From Paramecium tetraurelia (lineage: Eukaryota; Ciliophora; Oligohymenophorea; Peniculida; Parameciidae): 64,000 nt of DNA. A program made the translations under genes and the position numbers. Below the pieces are notes generated by a model. The model was not told where the DNA came from, ran no database searches, and worked only from the letters and a program-made list of their open reading frames with translations. Positions 1-64,000 of this stretch are shown here, one piece after another. The stretch spans positions 62,001 to 126,000 of the forward strand of contig NW_001798967.1 in the NCBI RefSeq assembly GCF_000165425.1. The letters run 5' to 3'. Within the stretch, counting starts at the first letter, position 1; every line of letters starts with the position of its first letter.

Positions 1-211
1 ATATCGTTAATATTATTTGTGATAATATTTTCGCTACTAAAATGCTTAAGATAACCAATATAATATTGGAGATCAAAATTTTAAATAAATAAATAAAATT
101 TGTAAAATAAATATATCTCTTTGACAAGATTGGTCTGTATTTTATATTATGCAATGATGGTGAAATAACAGTAAAATGATTTTCGATAATAAATTAACAT
201 AAATCTAATAA

Positions 212-1188
212 TCAATTAAATTTTATTGCTTAACTTTTTATCAATTTATTGAAATACTCTTAATTACAGGATGACTGACGTTCCACAGATTTATTATTTT
301 AGACAATTGACAATCTATTGACACTGGGTTGGTTTCTTTTGAATTTGATTAATTTTTTAAAGTCTGCATTTTTTTGTAAGATTGCAGTCATCCTGGAACT
401 TTTTGAAACTCTATTGAGTAAACTTAAAAGCATTGTCAATGTTTCATCCTCACTTAATAATTCTGGATCAAATGTTTTATTTTTTAAAGAGTAAGTTTCT
501 GATTAAAATGTTTCATTTTTGGGTGAAAATAAAGTGAATGTGGCTCTTGTTTTATTAATTTCAGATTCAAGAATTTATATTTTGGATTTTAATTCAGTAA
601 TAGATTCTGACTCTTTTTAGTTACACATTTTATTGAATTTTTTTTTATACTCGTTTTCGAGTGACAAATTTTCTATTATCTATTGTTATTGAATATTGAT
701 TGTCTACAACTGTTAAATCGTCTGGGCATTCATTTATAATTTTTGATTCTTTTCCTGAATTTCATTGGTTAAATTGTCAGTCTGCTTATTCAAAAGTGCA
801 ATTTGATTGATTTAAGATTCGATTTCCCTCCTCTAATGGTCAACCTACTACTGCAACTAGGAAATTTGATGAAGTAGATTCTTTTATTAGGTATGTTTGC
901 TAATCTTCTCCTTATTAAGGAAATCCTGAGGCTCATGTTAATTAAAAGCATTCAGGTATAGATTTGCCTTGGTTTAGATGGCTGTTTATTCTTGAGGTTG
1001 GGTCTTTTTAAAGATTTTCATGACTTAATCCTTAGTGATGGAACTCTCTTTCTTGGTCAATCTTGCTGATTATTAAGATAGCGAAGATACTGTAATATCT
1101 GGGACTGGAATACAATCTATAGCTTTGATCAAATCTCGATTCGACTATTGGGAGTATAAGCGATTGTTACTGTTATATATTCATCCAT
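212..1188 (-). CDS. Coiled-coil protein, 316 aa, unknown function
   Basis: Read with TAA/TAG as Gln this frame is open from the ATG at 1188 to the TGA at 212-214 once a 26-nt GTA...TAG intron at 1145-1170 is removed. Coding length is 951 nt, a multiple of three. The middle (about residues 100-230) is rich in Q, E, K, N and L with heptad-like spacing, so a coiled coil is likely. The C-terminal 100 residues are basic and Ser-rich. No catalytic motif is visible. The start codon lies only 23 bp from the ATG of the divergent kinase pseudogene at 1212, so the two would share a minimal promoter. Function unknown; it could be a cytoskeletal or ciliary scaffold, but that is a guess from composition. 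Confidence 0.75.
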
Positions 1189-1211
1189 TGTTAAATTATT
1201 TTAAATTTAAT

Positions 1212-2220
1212 ATGCTTAACGAAAAAGTCATAGGGGAATATGTTTATAAAGTATCTAATGAATGCAAAGTTGGAGTTGGTTAATTCAGCCACTTCTACAA
1301 ACGAGATCATAAGAAGACAAGAAGGAAGTGGTGATTAAGCAGATTCACAAAAAGCAATTACAGCCATTTTTTAACAGATGTTCAGAAACGAAATCATAAT
1401 ATTTAAGCAGCGTAATTATCAGTACATTCACACATATTATTAAACAGCAAACAAATATTATATAATTACTGAATTTTGCGAACAGGTAATGCGCTAATCA
1501 ATAATCTGTAGACATTCTTTAAATAATAAAATAATAAGGTTCTTTGCTTGAAAATACAGTAATCATTTATGTTTTACAAATTGGCGAGGCATTGAAGTAC
1601 GTAAATTCAAAAAGTAAACTTTGACTTTTTAGAGATTGTTCACAGAGATATCAAACCTTCCAATATCCTAATCGATAAAAGAAAGTTAGACTAGCAGATT
1701 TTTTTTGACTTTGCAATCCATTAAGACAGATTTTGAATTGAAGAAAGACAATTCCAGATTGGATCTCCATTTGTATATATATAAAGAAACACTGTTAAAA
1801 AATGAATACAATCATAAAACTAACTTTGGTCCCTTGGTGTACTGTTTTTTGAAATAATTTTTAGTATGCACCCATATGTATTCCAAAAGAATTTTACCCA
1901 TTTATTTAATGGAAATGGATGATTTAGTCAGAAAATTACAAAAAATATCAAAAGGATTATATCTTGATGTTTAAACATCGGTTCTCAGAAGCTTTAACTG
2001 ATACTATTAAAATTTGTTAGCTTACAACCCTACTTATAGATGTGGTATCTAACAAATGGAAATAATATTTAAAAAAATTAAAAAAATAGAGAATTCGGAG
2101 TTAATAGCCTTCATGCTTAAAAACGGGATTACTACAGATAAAAGAAAATAAACCAAGCCTAATTTAAGTTAGAAGATAGAAGTAAAGTCACAATTTTAAA
2201 AAGGAATTAATTATAGTTGA
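1212..2220 (+). pseudogene. Decayed protein kinase gene (Ser/Thr family)
   Basis: Kinase landmarks are recognisable but lie in different frames. A glycine-loop-like stretch with GVGQFSHFYK follows the ATG. VVIKQIHKKQL supplies the VAIK-type lysine. The catalytic loop IVHRDIKPSNILIDK is clear just after a 19-nt intron-like segment at 1614-1632. WSLGVLFFEIIF of subdomain IX is found near 1830. Moving between these needs at least four frame changes (about 1310-1325, 1370, 1700 and 1825). The DFG region reads as ADFF followed by TGA. One or two frame changes could be missed introns or assembly errors, but the number and the damaged DFG argue for a pseudogene. The 3' limit is approximate. Intact relatives would be ULK/CAMK-like kinases of about 300 residues. 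Confidence 0.7.
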
Positions 2221-2593
2221 TTTTTTTTGCTTAAAGCCTTGATAAATTACATATTTCCTTTCTCTCTGAAAAATAAAATTCAGAAGTAAAATATTTAGAA
2301 AATTATATTTATTTAATTAAAATTCTAATACATTTTAGAAAAATAATTCAAAGATTGAAACAATGTAAAAATTTATTCAAAAAAAATAAATATCTATATT
2401 ACATTACAAATTTATATTTAATTATTAGTTGACAAATTTCATTCTTAAAAGATTATGTGAGTTGTCACTATTAGAATTTACATCAACACCAAATCTCTAT
2501 CTAGTTTGTTTTTTCTTAATAAAAATGATACTTTTTAAGTTTTTCGTAAAAACCTAAAAAAAGTAATAGAAATTCATAACTATTTAAAAAAAA

Positions 2594-4268
2594 ATGAATT
2601 GTGAAAAAGAGTAAGATGAAGATTTGTATGGGTTTTTGGCTTTATTTAAAGATGTTGATGAAATAATCTTCCCTATCATAAGTAAATAATTAAAAAGAAA
2701 GAAAATTTAAGACTGTTTTGAATTTCTCTAACAATAGGAAAATCAATGTATTGTAGGTATAGAAAGTTAAAAGATAAAAAATTTATCTCTGCCTGATAAA
2801 GAATTCATTGCTGAAAAAAAGGACATTAAGAAAATAATTGAAGTTCTCAAAAAAATTAAGGATCACTAATTTAATAATAAAATTTCTCTATTGACGAATA
2901 TGAAGAAATTAAGAAGGATCTGATCATAAAATATCATGGGATAAGAAAATTATAGAATTTCTAAAATTTTTAGTTTAACTCACTGCATTAGATGAGAGAT
3001 ATATTTAGTGTGGATCTAATGCTCTTCACCTACTGGTCTTAATGAAAATTAGTTTTAAGGAATAATGTTTTGAGAATATTAGAATTAGAAATACTTCGTT
3101 AATAGGAGCAAATATGATAAGATGCGACTTAAGCGGATCTGAATTTGAAAATGTCATTATTAGTGGTATAAATTTGAATTAAGCCAAATTATTAAATTGT
3201 AAGTGAAGGAGTTTAGGTATAAATGAGGGAATGTAGTTAAATGGTCACAGTGGTAGACTCAAATAAATTTTCTTTTCTCTAGATGGCAAGTCATTAGCTT
3301 CCTGTAGTGTTGGTAAAGCACTGTATTTATGGGATGTTAAAACCAGAAAAATAAAGTTTAATAAAAAAGTGACGAATGTAGATTCTTTTTGTTTATCACC
3401 GAATGGTACTACATTAGCTTCTAGTTGCAACAATTTGGCTTATTTATGGAATCTTAAGACAGGAAAAAAAATATGTAATTTAATTGGCCATAAAGATACT
3501 ATTAGTTAAGTATGGTTCTCTCCAAATGGTACTCTATTAGCATCTGGTAGTTGGAATGGGTCTGTCCGTTTATGGGATGTTAAGAAAAGTTAATCGAAAG
3601 CCAATTTAGATGGTGATAGTGAATGTGATAAATCAATCTGTTTCTCTCCTGATGATACTTCATTAGCATTTCATAGCTCAGATAACTCAATAGTTTTATG
3701 GGATGTTAAGACTTAATCAAAGCTAAATTATATGGACATACTAGTAAGATTGAATCATTCTGTTTCTCTCCTGATAGTACTAGATTAGCATCTTGTAGTA
3801 ATGATAAGTCTATCCGTTTATGGGATGTTAAAACAGGATAATAAAAAGCCAAATTAGATGGTCATTCATCAACAGTTTATTCAGTCAATTTCTCTCCTGA
3901 TGGAACCAAATTAGCATTAAGCAGCAGTAAAGATAACTTCATCATTTTATATTCATTAGATGTATAGACAAGAGATTAAAAATTTTTATATGCTTATAAT
4001 GCTTAAGATTCGGATCTTTAGAAAGGTATTTTAACATACTTTGAACCTTTGAAATTTACAAATAATGCTAATCCAGAATTTGGTAATTTTTTCCACTACA
4101 TAAAATATTCCAATTTTAACAATTTCTTAAAATCCAAAGTTAGAAGCATATGGAACCCTAATCCTGAAAGGCGAATTTATGGATTAAGAAGGATGTGATT
4201 TGCGTTCATTTTTTAAATCTAAGGGTTGTTGTAGTTTGGAAATCTATTTAAAATCTTCATAAAAGTGA
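2594..4268 (+). pseudogene. Decayed pentapeptide-repeat/WD40 gene
   Basis: The parent type is a ciliate multigene-family architecture: a helical N-terminal region, a short pentapeptide-like segment (LIGANMIRCDLSGSEF), then WD40 repeats, each ending in LWDVK (about 3240-3930), and a C-terminal tail with CDLRSFFKSKGCCSLE. Here it is broken by frame changes near 2880, 3000, 3722 and 4145, and by an in-frame TGA at 3204-3206 where the family pattern suggests Trp (CK-stop-RSLG). The frame change at 3722 looks like loss of one A in a run of A's. WD repeats remain easily recognised, so decay is recent. The region is on the same strand as, and directly downstream of, the decayed kinase. Confidence 0.75.
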
Positions 4269-5331
4269 GATTTATTAAGTTTAAAAGAATATTGTTACGT
4301 ATTTTGTTTTTGCTATCAGATCTTGCAAAGCAGATCCAAAATTTTAATTTTTAATCTTTAATCTGGCTTTTCCAAAATCAATTTCCTGATTGACCTGTTT
4401 CTCACTTCTACAATCTAAAGAACCAATTGATAGAGTCTCCATGTATTTGTTGTCTTTTCTTCGAAATTTTATGACACTTCTATACTGATATCTCAATAAA
4501 TTATTATTTGTTGGTTATTAAATTCATACAATAAATATCTTTAAAAGGCAATAAATTTTTGTTCTACATTCCATTAATACCATTTTTAATAAAATTTCTT
4601 TACCTAAATCTCTCTTAGTTGTATATATTTACACATTCCATAATCTAAATTATTTCAAGTTACTAAATTGTTTTGATAATTAAGCTATCAATTTTGATGA
4701 TAAGATTAATAAGCTTCAAAAAGAGAGGAAAATCCAGAAACAAGTAGAAATGATAATTGAACAGCTAATGCTGTATCTATTATAATAATAAATGATTATA
4801 ATCCTTAAAATAACGAAATAACAAAAGGGAATGAATAATAAAGATTTCGTAGCCTTTCTAATTAAGAAATTAGAATAAACACAACGAAAAGATGCTATTT
4901 AAAATAAGTTAATTAACGACTGTTAATTTTTGTTAACATGATTTTTAAAAGTACAGTAATAAAAAATACAAATATTTTGATTTATATTTACAATTTTACT
5001 TATTTTTGATTTAAAAGTTATCATCTAAAAAACTTATAATAATTTGAAATCCTCATCAACACCATGGGAAAGATCAGTAAATACTCAAAAATTTGAAAAT
5101 CCAACCAACAAATATTTGAATATATCTCCATATGTAAAAGATGATGGATGTAAACAAACAAATTTTTAACTTTTGTATTTTTCATTACATTGCTTTTAAA
5201 TTTTGTTTAGATAATTTCTCAAATGTTAATTTGGGAATCTTAAGTATATTGTTAAAAAAATTAATATATGGAGTAGTTAGTTATACTTATAAATCTAAAT
5301 CTATTAGCTTTGTTTAAAATATATTTAAAAT
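4269..5331. other. About 1 kb without a convincing gene
   Basis: No long frame with plausible composition and splice structure was found on either strand. On the plus strand around 4690-4930 there are short stretches with coding-like composition in alternating frames. On the minus strand a 61-codon frame starts near 4440 and runs toward 4268. They may be remnants of the decayed genes to the left or chance openings, since only TGA terminates in this code. I assign no gene. Confidence 0.5.
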
Positions 5332-7149
5332 TCATTCTACTAATGATAACTCAAAAAGGATTTATGAAAGCAAAGGAGTGACAGTTTCATCAGATGCAGC
5401 CACCAAAAATAATTCCCTAATTTAGATATATTATGATAATTACTTTTCAAAAATAAGCAAATATTATTTTGCCGCTGGAGCCTATGATATATTATTGAGA
5501 GTGATAGCAGCTAATTTGACGTGTTTTTCATTGATTTTATCTTGATTAGTTCTTTGATCTTATTATTTCAGAGAGTTGTTCTTAATTTACCCTATGCTCA
5601 AAATAGCAACAAGCCTTTATAATATTTTAGGATGCTTAGCTATGGATAACCTGGTTGCCATTTTTAAATCACTTAAGTAACAGAAGAACTCCAAAACAAT
5701 TTCTCTTAATTCTTAATTCTAATATATTAGTAATCTTGCTAATTAATCTATATATTCTCCAATGGCTCCTTCAATTATGGCTTCGTTATCTGAGATAGAT
5801 ATCATATTTCTGAGAGTTTCTGTGACTAACCCTATATCCTCATATGATTCGCCATTAAGAATTTCGATTAGTTTTTACATAAAGTTATCCATATAGACTG
5901 ATTGCTTTAGGTATATGTGTTTTGATAAGACTGAGAATATTTCTAATGCTGATTTAGATAATTCTTAATCTGCTCCAGACAAAAGAATTTAATAAAAAAA
6001 GGATAGTAACTTATCTTATTTCATAAAGCAAGCTTCATTAGCTCTAATCATAGCTAAATTTCTTAGAGCTACAAATAAAGTTCTCAATTTTTCCAAATGT
6101 TTACACTCTGCTTTTTTTTCATAATTCCCTTAAATCAAATCTATGTATTTTTTCTAATAGATCAACTCACTTGGCTTAGCCAATTCAGTTGTTTGATCAT
6201 TCATGATGACTGATATATGAGAATTATAGTTTTCTAATACATTTTGATTTTTGATTAAATCGGTTTGAACTTGCATAGATTTTCGCTATTATTATCCTAG
6301 ATTTTCCAATTATTGTTATCCTACTGTTTAAAGACAAGTTTTATAAGAGTAAGATTTATTGAGGTAACTAATTTATTTAATAGTATCTTCAATATACGAA
6401 GTAATAGTATCAAGTAATTGTGGATACTAGTCTATGAGAAAGCTTTACTAAAATGATGAACATAAATAGTTATACTGAGTAATTGCAAGAATACATCAAT
6501 AAATTATTGATGGCGAATGTGAGTTCATCATCAATTCTACTTTCAAAAGCAAGCATAATTCTTTTAACTTCGCTTGCCTATGCTTAGATTTTAGATTTCT
6601 TGATAAAAAGTATAGTTTCTGCTTTTTCCACCTTTGAATAATTTTAATTCAAAAGAGTACTCAGAGGTTATCCACTAAATTCCATTTGATGCTGTCTATC
6701 CTCAGCTTCTACCCTGTAAAATATATATTATTATTACGCATAACTTGCCTATTGATTTTCTTCTTCAAAGCCTATTTTAGTCTTCTTTCTATTCGAGCTC
6801 ATTTCTTCATCGTATATGTAACCATCCTCTTTTCCAAAGAAATATTTTTATTCATATGCCAATAACAATTTTTGATAATGGTTCCTCAAGGTGAATGAGG
6901 CTGAAGTACAAGTGGCTGGAAACGAGAATTGATCTACGATTTCCTTTTCAGTTCAAATTTAAATTTTACTTTCCATAATTTATTTGCTGATACAACCTTT
7001 AAACCTCCTCTTTTGGTGACTGCCTTGTAGAGCTTGAAAACCTCCAATTCTCTACCACCAATTTGAGGTATTTTAATAGTTACACCTCTTTATTCCCAAA
7101 ATTTTTGCAATTATTATATGAATACTTTCTCTTCTTCCCTCTCGTCCAT
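5332..7149 (-). CDS. ARID-domain protein with helical C-terminus (SWI/SNF-like), 587 aa
   Basis: The N-terminus (about residues 8-105) is an ARID DNA-binding domain. QQLQKFWEQRGVTIKIPQI matches helix 1-2, FKLYKAVTKRGGLKVVSANK the middle, and LWKEIVDQFSF...LRNHYQKLLLAYE the terminal helices. The remaining 450 residues are alpha-helical without low complexity, as in the armadillo-like C-terminal region of ARID1/BAF250 subunits of SWI/SNF remodellers; this second match is by architecture only. Introns at 6944-6969 (26 nt, inside the ARID) and 6448-6475 (28 nt) give 1764 coding nt. Predicted role: nuclear, chromatin remodelling. The gene points toward the pseudogene cluster and is itself intact. 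Another ARID family (ARID2, ARID3, JARID) is less likely, as no zinc finger or JmjC is seen. Confidence 0.85.
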
Positions 7150-7423
7150 CTATTATTATACTTAATATAAAATTATATATATTTTATAAATATTGATTGC
7201 AAATCCATCTCAAGTTCATAAATATGCTTAACGCAACTTATCTCGCTCTCTTGTCTACAAAATCATCGCGATAAAGTAATGTTAATAATAAAAATACTAA
7301 TTAAATACACATTAATTTTTAACCGAAAAATAAATAAACAATATTATATGAAAAGTGTTCAAAAACCCACTCAAGTCTCCTTAATAGTAGTCCTCTGTTC
7401 AAAAGGATGTAGCAAATTTTTCA

Positions 7424-10171
7424 ATGCAATCTCCAGATAAACAAATCTATTATCCTAAAACATCATCACAAGCTAAAATTTTAACATATGGTCCTTCGCC
7501 CTATAAGTAATCTCCCCTGTTCGATGGTAAATATGCGAACTAAATTAATGCTGCTATTTAACCCTCCCCCAACAAAAATTAGAGAATTCCTATTAATATA
7601 ATTAAATACTAAGACCTTAAGCTAAAATTGCGATGTACTAAAACCACACAATTCCCAAGAATTAGTGGAATCTTAGAATGAACTGAAATCACACTATGAA
7701 ACATGCAAGTATGAATACTAGAAAACTTATGCTGGAAACGTTTAAAGTGATAGCAATAAAGATACTGCTTCTGAAAGAAGAAGTAACACTCTCAGAAAGG
7801 ATGGAACTGCTTAGGAGAGCAAAGAAAATTATGGGTTTTCAACCAAAACTTCAATTACAGATTATCACATAACAGTGGGAAATAGTAGGCTATAATCTCA
7901 AAATAATGTATTCTTATAATAGAAACCAAAAATATCAATAGAAATATCTAAAATTTCTGGACAATTGCGAGATTTGATGTCTAGTGTTTAAAGATTTGTC
8001 ACTGATGGAAGACTACCTGATAATATCAATGATAAAATGATTGACATATTAGCTACTTTTAGAAAAGTTGAAGAACTATCTATTGCAGATCCTAATGAGA
8101 ATGATTCAAAAACATTAAATATGGCTGAAGATTATAATAAATTAAAAGCAATTCTCGAATAGTTATAATCTAAAATGACTGCTTTGGTCTAGGAAAACCA
8201 GAAAGTAATCAATTATATTAATTCATATAGCTAAACAAAAATTTAGTAGAGAAAGAACGAAGGTTAATGAAGAATAAAGGAAGAGAGAGTAAGCAGAAGA
8301 TAAATCAAATTAAACAAACAAGGAATTCAATAGAGTATTCGAATGTTTATAAATAAATTAAGAGGAAAATGAAGAACTCAAGATGAAATTATAATAGGCA
8401 GATTCCTTTAAAGGTGCAAAAACTCATCAAAATAAAATCAATAATAATGAAATTTAGGATTATAAATTACAGAATATTTAATTATAAAAGGAACTTGATG
8501 TGTTAGAAAGTAAGTATAAGTAGTTGTTATCTGAAAAAGCAACTTAAAAATTTATACCAAAGTGTCCCTTGATATTGAAATCAATTCATTCAAGTACTTC
8601 AAATTAATCAGAATAGTTAGAGCTCAAATTATTATAGTTGCAAATTGAAAATGATAATCTAAAAGCCTAAATGGCTCATAATTAGGTTGATTCTAAGGCA
8701 ATTGACAATAAAAATGAAATGATTTAAAGACTGGATGACAAAATTAAGTCACTTTTGAAGGAAAAAGCAATTTCAGAGGAGTAATCTGTTTAAGTTTGCA
8801 ACAACTTGGAATCTTAAATGAATAGTTAAAGAATGCTTTTTCAGTTAAGGATAAGGAAGTTGTCATTCTATAAAAATAAAGAAATGAGGTTGAAAGAGAA
8901 TCAAAAGGAGAGATTAATAGTTATATTCAGCAATTAAAAGTGTTAGAGGATAAATTGCAAACATCCAAATAAGAGAATCAAAATCTGTTTGATGAATTTA
9001 AACCAATGGACATAAGAAAGAATAAAGTATAGGAGGAGTTGAAAATGAAATAAAAGAAACCTGAGTAGTTGAGCCAAGAATTATAATTTTAGAAATAAGA
9101 ATCTAAAAAGGTTATGGATAAACGTTAAACCTTGTAGTAAAAATGCGATTAAATGAACTAATAATTATAATAATAGACCTCGATATAGTAGTAATTACTT
9201 CAATAAATAGATGGGTTAAAGTAAACTGAAAATGCTTTCAAGTTAGAATGTGATAGATTGAATAACATGTATAAAGCAACTAAATAGGAAATGAAGTATC
9301 AAGTTACAGAATTGAATGAAATGATTTAATTATAGGGGAGAAGAACTCAAGAGAAAGAGAGATAATTAAATGAATTAATTGAAGAAATGGGTGACATGAA
9401 AGATTAATATGAAGTATAAAAGAAAGTTTGTTAAGAAATCATTAATGATTTAGAAAGAAAGAATTCAAAACTCTAAAATGAAGAATTTTTGTAAATAAAG
9501 GAGTAAGAAATTATTGGTTTTAAATTAATAATGGAATAATAATTAAAAATGCTAGATAAAAGAAATGCATTATCATCTTATGATTTTGATTAAAGAGAGT
9601 AATAACTTTAAGTTGAAATTCAAAGTAAAAATGAATAAATAAATGATTTGAAGTTAGAAATAGAAAAAATTAGAAGCCATAATTTCAATACTTAAGAAGA
9701 ACTATTAAGAAATGGAATTTTATAAAATCAAAATTAAGCTATTATAACTAATTTGAAGAATGAATTAAACCAATCAAAATAAGAATAATAGGACTTAAAT
9801 GAAATGTTAAATAAAAGAAAAGAAGAAACAGACTAACTACATTTGAGTTTAGAAGGATTGAGAAAAGATTAATAAAACAAAAAGTTACAATAAGAGGATA
9901 GTAGAAGTAATTAATAATCTGATTATAGTTAGAATCTGTATTGAGATAACAAGACCTATAAATTTCACTTGAAAATCTTTAAAGAGACAATCTGAATCTT
10001 TAGTAGAAAGTCAATGCTTTATAAATTGAAAATACTCGAAAACATAGAGATCTGAATAAGAAGAATGATGAATACTTAAACATCAAAAGAAAATATGACG
10101 AAACAGTCTAGAATTTAGATAGATTAGAAAGGCGATAGGGTGAAAAGATTGATTAACACAGAAGAACTTGA
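7424..10171 (+). CDS. Long coiled-coil protein, about 870 aa
   Basis: The first 75 residues are Pro/Ser/Gln-rich and probably disordered. From about residue 85 to the end the translation is dominated by E, K, Q, N and L heptads, so an extended coiled-coil rod is expected. Five introns restore one frame: 7635-7665, 8205-8230, 8345-8364, 8794-8825 and 9907-9932 (31, 26, 20, 32 and 26 nt). Coding length is then 2613 nt, divisible by three. The intron at 8345 begins GTTTAT rather than GTA, so that boundary is the least certain. The start at 7424 is the first ATG in the N-terminal frame; a short upstream exon cannot be excluded. Such proteins in ciliates are commonly cytoskeletal or basal-body components. 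No known family is recognised. Confidence 0.75.
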
Positions 10172-10394
10172 ATTATATTAGTTTTAATTATATATCAAAT
10201 TTCTAGTTTTTTAAATATTTCTGAAATATTTTTTTGATTATAGGATAATGGAAATGACCAATTTTTCAAATCTAATTACATCATTTTTAATTGTTATTGA
10301 AAATTTCTATCACTAATTTGATTTAAAGAATGCCTATTTGGATTATTGATTAAGCAATTAAGAGTTATTATTTAAAAATTTAATTAACTATATA

Positions 10395-10878
10395 ATGGAA
10401 AAGGAGTAAACCTTTGTTTTAATAAAACCTGATGGAGTTTAGAGAAGAATCATAGGGAGAATAATCTAGAGATTTGAAGATAAGGGATTTTCAATGGTTG
10501 CCATGAAAATGCTAATACCAAATTAAGAATTACTATAGAAGCATTATGAGGAGCTCATGTTCAAGCCTTTCTTTCCGTGCTTGATCTGCTATATGCTATC
10601 AGGACCGGTTATCGCTATGATATGGCAAGGCAAAGATGGTATTCAATAATTTAAATTAATTAGTTGTTAGATAAATTCGTTCTATGCTTGGAGAAGGCAG
10701 AAACCCTATTGAATAGAAACCAGGCACAATTAGAGCTGATTATGCACTTGAACTTTAGAGAAATTTAATTCATGGTAGTGATTCTTGTGAGTCAGCTTAA
10801 AAAGAGATTAATTTATGGTTTAATTAAAAGGAAATCGTGGATTGGAAGCCTTCAGATTTAAATTGGGTGTGTGAATGA
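10395..10878 (+). CDS. NDK: Nucleoside diphosphate kinase, 152 aa
   Basis: Transfers the gamma phosphate from ATP to nucleoside diphosphates through a phosphohistidine. The protein starts MEKEQTFVLIKPDGVQRR, the classic NDPK strand and nucleotide-binding start. It continues with YEELMFKPFF and SGPVIAMIWQGKD, and carries the active-site histidine in NLIHGSDSCESAQKEI. Length (152 aa) is exactly that of group I NDPKs. One 25-nt intron lies at 10639-10663 inside GKD-VVRQIRSMLGEG. It falls between two coiled-coil genes on the same strand, 223 bp after one and 37 bp before the next. One oddity: the usual KPFFPGL is KPFFPCL. Intact and probably active, in cytosol or cilia. Confidence 0.97.
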
Positions 10879-10915
10879 TTACTTTAAAACACTTTCATTT
10901 TTAATATTATCAAAA

Positions 10916-11645
10916 ATGCAAAAATCTTAACTGATTAGAGTATTGAGTGATTCTAACAAATCCCCAAATCCTTTTTCGATGTTTAGACAATTAAGTCAAG
11001 AGACCCCAACAAATCAAGGAAATAGTTAATCTATGACAACCGATAGAGAAATAGCCCGTTTGACTAGATTAGTTGGTTCATTAAAAAAAGAAAATGAATC
11101 ATTATAAATACAAATTAAACATCTTGAATAGATGGATTACAAAGGAATTATTTAGACTTTAGAATAAAAAAATAAATAGTTAGAATCACAAGTAGAAACT
11201 TTTAAAAAATTACCCATTGAAAAGATCGAAACCTTAATTGATGACAATGAAAGATTAACTAGTATTGTTGAAACTTAATCGACCAAAATTAAATCACTTT
11301 TGACTTAAATTGATGATTTGAAAGACTCATCATTTTAAAATGAAGGGAAAAATGAAATCATCATATCCATGATATAAGTAAGATATCCTTTTAAAATTAA
11401 AGGAACTCGAAAATTAGAAACTGTATGTCTAAGATGAACACAAGAAGTACCAGATTTTGAATAAGGAAAAACAAACACTTTACATTGAGTTACAAATGGC
11501 GAAACAATAGATTAAAGAACTAAATCAAACTATAGAAAAAATAAAGATGATAAATTTGGAAAGCAGTGAACCCAGTGACTTACTTCATTAGGATTATCTT
11601 AAAAGCAATGAGACAGTATAAACTTTCTTAAAAAATTAATATTGA
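10916..11645 (+). CDS. Coiled-coil protein, 234 aa
   Basis: Begins MQKSQLIRVLSDSNKSPNPF, a Ser-rich disordered leader of about 45 residues. From TTDREIARLTRLVGSLKKEN onward it is continuous amphipathic helix with leucine heptads, ending in a short polar tail. One 25-nt intron at 11378-11402 (GTAAG...AAAG) joins SMIQ to ELENQKLYVQDEHKKY and gives 705 coding nt. The start lies 37 bp downstream of the NDK stop. No enzyme motif. Function unknown; composition is that of a small structural or adaptor coiled coil. Confidence 0.75.
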
Positions 11646-12067
11646 TTCATCAATTTTATCAAAAATTTATCATAATTACAGATAATTCTGCTAAAAATAT
11701 TGAATTATAATTTATTATTGATTAAGAAATTAAGCTTAAAAATTCAGGATAAAATCTACAAATAAATTTGCTATTTTTAGAGAATCTTACATTAAAAAAT
11801 ATAGCATAAAGGATGAATAATATAATATTATATTTATCTAAATTAAAAAATAGTATTTAATAAAAAAAGGGTAATACTAGAGGATAAATTGGAAAGATCA
11901 AATTAAATATAAATTACTAATCTTTATTTTACTCTTAAAATGAAGCAGAATTATTGATACATTTGTAAAAATGTTAATAAGTTCCAAACATAAAAAATAA
12001 ATTGCTATTCACTTATCATCATTAATAATAATCAAATACCATTTGAAATAAATAATTACACTTAAAA
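11646..12067. other. Convergent intergenic region, no gene seen
   Basis: Lies between the 3' end of the plus-strand coiled-coil gene and the 3' end of the minus-strand membrane-protein gene. It is very A/T-rich with short runs of A and T. No open frame with coding-like composition was found on either strand, and no RNA gene was recognised. Confidence 0.5.
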
Positions 12068-14037
12068 TCAGAGTTGTTTAGCTTTATGCTTATTAAGATA
12101 TCCCTTAATTTTTCCACGAAAAAAAATGTATCCTAAAAATCCAAAAGTTGAGAGAACTGTCCAAATATTTGATCTGTAGATTCCGAGCATCTTATGGCTG
12201 TAATTATCATTATCAAATTCAATTTAATCTTTCACTTTCTTCATTGTGGCACACAATTAAAATACTCTTTACTTTGCTTATGATTTTGCAAGCATCAGAA
12301 ATTCCTATTTATGATTTTATATTTTACCTAAAGCGGAGTTTGTTAAACACCTTTAGATGCGAGTGCATAAATAACCTTATCACAAGAAGAGCAATAAATT
12401 TTTTATGTTATTTTTCTGTATGTTTCATTTTAGATATTTTCCATCAAATTGCTACTAAAATAGAAATCAAATAAGGCTTTTTTATCATCATAAACAGTTT
12501 CTAGTTTTTTGATTGATTCAATAATATTTTCAAAGGTCTTATTATAAAAAGTGCCTTAATATACTCTATTTAAGAACAATATAGCTAGACAAGTAAAATC
12601 CACAATCATGTTCCATTGTAAAATTGGATCTTAAAAGAATTAATGCAATATTGGAATCAAATCAAAGTCTAGAAATACAGATGACAAATTCATGTACAAG
12701 TATATAAAGTAAAGAAAAACAAAAGCTATTTATGCTTCATTATAGTCCATCCAATCGTTATCTATTAATAGAGTTAATCTTCTCATATTATCCCAAGACT
12801 CTAAACTCAAATTACAGCTAAAATCTAATTTAAAATCTGAATTGTAAGGCAAATCATCTGGGATTTCATCTTTTCCACTATCATTTTCATCTTCCAACTG
12901 ATCTTGAGCTTTATTTGGAATGATCATGGTCTGCAATACATTAAGTATATATCTTTTTCCTTTAATATCATTACATTTGATTAAATCAATGAGCAGTATT
13001 ATCATGTTTAAATACATTCCTAAGAAACATACAAAAAAGGCGAATTCAATATCTAGAACATTTTCTGCTGATAATAACAGAAAAAGGGGAAAGCTTCCCT
13101 TCGCCATTAATACTATTAAATATATTAAGAGAATAGATGCTGGATCTTTTTCTTATTTAACTTTTATGTAATCGTAATGAGGCCAAAGGAAATTATCTAT
13201 TGCATGTCTGTAGCCTCTGAAACCTAAAGCTCTTAATTCTTTTAAGATTTTCAATTTATTAATTGGTTATTCAAATTACTTTTTCTCAAGTGGAATATCA
13301 TGTTAATTGGATAATATTTTACTAGCTTTCTCAATTAATTGTATTATCGAATGATCATTCAACGATATTATATCATCTATAGTGCAAATGCCAGGATCTG
13401 ATTCAAGAGCGATATAATAAAGGGTGCTATCAATATTTTCTGTTTCCATAGCAACTCTAATCTATTTATATAAATTTTCCTGTTTTAACTCTTCCTTTTT
13501 TTATGGCGAAAGATTTTAATGCAATAATTTTTAATACAATCTTCCAAGACCTAACTTACTCATATTTGCCTCCGAAACTAGAAAATCACAGTCCAATTCT
13601 TTCCTGTCAATTGATATTGTTAAAACATATGAGGACATTAAAATTTGAGATTACAGAAATATTAAGCAAGAAATTGCCCAATCTTCATAATTTATTGTAT
13701 ATTTATATCTTAATCCAACAAGAAGATACATCATTAAAATTGATAACATCATAGCAAGGTCGCAAACAAAGAAGATTATAGCTTTCAAACACTAAAACAA
13801 ATTGTATTCAATAAATACTTGAATTATTCTTAGGAATCTGATGCTTTTTACAATTTATCCAACGTATAAATAAAACAATTTAAAGGTAAAAACCGGCAAT
13901 GCAATTGTGGCATTGAATAAATATAGCATTATAAAACATTTGTATGGTCTCCATTCAAAGCTTTTTACATCTAAATTTTCAAATAAGATCTCCTTCTTCT
14001 CTTCCCTTGTTTAGTCTAAGTTTTATGGAGAATTCAT
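12068..14037 (-). CDS. Multipass membrane protein, 648 aa, unknown family
   Basis: Single frame from ATG at 14037 with one 23-nt intron at 12305-12327 (1947 coding nt). Hydrophobic segments are visible near residues 35-62, 80-105 and 115-135 (LKAIIFFVCDLAMMLSILMM is typical). A second group lies near 315-370 (ILLIYLIVLMA; FAFFVCFLGMYLNMIILLID), with further ones near 470-520 and a last one close to the C-terminus (TVLSTFGFLGYIFF). Between the first and second groups is a roughly 170-residue polar helical domain. The tail is basic. No channel filter, ATPase or transporter signature was recognised. No signal peptide; the first helix probably acts as the membrane anchor. Function unknown. Confidence 0.75.
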
Positions 14038-14798
14038 TTATTAATCCTTATTCAAAATTTAAATTTATTTTTAAAGAATATCAATTTCGGATATCATTAT
14101 TTAATTAGAAATCTCCAAATGGCAGTCAAATGGGTCTGAAAAATAAATCGAAAGAATATCTTATTTTTAATATTGTACAATAGAACAATTATTTGATTTT
14201 CCAATTAAAATTTTAATTGTAATTTTTTATGCTTCTATAATTTATAAATTCCAGAACAAATTTCAGTTCAAATTTATCTGAGTTTAACTTGAAGTATAAG
14301 GAAAATTTTTAAAACTCCTTCTTTGCCAATCTCAGAAGGAACTTTTTCAAAGCATAATTTTTAAATTAATGAGGCTCTTAAATATAAATTATGTACATAA
14401 TAAATGTGTATTATCATGCAAATACAAAATGAATAGTTCTAGGAAAGTAAATTATAAATTTTTGGATTCAGTATGTCAGTTGAATTCTCTAAAAGAATAG
14501 GAGTTTCTAGGTATTAATCAAATTAATAGTTTATTCTATTTAGCAACCTAAAGCATATTTCATAATTTTATACATTTAAATTACAAAAATCTTCACAGTC
14601 ATAATCAGAAAGTAAACCTAATTCCTCTATGTTCCTTGACTATTATCATGGAATATTTTGTTTTAGCATTAAAATTATAAATTTATTGCCTTTTAGTAAG
14701 TACAACTTTTATTAATAACAACTATTTATTAGTAGAAGCTTGCTTAAAATCTCAAGTATTTTCTTCCAACATTCTGATTTTCTTTTAGAAAAGGTGTT
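14038..14798. other. Gap with an unresolved plus-strand open frame
   Basis: No confident gene. On the plus strand a frame from an ATG at about 14473 to 14843 lacks TGA for about 120 codons. It contains GT...TAG segments that could be introns, but the translation is hydrophobic and does not continue convincingly into the next gene. Since only TGA stops translation here, an opening this long in AT-rich sequence can arise by chance. Confidence 0.4.
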
Positions 14799-15098
14799 AT
14801 GGATAGACATAGATAATTTGAAACAAGACAAAACAAATCGATGAATCAAGCATATTCTTCTATTAATAAAAAGTTCAATATCAACAATACGATTACTTAA
14901 CGTATTATCATTGCAGTTAATATTCCAGACAACCGCATATATTTTTAGTTATAATATTAATCCGATATTTTTATTGATGGTCATTGGAGTTAATATTTTA
15001 TTCTTTTCAACTTATTTGGTGATTAATAATTCAGTGGAACTTAAATTAAGAATGAGATTAGATAAAAATTAAAAAGAAGGATGTGGAGATTTTCATGA
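14799..15098 (+). CDS. Small orphan protein, 99 aa (gene end uncertain)
   Basis: Frame of 300 nt from ATG 14799 to TGA 15096-15098, starting MDRHRQFETRQNKSMNQAYS. Composition (Q, N, I, F) is like that of neighbouring genes. No motif is recognised. It stops 125 bp upstream of the COQ10-like start. A 49-nt GT...AG segment from about 15082 would instead fuse it in frame to the COQ10-like gene, so it might be that gene's N-terminal exon. Cannot be decided from sequence alone. Confidence 0.4.
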
Positions 15099-15222
15099 TA
15101 AAGATAAATGATTCTATGAGGAACAATGGAGAATTAAAAACCCTTTAGATTATAATGGAAATTATATTAGTTATTGGATAAATGGATTTCAAGTTAATTA
15201 AATAAATTATTAAAATTTGTTT

Positions 15223-15939
15223 ATGCTAAATTTGATAAAACATCAATAAACAACTTTGATAAAAGTGCCAACAAAATTTATGTTTGAAATTGTTAAGAAT
15301 GTAGATGCTTATTATCAATTTCTGCCGGGATGTTCTTAAAGTAAGACTTTCAATCATAAATCAAATTATTTCGAAGGAGAATTAGTAGTTGACTATAAAC
15401 TATTTAAATCCTCTTATATTTCAAAAGTTTTTATTTAATAACATCCTTAATTCTATACTATTACTTCGATATCAGAAAATAATGCAGTATTTAAAATGCT
15501 TAAAAGTATTTGGGAATTAAAAGGAGATGAAAAACAATGTTAAGCAAACTATAGCATAGAATTTCTATTTTAAAACCCTTTGTTTTAGCATGCTTCATCT
15601 CTATTTTTGAAAGACATTGTAAATTCAACAAGCAATGCTTTTGAATAGCGAGCATATAAAGTGTTTTAGGAATAATAAAAGAATTATTCTCATTCCGATA
15701 ACAATGAAGGAAATAATACTATGGTAGATACTGAGAAAATAACAAACTCAGACCCTTTAAATAGATTAATATCAAAAAAGCTAATTGATGAATAATAATT
15801 AAATATGATTATAAGAAATTAAGAAATATTGAATTTGATTAAATAAATGCAAAATCTATACTAAGATCAAAATTAAGCAGACTAGAAATGTGTTGAATTT
15901 ATAAAAGAGTACTTGCTCTTATAATAGTTTAAAATTTGA
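15223..15939 (+). CDS. COQ10: COQ10/START-like lipid-binding protein, 238 aa
   Basis: COQ10 proteins bind ubiquinone in mitochondria and are needed for normal respiration. From residue 7 the translation follows that fold: QQTTLIKVPTKFMFEIVKNV, DAYYQFLPGC, GELVVDYKLFKSSYISKV, SIWELKGDEKQCQANYSIEF, then the C-terminal helix SLFLKDIVNSTSNAFEQRAY. An extra polar tail of about 85 residues follows, longer than usual for the family. No intron is needed (717 nt). The chosen ATG leaves almost no targeting peptide. A longer N-terminus spliced from the upstream small gene could supply one. The 3' end is 31 bp from the convergent EF-hand gene. Confidence 0.75.
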
Positions 15940-15970
15940 TCCAAAAATTATATTAAATTGATATTTTAAA

Positions 15971-17714
15971 TCATTTGTATCTTTTAGGAGTATCATATAT
16001 TCTGCTTTGAACAAAGTTACTTTATGTAGCTAAATCATACTCAAGTGCTCTATCTCTAGCTCTTCTTTCCAACTCAGCTTCCAACTCTAATCTCTCTAAT
16101 CTCTCCTTGCTTCTTTGTCGTTCATATTCTAATTCTCTTTCTACTCTCTCTAATTATCTACTTCTTTCAAGAACCTATCTCTCATTTTCTAATTATTCAA
16201 TTCTCAATTAAGATTTTCTTAACTGTTCAACTCTCTCCCTGCTTTATCTCAATTCTTCCAAAGCTCTTTGCTGTTCCCTACTTTATCTCAAAGCCTCAAT
16301 TTATTCTAATCTTTCTCTACTCTTTCTTAAATCTTCTAATCTCTCTTGGCTCTTTTTTAGTTCAATTTCTTCCTTTTATCTCTTTAGTTATTCTAATCTC
16401 TCTTAACTTGTTCTTAATTCTTCAATTTTCTTTCTCTAGTTTTGCAATTCTTCAATCCTACTTCTTGATTTTCTGAGTTCTTCAATCTTCTCTTAATTCT
16501 TTCTCTCCTATTCTAATTGTTCCAATCTTTCTCTGCTCTTTCTTAAATCCTCAAGTCTTTCTCTGCTTTTCCTTAATTCATCAATTTAAGCTTATCTTTC
16601 TCTACTTTTCTTTAATTCTTCTAGTTCTTCCATTCTCTATCTACTTCTTTTTAGTTCCTCTAATTAGTTTAATCTTTCCCTACTCTTCTTTAAGTCCTCT
16701 AATCTTTCCCTGCTTTTTCTAAGATCTTCCAATCTTTCTCTACTTCTTCTTAATTCATCAAGTTACTCAATTCTTTCTCTACTTCTTTTCAAATCCTACA
16801 TTTATTCCAATCTTTCTCTGCTTCTTCTGAGATCTTCTACTCTTTCTCTACTCTTCTTTAAATCCTCTAAGACTTCTCTTTCTCTTTCAATTTGAATGAT
16901 TCTCTCTCTACTTCTTCTTAATTCATTAGCTATTTGTCTCTCTTGTTGGAAGAAATCTGGAACAAAAGTTAAAGCTTCCAATAATTCAGAATAAGTTATT
17001 CTTCCATCTTCGTCTGAATCTACTACTCTGAAGAAGGCTGTCAGTTCATCAAATGATAATTTGGCACCATTTTATCTTAAAAAATCTTATAAACTAAAAT
17101 TTATGAGATAATATATTACGTATCAATGGTGATGTATCCCAAAAATACTTAATCGATACATCTAAAAGCATCCAAGGATGTGAAATCAGCACTTGCTGTT
17201 AATATTTCTTAGGAAGCAGTTATCGAACTAAATTTTCAAATTATAATAGTACTTAAAGTTTTAAATTTCTTATTAGAATACTCTAGAAAGTCCCCACTCT
17301 ATTTCTGTTGGTAATAACATATTAACTTCAATGTAATAACTATCCCTAAGTGTCGCAATTTGTCTTAATCTAGAGTCCTCCTTTGGCAAAACTGCTTTGA
17401 CGAAGCTAATCAGATTACAAAATATCATACTCAGGATAAGTGATTCTCCCATCTCTGTTGAGATCGAGTCTTCTGAATAGATAATCGGATTGAGCCTTAG
17501 TAGGATATATTTTATTATCCGACAAGAACTCAACTATGTCAGAAACAGTTAATTCTCCTGTTCTCAATTGATCTAATCTCCTGAAGGCAGTATATGGCTC
17601 AAACATCTTTTGTTCTGCTAACACTTAACGGACCATCTCTGTTTTCTTTTCACCTTCTGCGATTGTGATGATTAAGTTTGCTAATCTTCCTTGTGTTCTT
17701 GCTGAAAGGTACAT
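15971..17714 (-). CDS. EF-hand protein with long SRERLE-type coiled-coil repeats, 555 aa
   Basis: Two calmodulin-like halves precede a charged rod. The canonical calcium loops are DLNRDGRITYPD (about residues 85-96) and DSDEDGRITYSE (about 195-206). Each is paired with a degenerate loop (DQLRTGELTV; DQVFLGYITI). From about residue 220 the chain consists of tandem units close to L-R-R-S-R-E-R-L-E-D, ending in EYDLATQSNFVQ. Three introns (17406-17430, 17228-17252 and 17094-17119) give 1668 coding nt. The first removes a piece that otherwise shifts the frame inside an EF-hand. Likely a calcium-responsive cytoskeletal filament protein; inferred from architecture, not from a named family. Confidence 0.85.
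16030..16960 (-). repeat. Tandem coding repeat, S-R-E-R-L-E-type heptads
   Basis: On the plus strand this appears as repeated CTTTCTCTACTTCTTCTTAA-like units about 30-40 bp apart. On the coding strand each unit encodes variants of ELRRSRERLE. Units differ by synonymous and conservative changes, so the array is old rather than a fresh duplication. It builds the rod of the EF-hand protein. Confidence 0.8.
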
Positions 17715-18810
17715 GAATAAATAAAATTTATTTGCAATTAAATAAAAATTAAATCTCAGAATTACCAATTTATGCTCATCAATAAATTACTCATTATACA
17801 ATTAATACTTAATCTTAATTAATTTAAATTGTTTAAATTTTATAATTTTTAAGCTCGTAAATTTTTATTTTTCCAAACAATATCATATTTGTACTAAAAC
17901 TTCTGTATAAAAACCATTTCAGTCTATATTGCATATTATTTTCTTGATTTTTATTAAATTATAATATGATGTCTTATTATTAATAAATAGAAGAATTAAC
18001 GATTTTATATGATGTGTACTTTAAAATTGTTATTAAATAATCCTTTAAAAATGGTTATGATGAATAATAATTTATGACTTTGAAAATTCAACAATTTTAC
18101 TTAACTAAACAAATAAGCAAAATTATAAATCTTTTGAGTATTAATTAACAAAATGGAGTCAAAATTGATTGAATTCTCTTAAATTCTATTTAATGATTGA
18201 TTATCTTAATTTTAAACAAAAAAATATATGTTTTTCATTTAAAATCAAGTAGCGAGTGAAATTTTAATTTAGAGTCAATTAGATCTTTCCAAATTTCGTT
18301 TGAATACTTTATGTATGTAAGAATGTTATTTTTCATTAATATCAAATTTATATTTACAATTATTTAGATATTTCTCATAAATTTGAAATATCAGAAGCAT
18401 CATTATATCATGCACAAGCAAAATAACTATAATATAAAAAAGTACTTTAGATTATTTTACTCTTTACATTTAAGTAAAACATTTCAAAAATTTCTAAAAA
18501 TTTAATCAAGTTAAATTACTACTTTTCTTTTCACTATAAAAAAACAAGCTTTTGAAAGAGAAATATTATTAATAGGTAGTTTGAACTTGAATATATTTCC
18601 AAGCAATCTATTTTTGATTTTACAAGAATCACTTCACTACTAAATAGAAAAAACATGTTTTACTTAATTTTTATGTTTAAGATTCAAAATATGAGCGAAA
18701 GAAAAATACTTTTATTTTAATCATGTGAGTTAGCTTGATTTTTGCTTAATGGTTCTTTTAAATCTATTTCCTTTTATTTTATTATTATTAATACCGTTAA
18801 TATTTTGATT
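17715..18810. other. 1.1-kb divergent intergenic region
   Basis: Separates the divergent EF-hand and MAP kinase genes. I found no coding-like frame on either strand and no recognisable RNA gene. The sequence is A/T-rich with many short poly-T and poly-A runs. It is unusually long next to the 20-150 bp spacers seen elsewhere in the window. Confidence 0.55.
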
Positions 18811-20041
<1,231 letters not shown>

Positions 20042-20177
20042 TCTATTCTATAAATTATTTAGTTAATTATTTGCTGAGCAATAAATAAGGGATTTTTGTT
20101 TAATATATATTTATATCTAATGAAAAAAGTATTTGAAATATATTGTATAATAATAATTTATTAAATAAAGAAAATTA

Positions 20178-22128
20178 ATGTCATTGAAATGTCATGATCG
20201 TCAAAAGATTTTGAGCATAGAGCAAAATGCGGGCCTAACAAAAGAATAGTATGAAAAAAAATATTTATTTCATCGTTTAAAAGAAAGATTTTTACATAGC
20301 TCTGATTTATCACTTGAAACAATCACCCCAGAGGGACATGAAAACATTTACTTACCAATGGATATTCAAACTCCGACTTAAGCAGATGGTTTAAGTTATG
20401 AGGATGAATAGGCTCTTAGGATGCACGGTGCTTAAATTTGTTTCCAAGCCTGCAATCACTTAAAATTACCATTAACAACAGCCATTACAAGCTTAGTAAT
20501 ATTTCATAGATTTTTTGCTAAGTATTACAAATGATGTCAAAATATTTAGGAATTCTTTCGTGGATTTTGATTACCGCGAAATTTCAATGGCTTCATTGTA
20601 TTTGGCAGGCAAGGTTGAAGAAACATTACTGAAAACATGGTATATAGCAGGTGCATTTAGCTCTGTGTTTCAAAAACAAAAATAAGCTCCATTGTAAAAT
20701 TAACATTTATGTCTAGGGACATCATAATTAAATAAGAAAAACTAATTCTTAAGGAACTCGGATTTGAATTATTTAAAGTTTCAGATCATCCGCATAAGTT
20801 CATAGAATCATTTTATCATTTTATTAAGGTCGATAAGCAGGTAGCTCAAAAAGCTTGGTATTACTTGAACGATTCATACATGACTGATTTATGCGTACAT
20901 TTTCCACCTTAAGTTATTGCAGCAGGAGCTTTGTATTTAGCATTGAGGGTCTGTAATCATCCCATGCCCACTTAACCATGGTGGATTCTATTAGAAGCTA
21001 CTTTGGCATAAATAGAGTAAGTAGCTGCCACCATATATAATATTTATGAATTCGAAAAGATGGATTTTAGACAAGCAAGAAGAATCTTAGCAAAAGCCAA
21101 TAGAGTAGCTTATGTAATTTAACATAGCGAAATCTATGGCATGCCTGAAAAGATTGAAAGACCTTTAGAAACAAAAAAATAGAATTCTATTTAACCATCC
21201 TAATAGTAATCTTAATAGCCTTAATTATAAATTCAATAAGAGCAAACCCAAAATAATAAAGATAAATAAGAGCCATCACCTAATAACAAAGAAAAAAAAA
21301 GTATTAAAAAAAAAAGCAAGGATAAAAAAAATAAATCTGAAAAGAAGAAAAACAAGGATAAGGATAAAGAGAAAGAAAAGAAAAAAGAAGATAAAAAAAA
21401 GAAAAAGTTAAGTAAATATATAATTACTATTTATTAGAAGTCGATTCCAGAAGCAAATCTAATTGATAAAAAATTATCAAAAAAGTAAAAAAAGAAAGAA
21501 AAAGGAGAAAGAAAAAGAAAGAGAGAGAGAAAGGGAGAGAGAGAGAGAAAGAGATAAAGAAAGAGAGAAAGAAAATGAGAAAGAGAAAGATAAAGAAATA
21601 AAAGAAAACAATAAAGAGAAAGATATCTAAAAAAATGATTAAGAGAAACCATCAGTAGATCAAAATTCAAAAAAAGATTAAGATCAATAATTAGATAGAG
21701 GTATGATTAAATCCAATATGGAGATTGAGAATGAAATTGAACAAACTAAAATCAACAACAATAACTAGTAATAAAATTAAAAAGGTAACGAATAAATTAG
21801 AGATGACAATATCCACCAAAATTCACTGGCAAATCAGGAGTCTTAGTTTTAGGCATAACAAACTAATCAAGATGATTAGTAGCAAAATATTGTACCTATA
21901 GATGACTAATCGAAAGTGTAATTGCCTTTATAGAGTAAATAGGATTTCATTGCTCAAATGAAAGCTTTACTAAAAACCTAATAACTACAGAAAATTGATG
22001 ATGTTGAAAAGAAGGATAAAGAAGTTGAGATCAATTAAATAGAAAAACAATCTCCAAACGAATAGGATTCAGAGGAGGATCAATAACTTAATGCAATTAA
22101 ATTAAAAAGTAAATTTATTTTTTAATGA
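20178..22128 (+). CDS. CCNL: Cyclin L-like protein with charged RE/KE-rich tail, about 609 aa
   Basis: L-type cyclins partner CDK11-type kinases in transcription and splicing. The first cyclin box is clear (LPLTTAITSLVIFHRFFAKN, ISMASLYLAGKVEE), as is the second (ILKELGFELFKVSDHPHKFI, AQKAWYYLNDSYMTDLCVHF, AAGALYLALRVCNHPMPTQP). The C-terminal half is K/E/R/Q-rich with an RERERE block, where animal cyclin L carries RS dipeptides. Introns: 20522-20549 (28 nt) and 20640-20686 (47 nt). A frame change around 21440-21485 fits a 46-nt GT...AG intron at 21440-21485, but this purine-rich junction is the weakest part of the model. Nuclear role expected. Confidence 0.85.
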
Positions 22129-22179
22129 ATGTAGTTTTAGCAAAAAAAAGGAATGAATAATGAGCTCTGTTATATTAAT

Positions 22180-22930
22180 TCAAAGAATTCGCTTAAGGTT
22201 ATTTTTCTGTAACTTTCTATCTATGTCTTTCTTTACAACTTCCAAAGAACTATCATCAAGCTCTTTAATTAAAGATAGAACAGCACATAGTATATTTTCA
22301 TTTCGTTCTATGTTCTTATTATTATTTTAAATATTTTATTGATTTGAACTGATATCAGGGGTTATAGGCCTTTATTATTCTTGTTGGTTGAAAATAAATG
22401 GTTGTTTTTTAGGAGATTCTTTTAGACTTGATTTCGGTCTATTTAGAATATTGCTATTCTAAGTTTATTCTTCAAAATCATCTTCTAAAATATTGACAGA
22501 TTAAGCATTCTATCTATCTTCATTTGTTATTGTAGTATTGTCAAGTTTAACTAAGTTTGGCAGGTACTTAACTACAATTTCTCTATAATTAGGATGATCT
22601 GCACAAGGATTGTCTAAGGTAATTTTTGAATTGAGTACCTTACAACCACAAAACTCTTAAATGAGGTAAATGAACCAAATATCTCAATTCTTTTATATCA
22701 CTAACACAATTTTTTCTAAGGTAGAGTTCTTGCAATTTTTGGCAACAGCCTATATCTTTGAGAGTTGAAATCTTATTCACAGATAATGAAAGCACTTCCA
22801 AATTTGGTAATTGTCTCAATGCTTTCAAATCATCAATGTCGTTTCCCCATAAATTTAGGTTTTTAATTTAGAAAAGTTGATCGTTTTTTGTTTTTTGAAC
22901 TATGAGCTCGGCTGTTAACGGTTTACCCAT
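22180..22930 (-). CDS. CFAP410: CFAP410 (C21orf2) LRR protein, 241 aa
   Basis: Small leucine-rich-repeat protein of cilia and basal bodies. The LRRs match the family closely: IKNLNLWGNDIDDLKAL, LEVLSLSVNKISTLKDI, LQELYLRKNCVSDIKEL and HLRVLWLQDNPCADHPNYR, ending in the LRRcap YLPNLVKLDN. After a disordered linker the C-terminus ENILCAVLSLIKELDDSSLE corresponds to the conserved terminal helical domain. One 25-nt intron lies at 22614-22638, just after LWLQ. Length is near that of human CFAP410 (about 256 aa). It is 51 bp tail-to-tail with cyclin L and 68 bp downstream of the RMND5 gene on the same strand. Confidence 0.92.
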
Positions 22931-22998
22931 TTGAAATTATTATATTATATTAATTCTAATTAAAAAGTGAGAAATAAAAATCATAGTTTAGGTATGTT

Positions 22999-24243
22999 TC
23001 AAATAAATATTAGTTCAGGTAAATCTACTCCTTTGGTTTCAACTGGACAAGTCGGACATTTAAATTTTTATTTGTTTGCAATCATTTTATGAGCAGATAG
23101 TTTAGAAATGACATGTCCGCATTTTAATAGTACTGGAGGATTATCAGAGTTTGTCACTTCTCTAGAAACAGGGCATACGAAGAATGAATGATATTTATAT
23201 TCTTTCCCAATTTCAATATCTATAGGGATATCATTTGTAAGAACTTCAGAAGATCTATCTATTCATTATTCTAAATTATTACTTCGTGTGATTTAGTTAT
23301 ATTTAATTAATTTAGGCATGGCTAAACAACCAGCTGAAAATACAGTTCTAATTTCTGATTTAGTTAAAATATCTATAAATTAAGTTTGATAATACTTTAA
23401 GATTTAGCTGCAACTTCTAAAAATAGATTGAGAACCCTGGGCCAGTTTCTTTCATTATCATATAAATAGAAGTATTTGGTATTTTCAACATTCGGCCATA
23501 TCAATAATGAATAAGTAATTAAGCATATCTCATATAATCTGCCCTGACTTTATTCTTAAAATGAAGCACTATTTCTCATAAAGTTAATGGCTACATTAAT
23601 ACCTTCAGTTTACACTAATTATATCACCTAAATTATAGAGTCCTAAATAATACTCTTTGTTTCAATAACTCATAAAGTAGATTATTAACAGATTTCTTTC
23701 CTCTATTTTCTGCCCATTATATAGCTGAATCTAATTTTTTTTCTTTTAAATCTTTCACAATACTCTGAGCTTCAGTAAAAAATTAATGGAAATTAGAGTC
23801 TACTGAACCTGATTCCTTTACTAAAGTCTCATAAGCCTCAAACTCGCCATCTCTAAGTAGATGAGTCTTTATTAACTAAATTTATAATTTTTAATTCTAA
23901 CTTCTGTAAGGACATTCTAATCCAACTCAATATGTTCTTGTCCATATTGTAAATTTTTTTTGTATACCTTATCCATGTTTTTTCCTAACTTCGAAATATA
24001 TGCATAGCAGTCATTATTTGTTTGTTTTATTTTTGTCAATGGTTTTTCGTTCTTCCTTAATAAATATTATACTTGTAATTTATCTTTTAATTAAGAATAG
24101 TCATTGTTTGTTTTAGCCTCCTCAATTTCTGTGATGATTTGATCAAGCTAGCCATTTAATACTTTATTAGAAATTTTAGTTTTTTTTCTAATTCTCTCCA
24201 AATCCTTCAATAAAGTGCTACCTTCCTGTTATGTGATACTCAT
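22999..24243 (-). CDS. RMND5: RMND5/GID2-like subunit of CTLH E3 ubiquitin ligase, 389 aa
   Basis: RMND5/Gid2 is a catalytic RING-type subunit of the CTLH (GID) E3 complex. The C-terminus holds the characteristic incomplete RING: FFVCPVSREVTNSDNPPVLL, then KCGHVISKLSAHKM and KFKCPTCPVE. The middle shows LisH/CTLH-type helices (LIKTHLLRDGEFEAYETLVK, LDSAIQWAENRGKK). Length equals the family (about 390 aa). Introns: 23876-23901, 23628-23653 and 23373-23395 (26, 26 and 23 nt), giving 1170 coding nt. The start at 24243 is the first ATG in frame. Cytosolic or nuclear protein degradation role expected. Confidence 0.93.
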
Positions 24244-24343
24244 AATATAATAAAAATTAAATCAATTATAGAAAATCATCAATATTAATATTTTTTCTTT
24301 AATCCTTTTTATTTTAATTAAAATTCTTATTCTTCCTAATTCT

Positions 24344-25483
24344 TCAATTTATTGCTTCTCTTTTAATCCTTTTCCTTTAATATATATAAGATACTTCTTA
24401 AATGTCTAACACATTGAAGTGTTCAAAAACAGAAGGGTTCTCAGGAGCCTCATTAAATATTTCAAATATTGTCATAGCATCATGATATCCGATTTAATTT
24501 CCATCTCTCAATTGCTAAATATAATATTGTCTTATATCTCCTCTCCGAAACTCCCAAGTCAAAATTGGAATGCTCTCTGGATCAACATATTTTATTGAAT
24601 GCCAAATTAATTCAAAAGAGCCGTTATAAATTCCATCGTTATCCCAGTATTTATAAGTCTAATTAGGATCATAATCACTTATCATTTAAGCAATTCCTAT
24701 AAGTTTAGAATTTTAGCCTAAAGGAAAAAATATTAAATAAACAGATTTATTTTTATCCGCGTATAATTATGATAGTTCTTGATTAACTAAAGAACTCGAA
24801 CACCAAATCCCATACTTGATAGCCTTATGAATATTTTAAAATCCATTTTTAGGTCTTATAAGAACAAAATGTGAATCTTGAGAGGGCATATGATTTTTAT
24901 TTAGTTATTTTAATGGGTTAAAATTCGCCCTTAATTCATTCATGTCATAATAATCATTAGCCCTTAAAAACTAAGTTTGGAATTAATAGAAAATATTATT
25001 AGATTATTAAGGCAGTTAATACATTTAGTAATTTTTATTTTACTAATAACCTGCATTATTCTATGTATTATAATAGCCCCTGCTTTGGTTATCTTTACGG
25101 TTATATTGTTCCCTATTTTACCTTTCAGGATATTATCCGAATTATTGTTATTAATCAGAGTAACATCCTTAATCAGTTTGGCGAGCCTGAACTTACATTT
25201 ATTAATTATAGTATGTTTTCTCCGATTAATGCTTTTTATTATGTTATTAATATCCTCTTTTGGGTATGTAATCATTTTACTAATTAAAATATGATCCAGA
25301 AGCCTAATTCATTTGTTTATACCCTTTAAGAGGCGCGACTCCAACTTACTAATCATAATTTCCATTTTAGTTCTACATATTTTAATTCTAATTTTTATAT
25401 CCTTTCAATGGTCTCATGTCCTGAGATGTCTCTTAATTTTCGTAATTGGTTTGAGTGTTAGCATTTCCCCAATACTAGTCCAT
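24344..25483 (-). CDS. YTH-domain m6A reader with Q/N/Y-rich N-terminus, 379 aa
   Basis: The C-terminal 200 residues form a YTH domain that binds N6-methyladenosine in RNA. SHFVLIRPKNGFQNIHKAIK is followed by YGIWCSSSLVNQELSQLY, SVYLIFFPLGQNSKLIGIAQ, YWDNDGIYNGSFELIWHSIK and a WEFRRGDI-type end. The tryptophans of the aromatic cage (GIWCSS; YWDND) are present. The first 180 residues are built mainly of Q, N, Y, G and S with repeated L-K-G-Y-K or R-G-Y-x motifs, resembling the prion-like leader of YTHDF proteins. No intron (1140 nt). A downstream in-frame ATG near the YTH domain would give a short form, but the open upstream frame favours the long one. Confidence 0.9.
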
Positions 25484-25982
25484 ATAATTATGAAATTTTT
25501 TCTAAAGAATTTAATTATTTTCTTTAGCAATTAGTATGAATTTTTAATACAAAATATTTAAGTTTATATATTATTATATAGGGTGCATTATAATTAATTA
25601 GAACTAATTTTTGTGTAAAAATATAATAAAAAAAATGTAATTGAAGAAGTTTATTTTTGAATATCATACTTTTATATTCAAAGTAACTTAGAATATTTAT
25701 ATATACAAATTTATTTAAACTAATATTTATTTAGTCAATTAGGGTTGTTAGAACAGAAGATACTTTATTAATATTTTTTAAATGTATTCATTTTTAGTTT
25801 TAAACTGAAAGTTGTTTCATATTTTTAGGAACAAACAACAATCATTGCTATCAAATTTAGGAATAACTATAATTTATAGAAATAACTAAATGAAAGATGC
25901 ATTAGTAACATAATTTAGGAATTCTTATTTAATGAATAGAGTATTATAATTGATTTATAAACTTAAATTTCACACTTATATT
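25484..25982. other. Divergent intergenic region, no gene seen
   Basis: Lies between the ATG of the YTH gene (minus) and that of the next plus-strand gene. It should contain both promoters. It is very A/T-rich. No coding-like frame or RNA gene was recognised. Confidence 0.5.
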
Positions 25983-26745
25983 ATGAGATCCAGCTTAGCT
26001 CTTCGTTTAAGAAATTCTATAGATAATACTCATATTTAATATGACAATAAATACTCCGTTCATGTGAATACTTAACATCCTGTAATGAGTCCTAGGAAGT
26101 CAGTTGATAAAACTACCATCAATTAGATTTATAAAGTAACTTAACCACATCAAATTAAACATAAAACAACAAAATTGGGAAGGGATTCATGTGGCTATAA
26201 TGTTAGATACAACAATTCTGTTGATGTAAGTTTAGAAGAATTAAAGAAAATAAAAACATTAGAAAAAAGTTTATATTGCATTTAAGACAATAGATAAAGA
26301 GGCGATAATAAAATCATTAATGATAAAGTTCTAAAAGAGGTTCTGTAAATATAATATCTATTCTTCTTAGAACCCTTTCTAAATCAGCAATAACTTAGAT
26401 AAATAACCGAAAAGATATTCTCTCCCTGTTTTAAATAAGAAATAATCGCCTTAACATAGTAACCAGGATAAAATCAAGATTCCAGTGTTGCCAGTCATAT
26501 CTGAAAATATTAATGCCAAATAAAACAACTTTAGTATCGAAAAATGTTTGGAAGACCTAAATAAAATTAAGAGCGGTGGACATAAAGAGTATCCATAATC
26601 AACGGAAAGAATTTTGGACTTATTATTACTAAACACATGCGATTTAAAAAAAATCTTCAAAAACCAGAACCAAAAGAACAAAAGGAAAATAATTGTTTAA
26701 AGTAAAGTGCCTTAAGATTTTTTTAATATTTTAAAAAACTACTGA
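25983..26745 (+). CDS. Ser/Asn/Lys-rich protein, 243 aa, unknown
   Basis: Starts MRSSLALRLRNSIDNTHIQY and continues as a basic, probably disordered protein. It has helical stretches near the middle (SLEELKKIKTLEKSLYCIQD) and end (STERILDLLLLNTCDLKKIF). A 31-nt GT...TAG intron at about 26337-26367 restores the frame and gives 732 coding nt. A 26-nt alternative beginning at the internal GTA leads to a poorer frame. No domain is recognised. Confidence 0.6.
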
Positions 26746-27197
26746 TTATAATCTAAGCGTATAAAATACATAATCATTTTTATTTATGCTTAAAATTATA
26801 CAATTTCTGAATGATGAACAAAAATTTAATTTTTTTCCAGTATGGTTTATCAAATACTCAAAATAAAATTAGAATAGATGTAAAAACTAAAAAATAAATA
26901 ATTCTAAATCTCGTATCTAAAACCACGATGAAAAATTCCTTTCAAATATACTATGAAAAAAAATTAATGAACAAATTCAAGGAGATAAAACAAGTCCAAT
27001 TTTTCCTTTGAAAGAATAGTTAAATGGAATGTAATGCCAATTGACTTTCCTCTTGTTTCGTTTTCTTATGTAGATTTAGGCTTATTACAAACAAAGACAG
27101 CCAAAACTCCAAAAAAAATTAGAAATACACAATGCATTTTATTAACAACATAATTTAAAGGCTTGAATAAGAAGAAAACAAGGTTAATTGTCTATTG
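26746..27197. other. Unresolved short open frames on the plus strand
   Basis: A 66-codon plus-strand frame runs from ATG 26811 to TGA 27009-27011. Coding-like pieces in other frames follow to about 27166. They might be exons of one small gene joined by introns, but I could not find a splice pattern that reads through cleanly. No family is recognised. Treated as unresolved. Confidence 0.35.
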
Positions 27198-27512
27198 TCA
27201 TTAAGGCTTAAGGAATTTATTTATTGGTATCTTTAATATCTCACCTGAACTTAACAATTTTTCGACAAATTTCTCAATTTGAAATTTAGGTCCTCATAAC
27301 CAAAGCGAATTTTGCACAAATTTAATTAAATATTGTTTCTTCACCACCCATAGATTATTCCATTTCCACTTTCTTATAAATTAAGTTCTTCTATTAATAA
27401 AGTTAATTATCCATTAATTCTTTTGGCATGTTTGTAAGAACTCTTTTATATTCTTCCTACTTAAAGTCGCATAAGTATTAAGAACATCTTTTCTCATGTA
27501 TTTAATTTTCAT
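27198..27512 (-). CDS. Small helical protein, 86 aa, unknown
   Basis: Two introns (about 27457-27482 and 27273-27300; 26 and 28 nt) give a 261-nt frame. It contains QEEYKRVLTNMPKELMDNQL, then IYKKVEMEQSMGGEETIFNQ and FALKFVEKLLSSGEILKIPI. Without the second intron an in-frame TGA appears. With it the reading is smooth. It ends 86 bp upstream of the SEM1 stop on the same strand. The C-terminal half resembles a small winged-helix-like arrangement, but I cannot name a family. The start is the first ATG compatible with the frame. Confidence 0.5.
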
Positions 27513-27597
27513 GTTGATATCATAATCAGTAGAATTCAAATTTAAGTAATTTTTTAGCAGCTATTTAATAAAAGTCCATAATTTTTAATATTATATA

Positions 27598-27846
27598 TCA
27601 TTTTTGGGCTAATTCTTATTTCAATTAAATTGAAAACTCATCTGTCAGATCTTCATCATCCCAGTCCTCTCTCCATTATTTGATATCTATTTTCAAATCA
27701 TGATTCACTTCCAAATCTATCATTTATCATATTAAATAGCTACCCTCTTATTCAAATTCTTCGAAATCATCATCATCTTCATCAAAGATTTTTTGTATTT
27801 ATTATGGTTGTTATGCAGGCTTCTCTTCCTCTATTTTGTTAGACAT
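27598..27846 (-). CDS. SEM1: SEM1/DSS1 (Rpn15) proteasome-lid protein, 73 aa
   Basis: Tiny acidic protein of the 26S proteasome lid, also part of TREX-2 and BRCA2-type complexes. Both diagnostic acidic-aromatic clusters are present: FDEDDDDFEEFEQED and, after a linker, WREDWDDEDLTDEFSIQLKQ. The C-terminal helix QLKQELAQK is family-typical. Length (73 aa) matches DSS1 (about 70). One 27-nt intron at 27717-27743 carries an in-frame TGA, so retention would stop translation. Too short and too interrupted to be found with the standard code. Confidence 0.92.
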
Positions 27847-28251
27847 TTATTTAAAAAAAATTAATTAAATATAATACTAATCAGGGAAAATAATAATTAT
27901 AATTAATTTCTTAAGAAGATTCAACAAACTTAACTATGCATTTATGAAATAACCTTCCTTTCATCTGGATTATCAAAAATAATTACTTAACACTATTTTC
28001 TTGAAAAAAATGAGTATATGAAATTTTGGATACACAGTTATACAAATCGATTTTATAAACCAATATAATAAAGATTTTCTACTTTCTTTTGTGTTTTTAT
28101 TGATTTAATAATCTGATAAGATTATAATTGTTTTCTTAAAATAAAAATAAAAATAAAAATAAAACTCGAAAAATAATTAGATCATTTAAAGTATTTTTAT
28201 TACAAGTAGATAATTAGATAATAATATTCTCATACAAATTCCAAATATATA
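27847..28251. other. Intergenic region with a short ATAAAA tandem repeat
   Basis: About 400 bp between the SEM1 start and the 3' end of the ubiquitin-like gene. The only structure seen is four perfect copies of ATAAAA at 28141-28164. No coding-like frame or RNA gene was found. Confidence 0.5.
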
Positions 28252-30336
28252 TCAATCAAAATCTTTATAGTCTGGATCTCCTTTTTTATACTCATTAGAA
28301 AAATTAATTTGGCTATTTTATTTGCATGCTTAACTAGCCTCATTAATCTCCTTCAACAACTAAATTTATAACTAATTAATCTTACTTATTCCTCATTTAA
28401 CTCTTCTTCTTATTATATCTTCGATTGCTATTATTCAAGAGATTTTTTATGTTAATTATAGGACCTTTCTATCATGCCCCATAGCATCATAAACAGCATA
28501 CCACTAAACATCATAGCCATTTCTTGGCCAACAGATTTTCTTAATAACTCCTAAAGGTTTGCCCTAATAATGATAATTTTTATTACTATATAACTAGTTT
28601 GTAATCATCAAGACCATGGACTAATCCTTCTGAAACTTCATAAGCAGTTTCTCCAATCATTTTAAAGAATTGACTGACTATTGCATCACTAAACTTTTCA
28701 ACACTATTTGTATAGTCCTTTTCAATTATTAAGAAAAATTATTTAATATGTTTTACAAGAGCTTCAGAAGCTGTAATTCTTGGTTCAAATCCTTCGATTA
28801 ATAAATGCTAATCGCTTCCTTTAGGAACTACTGTAGATAAAAAGGAATTTGCTATTTTTTCTATTAATTCTATTCTTCCTTCATTTTTGCTTATTAAATT
28901 ATGTAAATTTTCTTTAATGCTTCCTTGTTATCCATCCAAAAATGAATAGTTGCCTGAGAACTATGCAGCCATTATATCCCCTATTTTAACTTAAGAAAAT
29001 ATTTATAAAATTTCTATTTCACCATCTTCCATTTGATTTGAATAATTTTACATCATAAGTTCGTGTAAAGTCATAGTTAATAAATTGGCTCCTCCTTGTT
29101 GACCTCCTAGCCCTAGATTTCCAAGTAAACCAGACATAATCGATTGTGCTTATTAAGGTACGTTCTGGGTACTCTATTGCTATTGGGGTTATTAATTTTG
29201 ACCTTAAGGTTAAGATTATTGCTCAGATCCAAATTATTGTTGTGGTTAAAATTAATTTTACTATTATTCTAAGTTAATTATGTTGCTAAATTATAAAAAG
29301 AATAATACTTCACTAAATTATTGATAGCATTTAAAGGATTGTTATTTTATTATTAATTTCCTGCTTAATTTGATTCTGATTCACTTCCTGCATCAATCTC
29401 TAAAACTTAAGCATCTATAATAATCTAATCCCCTTATTATTCAACCTGCATCTATGGTTAATTATTTTATTATAAATTTTGATTTTATGAAAATTAATTT
29501 AAAATCTATCCTAATGAGTTAAACAAATTTTATTAAGGTTATTGTTGTTGTTATTATGTTGATTATGATTAAGATTATTATGTTGATTATGATTACTAAG
29601 TCGATTATGGTTATTATTATTAGTTTGCCCGTTATTATTAAGCTTATTGATTTTATTATTATTATTATGGATTTCTGGCAATATGTTAATGTTATACATT
29701 GATAATTCCATGATGATGACGGTGGTGATGATTGTGGGCTATTAATTAGTTTGGTACCTATAATGAAAATTATCCTGGAGCAGATCCAAGATCTAAAAAT
29801 CGAAGCAAAGCAGAATATAAATCACTAGTCATTCTATTTATTGATTAGACAACTGATGCAGAGTCTCTACTTAATTGCATTGTCTCTTTTCTTTATGTTT
29901 CAGAAGTTAAAAATGGTTCCCTCATTAAAAGATCTGACACTCTTTACAAAATTGGTAAAGATCTTTAAAGAACATAGCACAATTAATGAATATAATGACC
30001 TAAGACTGTAATGTTATTTCTATGCTCTGTCATTTAGGGCAATTAAAATTATAATCCAAGTAATGAAGATTAATAAAAATTGCCCAGCACTCTACTTAGT
30101 GATTGAATGTGTTCTGTAGGAAGAAGGACTCCAACACCAGATTAGTCATTTGGCAATAAAGTTACTTATTATAATTATGGTTGGTTTTATTATTAAGGTA
30201 TTGGTTGTTATTATCTAGTAGGTGTAGATTAATTTGGTAAATTTTACTATTATTATTATCGCTATTATTATTATTACTATTATTATTATTATTGCTATTA
30301 TTATTATTATTGCTATTATTATTATTATTGCTACTA

Positions 30337-30380
<44 letters not shown>

Positions 30381-30956
30381 GCTACTATTGTTATTATTAT
30401 TAACCTTATTGAGTAGTTTAAGCCTATTATTATTGAGGTTACTATTGTTATTATGTCCTTATTATTGGAGATCCAAACATTGATAGAATATTTGCTAATT
30501 CTGGGGGCATAAATGTTTAGCCATCTAATGCAGAAATATAAAAAGAATTACCTCCTCCTCCTCCTATATGGATTTATGTAGTAGTTTGAATTCCAGGCAT
30601 AAATTAAAACCTCTATTGTTACTATTGATTTTAATTTTAATTTTATTATGGCTATTGAGTTTATTGTGGATGAGTAATCGCCATCAAATGAATTGTTTGA
30701 TCATCTTCCTTAACTAATTGTCTATTTATTCAATACTTATTTCATTTAATTTTTAATTATCAAGAAGTGCCTTTCCCAAAAAGATCAATCTTTATCTATC
30801 TATTGGAACTTAAGATTTCTCAAAAATTTCTTTTTTTAAGTCTGCTATCGTTATCTATGTTTATATTAGTTTGAATACATCTTGAGGTACTTCGAACTCA
30901 AAGACTTATTGAGATATTGTTTTGACTTTAATTTTTCTCTTCTAATTAATATCCAT
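28252..30956 (-). CDS. Ubiquitin-like, polyQ-rich protein, BAG6/Scythe-like, 861 aa
   Basis: The N-terminus is a ubiquitin-like domain (about residues 8-80): ISQQVFEFEVPQDITIADLK, then SQVPIDRQRLIFLGKALLDN and EDDQTIHLMAI. A long Q-rich region with a pure polyQ tract follows, then a helical segment (TEHIQSLSRVLGNFYQSSLL), a His-rich patch, more Q/N-rich sequence, and a helical C-terminal third with MAMMFSGMLFMMLWGM. This order resembles BAG6/Scythe chaperone proteins; a ubiquilin-type protein is the alternative, though no UBA is seen. Introns: 30855-30878, 30714-30736, 29286-29308, 28564-28586 and 28360-28385, leaving 2586 coding nt. Predicted role: protein quality control. Confidence 0.75.
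30246..30402 (-). repeat. Trinucleotide repeat encoding polyglutamine
   Basis: About 52 triplets that read ATT on the plus strand and mostly TAA on the coding strand, with scattered TAG and CAA. All encode Gln in this code; one CGA (Arg) interrupts. It lies in frame inside the ubiquitin-like gene. The mixture of TAA, TAG and CAA should limit slippage less than fully mixed codons, so length variation between alleles is plausible. Confidence 0.85.
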
Positions 30957-31098
30957 ATTTCTTTATAATAATTTTAATAATAATAATATATATTACGATG
31001 TGCAATTAAAATTGGAAGAAAGGTGAAGTGTTGGTTGATATAAGTAAATGTTTGATCATATATAAATGCAACCTTTATCTTCATATAGAATTTCTCCA

Positions 31099-33841
31099 TC
31101 ATAAAAATTTATTCTTTGGAATTTATGATCTTGGCTGTTGTTTCTCAAATGAAATGTCTTCTCTCTGAGTATTTGAAAGTAGGTTCTTGTATTATTATTG
31201 ATTGAAAAATTTTGCTACATATCTCTAGTAATATCTTGGATTATTTATTTCTTATAACGGCAAAATCAAAGACGCCATCTATTTGTTCACAGGATGGATG
31301 CTCATTTTATGATGATGATCATGCCTATTGTTCCAATTTTAAATATCTGATTAAGGAGTTCGTATGGGTAACTTTCTATAAGTTGTTCCAATCATGCATT
31401 CTGATGGATCTACAAAATCATTAACTTATTTTTTCAACTCTTTTGAATTAAGTTAAAAATAAGATAGGTTGGGCAGCTTTTCCCTTGTCAATTACAAAGG
31501 ATAATACCAATATAAACTATTTTCAGAAGGTTAAATTTAGTTCAGCTTTTATGATAAATCACTTGTCATGTGCTAACTCAATTTTTCTGGGATACCATTC
31601 AATACTATCTTAGAATTTATTGGAATTAGATCAAAAGATCTCATAAAATTTTGACAATTTTCCTCATTCTGTAGAACAATACATAAAAATATGCAAGAGA
31701 CTTTTCGAAGAAAAATGTTTTTTTTTCATTCAAATTCTTCAATATTTTTTCTAAGTCTTCTTAATTGAAGGATTCAAAAATCTAACGTTTAATAGTAGGG
31801 TTATTAGTCATGTATTCAATCAATCTAAGCATTGACTCAATCAAAGAGTCCACATCTTATTCGGAATGCTTTTTTAATTAAGCATGAGAAATACAATTTT
31901 AATTTATATAAGGAAATTTATAAATTGTGAACCACGTTGTTTAAAACAAATTTAAAGAGTAATATGATTTTGTTGATGCTTTTAATTTCATTTCAATCAA
32001 TACTAAAATTTAAATTTCTTGAATTTATCTTGGGTAGTCTTTTGGAAGCAGAATTACACCTTTAAGCTTAGTAAATATTATTATTCTGTCTTTAGCCAAG
32101 TAGGTCGACCCCTAAGATGCCTTGAATTTTCTTGACTTTTTATTGTAAAGAAAATAAATCTTGCTATGGTCTTATATCCAACAATTAGGCTAATATTAAT
32201 CAATAATTCTACTCTTTCCGACTACTAATAATGGGTGATGATTTGTTTCTTATAACTTTTAATCACTAAATATTTCTTCCCCAATTTTAGCAGCTTAAAT
32301 AGGTTTTTCTAGAGTGATTAAAGGGCTTTTATCTTAATTTTTATGAATTTCCCCTTTATTTCTCTCCACAGAGGACACCAATGTTCTTTAGTCCTTCAGA
32401 TCCATTTTATCACTTGCTACTTTTTCAACTCTTTCAGGACTTTTATTTGGAGATACATGTATTTTTTTTGTTGATTAGCATTGTTCTACAAGGAGGACAA
32501 CTTAAGAACATGATTATGAATGCCTTGTAGAATCTTGAATAGTTTAGAGTTATTCATTTTCATCTGTTCTGATTGATTTATGTATTTGTGAGTATATTTA
32601 TGAAATATATCTAAATAAATTTTCAATAACTAATAACTAATCCTTTACACTTTATTTCGAGTTGTATTAAGGCATTCCATCCTTTTTTTGATACAGCCTT
32701 TAATGAACTTATTAGCTCTTTAAGAAATTATTTAATTTTTCTTTTGTTTAGTTACAAATTTCTGATTATTTATTTAGCTCTTAATCTAAGGAGATTGTTT
32801 TCTCTTAAAGAGTTTTAAATTTAGTTTCAAACTAGTTTGTTAATTTTTCCATCAATTCTTAATCTTCTTATTTGCATAGAGAATATACTTTTTATTCTGA
32901 ACTATCCAAACAAAATTGTATATAATGATTCATTTGATCCACCTTAGTTTGAATTTAGTTTGTGATGATACTTTGTTTTTCTATTATATTTTAAAACTCA
33001 AGCTAAATTTTTTATTCTAATTAATCAAATTATTATTTTATTTGTGAACTTTGATTGAGCATGCTATAATAATTTGGAATTGATACCCCTTAGTTTGGAT
33101 TGTGATTGTTTCCTTAAAAATTTGGTTTTTTTAAGAAATGTCGTTTATCTATTATGTAAACTCCTTTTCAAATTCTATGGTTGAATTTTTGGTTAATGTA
33201 ATGGCACTTTAGAGTTCTTCAACTACTCTTTCTGATTTTCTCAAATAAGTGGAAAAGTTTTATATCTGATAATATTATTATTAAATCTTTTCGTCAGTCC
33301 ATTTTTACATTTCCTCAACTTTCTATTTTAATAGATCATCAATTAACTTAATAGCTTTATCGATTAATGTTTGCTGAAGTAATTGATTATTCATAAGATT
33401 ATTTTAGATAGTACTAACTATAAACTTGTCGTTGGCCTTTAATTCAAATTTTTTATCCAATTTATCTACCTACTAATCAAGCTGCACAAATTTATTGAAC
33501 ATCTCTTCTCTTTTTTTTATTTCTTCTTCGTGTTACGTTAATTTTTACTCTTCAATTTCTTTTATTTTATTTATTAGACTTGCTTCATGTTCCAAAAAAA
33601 TTTTTTCTACTCTCTGATTCAATTTCTCTTGAATAACATTTAAGCTCTAACTATAGAATCATTTATATACGGAAGCATGCTGATTTTATTAATTGATGAT
33701 CTGATTAATCCTTTCATTTAAGGCTGCTATTTCATCTTATGATTAAAGCATATATAAATTGGTATTGGTTGACAATTACTTTAAATCAGTCTAAAGATTA
33801 TTAATTCTAATTTCTTGAGAGGTATTTTAAATAATACTCAT
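31099..33841 (-). CDS. Coiled-coil protein with unknown C-terminal domain, 891 aa
   Basis: Residues 1-400 form a long coiled coil (EEQKLTQHEEEIKKREEMFN is typical). A disordered stretch follows around 400-480. Then comes a roughly 400-residue region of mixed helix and strand (HPLLVVGKSRIIDQ; WYYPLQLTREKLPNLSYFQL) that looks globular but matches nothing I know. Introns at 33647-33670, 33064-33086 and 31663-31682 (24, 23 and 20 nt) leave 2676 coding nt. The first two remove pieces that otherwise break the coiled coil. The start at 33841 begins MSIIQNTSQEIRINNLQ. Probably a cytoskeletal protein; unproven. Confidence 0.75.
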
Positions 33842-34262
33842 ATATATATCAAAATTATTAATGAATTATAAAGCTAATTTAGTTATATTTTAAATAAATC
33901 AGAAACTGTTATTAGAAAAAGCCAAATATTAATTAGATATTTAGAAGAGCTTATATTCTTAGCCATAATAATACATTAATCCTATTATTAAATCCTTAAG
34001 ACTAATTCTAATTAATATTTTGTAAAAATATAACTTAGAAATGGGGAAAGATATGATCAATAAACGATTGAATGGTAAGTATAATTTGAGAATATCATTT
34101 AAGAGTCTGAGGATAGGATAAGTGATTTAAAGAAATTTCATCCTTTCTATTTTTGCTTCTAAAAATACAAGAAGTTATTTATAGAATTTTTAGTGGTGGA
34201 AGTTGCTGGAATATTAATTGAGAAAATATTATGTTTATAATTTGGTAAAATATAATCTATAA
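33842..34262. other. Intergenic region with a weak plus-strand candidate exon
   Basis: On the plus strand an ATG at 34041 followed by a typical 29-nt GTAAG...AAG intron (34075-34103) yields MGKDMINKRLNESEDRISDL and a further hydrophobic stretch. The frame then runs antisense through the confident minus-strand gene at 34263-34778. Either a very short gene ends near 34260 by further splicing, or the frame is fortuitous. Not called. Confidence 0.35.
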
Positions 34263-34778
34263 TCATTTATTCTTGTATTGGCTATTAGTTTTAAGTTACT
34301 TTTTGTCAAAAGTATTAATTGAAATTGATCCTGATTGGCCCAATTAAATTGAAACATTCGAATCTTCTTTCAGGTTTTTGTATTTTCCTGATGATATATT
34401 TTGTTCTCTACTGGAGTTTCTTAATTGATAATTATTGTTTTTATTATTATTTTCATCATTTTTAAAATTAGATACATTAATAGTTTAAATAGCATAAGTT
34501 TTTTTTATCCAAGGTTTAGATTAAGTGCTATCGATCTCTTCTGACTATTGAGCCATATATGAAAACTACTAAACATTTTATATATTGTTTAAAGATTCTA
34601 AAATTTCAGTTTATGGAGATTCCTCCTTCTCAATTTATTCATCAAACATCAAAACACTTACGATTGGAGTTGGTTTGAATAAATGCGGAGGTCCATTTAA
34701 TTTGTATTGTTTGCTACATCTCAGTTTGAGTTCATTGGTTGATTTTTAAGAATCTTAAAAGCACAAAGATGATCCCAT
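34263..34778 (-). CDS. Small polar protein with N-myristoylation/palmitoylation-type start, 171 aa
   Basis: Uninterrupted 516-nt frame starting MGSSLCFQDSQKSTNELKLR. Gly2 with Ser/Leu following and Cys6 is a classic dual-acylation (myristate plus palmitate) signal. The remainder is S/N/Q/K-rich and probably disordered (KNDENNNKNNYQLRNSS). The opposite strand gives a misleading hydrophobic frame with stops. No domain is recognised. Expected to sit on a membrane, possibly the ciliary or plasma membrane. That localisation is inferred only from the first six residues. Confidence 0.65.
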
Positions 34779-35152
34779 TTTGGTAAACTTTATTAAATTA
34801 ATATAAAAATCCCATATTACAAATATTTCATCTATGGAATAAATATATGGGGCAAAGAATGAAAAGATGAATATTCTTTTTTATTCTTTATAACAACATT
34901 AAAATATATTATTATGGATGAAGTAGATAATATTATATTTTATATGCTAAATGAATTGATACCCTTATAATATAGAAAGAACCCAAAAAAGGGAGGAATT
35001 TAATAATATTAATAAAAACAGTAGTTGAGATTATAGGATATTGATAATTTAAATTATCACCTAAAATCCAAACTTTATGTATATGTTCTAAAAATAACAC
35101 AACCATAATTAAGAATTTTATATTACATTAATCAATACTAGAGTTAAGTTTA
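34779..35152. other. Intergenic region, no gene seen
   Basis: About 370 bp between the start of the acylated-protein gene and the 3' end of RAE1, both on the minus strand. Very A/T-rich. No coding-like frame, RNA gene or repeat was recognised. Confidence 0.5.
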
Positions 35153-36295
35153 TCAAACATAAAATAGTTATTGTTTATCTATGAAAACAGCTCCAACATT
35201 ATTTGAAAATCTATTATCGATTCCATCTAGTCCTTGTCCCCAATCATATCCAGTGGCATAGGCTAAGAAGTAGCCATCTGGAGACACTTGACTTGCAATA
35301 ACAGGAGCATCAAATGGTATAGTTGTGATTTTGTTTTTCTTTTTTAAATCCCAAAATATTATAGTGCTATCTGATGAACTTGTGCTAACCCAATCGTATG
35401 ATCTGCAATTAAATTGAAGTGAATTAACAACATAATATGTATTAATCTTTTCTGATTTAAACGAATTCTTTGAATCCTCTTCTCTTTTGTGACATTTATA
35501 TACAATTCTATTTTGCCCCTCTAATCTGTCATTCATTTCCATCACTGCTCCTCTTCCATCCACTGAACAATATCCCATTTACTTTGAATTATGGGAAATT
35601 GATAAAGTGCTAATTTATGATCTATTTCCTAGCTTGGAATCTTCAATCTCAAAAATATTCCTGGCAACAGTGCTATTTAAGTTGCCTCTGATTTTATCCC
35701 ATGAAAACCACTTAATTTTGCAATCTACATCAGCATATGCAAACATCCTTTCATTTTAATCTTGTTCACCTACAGTTGGTATGCTAGTCAAATTTAATTC
35801 ATAAACTGGAGATGGCTTCATTCCCATAGTGTTCTATTTAAGTGACCATAATCTTAGCTTCTTGTCAAAGCCCAAAGAGACCAAAACTTACAATTCATCA
35901 TTCCAAAAAACTTATCTTGCTGGGCAATCATCATGATAACCCAAAACGATATTCTGTCCTGTTTTAATATCATAAGCCCTAACTGTATTATCTGCCAAAG
36001 CCGCAAATATCATTGACATATCTCTCTTCCAACTAATAGAAAGCACTCTAAGAATATAAATATTATATTACGGTTCTTGACAATCTATGACGCTTTTAAA
36101 GTCAAGAGCTATTTGTGTTTAGATCCCAGTTTGTGAAAGGATTTAATAAAAGCGGATATAGCCATCCCAAGCTCCTGTAGCAAATATATCATTATTTCCA
36201 AATCTAATTTCTGAGACTGAGTCCATTAAATTATCATTTGTTATTCTTGGTGTCTAGTTATGATGAAATATGGATACTTATGTTGTATGCATCAT
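35153..36295 (-). CDS. RAE1: RAE1/Gle2 mRNA-export WD40 protein, 372 aa
   Basis: RAE1 is a seven-bladed WD40 protein that binds NUP98 and mRNA at the nuclear pore. The order of blades fits: SVSEIRFGNNDIFATGAWDG, VLSISWKRDMSMIFAALADN, VFWNDELQVLVSLGFDKKLR, then MGYCSVDGRGAVMEMNDRLE, the family-specific IVYKCHKRE, VNSLQFNCRSYDWVSTSSSD and FLAYATGYDWGQGLDGIDNR. Length (372) matches human RAE1 (368). A 24-nt GTAATA...TTAG intron at 36048-36071 is a multiple of three and has no in-frame TGA, so unspliced message would still translate with eight extra residues. The start at 36295 is a double ATG. Confidence 0.93.
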
Positions 36296-36392
36296 TATCC
36301 AGATAAATTGTACTTAAATTATAGTAATAAATATAAATTGTAATTGAAATAAAAAGAACTTTTTTTAATATGGTAAAAATTCAGTCTAAAAA

Positions 36393-38117
36393 TCATAATT
36401 TTTATTCATCATCAACTTCATCGATTGCTTGTTATTATTAATTATATTTTGAAAAAGTAAAAGTTTTCTTTATAGCAGCATCTTGGATGACCTTGGGACT
36501 ATTGCAGAAATTCATTCCCCCAGAATCAGGCGATTGTGTATCAGGAGTTAGATGTTCAAACTCTTAGGTAGAGAACTTCTTTAAGGCACTTTTTTTAGGC
36601 ATTTCCTTAGGAGAGCCTTCAGCTAAAGCTAGATTTTTGATTTTTGCTTATTGAACAAACCTAGGACTATTGATGGGCAGTATTTAAATCGCGGCTTTTT
36701 CATCTTCAATGCCAATATCGTCTTCATCTTAATTCTTTACATCTTGATTTATTTCAGGTAATTATAAACGATCCGAGCTTTACTGCTTAAATGTTAACGT
36801 TTGCCAAGGCTTAGAATTATTGCTTAAGGTCTTTTTTTAGGATTAGAATTTTATTTTTCTATCTTAATATGGTTCTGTAAAAAATGGATGTTCCAATGCT
36901 TCTTGTGCAGTAATACGATTTTTTGGATCAATTTAAAGCATCTAAAAGATTAAATCTGTAGCTGATTAAGATGTTTAGTAGATGCTCAATGAATCTAAAT
37001 TTATCACACACTTTTTATTTAGTTTTAAGATTTCATGATAGTCATTCCCAGGAAATAAATCTTTGGAAGTGATTCTAATTGAATTATTAGAATATTTACA
37101 ATTTATAAAAAATGCAACCTACACTAAAAATGTCACAAATTTTATCATATTTCTTTGAAAGGTCTTTCAAATTTGCTATTTCAGGTGCCACGTATCCTGG
37201 AGTACCACATTTTGGAAATGGATAACTGGCTACAGTTGTACTTGTTGCCAATCCAAAATCTACAATTCTTAATCCACTTATATCATTTAAATTCTTAAAC
37301 ATGATATTTTCAGGCTTCAAATCTCGATGCATAATATTTTAGGAATGCATGTGTACTACTGCTGTTAATAAGGACTTGAATTACATGTAAGTATTACCCT
37401 CATTATGGATTTTATCTCACTCCATCCTAATTATAAAATTCCTTTATTGATCATCTCATGAAGTGAAGCACCTTTTAAGTATTCCAAAATAATATAAAAT
37501 GTGTTCTCTCCTTCATAAACATCTTCCAATTTCACGATATTTTCATGGTTTAATGTTGCCATCAAATTAATTTCATTAAATAGTGCTTCCTAAACTCATT
37601 TATATATTTACAAATCCTCCATCCTCTTTCAAATATCTTTTTTCCACGTTTTTTGAAGCATATTGTAAATTAGTACATTTCTCTGTCACTAAGTATACCT
37701 ATAACTTAAAAGAATAATTACTCTTGAAGAACCTCCTCTTCCTAACTATTTGATAGGTATGTAGTAGTCACTCACATCACGATACATCACTTTATTTCTT
37801 AGCAACATTTTTAGCTACTTTAAACTTTCACAATCACCATTAAAATATTTCACCTCTCCTTTATATTCCAATCCTATTTAGTGATAAATTTATTTCTCCT
37901 ATTGCCAATACACTTTTGTATCAAGATTTATCTTAAAAATATATTTCGGTTATTATGAATTTTGTTCCTTGAAAATAAATTTATCTTTTACTTAACTCAA
38001 AATTAGATAGTCTTTAAATAAGAACAAAAAGTAGGTGATATCTTTTAAGAGATGTTTTCTTATGCAGGTCATTTTAAAAATTGATTTCTCATACTCGAAT
38101 TAATGGAGTTGATTCAT
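36393..38117 (-). CDS. CAMK-like protein kinase with PH-like N-terminal region, 543 aa
   Basis: Residues 15-115 look like a PH-type beta-rich domain often found before ciliate CAMK-type kinases (LKDITYFLFLFKDYLILSQV; YLKQLKMLL region). The kinase follows: glycine loop LGRGGSSRVYLVT, ASKNV lysine, [61 protein letters not shown] and DPKNRITAQEALEHPFF. A disordered tail of about 170 residues ends DEVDDEQKL. Introns: 37699-37721, 37590-37611, 37375-37397 and 37075-37099, leaving 1632 nt. All catalytic residues are present, so it should be active. Calcium control is not evident, as no EF-hands follow. Confidence 0.9.
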
Positions 38118-38975
38118 TATTACTGCAAATTTATATTAATTTAAACACAAATTAAATTTATAATTAATTAAAATCACCACCTAATATTAAGTATTAAGAA
38201 GAAATAATTTTAATAAAATAAAACATCGTTAATTCAAAGATTTAGAAATTATTAATACACTTAATTGATAATATAATTATGTTGATACAAATTTTTTATC
38301 CTATGTTAGAAAAATATCTATGCCTTAAGTAGGATTAGAAGCACATGCTATTATCTCTAGAATGTCTTATAACCTAATTTTTTAAGTCACAACTCTTTTC
38401 TATTGCTTGATTTCTCTAAATTATTCATTGGATTAAATTTAATTATATAATTAATATAATTGTGATTTTTTAAATTCTTAAAGCAATAAATAATTATAAT
38501 AGGTTTGAAATTCTTTTTTACTTAATCTCTAAAGTAAACTTTTATACTATTTATAAAATTAATTAAGGGAATTAAGTGAATAAGCTGAAGCCTTTAACAA
38601 TAACTAAGTAACTTAGGAAGATTTGATCTATATATAATAATAATTATAATTATTAAAAGACTACCAAATTTTCTATTTTATAATTTAAAGAAGTAGTAAC
38701 ATAATTTAAATATAAATCAAATTTAGTATGTTCATAATGTATTTAAATAATAAAGAGTAGGTAGATTCAATAAAAATTAGAATAAAAAGGAAAAAGTACT
38801 ATAGAAAGTGAGCCAAGATGAACATTAAGATAGTAAAAGTAAGAGAACTTGAGATCTAGATAGATGTATAAATAACTTTGAGAAAAAAATAAATAGGTGA
38901 ATAAATTAGACAAGAAGATATAACTCCTAAATTTAATAAAAATATGCATTAGAACAAATTAAGTGCTATTTCACA
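38118..38975. other. 0.86-kb gap between two minus-strand genes
   Basis: Contains only A/T-rich sequence with short homopolymer runs. Translations of both strands have no coding-like composition or motif. It must include the kinase promoter and the 3' flank of the membrane-protein gene. No RNA gene recognised. Confidence 0.5.
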
Positions 38976-40730
38976 TCACTATTATGTGTATTGTTGATCC
39001 ATATCATATCCCTCCCGATTTCCACTTTCTCCAAACCCTTATATGTCATTTCGCAGACCATTTTACTTTAATTTGTATCTTGTATATAAGTAAGCTAATG
39101 AAATAGATAATATTATTAAAAGCACTATAAATCCCATAACGATAGAAGCCAAGGATTCTGTATCATAAATGATGCCATCACCATTAGTTATTTTAATATT
39201 AAATTCATCTACATATTGGCATAAGATTAATTAAGGAGGAATTCCTGTTAGTTTTTCTTTTTATGGGCAGTGAGTTGCATTAATAGTTAATTTATAATCG
39301 AATGTTCTTCCTACAGTTCTATTGCTTCTTGGATTGCATCTAATGTATGGATTTTCAACAATGTATGGCATGTAAACTATTGATTAAGAAGTAATGCCAA
39401 CTAAGAACGAGTTTGTAATATTATAATTAAAGTTATTGCTGGAATTCAGTGCTCCTTTATCAACATCATAGAAATCCATAGTTATGAGACTTGGTATAAA
39501 GACATATTCTTCATAGAAGGAATTCTATCTCTCTTAATTTAGATTATCCTTTTAAGTGAAAACAAAATTGGGTTCAAATTTCTCATAAATACCTGTTCTA
39601 ATTATTCTGTGTTCATCTTTTCCTCTCAAAATGGTAAATTCAGGTAGAATGTCAATTTCTGAATATTTACCAGTCAAATAATGAACTTTCACTTTAAACC
39701 AACCATTTTAATGAAGGCCCACTTCAACTAAAGTATTAATAACTCCTATTTCCTGTAATACTAAAATATAACTATTATTGTGTTCTGCTAAGGTTTTTCC
39801 ATTAGAAATAGTAATAATACCTAATTAAGGATCTAATTAAGCATAAAAGCTAGAGGAATTAGACGAAACTATAAATCTTATGATTCCACGTTATTCATCA
39901 AGGATGTACATATATTTTTCATTTTCTGTTCCTCCAAATACTAAATCAACTATCTTAATTTTTCTAGAATTATTGTAGAAAGTTTTTGAGTTCATATTCC
40001 CAATGAAAGACCAATCTCCATTTTCTTAATATTGATAAATATCTAATCCATCCACGCCTACTGGAATAAAGATATGCCAACCAAATACTTTTATCTGGCC
40101 CAAATAATAAGTCTCATAGTCAAATCTTTCATTAGTGATGTTTCTAAGAGCAAATGAGCTTAAATTATCATAATTCACTTTGCCTCCAAGGATTTAATTT
40201 GCATATATTAAATAAATGTATTGTGTTTAATCTGCATATATAATTTAGGGAGGTTCTATTATTTTTGCCTCTTGACGCAGATGATGATAAGAATAGTTCG
40301 TTTCCAATTGAATATTGTGACCTATGATGTTTGATGAGTTATTATTAACTCTATAGAGTAATATTTAATTATTGCTTGTAACGATGGCAAAAGCTTTTTT
40401 TATGTGCACCATATTCAACAAAACAGGAATATTTAGCAATAATTCTGGATCATTAGTTTCTAAGTTAGGTAGGTCAAATATTTTTTAACTATATACTTAA
40501 TAATCTCCAAATTATATTGATCCTTATTTAACATAACAAATGCTTCCCTTTTATTTTGATTCCAAATTAGCATCAATAACATACTTAGCTTAAGGATAAT
40601 CTCTAATATTTAATTATTCTGTCACAACAATGTCAACTTATTCCGATTCAGATATTTTATTGAATAGAACATGAGTGGTAAGATTAGTAAGTTATTTAGC
40701 TAAAACAGTTTATAACAAAAAAAATATCAT
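38976..40730 (-). CDS. Type I membrane protein with large extracellular region, 584 aa
   Basis: Begins with a short signal peptide (MIFFLLQTVLAKQ). About 520 residues follow, rich in Y, I, N and G with many NxS/T sites and beta-type repeats, perhaps propeller-like (QYIYLIYANQILGG; KYMYILDEQRGIIRFIVSSN). One transmembrane helix near residue 535 (SIVMGFIVLLIILSISLAYL) and a 35-residue cytosolic tail rich in Q, G and Y complete it. No intron; 1755 nt. Cysteines are few and sit near the membrane (RCNPRS, HCPQKE, LCQYVD). Probably a surface or vesicle receptor-like protein. No family recognised. Confidence 0.8.
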
Positions 40731-41155
40731 TATTTTTATTAATTCAAATTTTATTAGTCTTCATTTGTTAAGTGCACACAATCTCATTAGACAACTGCAA
40801 ATATTAAATACCATTTGGTTAAAATAAGAGTATTGATCTGTTTATTTTAATTTTACAATGCTAGAAATCTCAAAATCAAAAATGGCATCAGTATGAATGA
40901 TTGATTATTGATAAATTTTCTATTTTTAGAAATACAAAAAATGAAGTCAGAGGCCTAAATGAAATTTCAAAGAATTTCATCTCTTTGATTAACTTGATTA
41001 CATAAGGACAAAAGAGTGAAAATCTTTACAAGATATTATATTTTATTAATAAATTTAGAGTAAATCTTAGAGTACTCTCATTCTAGATTTGCACTCTAAG
41101 AGTAGTTTATTTTTATATATATAATTATAATATAAATTGTAATTATAATATTTAT
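40731..41155. other. Divergent intergenic region, no gene seen
   Basis: About 425 bp between the membrane-protein start (minus) and the RNase H start (plus). No coding-like frame. It should hold both promoters. Near 41050-41105 there is a short inverted-looking pair (TTAGAGTA and TACTCTAA), which may be coincidental. Confidence 0.45.
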
Positions 41156-42169
41156 ATGAAATTAAAATCAGCAATTGTTTTCTTAGATTATTCTTTGAAA
41201 CCTAGAGTATTCTAATTAGAAAGATATGCCATTAAGAAACTTGAAAAACCTGATGGCTATAAATTAATCTATTTCAAAGAGTTCGAAAAAGCACAATAAT
41301 TTGCCATTCAGGCACAATAATTATTGGAATTGAAGCATGTTGAAAATTTATAATAAATGATGATTTCAGACATCAGTTTAATAAGAGAGAGAAGGTATCG
41401 CAGAGCTTTATTTTTTTAGTTAAAAAGATGGATAAATAAGAGAAATTAGTGTTTAATAATAAAATGTTTTCGATAAGACTTATAATGTAGAAAATACAAA
41501 AATATAAAATAGTTAATTCAAATACAAATAGGAGAATAAGATAGATAAATAGTTTAAAATTGATGATACTAATTAAAAGGATTTTTATGGTATTTTAGAT
41601 GAGATTGAAGATAAAATGAAGAAAATATCAATTAGCAGATAGAGATTAGTAAAATTGGAGTAATTGGATTAGTAATTTGCCACTCTCTTACATTATTATC
41701 CAAAAAATCTAGAAATTATTCCAATTTAAACAGATAGTCTTTATACACTTTATTTCGACGGTGCAAGTAAATCTAATCCAGGTCCTGCTGGTGCTGGCAT
41801 AGCCTTGTTCGATAAAATGAAACTAATTAAAGAAATAACTTAACCTTTGGGGAAGTAAACAAATAATGTGGCCGAGTTTTTGGCTTTGTTTTTTGGAATT
41901 AGATACACTTTAAACTTGGGTATAAACTTTTTAGAGTGTTTTGGAGATAGTAAAGTATTGAGATCATTGATTATTAGCTTGTAATAGATGGGATGAATAG
42001 TAAGATCAATTTTAAGCAACAACATTTGGAAGACATTAGAGTTGCCATATGTGATTATGCTTAGTTATTTAAGAAGGTTAAATATACTCATATTTCGAGA
42101 GATCAGAATCAAATCGCTGATAAATTAGCTTCAACTGCTGCTCAAATATAGAAAAAGAATGAGCTGTGA
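41156..42169 (+). CDS. RNase H1-type ribonuclease with N-terminal extension, 321 aa
   Basis: Cleaves the RNA strand of RNA-DNA hybrids. The RNase H fold occupies about residues 185-315 and all four carboxylates are visible: Asp in YFDGASKSNPGPAGAGIAL, Glu in TNNVAEFLALFFGIRYTL, Asp in ECFGDSK and the last Asp in RDQNQIADKLA. The N-terminal 180 residues are basic and Q-rich. The first 60 or so (DYSLKPRVFQLERYAIKKLE) may correspond to a hybrid-binding module, but the match is weak. Introns at 41395-41419 and 41955-41977 (25 and 23 nt) give 966 nt. The downstream gene starts 184 bp later on the same strand. Confidence 0.88.
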
Positions 42170-42352
42170 GTTTTTAATATAATTTATAATCAAAAAAGAA
42201 AATACAAATTAATCAATATTAATGTTAAAATATTTACGAGTACGTAATCCAGACTTTGCTGATCGGCAGTAACCTAGTATCTTTTTCTCCACATATTAAA
42301 AGGTTCTATTGATATCTTGGATTTATACTCCGTTATTATTAGAGATCATTAA

Positions 42353-44437
42353 ATGGAAGACTAGCTTAAGCACATCTTAGTCAAAGACACTTACGAGTAA
42401 TGACAATTAAGTTAGCTTAGATTTGAAACCATTTTTAAGTCGACAATCACAAACATGGATATGTACACACAATTAATTCAATATAATGTTGATGCTTTCA
42501 TTGATTTGCAATCTTTTAGATTCTTACTCAAAGGAGATATCAAAAGTGGAAGAACTCATTGTTTGATTGGTGCTCCCCAGGATCCGGGGCTACTATTAAT
42601 TTTTACTGGACATGTATTTTATAGATTGGAAGAATTAAAAAAGCTTGAGAAAAATAACACTTTTGAAAATAGATTTAACTATAAAATGTTTGTATAATTG
42701 ATATTAAAATTAAGCTAAAATGCTATCTAAGGGAAAACAATTAGTATTTTGATGTGTTAACAAATTGCAAAGAACCTATGAATGACTTTGAAAGTGTAAT
42801 TTCATTTGATTCCTAATTGGCATTTCTAAAATTGCTTAGAATTATTCTTAAAAACATAGACTAAAGAGTATTTATTACTATTATTGTATAAATAGAAATT
42901 TGAAACTGCTAAGGAATATCATACATATTAATAAAATTAAGGATCATTTAGATTGGGTTAAGTGACTTTTGATTTTATACTTGAAAAAACATCTACAACT
43001 TGGTATGGAGTCTAGGAAATTAAATGTGCACATTTTAAGTTTGAAACCATTGATCTCTAAACACCAACTGTTGCATATGATTAAGACAGAGTAATCTACT
43101 TTTTAAATCCTGCCTTAAAATATCAAAATAGTACTAAAACAATTCTAAGAGATTCAAAGTTTGCTAAAATTAGCAAGTAGACTGATAAAATAGATATTTA
43201 AACAATAAAGAATAAATTTAATTTTAGTAAATATTTGTATATATTTAGTTTTAAGATCGATTAAAATTATTAAAAATAGAGATATATTAATTCAATTATA
43301 ATTATTATTCAAATAATTTAGAAAAGAAATTGAAAAGCTCAATCTAATATTGGAATTGAAATCAGATGTCATTGAATAAGTCCAATAATAGTTAAGATTG
43401 GATATTTAGGCAATAGGAAAAGTCATCACATCAGTTGATGTTAGAGTATATATAATAATTCGATTTAGGAATTCCTCTTGTCTAAATTTTTACTTTATTA
43501 AGTAAATGAGTCTTTCGACATTTGTTTGCCCTTCTAGAAAAAAATAGATCTTATTTTAGCCAAAATTAGAAAAATTAAGAAACAGAAGTTTACTTTAAAT
43601 GCAGATTACAATGATAATTGTCTAGAAACAAGAGTATTTAAGGATATTAAAAGAAATCTTTAAGATATTTTAAATTTCATTAAGGATGAGGTTTATAGTG
43701 AATAACATAGAGCATACAATTATTAATAGATAAAAAACCATATATAAGAAGACTTTGTTTAACAATTGCCTGATGTTCAAATTGAAGATTTAATTTAAGC
43801 TGAGGTAACCTAATAAAGTTCTAATTCTTAATTGCCTACATTGGAACAAAAAAAACATATGAGATCAAAACAAAATTCTCTTTTAATTGAAAAATTTAAG
43901 AATGGTGAAAATGTATTAAGTATCGACTATACTTTAAAATTGATCAAATAAACAGCAAGATCTCATTAAGGTATCACTACTACGAGAAGTCATATACCTC
44001 GTTTGAAAACAGATAAATGCAGTTTGCAGTCCTCAAAAAAGGCTTAATTAAAATTAATTAAAATTGATACAACTCCAAGAGGTGTTACTCTTTAAAGCCC
44101 AATGTTTATCAATTTAGAAAATCAGAGCACTTCTTTGACGAGTTAGAAACAAAAAGAATTTAAATAACCTGAAGATTATAAGAAATTAAATAGTGTGATA
44201 AACAACAGTTCAAAAATATTGAATACCATGAGTTAATTGAGTAATGATTAACTTCAAAATAGTGTAATGTCTTCAGATGAAATAATTAAAGGGTTTTAGA
44301 GCAAGGTTAAGCTTAAAAAATGTACTCAAATTTTATATTTATTAGACTAATCTTTGTATAAGATGCCAAATCTTTCTACAAATTACTTAAACTGTTTAGA
44401 AAGGATGGTTAATTTGGAAATTAAAAGTAAACAATGA
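42353..44437 (+). CDS. Unknown protein, 654 aa
   Basis: Five introns (42397-42420, 42692-42714, 42868-42895, 43227-43248 and 43446-43468) restore a 1965-nt frame. The N-terminal 230 residues look globular (VDAFIDLQSFRFLLKGDIKS, RTHCLIGAPQDPGLLLIFTG, VIYFLNPALKYQNSTKTILR). The middle is helical (KEIEKLNLILELKSDVIEQV). The C-terminal third is S/N/K-rich and disordered. I recognise no family. The position of the first intron was chosen because it joins METs in a coding-like leader to the globular part; an upstream ATG at 42221 in another frame was rejected. Confidence 0.65.
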
Positions 44438-44466
44438 AAATATATAAATTATATATATCTTATATT

Positions 44467-45248
44467 TCAAAATAACACTATCGAAATAAGTAGATTTAGA
44501 GTGATTATTAAATTACTATAAGAATTATCAACCTAGAAAATATGTATACATAATGCTTACTGGGCAGTATAAACAAGTTGATCCATTCCAAGTGCAAGAA
44601 TTAACACTGCAAGATGATGGAGTTGTATAAGTGGAACAAGCAACAGATTCACATTGATTATTTTACCATGAACATTCATATGATGCCATTCTGCTACAAT
44701 CATATTACTAATAATTATAATAGAAATACACTTTCCATATCAGAACATTTTAAGGTACTAAAACTTTCACATTATTTCTTCTTTTATATACAATAAGGTA
44801 TAGAATTGCAATCATTATTATCCAATGATAATCTATTGCAAGTTTAAAATTTAAGACAACTCTAAGTTTATGAATTCCAAAAACATTATATTCCTGTAGG
44901 AGTTATGCCATTACACTTGTCTTAGGTTTGAAAATTACAATCTTCATAAGGAAGACAATATCCATCATTTGCGACACATCCAAATATTTGATTGCAAATT
45001 TGTTTATCTGTGTAAAAGTTACACTACTATCCATCATGACATTTCTCCAAATACCAAGCACATAAAGGAGCTATGCATTTCGATTATTATGTAATCTCTG
45101 TGCAATTTGGTTGATAACAATTTTTCCCATTCCAATAGCATCCTTAAAATGATGTACAGTATTAAGGTTGAGTAAAATTGGAACATTAACATTGTTCTAC
45201 ACCTGAAATAGATTCTAGAATAAACAATAAAGTAATTAGAATTCTCAT
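44467..45248 (-). CDS. Cysteine-rich secreted or surface protein, 243 aa
   Basis: Signal peptide MRILITLLFILESISGVEQC is followed by about 24 cysteines in short repeats of the pattern C-x(3-9)-C with W/Y between (CTSFQGCYWNGKNCY; CTWNGSTCLYC). The extreme C-terminus is hydrophobic (LIITLNLLISIVLF), which fits a GPI signal or a single anchor. Introns at 44708-44729 and 44533-44560 give 732 coding nt. The pattern recalls Cys-periodic surface proteins and trichocyst-related proteins of ciliates; no specific family assigned. Codon use is like its neighbours. Confidence 0.75.
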
Positions 45249-45278
45249 TTTATAATTGTATTTATTAAAGTATAGTAT

Positions 45279-46452
45279 TCATTAATAACATTGTGTATTA
45301 TGGTTTCCAAACCATGATGTATTTGCAGTATGATTTTTAGAATAATCTCTATATGATTTTGGAGTCACACTTCTAACTATTAACTTAGATATTGGACTCA
45401 TTCTGAATTTCTACGATTGTCTTTCCAGAATTTCTTCATGTTCTCTATTTTGTTATTTCATTTTTAAATAATTGTCATATTGCTATTATCTTTCCATAAA
45501 CTAGCAACCTGAGAACTTTTGATTTACTATATCCTACGAATGTTTTAAAATCTTTGGGCTGAAGCTTTATTATTACAAGTCAATATCCTAATTCATTTAT
45601 TCCTTCTCCATTCTTTATTGAAACACTTTCATTTCAGTCTTGTTCACCCTAGAATAACTATCAATAATACCAACTCTGCTATGATTTGTACCATTAATCA
45701 AATTGCTTTTTGTTCATGGGAACCTTTCTCCCATTCTGCTAAATCTTACTGGATTCTGTTTACTCTTTTGTACAGTTATATTCAGTTTTAAATCTTTATG
45801 TATATTTATTAATTGAAGGTATTTCCTAAGCTTTAGGTTTTGTATTCTATGTTAAATTCTTTTATTTTAAAATTTATGTGGTTTGAGTGGCCTTATTCAA
45901 ATTCGGGTCCATGGTTTATTGTAATTAAATAGTGAATTTGGAATTCGTTGGTATTTTACAAGAGACTGTTAATTGAGTTTAAGTTTCGTGATTTACTCTC
46001 TTTATGATTATCTTTTTATTATGTTACAGAATTGGGTTTTGAATTGGAGATTTGGATGTTTTATTTGTATTAAAATTTGAATTCATTTAGGCTTCATATC
46101 TTCTTTCAGATGTAGGAGTAATCTATGACTTTTTATTCAAGGACGAAAAACTTGTTAAATATTGATTTTATTGTTTCTATGCAATATCTGAAATCTAATT
46201 CATCTCTGGAGATATTTGGCATTTCAAAGTTTAATTTGTAGAGTAGTTGGTTTCATAATTGAATATTCTAGGAGATATTATGGACTCTTCAGTCTTTAAA
46301 TATTTATCTAACTCCTGCCTTTTCGATTAATACTATTATTGTAATTCAGCAACTTAAATTATACAGATAAATATACTTTGTCTTTGCCTAATTAGATATT
46401 ATTAAGTTTCAAAATCTTCTTCATCACTCAATATTTCTTGGGATTAATACAT
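45279..46452 (-). CDS. Disordered Q/N/K-rich protein, 371 aa
   Basis: Frame from ATG 46452 (MYQSQEILSDEEDFETQQYL) to TGA 45279-45281 with introns at 46353-46376 (24 nt, no in-frame TGA) and one of 34 nt (GTACAA...ATAG) around 45663-45696. Coding length 1116 nt. Composition is low-complexity Q/N/S/K with proline-directed sites (ISPRIF, SKSPIQNP, RMSPISK, VTPKSYRD), so it may be phosphorylated. The C-terminal third is more helical (QQQYDNYLKMKQQNREHEEI). No domain. It ends 30 bp from the start of the Cys-rich gene. Confidence 0.6.
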
Positions 46453-46925
46453 GATCTAAAAATTATCAAATTTATTTATAAATAAATTATATTAAAAATA
46501 TAATTATAATATCAGGATTTACAATATAACAATTCTTATAGTAATCTGCTCGGTTGATGTCACCTTTCTTAAATGAACTAAATTAATATGCAATAATCTA
46601 TTGAAATCTTATTTCTAAAGTAATTCTTGCTATTCTAATATATAAATTTTCTACTTTTTGTTTTCTGAAAAATCAAATTGTCCCTATTTTGAGAAAATCC
46701 TTACTTTTGTTTTCAAATTGATCATTGCTGATTGTAGTTAATATAATTTTGTTATAAATTTAACAATGACCAATTTTTTAAATTTCAAAATGTGAAAGTC
46801 TAAATAGGTTTTGTATTTTGACACCTATTAAGTGAATTCAGACTTAAAGTATATTTTATAAACTTTATAATTGTGAAAGAACAATATAAATAATATTTAT
46901 TTTTAAATATTAATAATATACACCT
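46453..46925. other. Divergent intergenic region, no gene seen
   Basis: About 470 bp separating two divergent genes. A/T-rich; no coding-like frame, RNA gene or clear repeat. Confidence 0.5.
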
Positions 46926-48914
46926 ATGTCTAACAACAATCATTCTGATGATGAAGAAATGTTTGTAATATTTATGATTCTTACTTTAGCTTGTGGGCAA
47001 GATCCAAGCTTAAAAAGTGGAAATAGAGGCACTTTAAAAATAATTAAGGGTTACAGAATTTCAATTTAAACAACAGATATTAGAAGTATCACTTATATTG
47101 ATAAAAAGCTCACAAATGAACTTGAGAGAGAGAGGAAGAGAACGGGTGAATTGGAGAATGAGATAAACACCTAAATTAGTTCAATAGGACAGGGTGAAAT
47201 TTAATCATTTGCCACTCAACTTGAATAAAAATTGTCAGAAGCTGAAAATAAATTGTTAGAATATAAAGCAAATGAAGTTTATTATGCTAATAAATTTATA
47301 GTTGAAATTGCAAAAAGAAATATAGAGTTTAAAAAGAAAGCCAGAGAATGAGGAAATTGATGAATTAAAATAATAGTTAGTTAAAATGGAAGAAACAGCA
47401 ATTGCATTAATAGTTGAAAAAGAAAAAGTTATTTAAGATCTAAAGAGCCAACTTGAATGTTCAACATAGATCTAAGAGACTTTCCACGATTAAATCCATC
47501 ATTCTGATGTAGATGATGAAAAGGATATTAAAATTTAAAATTTAAAATAATTAGTATAGGAATTAAATTAGAAAATAGAATAAGACTAGTTGCATTTTGA
47601 TGAAAGATTAATGAAATTAGAGCATGAAATTACTGAACGAGTGTTAGACAGCATTAGTCATTAAATTAATGAATCAAAATCAGTTGAATAAGATTTGCTT
47701 CATTAGATTAATCTATATGAGGAGAAAATAAAGAATTAAGATAAGTTATTAGTTAGTTAGGAGAAATTATTATAATAAGTTAAGGATGAAAAATATAAGG
47801 AAGTTAGTTTTTATGAAGGCAGAAATGCTGAGATGCAAAAGAAATTATCATCTGCATTGTAATAAGTACTAAAAAGTGACAGAAAAAGTGAGGATGCATT
47901 TAAATAATACACCAATTTGCAGAGAGAGAAAACAATTCTTTAAAAGCAAAGAGACGAATAAGTTAAATTAAATGTTAAATTGGAGAATAATATAAGAAAA
48001 TAAATTTAGGATATGGATGAACTTAGACAATATAATAATAGCTCTTAATAATAAATTGATGATTTAGAATAATAAGTTAATCATTTAGAATAATAATTGC
48101 AAGAAACCAAGTTTTATTATGAAGAATAATTATAAATGCAGAAGATTCATTTACCTAGTGAACGATTGCCTTCATAATAGGAAGAGTAAGGATAAGGAGG
48201 AAATCTCTTAAGTGAATTACTAACTGAAGAAATTTCAATAGAGAAACCACATAATACTTAATAGAGTGAAGATAGCTTTCATCAATAAATTCCATAAACT
48301 CCCCAGTCTAAAAATGGAGGAGGTCATTTGTTTGCATCCTCTAGAATCTCAAATGCAAGTGTAAATACTAAAAGAAGATATTAGGAGATGGAATAATTGA
48401 AGATAGAATTGCATTCTGTTAAACATGAAAATGAGTAAAATATACTTATTATTTATATAGATAATTGGCAGAAGAAATAGAAAATTATGAACATTTGGTT
48501 GGTGTCTTATAATAAGAGATTAAAGCATAATTATTAGAAATATAAAATTTAAGAAAAGGAAAACTTGATTACTCATAAGAAAGAGATTTGAGAATAGACT
48601 AGGAATAGTTAAAATAATCATTACATAAGCTTGAAACTCATTTTATTACTGCCAAGTTAAGTTGGGCTGAAGAGGTAAATTTCTTAAAATCAGAAGTAAA
48701 AAGAGCTGAGAAATAAGCATAAGAAAGCACACTATTATATAATTAAATATTGACTGAAAAGGAGTATTTCCAATCTAAGTTGAAGAAACTTGAAACTTAA
48801 ATTGCAAAGAAAGAAAAAAAGAATTAAAATTCATAAAACACTCCTTTAAGTCCAATTAAAGAGGATGATTAGACAATTAAAAAAAAAGGATTCTTATCTT
48901 ATTTCGGAAAGTGA
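46926..48914 (+). CDS. Coiled-coil protein, 629 aa
   Basis: Starts MSNNNHSDDEEMF, then almost continuous heptads (VEIEALQKQLRVTEFQFKQQ; ELERERKRTGELENEINTQI). A short Ser/Pro-rich hinge lies near residue 430 (ASSRISNASVNTKRR), and a second coiled coil ends in KKKGFLSYFGK. Introns: 46965-46989, 47086-47108, 47277-47301 and 48435-48460, leaving 1890 nt. The tail GFLSYFGK is an amphipathic motif that could touch membranes. The next gene starts 69 bp downstream on the same strand. Possible golgin-like or cytoskeletal role; not proven. Confidence 0.78.
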
Positions 48915-48983
48915 AATGTAAAATTTTGTTGATAATGTATTCATATAAACTAATAAATTTTGAATAAATTTCATTTTATAAAA

Positions 48984-50072
48984 ATGGATTAAAATGTTTA
49001 AGAGTAAGAAGAAGAGCTTGATGAAAAACAACTGTAAGAAAAAATGAGGTATGAGAAAATATAAAAAGAAATCTAAGAATCATAGGATAGATCAACTGAA
49101 ACTCTTTAAAAAATGAAACTTACATTCTAAACAATTGATGATGTCTAAGAGTAGGCAAGATCAACAGTTGATAATATTGACAACTTTTAAAAAACATTTA
49201 GTGTCACAATGGATAAACTACTTGAAAACATTGGCAAATCCTTAATTTCGAATAGTATAAAGTCAAGTGAGCATAATCCAAAAACTGCTATAGAATTAAC
49301 TATAAATGAAGCTAAATAATTAATCACCAAAAACACTGTTATTTTATGTGGTGCAGGTCTTAGTAAAGCAAGTGGTATTCCTACATCAAAAGAATAAAAT
49401 GGAGAATGGATAAAAGGAGAATGCAATTACCCATTATCTAAATTAAAAACTAGAGATTTCTTAGTAGATAATCCGAAAGTATATTGGGAATGGCATAAAT
49501 AATATAAACAATTAGTATAAGATAAAATACCAAATGCTGGTCATCTTGCTATAAAGAATTTTAAGGAAAAAAACAAAGATGCTTTAATTGTTAATCTAAG
49601 TATTGATAATTTATTGGCGTCTGTGTTTGAATCGGAAGAGATTAAGTATGGCTATAACAAATAGATTTATGAAATTAATGGTAATATCAAATATATGAGA
49701 TGTTTGTATGAATGTACATTCTAAGAAGCCGAGCTAATGACTGTGTATGACATTCCAGACCTAGAATTAAACGAAATTCCAAAATGCCCTATATGTGGAT
49801 CAAAAGGAAGACCTCATTTATTGCTACTTGATGATGAGATTCTGGATGAAAATTGCAGGATAACAGAAATCTAAGAGTTATCTTAAAAGTATGAAACAAT
49901 TATTGTAATTGGCACAACTTTATAAACTCATTTTGCAAAAACCATGGTGTGTGAATTTATAAAGAAAAAAGCCACAATAATTGAAATAAATCCAGAACCA
50001 GTTATAGAAGTTGGAAATACATTTTGGTTGATTGGAAAATCAGAAGAAATTCTGCCAGAGTTGTTAGATTGA
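48984..50072 (+). CDS. Divergent sirtuin with coiled-coil N-terminus, probably inactive, 362 aa
   Basis: Sirtuins are NAD-dependent deacylases. The NAD-binding start VILCGAGLSKASGIPTSK (from about residue 120), the zinc cysteines (MRCLYEC and KCPICGSKGRPH) and the Rossmann segment IIVIGTTLQTHFAKTMVCEF place this in the family. The catalytic positions are altered. The HG motif (usually ELHG) is EINGN, so the general-base His is Asn at about residue 232. TQNID is LSIDN and its following LH is lost. GIPDFR is GIPTSK and VVWFGE is LLLLDDE. Residues 1-110 are a charged coiled coil not found in typical sirtuins. Single exon, 1089 nt. Likely a pseudoenzyme or binding protein. Confidence 0.85.
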
Positions 50073-50319
50073 AGGGGTTTTATTTATATTATAACATCAT
50101 CTAAATTATATTCTAAGTTAATATTTGAAAATTGAATTCAAATCAAACACTATGGTAAAATTGGATGAATTAGAATAATAATCACAATGTTGTTGTATTT
50201 TATTGATTACAACACTCATCGTTGAAAATGGACTCATAGAGTTTACTTGTTTTATATAATATCGAAATTTAACAATACTTAATTATTAATAAATATATAT
50301 ATAATCGTAAGTACAAAGA

Positions 50320-50972
50320 ATGAATCGAGAATTACAGCCACCATACAAATTAGACACGGATTCAACTGAAAGGATTATAAAAGATTTATTGATTTATAAA
50401 GACGCTCAATTGAAGGTCATCCTTAAAAAATATATTGATATCACTGCACCATAAGAAACATTGAGCGAAGAAAAATTGTAAATAAATCGACTAAATAAAA
50501 AGACAATAATTGGTTACTGAATTTTAAAAAGAGATAGCTGTTTATGAATTTTAAATAGCCAAGGCAGCCAGATAATTGGAGGCATAAAATTTTGATAGAG
50601 AATAAAATTAAGAATTAAACAAATCGATAAGTAATTTATCACAGTGACTTTCTTAGTCGAAGGAATTAAATAAACTGATTTGGAAATAGAAAATCTGAAA
50701 AGTGTGTATCAGATTGAAGAATAGATAAAAATTAATAGATAACATTATGAAAATCTATCTAAATAAATAAGTAGTTATGAAAATGTTGACACTGTTATGA
50801 AAAATATAGAAGCAGCAACAATAAATATTGAATAATTAAAAATTCAACACAAATAAGCTGCAGAATTAATTAAAATTAAAGAAAAATAATTATTCATGAT
50901 GGTATTTATAATATAATTACAATCTAGTTGCATTTAATGCAGGATTTAATTGAGGTCAAGTATGAATTATGA
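50320..50972 (+). CDS. Small coiled-coil protein, 191 aa
   Basis: Starts MNRELQPPYKLDTDSTERII and is helical throughout (QLVTEFQKEIAVYEFQIAKA; DTVMKNIEAATINIEQLKIQ). Three introns (50478-50502, 50631-50656 and 50902-50927) leave 576 nt. The size and all-helical character resemble intraflagellar-transport or BBSome-associated small coiled coils, but no specific match was recognised. Confidence 0.7.
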
Positions 50973-51127
50973 TAGTCTTATTAATTTGTGTTGAATATTA
51001 TTAAATTTAAGAATTAAAAACATTTAAATAAGAATTCCGATTAATTAAACCAAATTTGATGGGAATTTTATGTGAAATACAAATTTAATTAAGATTATTC
51101 AATAATTAATAAAATTAAAGAAAAGCA

Positions 51128-51304
51128 ATGGATAAGCTAAGCTCTAAATTGGACAAGTTTTACACCGACTTCTATGAATTTGAAACCCACCCAAGAAACA
51201 ATTCAACCTAAAATCAGATCGATCTCAATACTTCATTGGATCTACACTTTAAAGATCTGGAGTCCTTACAAAGCAAAGATTAAAGCTCCGATTATGAGGA
51301 CTGA
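51128..51304 (+). CDS. Very short protein, 58 aa, unknown
   Basis: Frame MDKLSSKLDKFYTDFYEFET to TGA at 51302-51304, acidic and Ser/Asp-rich, ending SSDYED. Composition matches neighbouring genes rather than background. It could be complete or the first exon of something spliced further. It lies between a plus-strand coiled-coil gene and the 3' end of a minus-strand gene. Low support. Confidence 0.4.
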
Positions 51305-51478
51305 GCACCCGGGGATATTGATTTATGATTCTTATAGATTAAAAGTATGTATTAGAACCAACAAAACATTTCTATTTTTAAGTTACTATTTCTTTTTAAA
51401 TTCTCCAAAATGAGATAGAGTAAGAAGACTTATTTACTTTATTGTTATCATGATAATCATAATTCATACATATAATTT

Positions 51479-54400
51479 TCAGAGGAATTCAAATAACAAT
51501 TCTTCTAAATTTTAAAGTTTGTGCCCAAAATTAATTAAATTCATTTCACAAGAGTTACTTGAAGAAGAACTATTTTTAATTAGATGAGCTTGCTTTATAT
51601 TGACAACACAATTCTTAAGGCCGTGATAAAGCTTAATGGGGATTTCTTAACCGCAGGAATTCCAAACATTTTATGACTTAATTAAACCTTAATTGAATTT
51701 AAAAAATATACCGTTTATTATGTGTAATCTTCCATTCAAAGAGATGGGGTTATATCGTGGATCTTACTTTTCTTCATGAGATTATATGAGGGAATTCCAG
51801 AAGTGGAATCCCAATTCAGGCATATCATTTGGGCAAGTTTAAAATACTTCCTTAGATTTCTTCAACGTATCTGTCAACATATCATCTATTTCGCAAAACG
51901 CATTGATTATTAATAGCCCTCCAATTCTAGGAAGATTGCTCTATACATGTGCCACTAATTTAGTATAATTTATTACTGTAACTTAGTACTTAGAATCCAC
52001 CATATCCATATCCTATGAATTTATAGATGTCGTTATTTTTAATTATATCCTTCTGACATAGTTCAAACAGTAGTGAATCCAACAATAAAGAAATATCTAA
52101 ATTGTCTTGAATTATGTTTGGATCGAACACTGTATAGGACTACCCTACAATGAAAATAATAGTTGTACCTGGTAAATTCATCAATAAAATAGTTGTATTA
52201 GGTTTAATATTCTATTACATAATGTCTAGATATTCAAATGAATTATCAAAGAAATCTCCTAAAAATATCACTATTTGATGCTCTTTCTCAGTTAGATCTA
52301 ATCCACTTTAATTGTCTTTATTAAATTCTTAATCTTCTTCCTAGTGTTATAATATTAAATATGGGATGGCACATTATTCAAAGCAAAAGTAATTGACAGA
52401 CTCCAAAAATATATCCGGAACACTTTCAGGGGGATATTCTAAATCATAGAGTTGGCAAACATCTAATAAACTATATTGAGTTTATGGGACTTCAATCACT
52501 CTTAGCTTACCCTAAAAGAAGGATTATCTATTTGAATTCAACTATCTCTAACTTTTATTGATTCTATTTCTCTAAAATTAATCTGATTAACTATCTGATC
52601 TCTTTAAGTGTTAAGATTCCATTTAGCTTCTTTAAGATTGAAGTCTACCAGATTGTTATTTTGCAGATTAAATCTTATTCGGTTTTGGAGGCTTAGTGTA
52701 ATTAAGAAAGCCCATAGTTAATCTGTTGATGTCAATATTGTTGGTTTTAGAACTTGAAGAATTTCGTTTTGTGTTTTCCAATTGAGGTTATTAGCTAGGC
52801 ATGAATAATTTAAATGTTTTTGGAGCCTATGAGTGAGCAGATTGTATCACTCTGAATTGTTTAGCACTCTATATTTTTCTAACTCTGTTTTCACTTTAGT
52901 CTTTTTCTGCATTGTTTTAAGAAGCTTGAGTTTTTATTTTTTATAATGATTAATTTTAGTCTTATCTAATTCTTGAATCATTTCTCTTTATGTTAGATCT
53001 CTCTAATTATGATAATTATTAATTCGATGCATTCAAACTTGTTTTTTATTAGGCTAAGGAGGATGAATCCCTTTTAATCCATTATTTTTATTGTAAATCA
53101 TTAGATAATCTCTGATCAAAATACTTGCTAGCCAAAGAGTAAACAACAAAACAATTTTTACATATTTTAACAGTTTTATAGAGATTTGGTAGATTATACA
53201 CTTCAGTTTTGTTGAATTTAAATGGATATTCTTCATCAGTATTAATTTTATCAAACTCTTAAAAATGATGCTTTGAGTTTCTCGTGAATATCTTATTTTT
53301 CATTAGCACCTCTATCACTTCTTGTGAACATTCCCTTGTTCTAAGTATCAATTAAAAAGAGATCTCATGTGGCAGAGTCACTGAAAACTTCTCTTCATTC
53401 ATCTTTTTGTTTCCAAAATATTTCTTGTAATCTGTAACAATATTCTTACGTATTTAGAGTGGACCTCTATTCTTCTCTTCCATTATGTAATCACAAAAAT
53501 CACCAACGCATCTTTATACTATGAGATTCTTATATAATTTTTGACTGATTTCTTTATCATCTTCATAGATAGTTTAAGGTATCTTCATTGGTTTTTTATC
53601 TCTTAATCTCGTAAACATTTTTATTAGGATCAAGAAATTTTCAAAAGAACTATTGTCCTTCAATTCGTTCTTCATGCTTTAGATTTCATAAGGAGCATTT
53701 TCCTGAAAATCAACTAACAACTCCTTCAAACCTAGAAAATATATCATCTGTTAATCATTTTGCATAAATTTAGCAACCAATTTCTTAACTCTCACTTTAT
53801 AGGCTTTTTCTAAAAAATCAACTATCTTTTTGACAATCTAAAATTTACAATTATTAATTTACTTTGGATAATGTTTAATTCATTTAATTATCAAAGAATT
53901 TAAACATGCAATCCACATACTCAACTTAATCATTTTTATTACTTTCATCATAACTGTCTGAATGCTATGTTTATTATTATATGTGCAATTATGACAATTT
54001 CTTTTGCAAAGGCTACAATATTACTTATTTCTAGGTTGACTTTTTAAAAAATCTATAACTGACAGGCAAATTAATAACATCTTGTCTGTATTCGACGTAA
54101 AATAATTCATCTAACGTATAAGATTGTTAATACCTGCTTTTGAATAATTCTCTAAATGCTCTTGCAATATTTATAAACCACTAACATTTCCATCTAAAAA
54201 CATTTTCACCAAATCAACTTTTGTAATTGCTTTTTTTGCTTTACTAATTCTTGCAAACGCACTTATTTCATTCTTGCCAGCCTTGATGATGTCTAATAGA
54301 GTTGTTAAGGTATCAATTCGAAAATCTTCATTTTGCTTTACTCTGCATAAGACTCTACATATTTCTACAAAATTCAATTTATTTGAATTCTTTTTTAATA

Positions 54401-54599
54401 TAAGTGGAGTAAGGGATGTCTTTGAATTGAATAACCATAATGTCGCTGTACCTTTTGAAAAAATTATAGTCTGAGGTATAATAACATCACACTTTATTTT
54501 CTTTTTTGTAAACATCTCTAAAAAGTAAATTGGCGAAGTTAAATGAATGTAATTTTCATCCCTTTTGTCAAAAAACACAGATTTCTTTTTCTCATTCAT
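51479..54599 (-). CDS. 1006-aa protein with helical N-terminus and C-terminal alpha/beta-hydrolase-like domain
   Basis: Four introns (54111-54133, 53838-53862, 51955-51982 and 51688-51711) leave 3021 coding nt. Residues 1-480 are helical and possibly armadillo-like (ICRVLCRVKQNEDFRIDTLT; YFLGLKELLVDFQENAPYEI). A small CxxC site (KICKNCFVVY) follows near 515. About 560-720 is basic and disordered. The C-terminal 290 residues follow an alpha/beta-hydrolase: NTTILLMNLPGTT, FIGYGYGGFQV at the nucleophile elbow, then LLIINAFCEIDDML and LYHGLKNCVVN. The elbow has Gly where the nucleophile Ser should be, so it is probably not a hydrolase. Architecture suggests a ciliary structural protein; inferred. 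Confidence 0.78.
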
Positions 54600-54766
54600 T
54601 TTAACAAATAATATTTATATTTTTATAACATATTATTTATTATTCTCCTCAATTCTTTAAAGAAAGAAGAGTTAGAAGAGTTAATGAACAAATCAAATTC
54701 TCAGAAAAAATTCATTAGTTTTAAATATTAATAGGTCATGGAGAGACTAAGTCTTTACGCATTTTA

Positions 54767-56880
54767 TCATTATTGCTCCCTTTAGTTTAGATGATTTTAG
54801 TATTCCTCAATAATCCTCTGCATGTGTTTTAATTTTTGCTAAACATATTAACAAAGTAGTAATACCTCTTTATGTCCTAATTCATCTCTTAATTAATCCT
54901 AATTTGATTTCCTATTACTATAATCTTGCATCAATTCAGGACGATTCACAATTCTGTATTCATATTTATAATTACCCTGTTTATTGCTTTAATTTAAGAT
55001 TTTCAGTTCTTAATTTATCCTTGTAGACTTTTTATTCTCCTAAACTCTTACGTAATCCATCTAGAGTATCCTTCTTTTTATCTAAATTTATTGATAAATT
55101 GTGTTACAATTAATCTTTTCTTAATCCTAGAACTTTTATCCAACATGGCCTAATTTCTCTCTAGTATGAGAGAACATTAACACAGATTTCATATTTTTAT
55201 TTTTCTATTTTTAAAGATCTTCATTCCTTTCCTCAATTTTTTCATTTAAAGTTTGATTCTCGATCTTTAATTATTCAAAATCAATTAGATGTAAACCTTC
55301 TGCTAATTCTTCTTTCTTTTTCAATTATTATTATTATTTGGTTAAAATATTTCTCTATCTTAATGCATCAAGTCTTAATTCTTACAAAGTTTTATTTCTG
55401 GCAGATTCTTACACCTCCCATTCAACTATTCTAGCTTCTGGTATTTATTTATTTGTTCTAGAATAGGCAGCTTTGAGTGCAACTTGTCTCCTCAAATCCA
55501 AAAAGGCCTATCTTATTTCATTACATTTTTATGATTTTTCATTTAATTTTGATTGTAATTCTTAGGCCATCTAATTGTATCTGTCCTATGTTTATTAGAG
55601 ATCTAATCTAATTTAATGCACATATGCTAAAGTATTTAAATATTTATGTTCACTCATAGTCATATCCACAATTTTATCAACATAAACTTCTTATTTATTT
55701 CTAATTTATTTAATTTTTTATTATAAATTGACATTATGATCATAAAGTTCATCATGTTATTTTTGTGCTTCAGCAATAGCAATTTCCAATTCATCTTTAA
55801 TATCCTAATTGGATATATCTTTAAACATGTAATTTTTCTGAACTAGCTCATCTTCCTTTTAATTTTCATCTTAGGACAAATTATCTTTATATTAATCATC
55901 TAATTTTTAAATAGGGGGATCTTATAGATTTTATTCGTCTTATTCATCTTATTATTGAGATTGTTATGCCTCAGATTCTACTGGAGCATATCTTGGATCA
56001 GGGTAGTAGATGACTGGAATTCTCAGTTTTAAATCTACATGCTTTAAGTTTAGTTTTTCTCTTGTGCTTTTCATGTAAGGAATTGATTCTGGTGACTTCC
56101 TAGTATACAAATCAATGTATTATCTGATATCATATGTGCATGGTTATCCCTGATTTCCTATTTTAGCAATAAAGCATTTAGTTTATCTATCAAATTCAAT
56201 ATGTTCAGGCCCTATCTTATTGTTTTCATTTTTATCAGATACATTACTAGAGTCACTTGTAAATGGCAATATTTATAAGGCATAAACACCAACTTCATCT
56301 TCAAGCATCTTTCCATAGACTAATATACTTCCATCATTGCTATCTTCAATTTTAGTAACACATAAATCTTTATGACTTACAAGATACACAATAGCAACTT
56401 AGTTATCATCACATGACACACCAACGGAGATGTGATTCATTTCATTAGAAAGTAATATTTTCCTATCTTCTTCATCTTCAAAGAACAATTAACCAATTTC
56501 CATGAAATAATCATAGATAACTTAAGCATCAGGTATTGTATCTTCTTCAAATTTGGAAACAATGTAAATCAATTTAATATCATCCAATATCTTTTCATTA
56601 TACTTATAAAATCCGATTCTATTTAAATGATTAACTAATACAATTTCTTCAATTCAGCTTCTGTGTGATCATTTTCAAGCAAATGAGATGCATACCTTTC
56701 TGCCACAAAATCAGTTATCAATTCGATGTATAATTAATTCAGTTTCTTCTGTCTTCTAATTAGATTCACATTTTCTAATAAATCCCTCTTAACCTATCTT
56801 AAGACTTTCTCCGAATCGTATTCATCAATATCTCCTTCATTTTAATCACTATTACTTTGATTTGGAGCTTATTCACTCAT
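54767..56880 (-). CDS. CFAP184: CCDC96/CFAP184-like axonemal protein with extra N-terminal domain, 680 aa
   Basis: CCDC96 (CFAP184) with CCDC113 forms a coiled-coil complex at the base of radial spoke 3 in motile cilia. The C-terminal half carries that family's DUF4201-type signature, notably EELAEGLHLIDFEQLKIENQ followed by TLNEKIEERNEDLQKQ and KSVLMFSHTREKLGHV. The N-terminal 250 residues (MNHISVGVSCDDNQVAIVYL) resemble a CAP/SCP-like globular domain seen in ciliate proteins; that call is tentative. A Q/D/E-rich linker joins them. Introns: 56619-56641, 55082-55107 and 54954-54975, leaving 2043 nt. The related CCDC113/CFAP263 is the main alternative. Confidence 0.82.
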
Positions 56881-56924
56881 TTCTGTCAATTGGATTATTA
56901 ATATTATCTAAACTATTAATAAAA

Positions 56925-57836
<912 letters not shown>

Positions 57837-58159
57837 AAATTAAGTAATTTATTTAAAAAAATTTTATGTGTTTATACAAAGACATATAGGTAGCTTACCA
57901 ATTTTATATATAATTCTTTAAATAACTCGTTTGCTATTAATTTATGTAAGGATAAGTTTAAAATTCGATCATAAATTTTGATCATATAATAATGTAATTG
58001 TTGATTTTATCATTTTGTAAATTTAATAAATCAAATTCTGGAATAATTAACTAATAATTAGGTATATGTCTATACTGATTAGTAATTATTCATTACCAAT
58101 CTATTTGGCATCAAACTAACTATAAAATTATATATTACAATAAAATTTATATATATATT
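57837..58159. other. Intergenic region, no gene seen
   Basis: About 320 bp between RAB2 and the LRR gene, both plus strand. Contains A/T-rich sequence only. It should carry the RAB2 3' end and the next promoter. Confidence 0.5.
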
Positions 58160-60872
58160 ATGAATTAAAAGGAGATTGCCAAAGAAGTCTTAGCTGTTTC
58201 ATTGCACATTGCAGACGCAGAAAAATTTGACTTTGAAGATTCTAAAAAGAGAATGCAACTGTTAACTGAGTCTGTCCTCAAAACAAGTAGATTATTGACT
58301 TAAATGTAGATCTATTGAGGCAAAAACCTAATAAAAATTGCAACTAAACTGTTGATTTAGAGTTTTAATAAATTGATAATCTAAAAGATTTGCTACCTCA
58401 TTTGGCGGAATGCAGCAATTTGCGTGAAGTATTATGATAATGCATCAATCAAGTTAATTTTACATGGTAATCGTTTACATACCTTACCTGAAGATCTCTC
58501 AACTTTGAGCACTGTTGAAACCCTAGATATCTCCAATAATCTCTTTGATAATGTAATTGCTTTAACAATCTATATAGATCCTTCCCATAATCAAAGCTTT
58601 GAAAACTATGCCAAAATTAATACATCTATAGATTGGATTGAGAAATGTCAATGAAGAGAAATATGTTATCCAATAGCTTCCCAATCTAATCACACTTAAC
58701 AATAGAAGACTTAAATTTTTCGATCAACTTGATAGCGAGAGACTGTCTGAAAAACAATCAGCAAGATCTGAAAAATCATGTTAAAGTGAAGTCACTTTCA
58801 ATTAAGAAGATGTGGACAATGTGGAAGTACTTCATTATCTAATTAAGTTAAAAGAACCTTTTTAATTAAATTTGTAATTTGGAAAATACTTCCAATCAAA
58901 AAAAAACACATTCTCCTTAACTGGCTGACCATGTCAAAGATGTGATGACAGATTTTTAAACAAAAGTTCAACAAACACATTCCAAACACTTTCTTGATAC
59001 CCATATTCTTAAAGTAATCTTAATTAATCTACCTAGGCCAAATTTGATTTATATCAGATCTGTTTCAGAGAATTAATTGATTATTTTCGTAACAATAATA
59101 ACAAACTAGAATAAGTCTTAAAGGCTTTGCAATAGGAACATTCAAATATCTTTAATGATTTAACAAATGTCATTTACAATCTAAGAGATTATAAAAAAAT
59201 ATCAAAAGAAACGCATGAAATTGAATAACTTATCTAAGAAAGTGAAATTGTGAAATCTTAAAATAAAGAAATTCAACTTTTTAAAGAAGAGCATGATCGT
59301 CTATTAAGTGAAAACAATAAAATTTTGTAGTAGAAAGATTAATTGTATGAGCTGCTTCAACCTTTACAACTTCAGGTCAATACTTTATAGAAAGAGATAC
59401 AAAAATTGGAATAAGAGAAAGAAAATCTCAATAACATAATTTCTTAATTAGAATATTAATTTGCTTAATAATAATAGCAATTACAGCAATCTAATAGAGA
59501 TAGCTCTAAATAAATTTAATCTGCAAACCAATCCTTTTAAGACATTTAGTCCTTTTCTAATTTATAAACTCAATAAGTTGTAATGCTTGTTAAAGCAACT
59601 TAGACTGAAAATCAACAATTGCTCGAAAAGGAAAGCCAAACATTTAACGAAGAGGAAAATGCTATTTTAACTAAATCCATAGACATGTAGTCATTTCAAT
59701 AAGAATCTGAAGATAAATCTTAAAATGATTAACAATAAGAAAACAAAAAATACTTAGAAACTATAGTTAGAAGTTCAAAAGTCGAAAAATCTTCCAATAT
59801 TATGTCTGAAATCAGTTACAAATAGACTGAAAGCCCCAGTTTCGTTGAGAGGAGGAGATAAAAAGCTTTATCAGATTTCCATCTTTTAGTTTAGCCTTAA
59901 TCATTTAGACCATTAACTCTAAAATAACTCAAAGAGATCATTTAGGACATTTATGAGAGCAAATAAAAACATGATATTCGACAATACGAGAACAGATTGC
60001 CTCTAGAAACTATCGAATAGCATATGTACACTTACCTGTATTATAAATATGGATTAAGAGTATTTAACATATATTAAAAGTAGAACTTAGCTTTAGAATG
60101 GGTTGCTTGCATAATTAATGCAATATAGAGATATGTTACTGAAGACAATGATGTTGCTGTATTTGGATTAATGCTTAAAAATAATTTAGATGAAGATTTT
60201 AGATTACTGCAATCTACACGTAAATAAAAAATTGAGCATATACTCTATGTAATTTTAGTAATCTAAATTTAGATCATTTTGTAGGCTAAATATAAGACAA
60301 AGCCAGTCGCAGAAATTAAGGAGATGGTTAAACAAAAAGTGGCAGGATATATAACTCACCAAGAAGTGGTGGATATTTTGAAAAGCTTTCTTGAGGAGGA
60401 GGAAAAAGATACTATACTAAATCTATTAAAGATGCATTAAATTAAAACTGCCATCAGTGTAAGTCCAATTAGAAAAGTCAATTAAATAGAATAACAAAGT
60501 AGACCAAGTGCTTAAAAAGAACCAATTAAATATGAATTTTCTGTCTTTATAAAGATTCTTCTTGAATTCTTTATGAATCTCTATCAATAATATTTAGCAA
60601 ATTTATATGTAGTATTTGAGTCGGTTGATCATGATAAAGATGGAATTATCAATCAAGTATTTATTGATTTTGATTATGTTTAGTAATAATTTTTTAAATT
60701 GACTGAAAGCATAAAGCCTAATTTGAAGAATGAAGAATGCACTCAAATTTATGAAACATTAGATCCATTTTAAAATGACTAAATAACATTTTCATAAATT
60801 GTTAGAGTGTTCAAAAATCTTTAATTGTAAAATAAAAATGTAGATCTAATACAATAGATATCTGTAGTTTGA
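58160..60872 (+). CDS. LRR, coiled-coil and EF-hand-like protein, about 854 aa
   Basis: The N-terminus holds leucine-rich repeats (VDLEFQQIDNLKDLLPHLAE; LILHGNRLHTLPEDL; VETLDISNNLFDNILPIIKA; LPNLITLNNRRL). A long coiled coil spans about residues 300-480. A Q/S-rich region follows. The C-terminal 330 residues are helical (MYTYLYYKYGLRVFNIYQKQ; WVACIINAIQRYV) and include one EF-hand-like loop DHDKDGIINQVF. Introns: 58287-58309, 58429-58453, 58553-58577, 58827-58854 and 59014-59036. A sixth 24-nt GTAATT...TTAG segment at about 60248-60271 is probably an intron without in-frame TGA. Resembles ciliary LRR proteins; no symbol assigned. Confidence 0.78.
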
Positions 60873-61092
60873 ATATTTATTGAACATTTAATGTTATTTG
60901 ACAATAAATTATTATAATTATAACAGATTTTCACTTCAATAAATCAGAAATTAAAGTATAAACCAATAAGGATATTCTTTTCAAGAAGTTCCAAATTCTG
61001 ATTGAAATTTGCTTCTTATTTATGAATATTTTCAATAGAATTTGTATTTTTTTTGTGATAAATAAAAAAATAAATTGAATTTATATCATTCT

Positions 61093-62053
61093 TCAATAAT
61101 AATCTGAATCTTTGTCGCTTACAGTAGAAATAATAGCTCTTGGACTATCCATATTTTTTTATGGTTTAGTTCCAACTTTTTAAACAGTTTATGTTTTAAT
61201 CACAGACAATTTCCTTTTTTTTAAGCTTTCGATTTCTGTTTCTTTCATGGTACACTCCTCCTCACATTCATGATATAAATTATTCAGTTCTTTAAACTTT
61301 TTTTTCCATTCCTCCAATTCTTTTTGATATTTATTGAATTCTGTTGAACTCTCTTCAGATATCTCTATGAGCTTTTCTTCTATTTCTTGGCTTCTAATTT
61401 TTAATCTAGTTATCTCTTCATCTTTATTTTTTAAAATGGCTTCCAATTTTTCAACTTCATTTTATAATTCTAGTTTTTTAGCCACATTATCCACTTTCAA
61501 AGTCCTTTTATCTGTCATCGAGTAATTTCCTTTGTTAAGCTTATCCTATAAGGCTTTTAATTCTCTGTTATACATAATTTCCTTTGCCTTCCAAGGTCTT
61601 AGGATTTCTTCAACGCTTTTTAGTTAATACGGTCTTTATCTATGATGATTTTCATGCATATAGTTTTATGGAATATGTTATACAGATTAGACTTTCGAAT
61701 ATGTAGTTGGAATATTTTAAGTTTATGCTTAAGGGTTTCTAATTTAAGGTTAATTAGTCTAAAACGGGAAACCTTTCTAAAATACAATATTTTTTGTGAT
61801 TTCCTTATGATCAATAAAATTTGATTACTTGTCGAGGCGTGTTGTGATCTAACACAATAGGATCAGACCCATTATTAACAATAAGTGTTTGAGGCTTGTT
61901 TGTAATTGGATCCCACGCACCCAATGTCTGCTTGCCTTAATATTCATTTCTAGCTGAAAGTGGGTTGTTGAATCCCACTCCATATCTATCTGTTAATGCC
62001 TTTCTATCATCATTTACTTAGCGTAGCTCTTATAATTCTCTCAAAGTGAGCAT
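61093..62053 (-). CDS. Coiled-coil protein with conserved-looking N-terminus, 311 aa
   Basis: Begins MLTLRELQELRQVNDDRKAL and contains a compact motif-rich segment (RYGVGFNNPLSARNEYQ; LGAWDPITNKPQTLIVNNGS). A Q/P/H-rich linker follows, then a strong coiled coil (VEKLEAILKNKDEEITRLKI; FNKYQKELEEWKKKFKELNN), ending in a Ser/Asp tail. One 25-nt intron at 61804-61828 leaves 936 nt. The N-terminal segment reads like a binding module, but I cannot name a family. The start is 51 bp from the end of the PP2C gene on the same strand. Confidence 0.75.
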
Positions 62054-62104
62054 ATATTTATATGGTTGAATAAAATTAAATAAATTTATTAGTGTTTTAA
62101 TTAT

Positions 62105-63601
62105 TCAAAGAATATAACTATGTTTTGTTTTACTTTTTGCTTCTTCTTAGATATTCTTTTTGGATTGCAATTATCTAAACAATCTACTTTACAAATTAAT
62201 TGACATGTTTAATTTAATGTTATGATTGTTATTAAAATATGAAGTACTTTGATTATTGCTATTCTGATTACTGAATCCAGAATAGTTCTCATCACCTCTT
62301 GTTTACATTTGCTAACTAAATGATAGAATATCAATTTTACCTTAATCTAGGTCTATTATTATTATGAGAACTATCTTCAATTCTATCGACTGAATTACTA
62401 ATGGTATATCTGAATTCTTTCAGTTCCTCTTTTATTTAGTTAACTTAAAATGCCACAATCAGTAAGGTTATATTATCACTACTCTTTTTATAGATAGCTT
62501 CCTTTAATACGGAATCGACAGATTAACTTAAAAGAGAATGCAAATTTAATTTATCATTATTTCTTAAATCTTACCATATAATATCAATTACTTCCTCTGA
62601 ACTCAATTTATCAAAAATGCCATCACCTAAATGATAATTTGATATATCTTACATCCCAAAGCAACAAAGTCATGCTCCGAGTTTAATTTAAGGATTTTTA
62701 TTTCAGGTTCTGATATAACAACTCTTGAATTACCTCCGAACTACTCCAATTTAGCTTCAATATCCCCAAAAGTACGAGACACTGATAACCTCCCTGGCAT
62801 AACTCTTATTGGTCCAATTATTTATTCTCCATCTTCATTCACTCCATGGGTTTGATATATCTTTCCCCCTCCTTTTTATATCCTCTCTATTTCAGTCTCT
62901 GGTTTGTGATCAATAGATAAATTCGTTACTTTTTTCCCCTTCTATGAACTCATTACAGCTCTACTGTCTCCCACATTTGCCACATAACAGACTTCTCCAA
63001 CTACCAAACAAACTATTGCACAAGATCCACTTCTCTCAGGTATACCTTTTTAAAAGGAATTCAAAGCATAAGCCAAAAAGTGAGTCTCAGCTGCTTCAAA
63101 TCCTTTTTTAATGGCAGCAACTGGATTCCAAGGAAATTCAGATTCTTTTATAACAAATTGATGTAAGTTGTCTCTCAAAAAATCAGCACAAGTAGACCCT
63201 CCGTGACCATCATAGACTCCAAAAAATGAACATTTTGGCCAATTTTCACTTGCTCGATCTGATGGTTTCACTATATTCAAAATTATTGAAACTCTATCTT
63301 CATTGTAATCTCTAATTAATCCTTAATTTGTATTTGCAGCATAAGCCTTAATTATGCCATTTCTACCAGATGAACATTTCGATGGTTCATAGTTTGGTAA
63401 AATAGTACATTTTCTAACTGATTGATCCACCAAACTTGAGAAATTTTATTCAATGGTTTTTCTTCTTGCTTGTTTTTCCATCGGAGATACATCTTATTTT
63501 TCTTAAATTTTAGCCTGGAATTCAAAAGGCCTCTTGGGATTTGTATCTTTCCTTAAATATTTATTCAAAAATGATGGAGTATCTCTGTTCTTTTAATTCA
63601 T
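62105..63601 (-). CDS. PP2C (PPM) Ser/Thr phosphatase, 481 aa
   Basis: Metal-dependent phosphatase. Motifs in order: RDYNEDRVSI, FFGVYDGHGGSTCADF, SGSCAIVCLVVGEVCYVANV followed by GDSRAV, LSIDHKP, GRLSVSRTFGD, FVALGCDGIFDKLSSEEVI and SSDNITLLIVAF. All metal-binding aspartates (in YDGHGG, GCDGIFD and DNIT) are present, so it should be active. About 100 disordered residues precede the domain, and an N/S-rich basic tail follows. Introns at 62627-62652 and 62316-62340 give 1446 coding nt. Without the second one the protein would end 71 residues earlier. Confidence 0.93.
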
Positions 63602-63740
63602 TAGTTGTGAAAAAATTTGAATTTATATTTTACAATTATATCATCAACGGATATTAAGCAATCAATTTTACAAAATTAAGCAGCATAGATACTTAAATAT
63701 TACTTCATTGCTTCATTTCAATACTCCTTTCTTTAATATC

Positions 63741-63939
63741 ATGAACCAAGTTAATAAAATTAAATTAGGAAATAAATATAAAAATGAGAATGTAAAGTGG
63801 AAGAAATGGATTAAATGACAAAAAATAATCGTAATAAAAAGACTTAAACTTAGAAGACAAAGAAGATCAATTAAAATAACAAAAGAAAAGCTCAAAAGTT
63901 ATTCAAAATGCTTTATAGAATGAAAAATAAGACAAATGA
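63741..63939 (+). CDS. Short charged protein, 59 aa (low support)
   Basis: ATG at 63741, a 19-nt GT...TAG intron at 63750-63768, then a frame of K, Q, E and D residues (KDLNLEDKEDQLKQQKKSSK) to TGA at 63937-63939. Coding length is 180 nt. A further 21-nt GT...TAG segment inside could be another in-phase intron. It sits 140 bp from the divergent PP2C start. Composition is coding-like, but the gene is very short and no family is recognised. Confidence 0.4.
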
Positions 63940-64000
63940 ATTTTTATTTATTACACAACTTTGAAGCTTAATATCAATTTTTAAAGAAAGCCATTATGAA

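Follow-up and report, generated by a model that had tools for sequence, protein, structure and literature searches.

Pseudoenzymes are well known among kinases and other protein families. Among the papers listed in a literature search, no natural sirtuin pseudoenzyme was recognised by title or by the start of the abstract, which is weak evidence of absence, as most subscription journals lie outside its coverage; nor did any title among the papers listed point to a study of Paramecium sirtuins. In the PDB, the product of the gene described here, a probable pseudosirtuin and hereafter called the pseudosirtuin, matches archaeal sirtuins and SIRT5 by sequence, with a best E-value of 1.1e-15. SIRT5 and archaeal Sir2 share 22–24% identity with it in the best matches listed but differ from it in the catalytic residues and in the long N-terminal coil. 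The class M sirtuin SirTM, like the pseudosirtuin, naturally lacks the catalytic histidine; in the available text of its structure paper (PMC4518038), it has Gln137 at the histidine site, keeps Asn118 and is an active ADP-ribosyltransferase, whereas the pseudosirtuin has N232 and S206 at the corresponding positions.

The pseudosirtuin gene lies at positions 48984..50072 on the forward strand of the window, that is, the whole stretch of 64,000 nucleotides of Paramecium tetraurelia DNA that was analysed. It is a single-exon open reading frame of 362 codons followed by a TGA stop, free of ambiguous bases and open throughout when TAA and TAG are read as glutamine according to the ciliate code, in agreement with the original prediction of an intact, single-exon gene of about 360 residues. 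Under the standard code, no open reading frame of at least 80 amino acids overlaps positions 47500–51500. The G+C content is about 26%, and the genome comprises 69 Mb in 231 contigs. The gene downstream of the pseudosirtuin contains a 25-base intron (read by eye), and later stops in the same reading suggest further introns; for the aurelia species, the available text of PMC8354472 gives tiny introns of 20–30 nt and genomes of 66–73 Mb.

At least eight SIR2 matches were found in the genome, including two full-length relatives, on C155 and C189, of 367 amino acids each and 89% identical to one another. The pseudosirtuin is 55–56% identical to these two paralogues over its full length, coil included. 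Judging from their residues, both paralogues should be active. A second sirtuin pair, C178 and C159, has TSNVD instead of TQNID in both members, with the HG motif kept; a zinc-site cysteine of C159 (CEC) is replaced by phenylalanine in C178 (CEF). Another relative (G000:C202:268995-272174) is found beside a kinase gene, as is the C61 copy. Its frame is interrupted, its Pfam match covers only profile positions 7–65, and an alignment of one of its frames with C61 spans 252 columns at 46%, so that it looks like a pseudogene and a recent twin of C61.

The SIR2 domain of the pseudosirtuin (residues 116–362, 49329..50069, forward strand) is delimited by a profile match, a fold model and PDB matches. 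The sirtuin fold markers, previously described as readable, are reflected in a nearly full-length match to PF02146 (SIR2, Pfam; E=2e-17, 64.2 bits against a cut-off of 24, profile positions 1–177 of 180). The fold model has a pLDDT of 85.6 and a pTM of 0.70, and the best 50 matches in each of two PDB searches are all sirtuins; the protein is thus predicted to retain the three-dimensional sirtuin fold. Alignment columns place the kept GAG motif at residues 123–125 (49350..49358, forward strand), the kept GT of the second Rossmann half at residues 310–311 (49911..49916, forward strand) and the kept N336, the asparagine of the IN motif on the adenine-ribose side, at 49989..49991 (forward strand). 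N336 is equivalent to Asn258 of SirTM, whose role on the adenine-ribose side is described in the text available from PMC4518038. All four zinc-site cysteines (C240, C244, C268 and C271; 49701..49796, forward strand) are present when aligned to the cysteines of the paralogues. Their columns hold cysteine in 74, 59, 72 and 76 of 79 prokaryotic sirtuins, respectively, the C244 column being less conserved. In comparison with the paralogues, the second Rossmann half is the best-kept segment, with 43 of 62 residues retained versus 45–58% in the other segments of the domain.

Upstream of the domain, the fold model and the paralogue comparison indicate a long N-terminal helix or coiled coil at residues 2–94 (48987..49265, forward strand). 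A coiled-coil leader had been proposed for this gene and is indeed present, but it is not a new fusion, as had also been suggested, because both paralogues share it. When the 110-residue leader of the C155 protein was compared with the genome, the best match besides the three sirtuin genes had an E-value of only 0.29. Pfam matches of the coil to Spectrin_Anc-1, PMC2NT, Sec3_CC and others scored under their cut-offs and were taken as generic coil matches. At the a/d core positions of the coil, 8 of 12 paralogue residues are kept, as compared to 50–52 of 95 over the whole coil, so the core is not clearly better kept.

The catalytic pocket is altered at four motifs, each located by alignment columns on the forward strand. 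In the GIPTFR loop, F135S and R136K (49386..49391) convert the phenylalanine and arginine into SK; in QNID, Q205L and N206S (49596..49601) replace the QN while D208 is kept; in the HG motif, H232N (49677..49679, codon AAT) replaces the catalytic histidine; and F282L and E284D (49827..49835) replace the F-x-E motif, which we take to lie on the acyl-lysine side. The pseudosirtuin accordingly reads GAGLSKASGIPTSKEQNG, NLSID and EINGN, and the C155 and C189 paralogues read GAGLSHASG(I/V)PTFRGKDG, SQNID and EIHGN. The original prediction had placed asparagine for the histidine of HG at about residue 232, and this holds: the column is histidine throughout the 79 prokaryotic sirtuins as well as in the two paralogues. 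Its reading of GIPDFR as GIPTSK is correct as to the losses of phenylalanine (F or Y in 79/79) and arginine (79/79), now S135 and K136, but not as to the threonine, which is common (58/79) and present in both paralogues. Likewise, of the reported replacement of TQNID together with the following LH, the loss of QN stands but the missing LH after NID is common to both paralogues. F282L and E284D are two further losses that had not been reported.

The reference set for these counts consisted of 79 of 80 prokaryotic sirtuins, one having been dropped for stops, chosen by the pattern QN[IV]D; the set was thus itself selected on the QNxD motif in which the pseudosirtuin has L205 and S206. Conservation reaches at least 90% in 32 columns, of which both paralogues keep 27 and the pseudosirtuin 21. 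Out of the 27 columns kept by the paralogues, the pseudosirtuin loses exactly the seven listed above and retains 20. These include GAG, D208, G233, G310, N336 and three zinc cysteines, the fourth lying in the less conserved column. The pocket, either catalytic or acyl-lysine, was taken to comprise nine of the 27 (A124, F135, R136, Q205, N206, D208, H232, F282 and E284); the roles of the arginine, the glutamine and the F-x-E residues in this list are those of general sirtuin chemistry. The roles of the alanine, phenylalanine, asparagine, aspartate and the histidine equivalent were taken from the available text of the SirTM structure paper (PMC4518038). Losses affect seven of the nine pocket columns and none of the 18 other conserved columns (Fisher p=4e-5, a post hoc contrast, as the pocket list, based in part on general sirtuin chemistry, was compiled with the losses already known); when the selected QNxD columns are left out, the same contrast gives p=1.4e-4. 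In an alignment of 14 proteins, seven from this genome and seven plasmid-encoded, only the pseudosirtuin departs at the arginine, asparagine and histidine columns.

Without the phenylalanine, arginine, glutamine, asparagine and histidine, the protein should be able neither to cleave off nicotinamide nor to carry out the deacylation that follows in the sirtuin reaction. On the grounds of this chemistry, the pseudosirtuin is very probably inactive, and L205 and S206 may in addition weaken NAD binding.

The genomic context of the three genes suggests how the pseudosirtuin arose. The 50 kb blocks around C155 and C189 are largely colinear, and these two genes are recent ohnologues. The window is colinear with both blocks, in the same order but with fewer genes, at 34–39 kb, at the sirtuin and at 62–63.6 kb, and with C189 also at 16–22 kb, a region that the compared C155 block ends short of. 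The duplicated blocks are nested. Of the 76 matches in this genome to the family of the 62–63.6 kb anchor, the copies on C189 and C155 are the two most closely related to it. In the phylogenetic tree, the C155 and C189 copies are sisters and the pseudosirtuin falls outside; the trio is grouped with support of 100/99 amid long branches, an open fork and composition warnings, and the tree does not name the sirtuin class. Taken together, synteny and tree order place the split between the pseudosirtuin and its paralogues before the most recent whole-genome duplication, and the split most likely represents the intermediate duplication. In the available texts, P. caudatum is said to have diverged before the two latest duplications (PMC8354472), and the most recent one is dated to about 320 million years ago (PMC10195154). 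Scans with the alignment of the three paralogues gave 77 pattern matches and no confirmed relatives among genome contigs, a set without other ciliate genomes, and 528 pattern matches and no confirmed relatives among viral contigs.

The block that is the recent twin of the window was found on C200, with flanks matching at 89.7% (up to 48971) and 76.2% (from 50250) DNA identity. At the place of the sirtuin gene, only 191 bases separate the matching flanks, and a tblastn comparison of the three sirtuins with 20 kb of this twin gave a best E-value of 0.013, for a coiled segment of the gene downstream. The recent twin of the pseudosirtuin gene has been lost; the sister lineage kept both of its recent copies and the pseudosirtuin lineage one, which indicates that pseudosirtuin dose is dispensable. 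The 89.7% identity belongs to the upstream coiled-coil gene (window 46829–48971 versus L033 4447–6587 in the twin) and perhaps results from gene conversion; most other matching stretches of the twin block have 70–84% identity, and another one (56868–57874) reaches 93.8%.

Selection was assessed by codon likelihood on the three genes, where the path from the pseudosirtuin back to the paralogue node also runs along the paralogue stem. The likelihood prefers a very long silent divergence on this path. A first codon model hit the upper bound of branch length and was replaced by a likelihood profile, which is still rising at the longest branch, so that the divergence is usable as a lower bound only. 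Along this profile, a point 9.3 lnL units from the best fit gives a path omega of 0.094, and one only 3.3 units away gives 0.056. The first model rejected omega=1 on the path for the whole alignment (2dlnL=117), for the domain alone (102) and for the coil alone (20), and found no omega difference between the copies, a single shared omega costing only 4.5 units of 2lnL. The pseudosirtuin differs from C155 at 30 of 59 fourfold sites and from C189 at 31 of 57, approaching the saturation expectation of 0.62–0.63. In the protein tree, the pseudosirtuin branch carries 0.62 changes per site as opposed to 0.20 on the paralogue stem, a roughly threefold excess that fits partly relaxed constraint; constraint on the pseudosirtuin thus seems weaker than in its sisters, but not absent. 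The intact frame and the low path omega are seen together, but the omega path takes in the paralogue stem.

Could the gene be a young pseudogene that has simply not yet acquired a stop or a frameshift? The deletion of its recent twin, its long branch and the existence of a broken sirtuin relative in the same genome are all in keeping with this explanation. However, neutral decay would strike the pocket and the other conserved columns alike, whereas only the former have changed. Neutral simulations limited to substitutions and started from C155 (400 runs for each setting) leave the frame free of TGA in 4.5% of cases at 0.2 substitutions per site, where mean identity is 62%, and in just 1.5% at 0.3 (50%). 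Silent sites are near saturation, yet 55% identity persists over the full length, and with the low path omega this makes young decay unlikely; we regard a young pseudogene as improbable. An assembly or sequencing error at the histidine codon deserves practically no credence: both paralogues have histidine and a single base change would turn CAT into AAT, but seven codons across four motifs are changed, the sequence contains no N and the frame is open.

It is equally improbable that the protein has kept a different NAD chemistry, acting as a protein ADP-ribosyltransferase like the class M sirtuins. SirTM demonstrates that a sirtuin without the histidine can be an active ADP-ribosyltransferase (PMC4518038, available text), and D208, GAG and N336 are kept in the pseudosirtuin. 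Against this, mutation of Asn118, Gln137 or Arg192 in SirTM dramatically lowers activity according to the same text, and the asparagine of QN is serine in the pseudosirtuin, which has also lost the phenylalanine of GIPxFR, a nicotinamide contact in SirTM (PMC4518038).

We therefore favor, at a probability of about three in four, a retained pseudosirtuin that stems from an older duplication of the coiled-coil sirtuin, has lost its catalytic residues and has a non-catalytic role. The retained pseudoenzyme proposed originally is well supported by the loss of seven pocket residues, by the predicted fold, zinc site and ADP side that are kept, and by the low path omega, as well as by the presence of sister genes with intact residues in the same genome. 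The coiled-coil sirtuin would have been duplicated before the most recent whole-genome duplication; one copy would then have lost the residues for nicotinamide cleavage and deacylation, with purifying selection still acting on the fold, the zinc site and the ADP-binding half. Turnover of NAD by this copy is most likely gone. Since GAG, GT, N336, the zinc site and the coil remain, the simplest role would be that of a non-catalytic ligand-binding or partner protein beside the paralogue pair. The sensor of NAD or ADP-ribose, or scaffold, suggested originally is likewise conjectural. The conserved ADP side may still hold NAD, ADP-ribose or a related ligand, a guess to which we give even odds, and pairing through the coil may act in addition or instead. 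The conserved coil could join the pseudosirtuin to both paralogues or to their shared anchor and so change their dose, place or activity; an actual mixed oligomer with the paralogues is a more doubtful guess. The most specific version, a coil-tethered regulatory partner that senses NAD or ADP-ribose for two active sisters and has been kept since before the last Paramecium duplication, is speculative and, as a whole, rather unlikely.

By motif, several PDB mutants appear to alter the residues that are changed here: SIRT5 Q140L (8z56), SIRT5 N141V (8z58) and Sir2Tm H116A with 3'-O-acetyl-ADP-ribose (2h59). No paper on SIRT5 Q140L or N141V was found in the literature search. Those entries are single laboratory mutations, whereas in the pseudosirtuin the changes co-occur in a natural gene, a well-supported pseudoenzyme candidate. 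The C155 and C189 paralogues have the same architecture, coil, zinc cysteines and neighbouring genes but keep the F, R, Q, N, H, F and E that the pseudosirtuin lacks, all seven of them. One genome thus provides a control set of two same-coil ohnologues with intact residues, a gene-less twin locus and, elsewhere, a broken sirtuin, and knock-down of the pseudosirtuin versus the other two copies would directly test a sirtuin fold without the chemistry.
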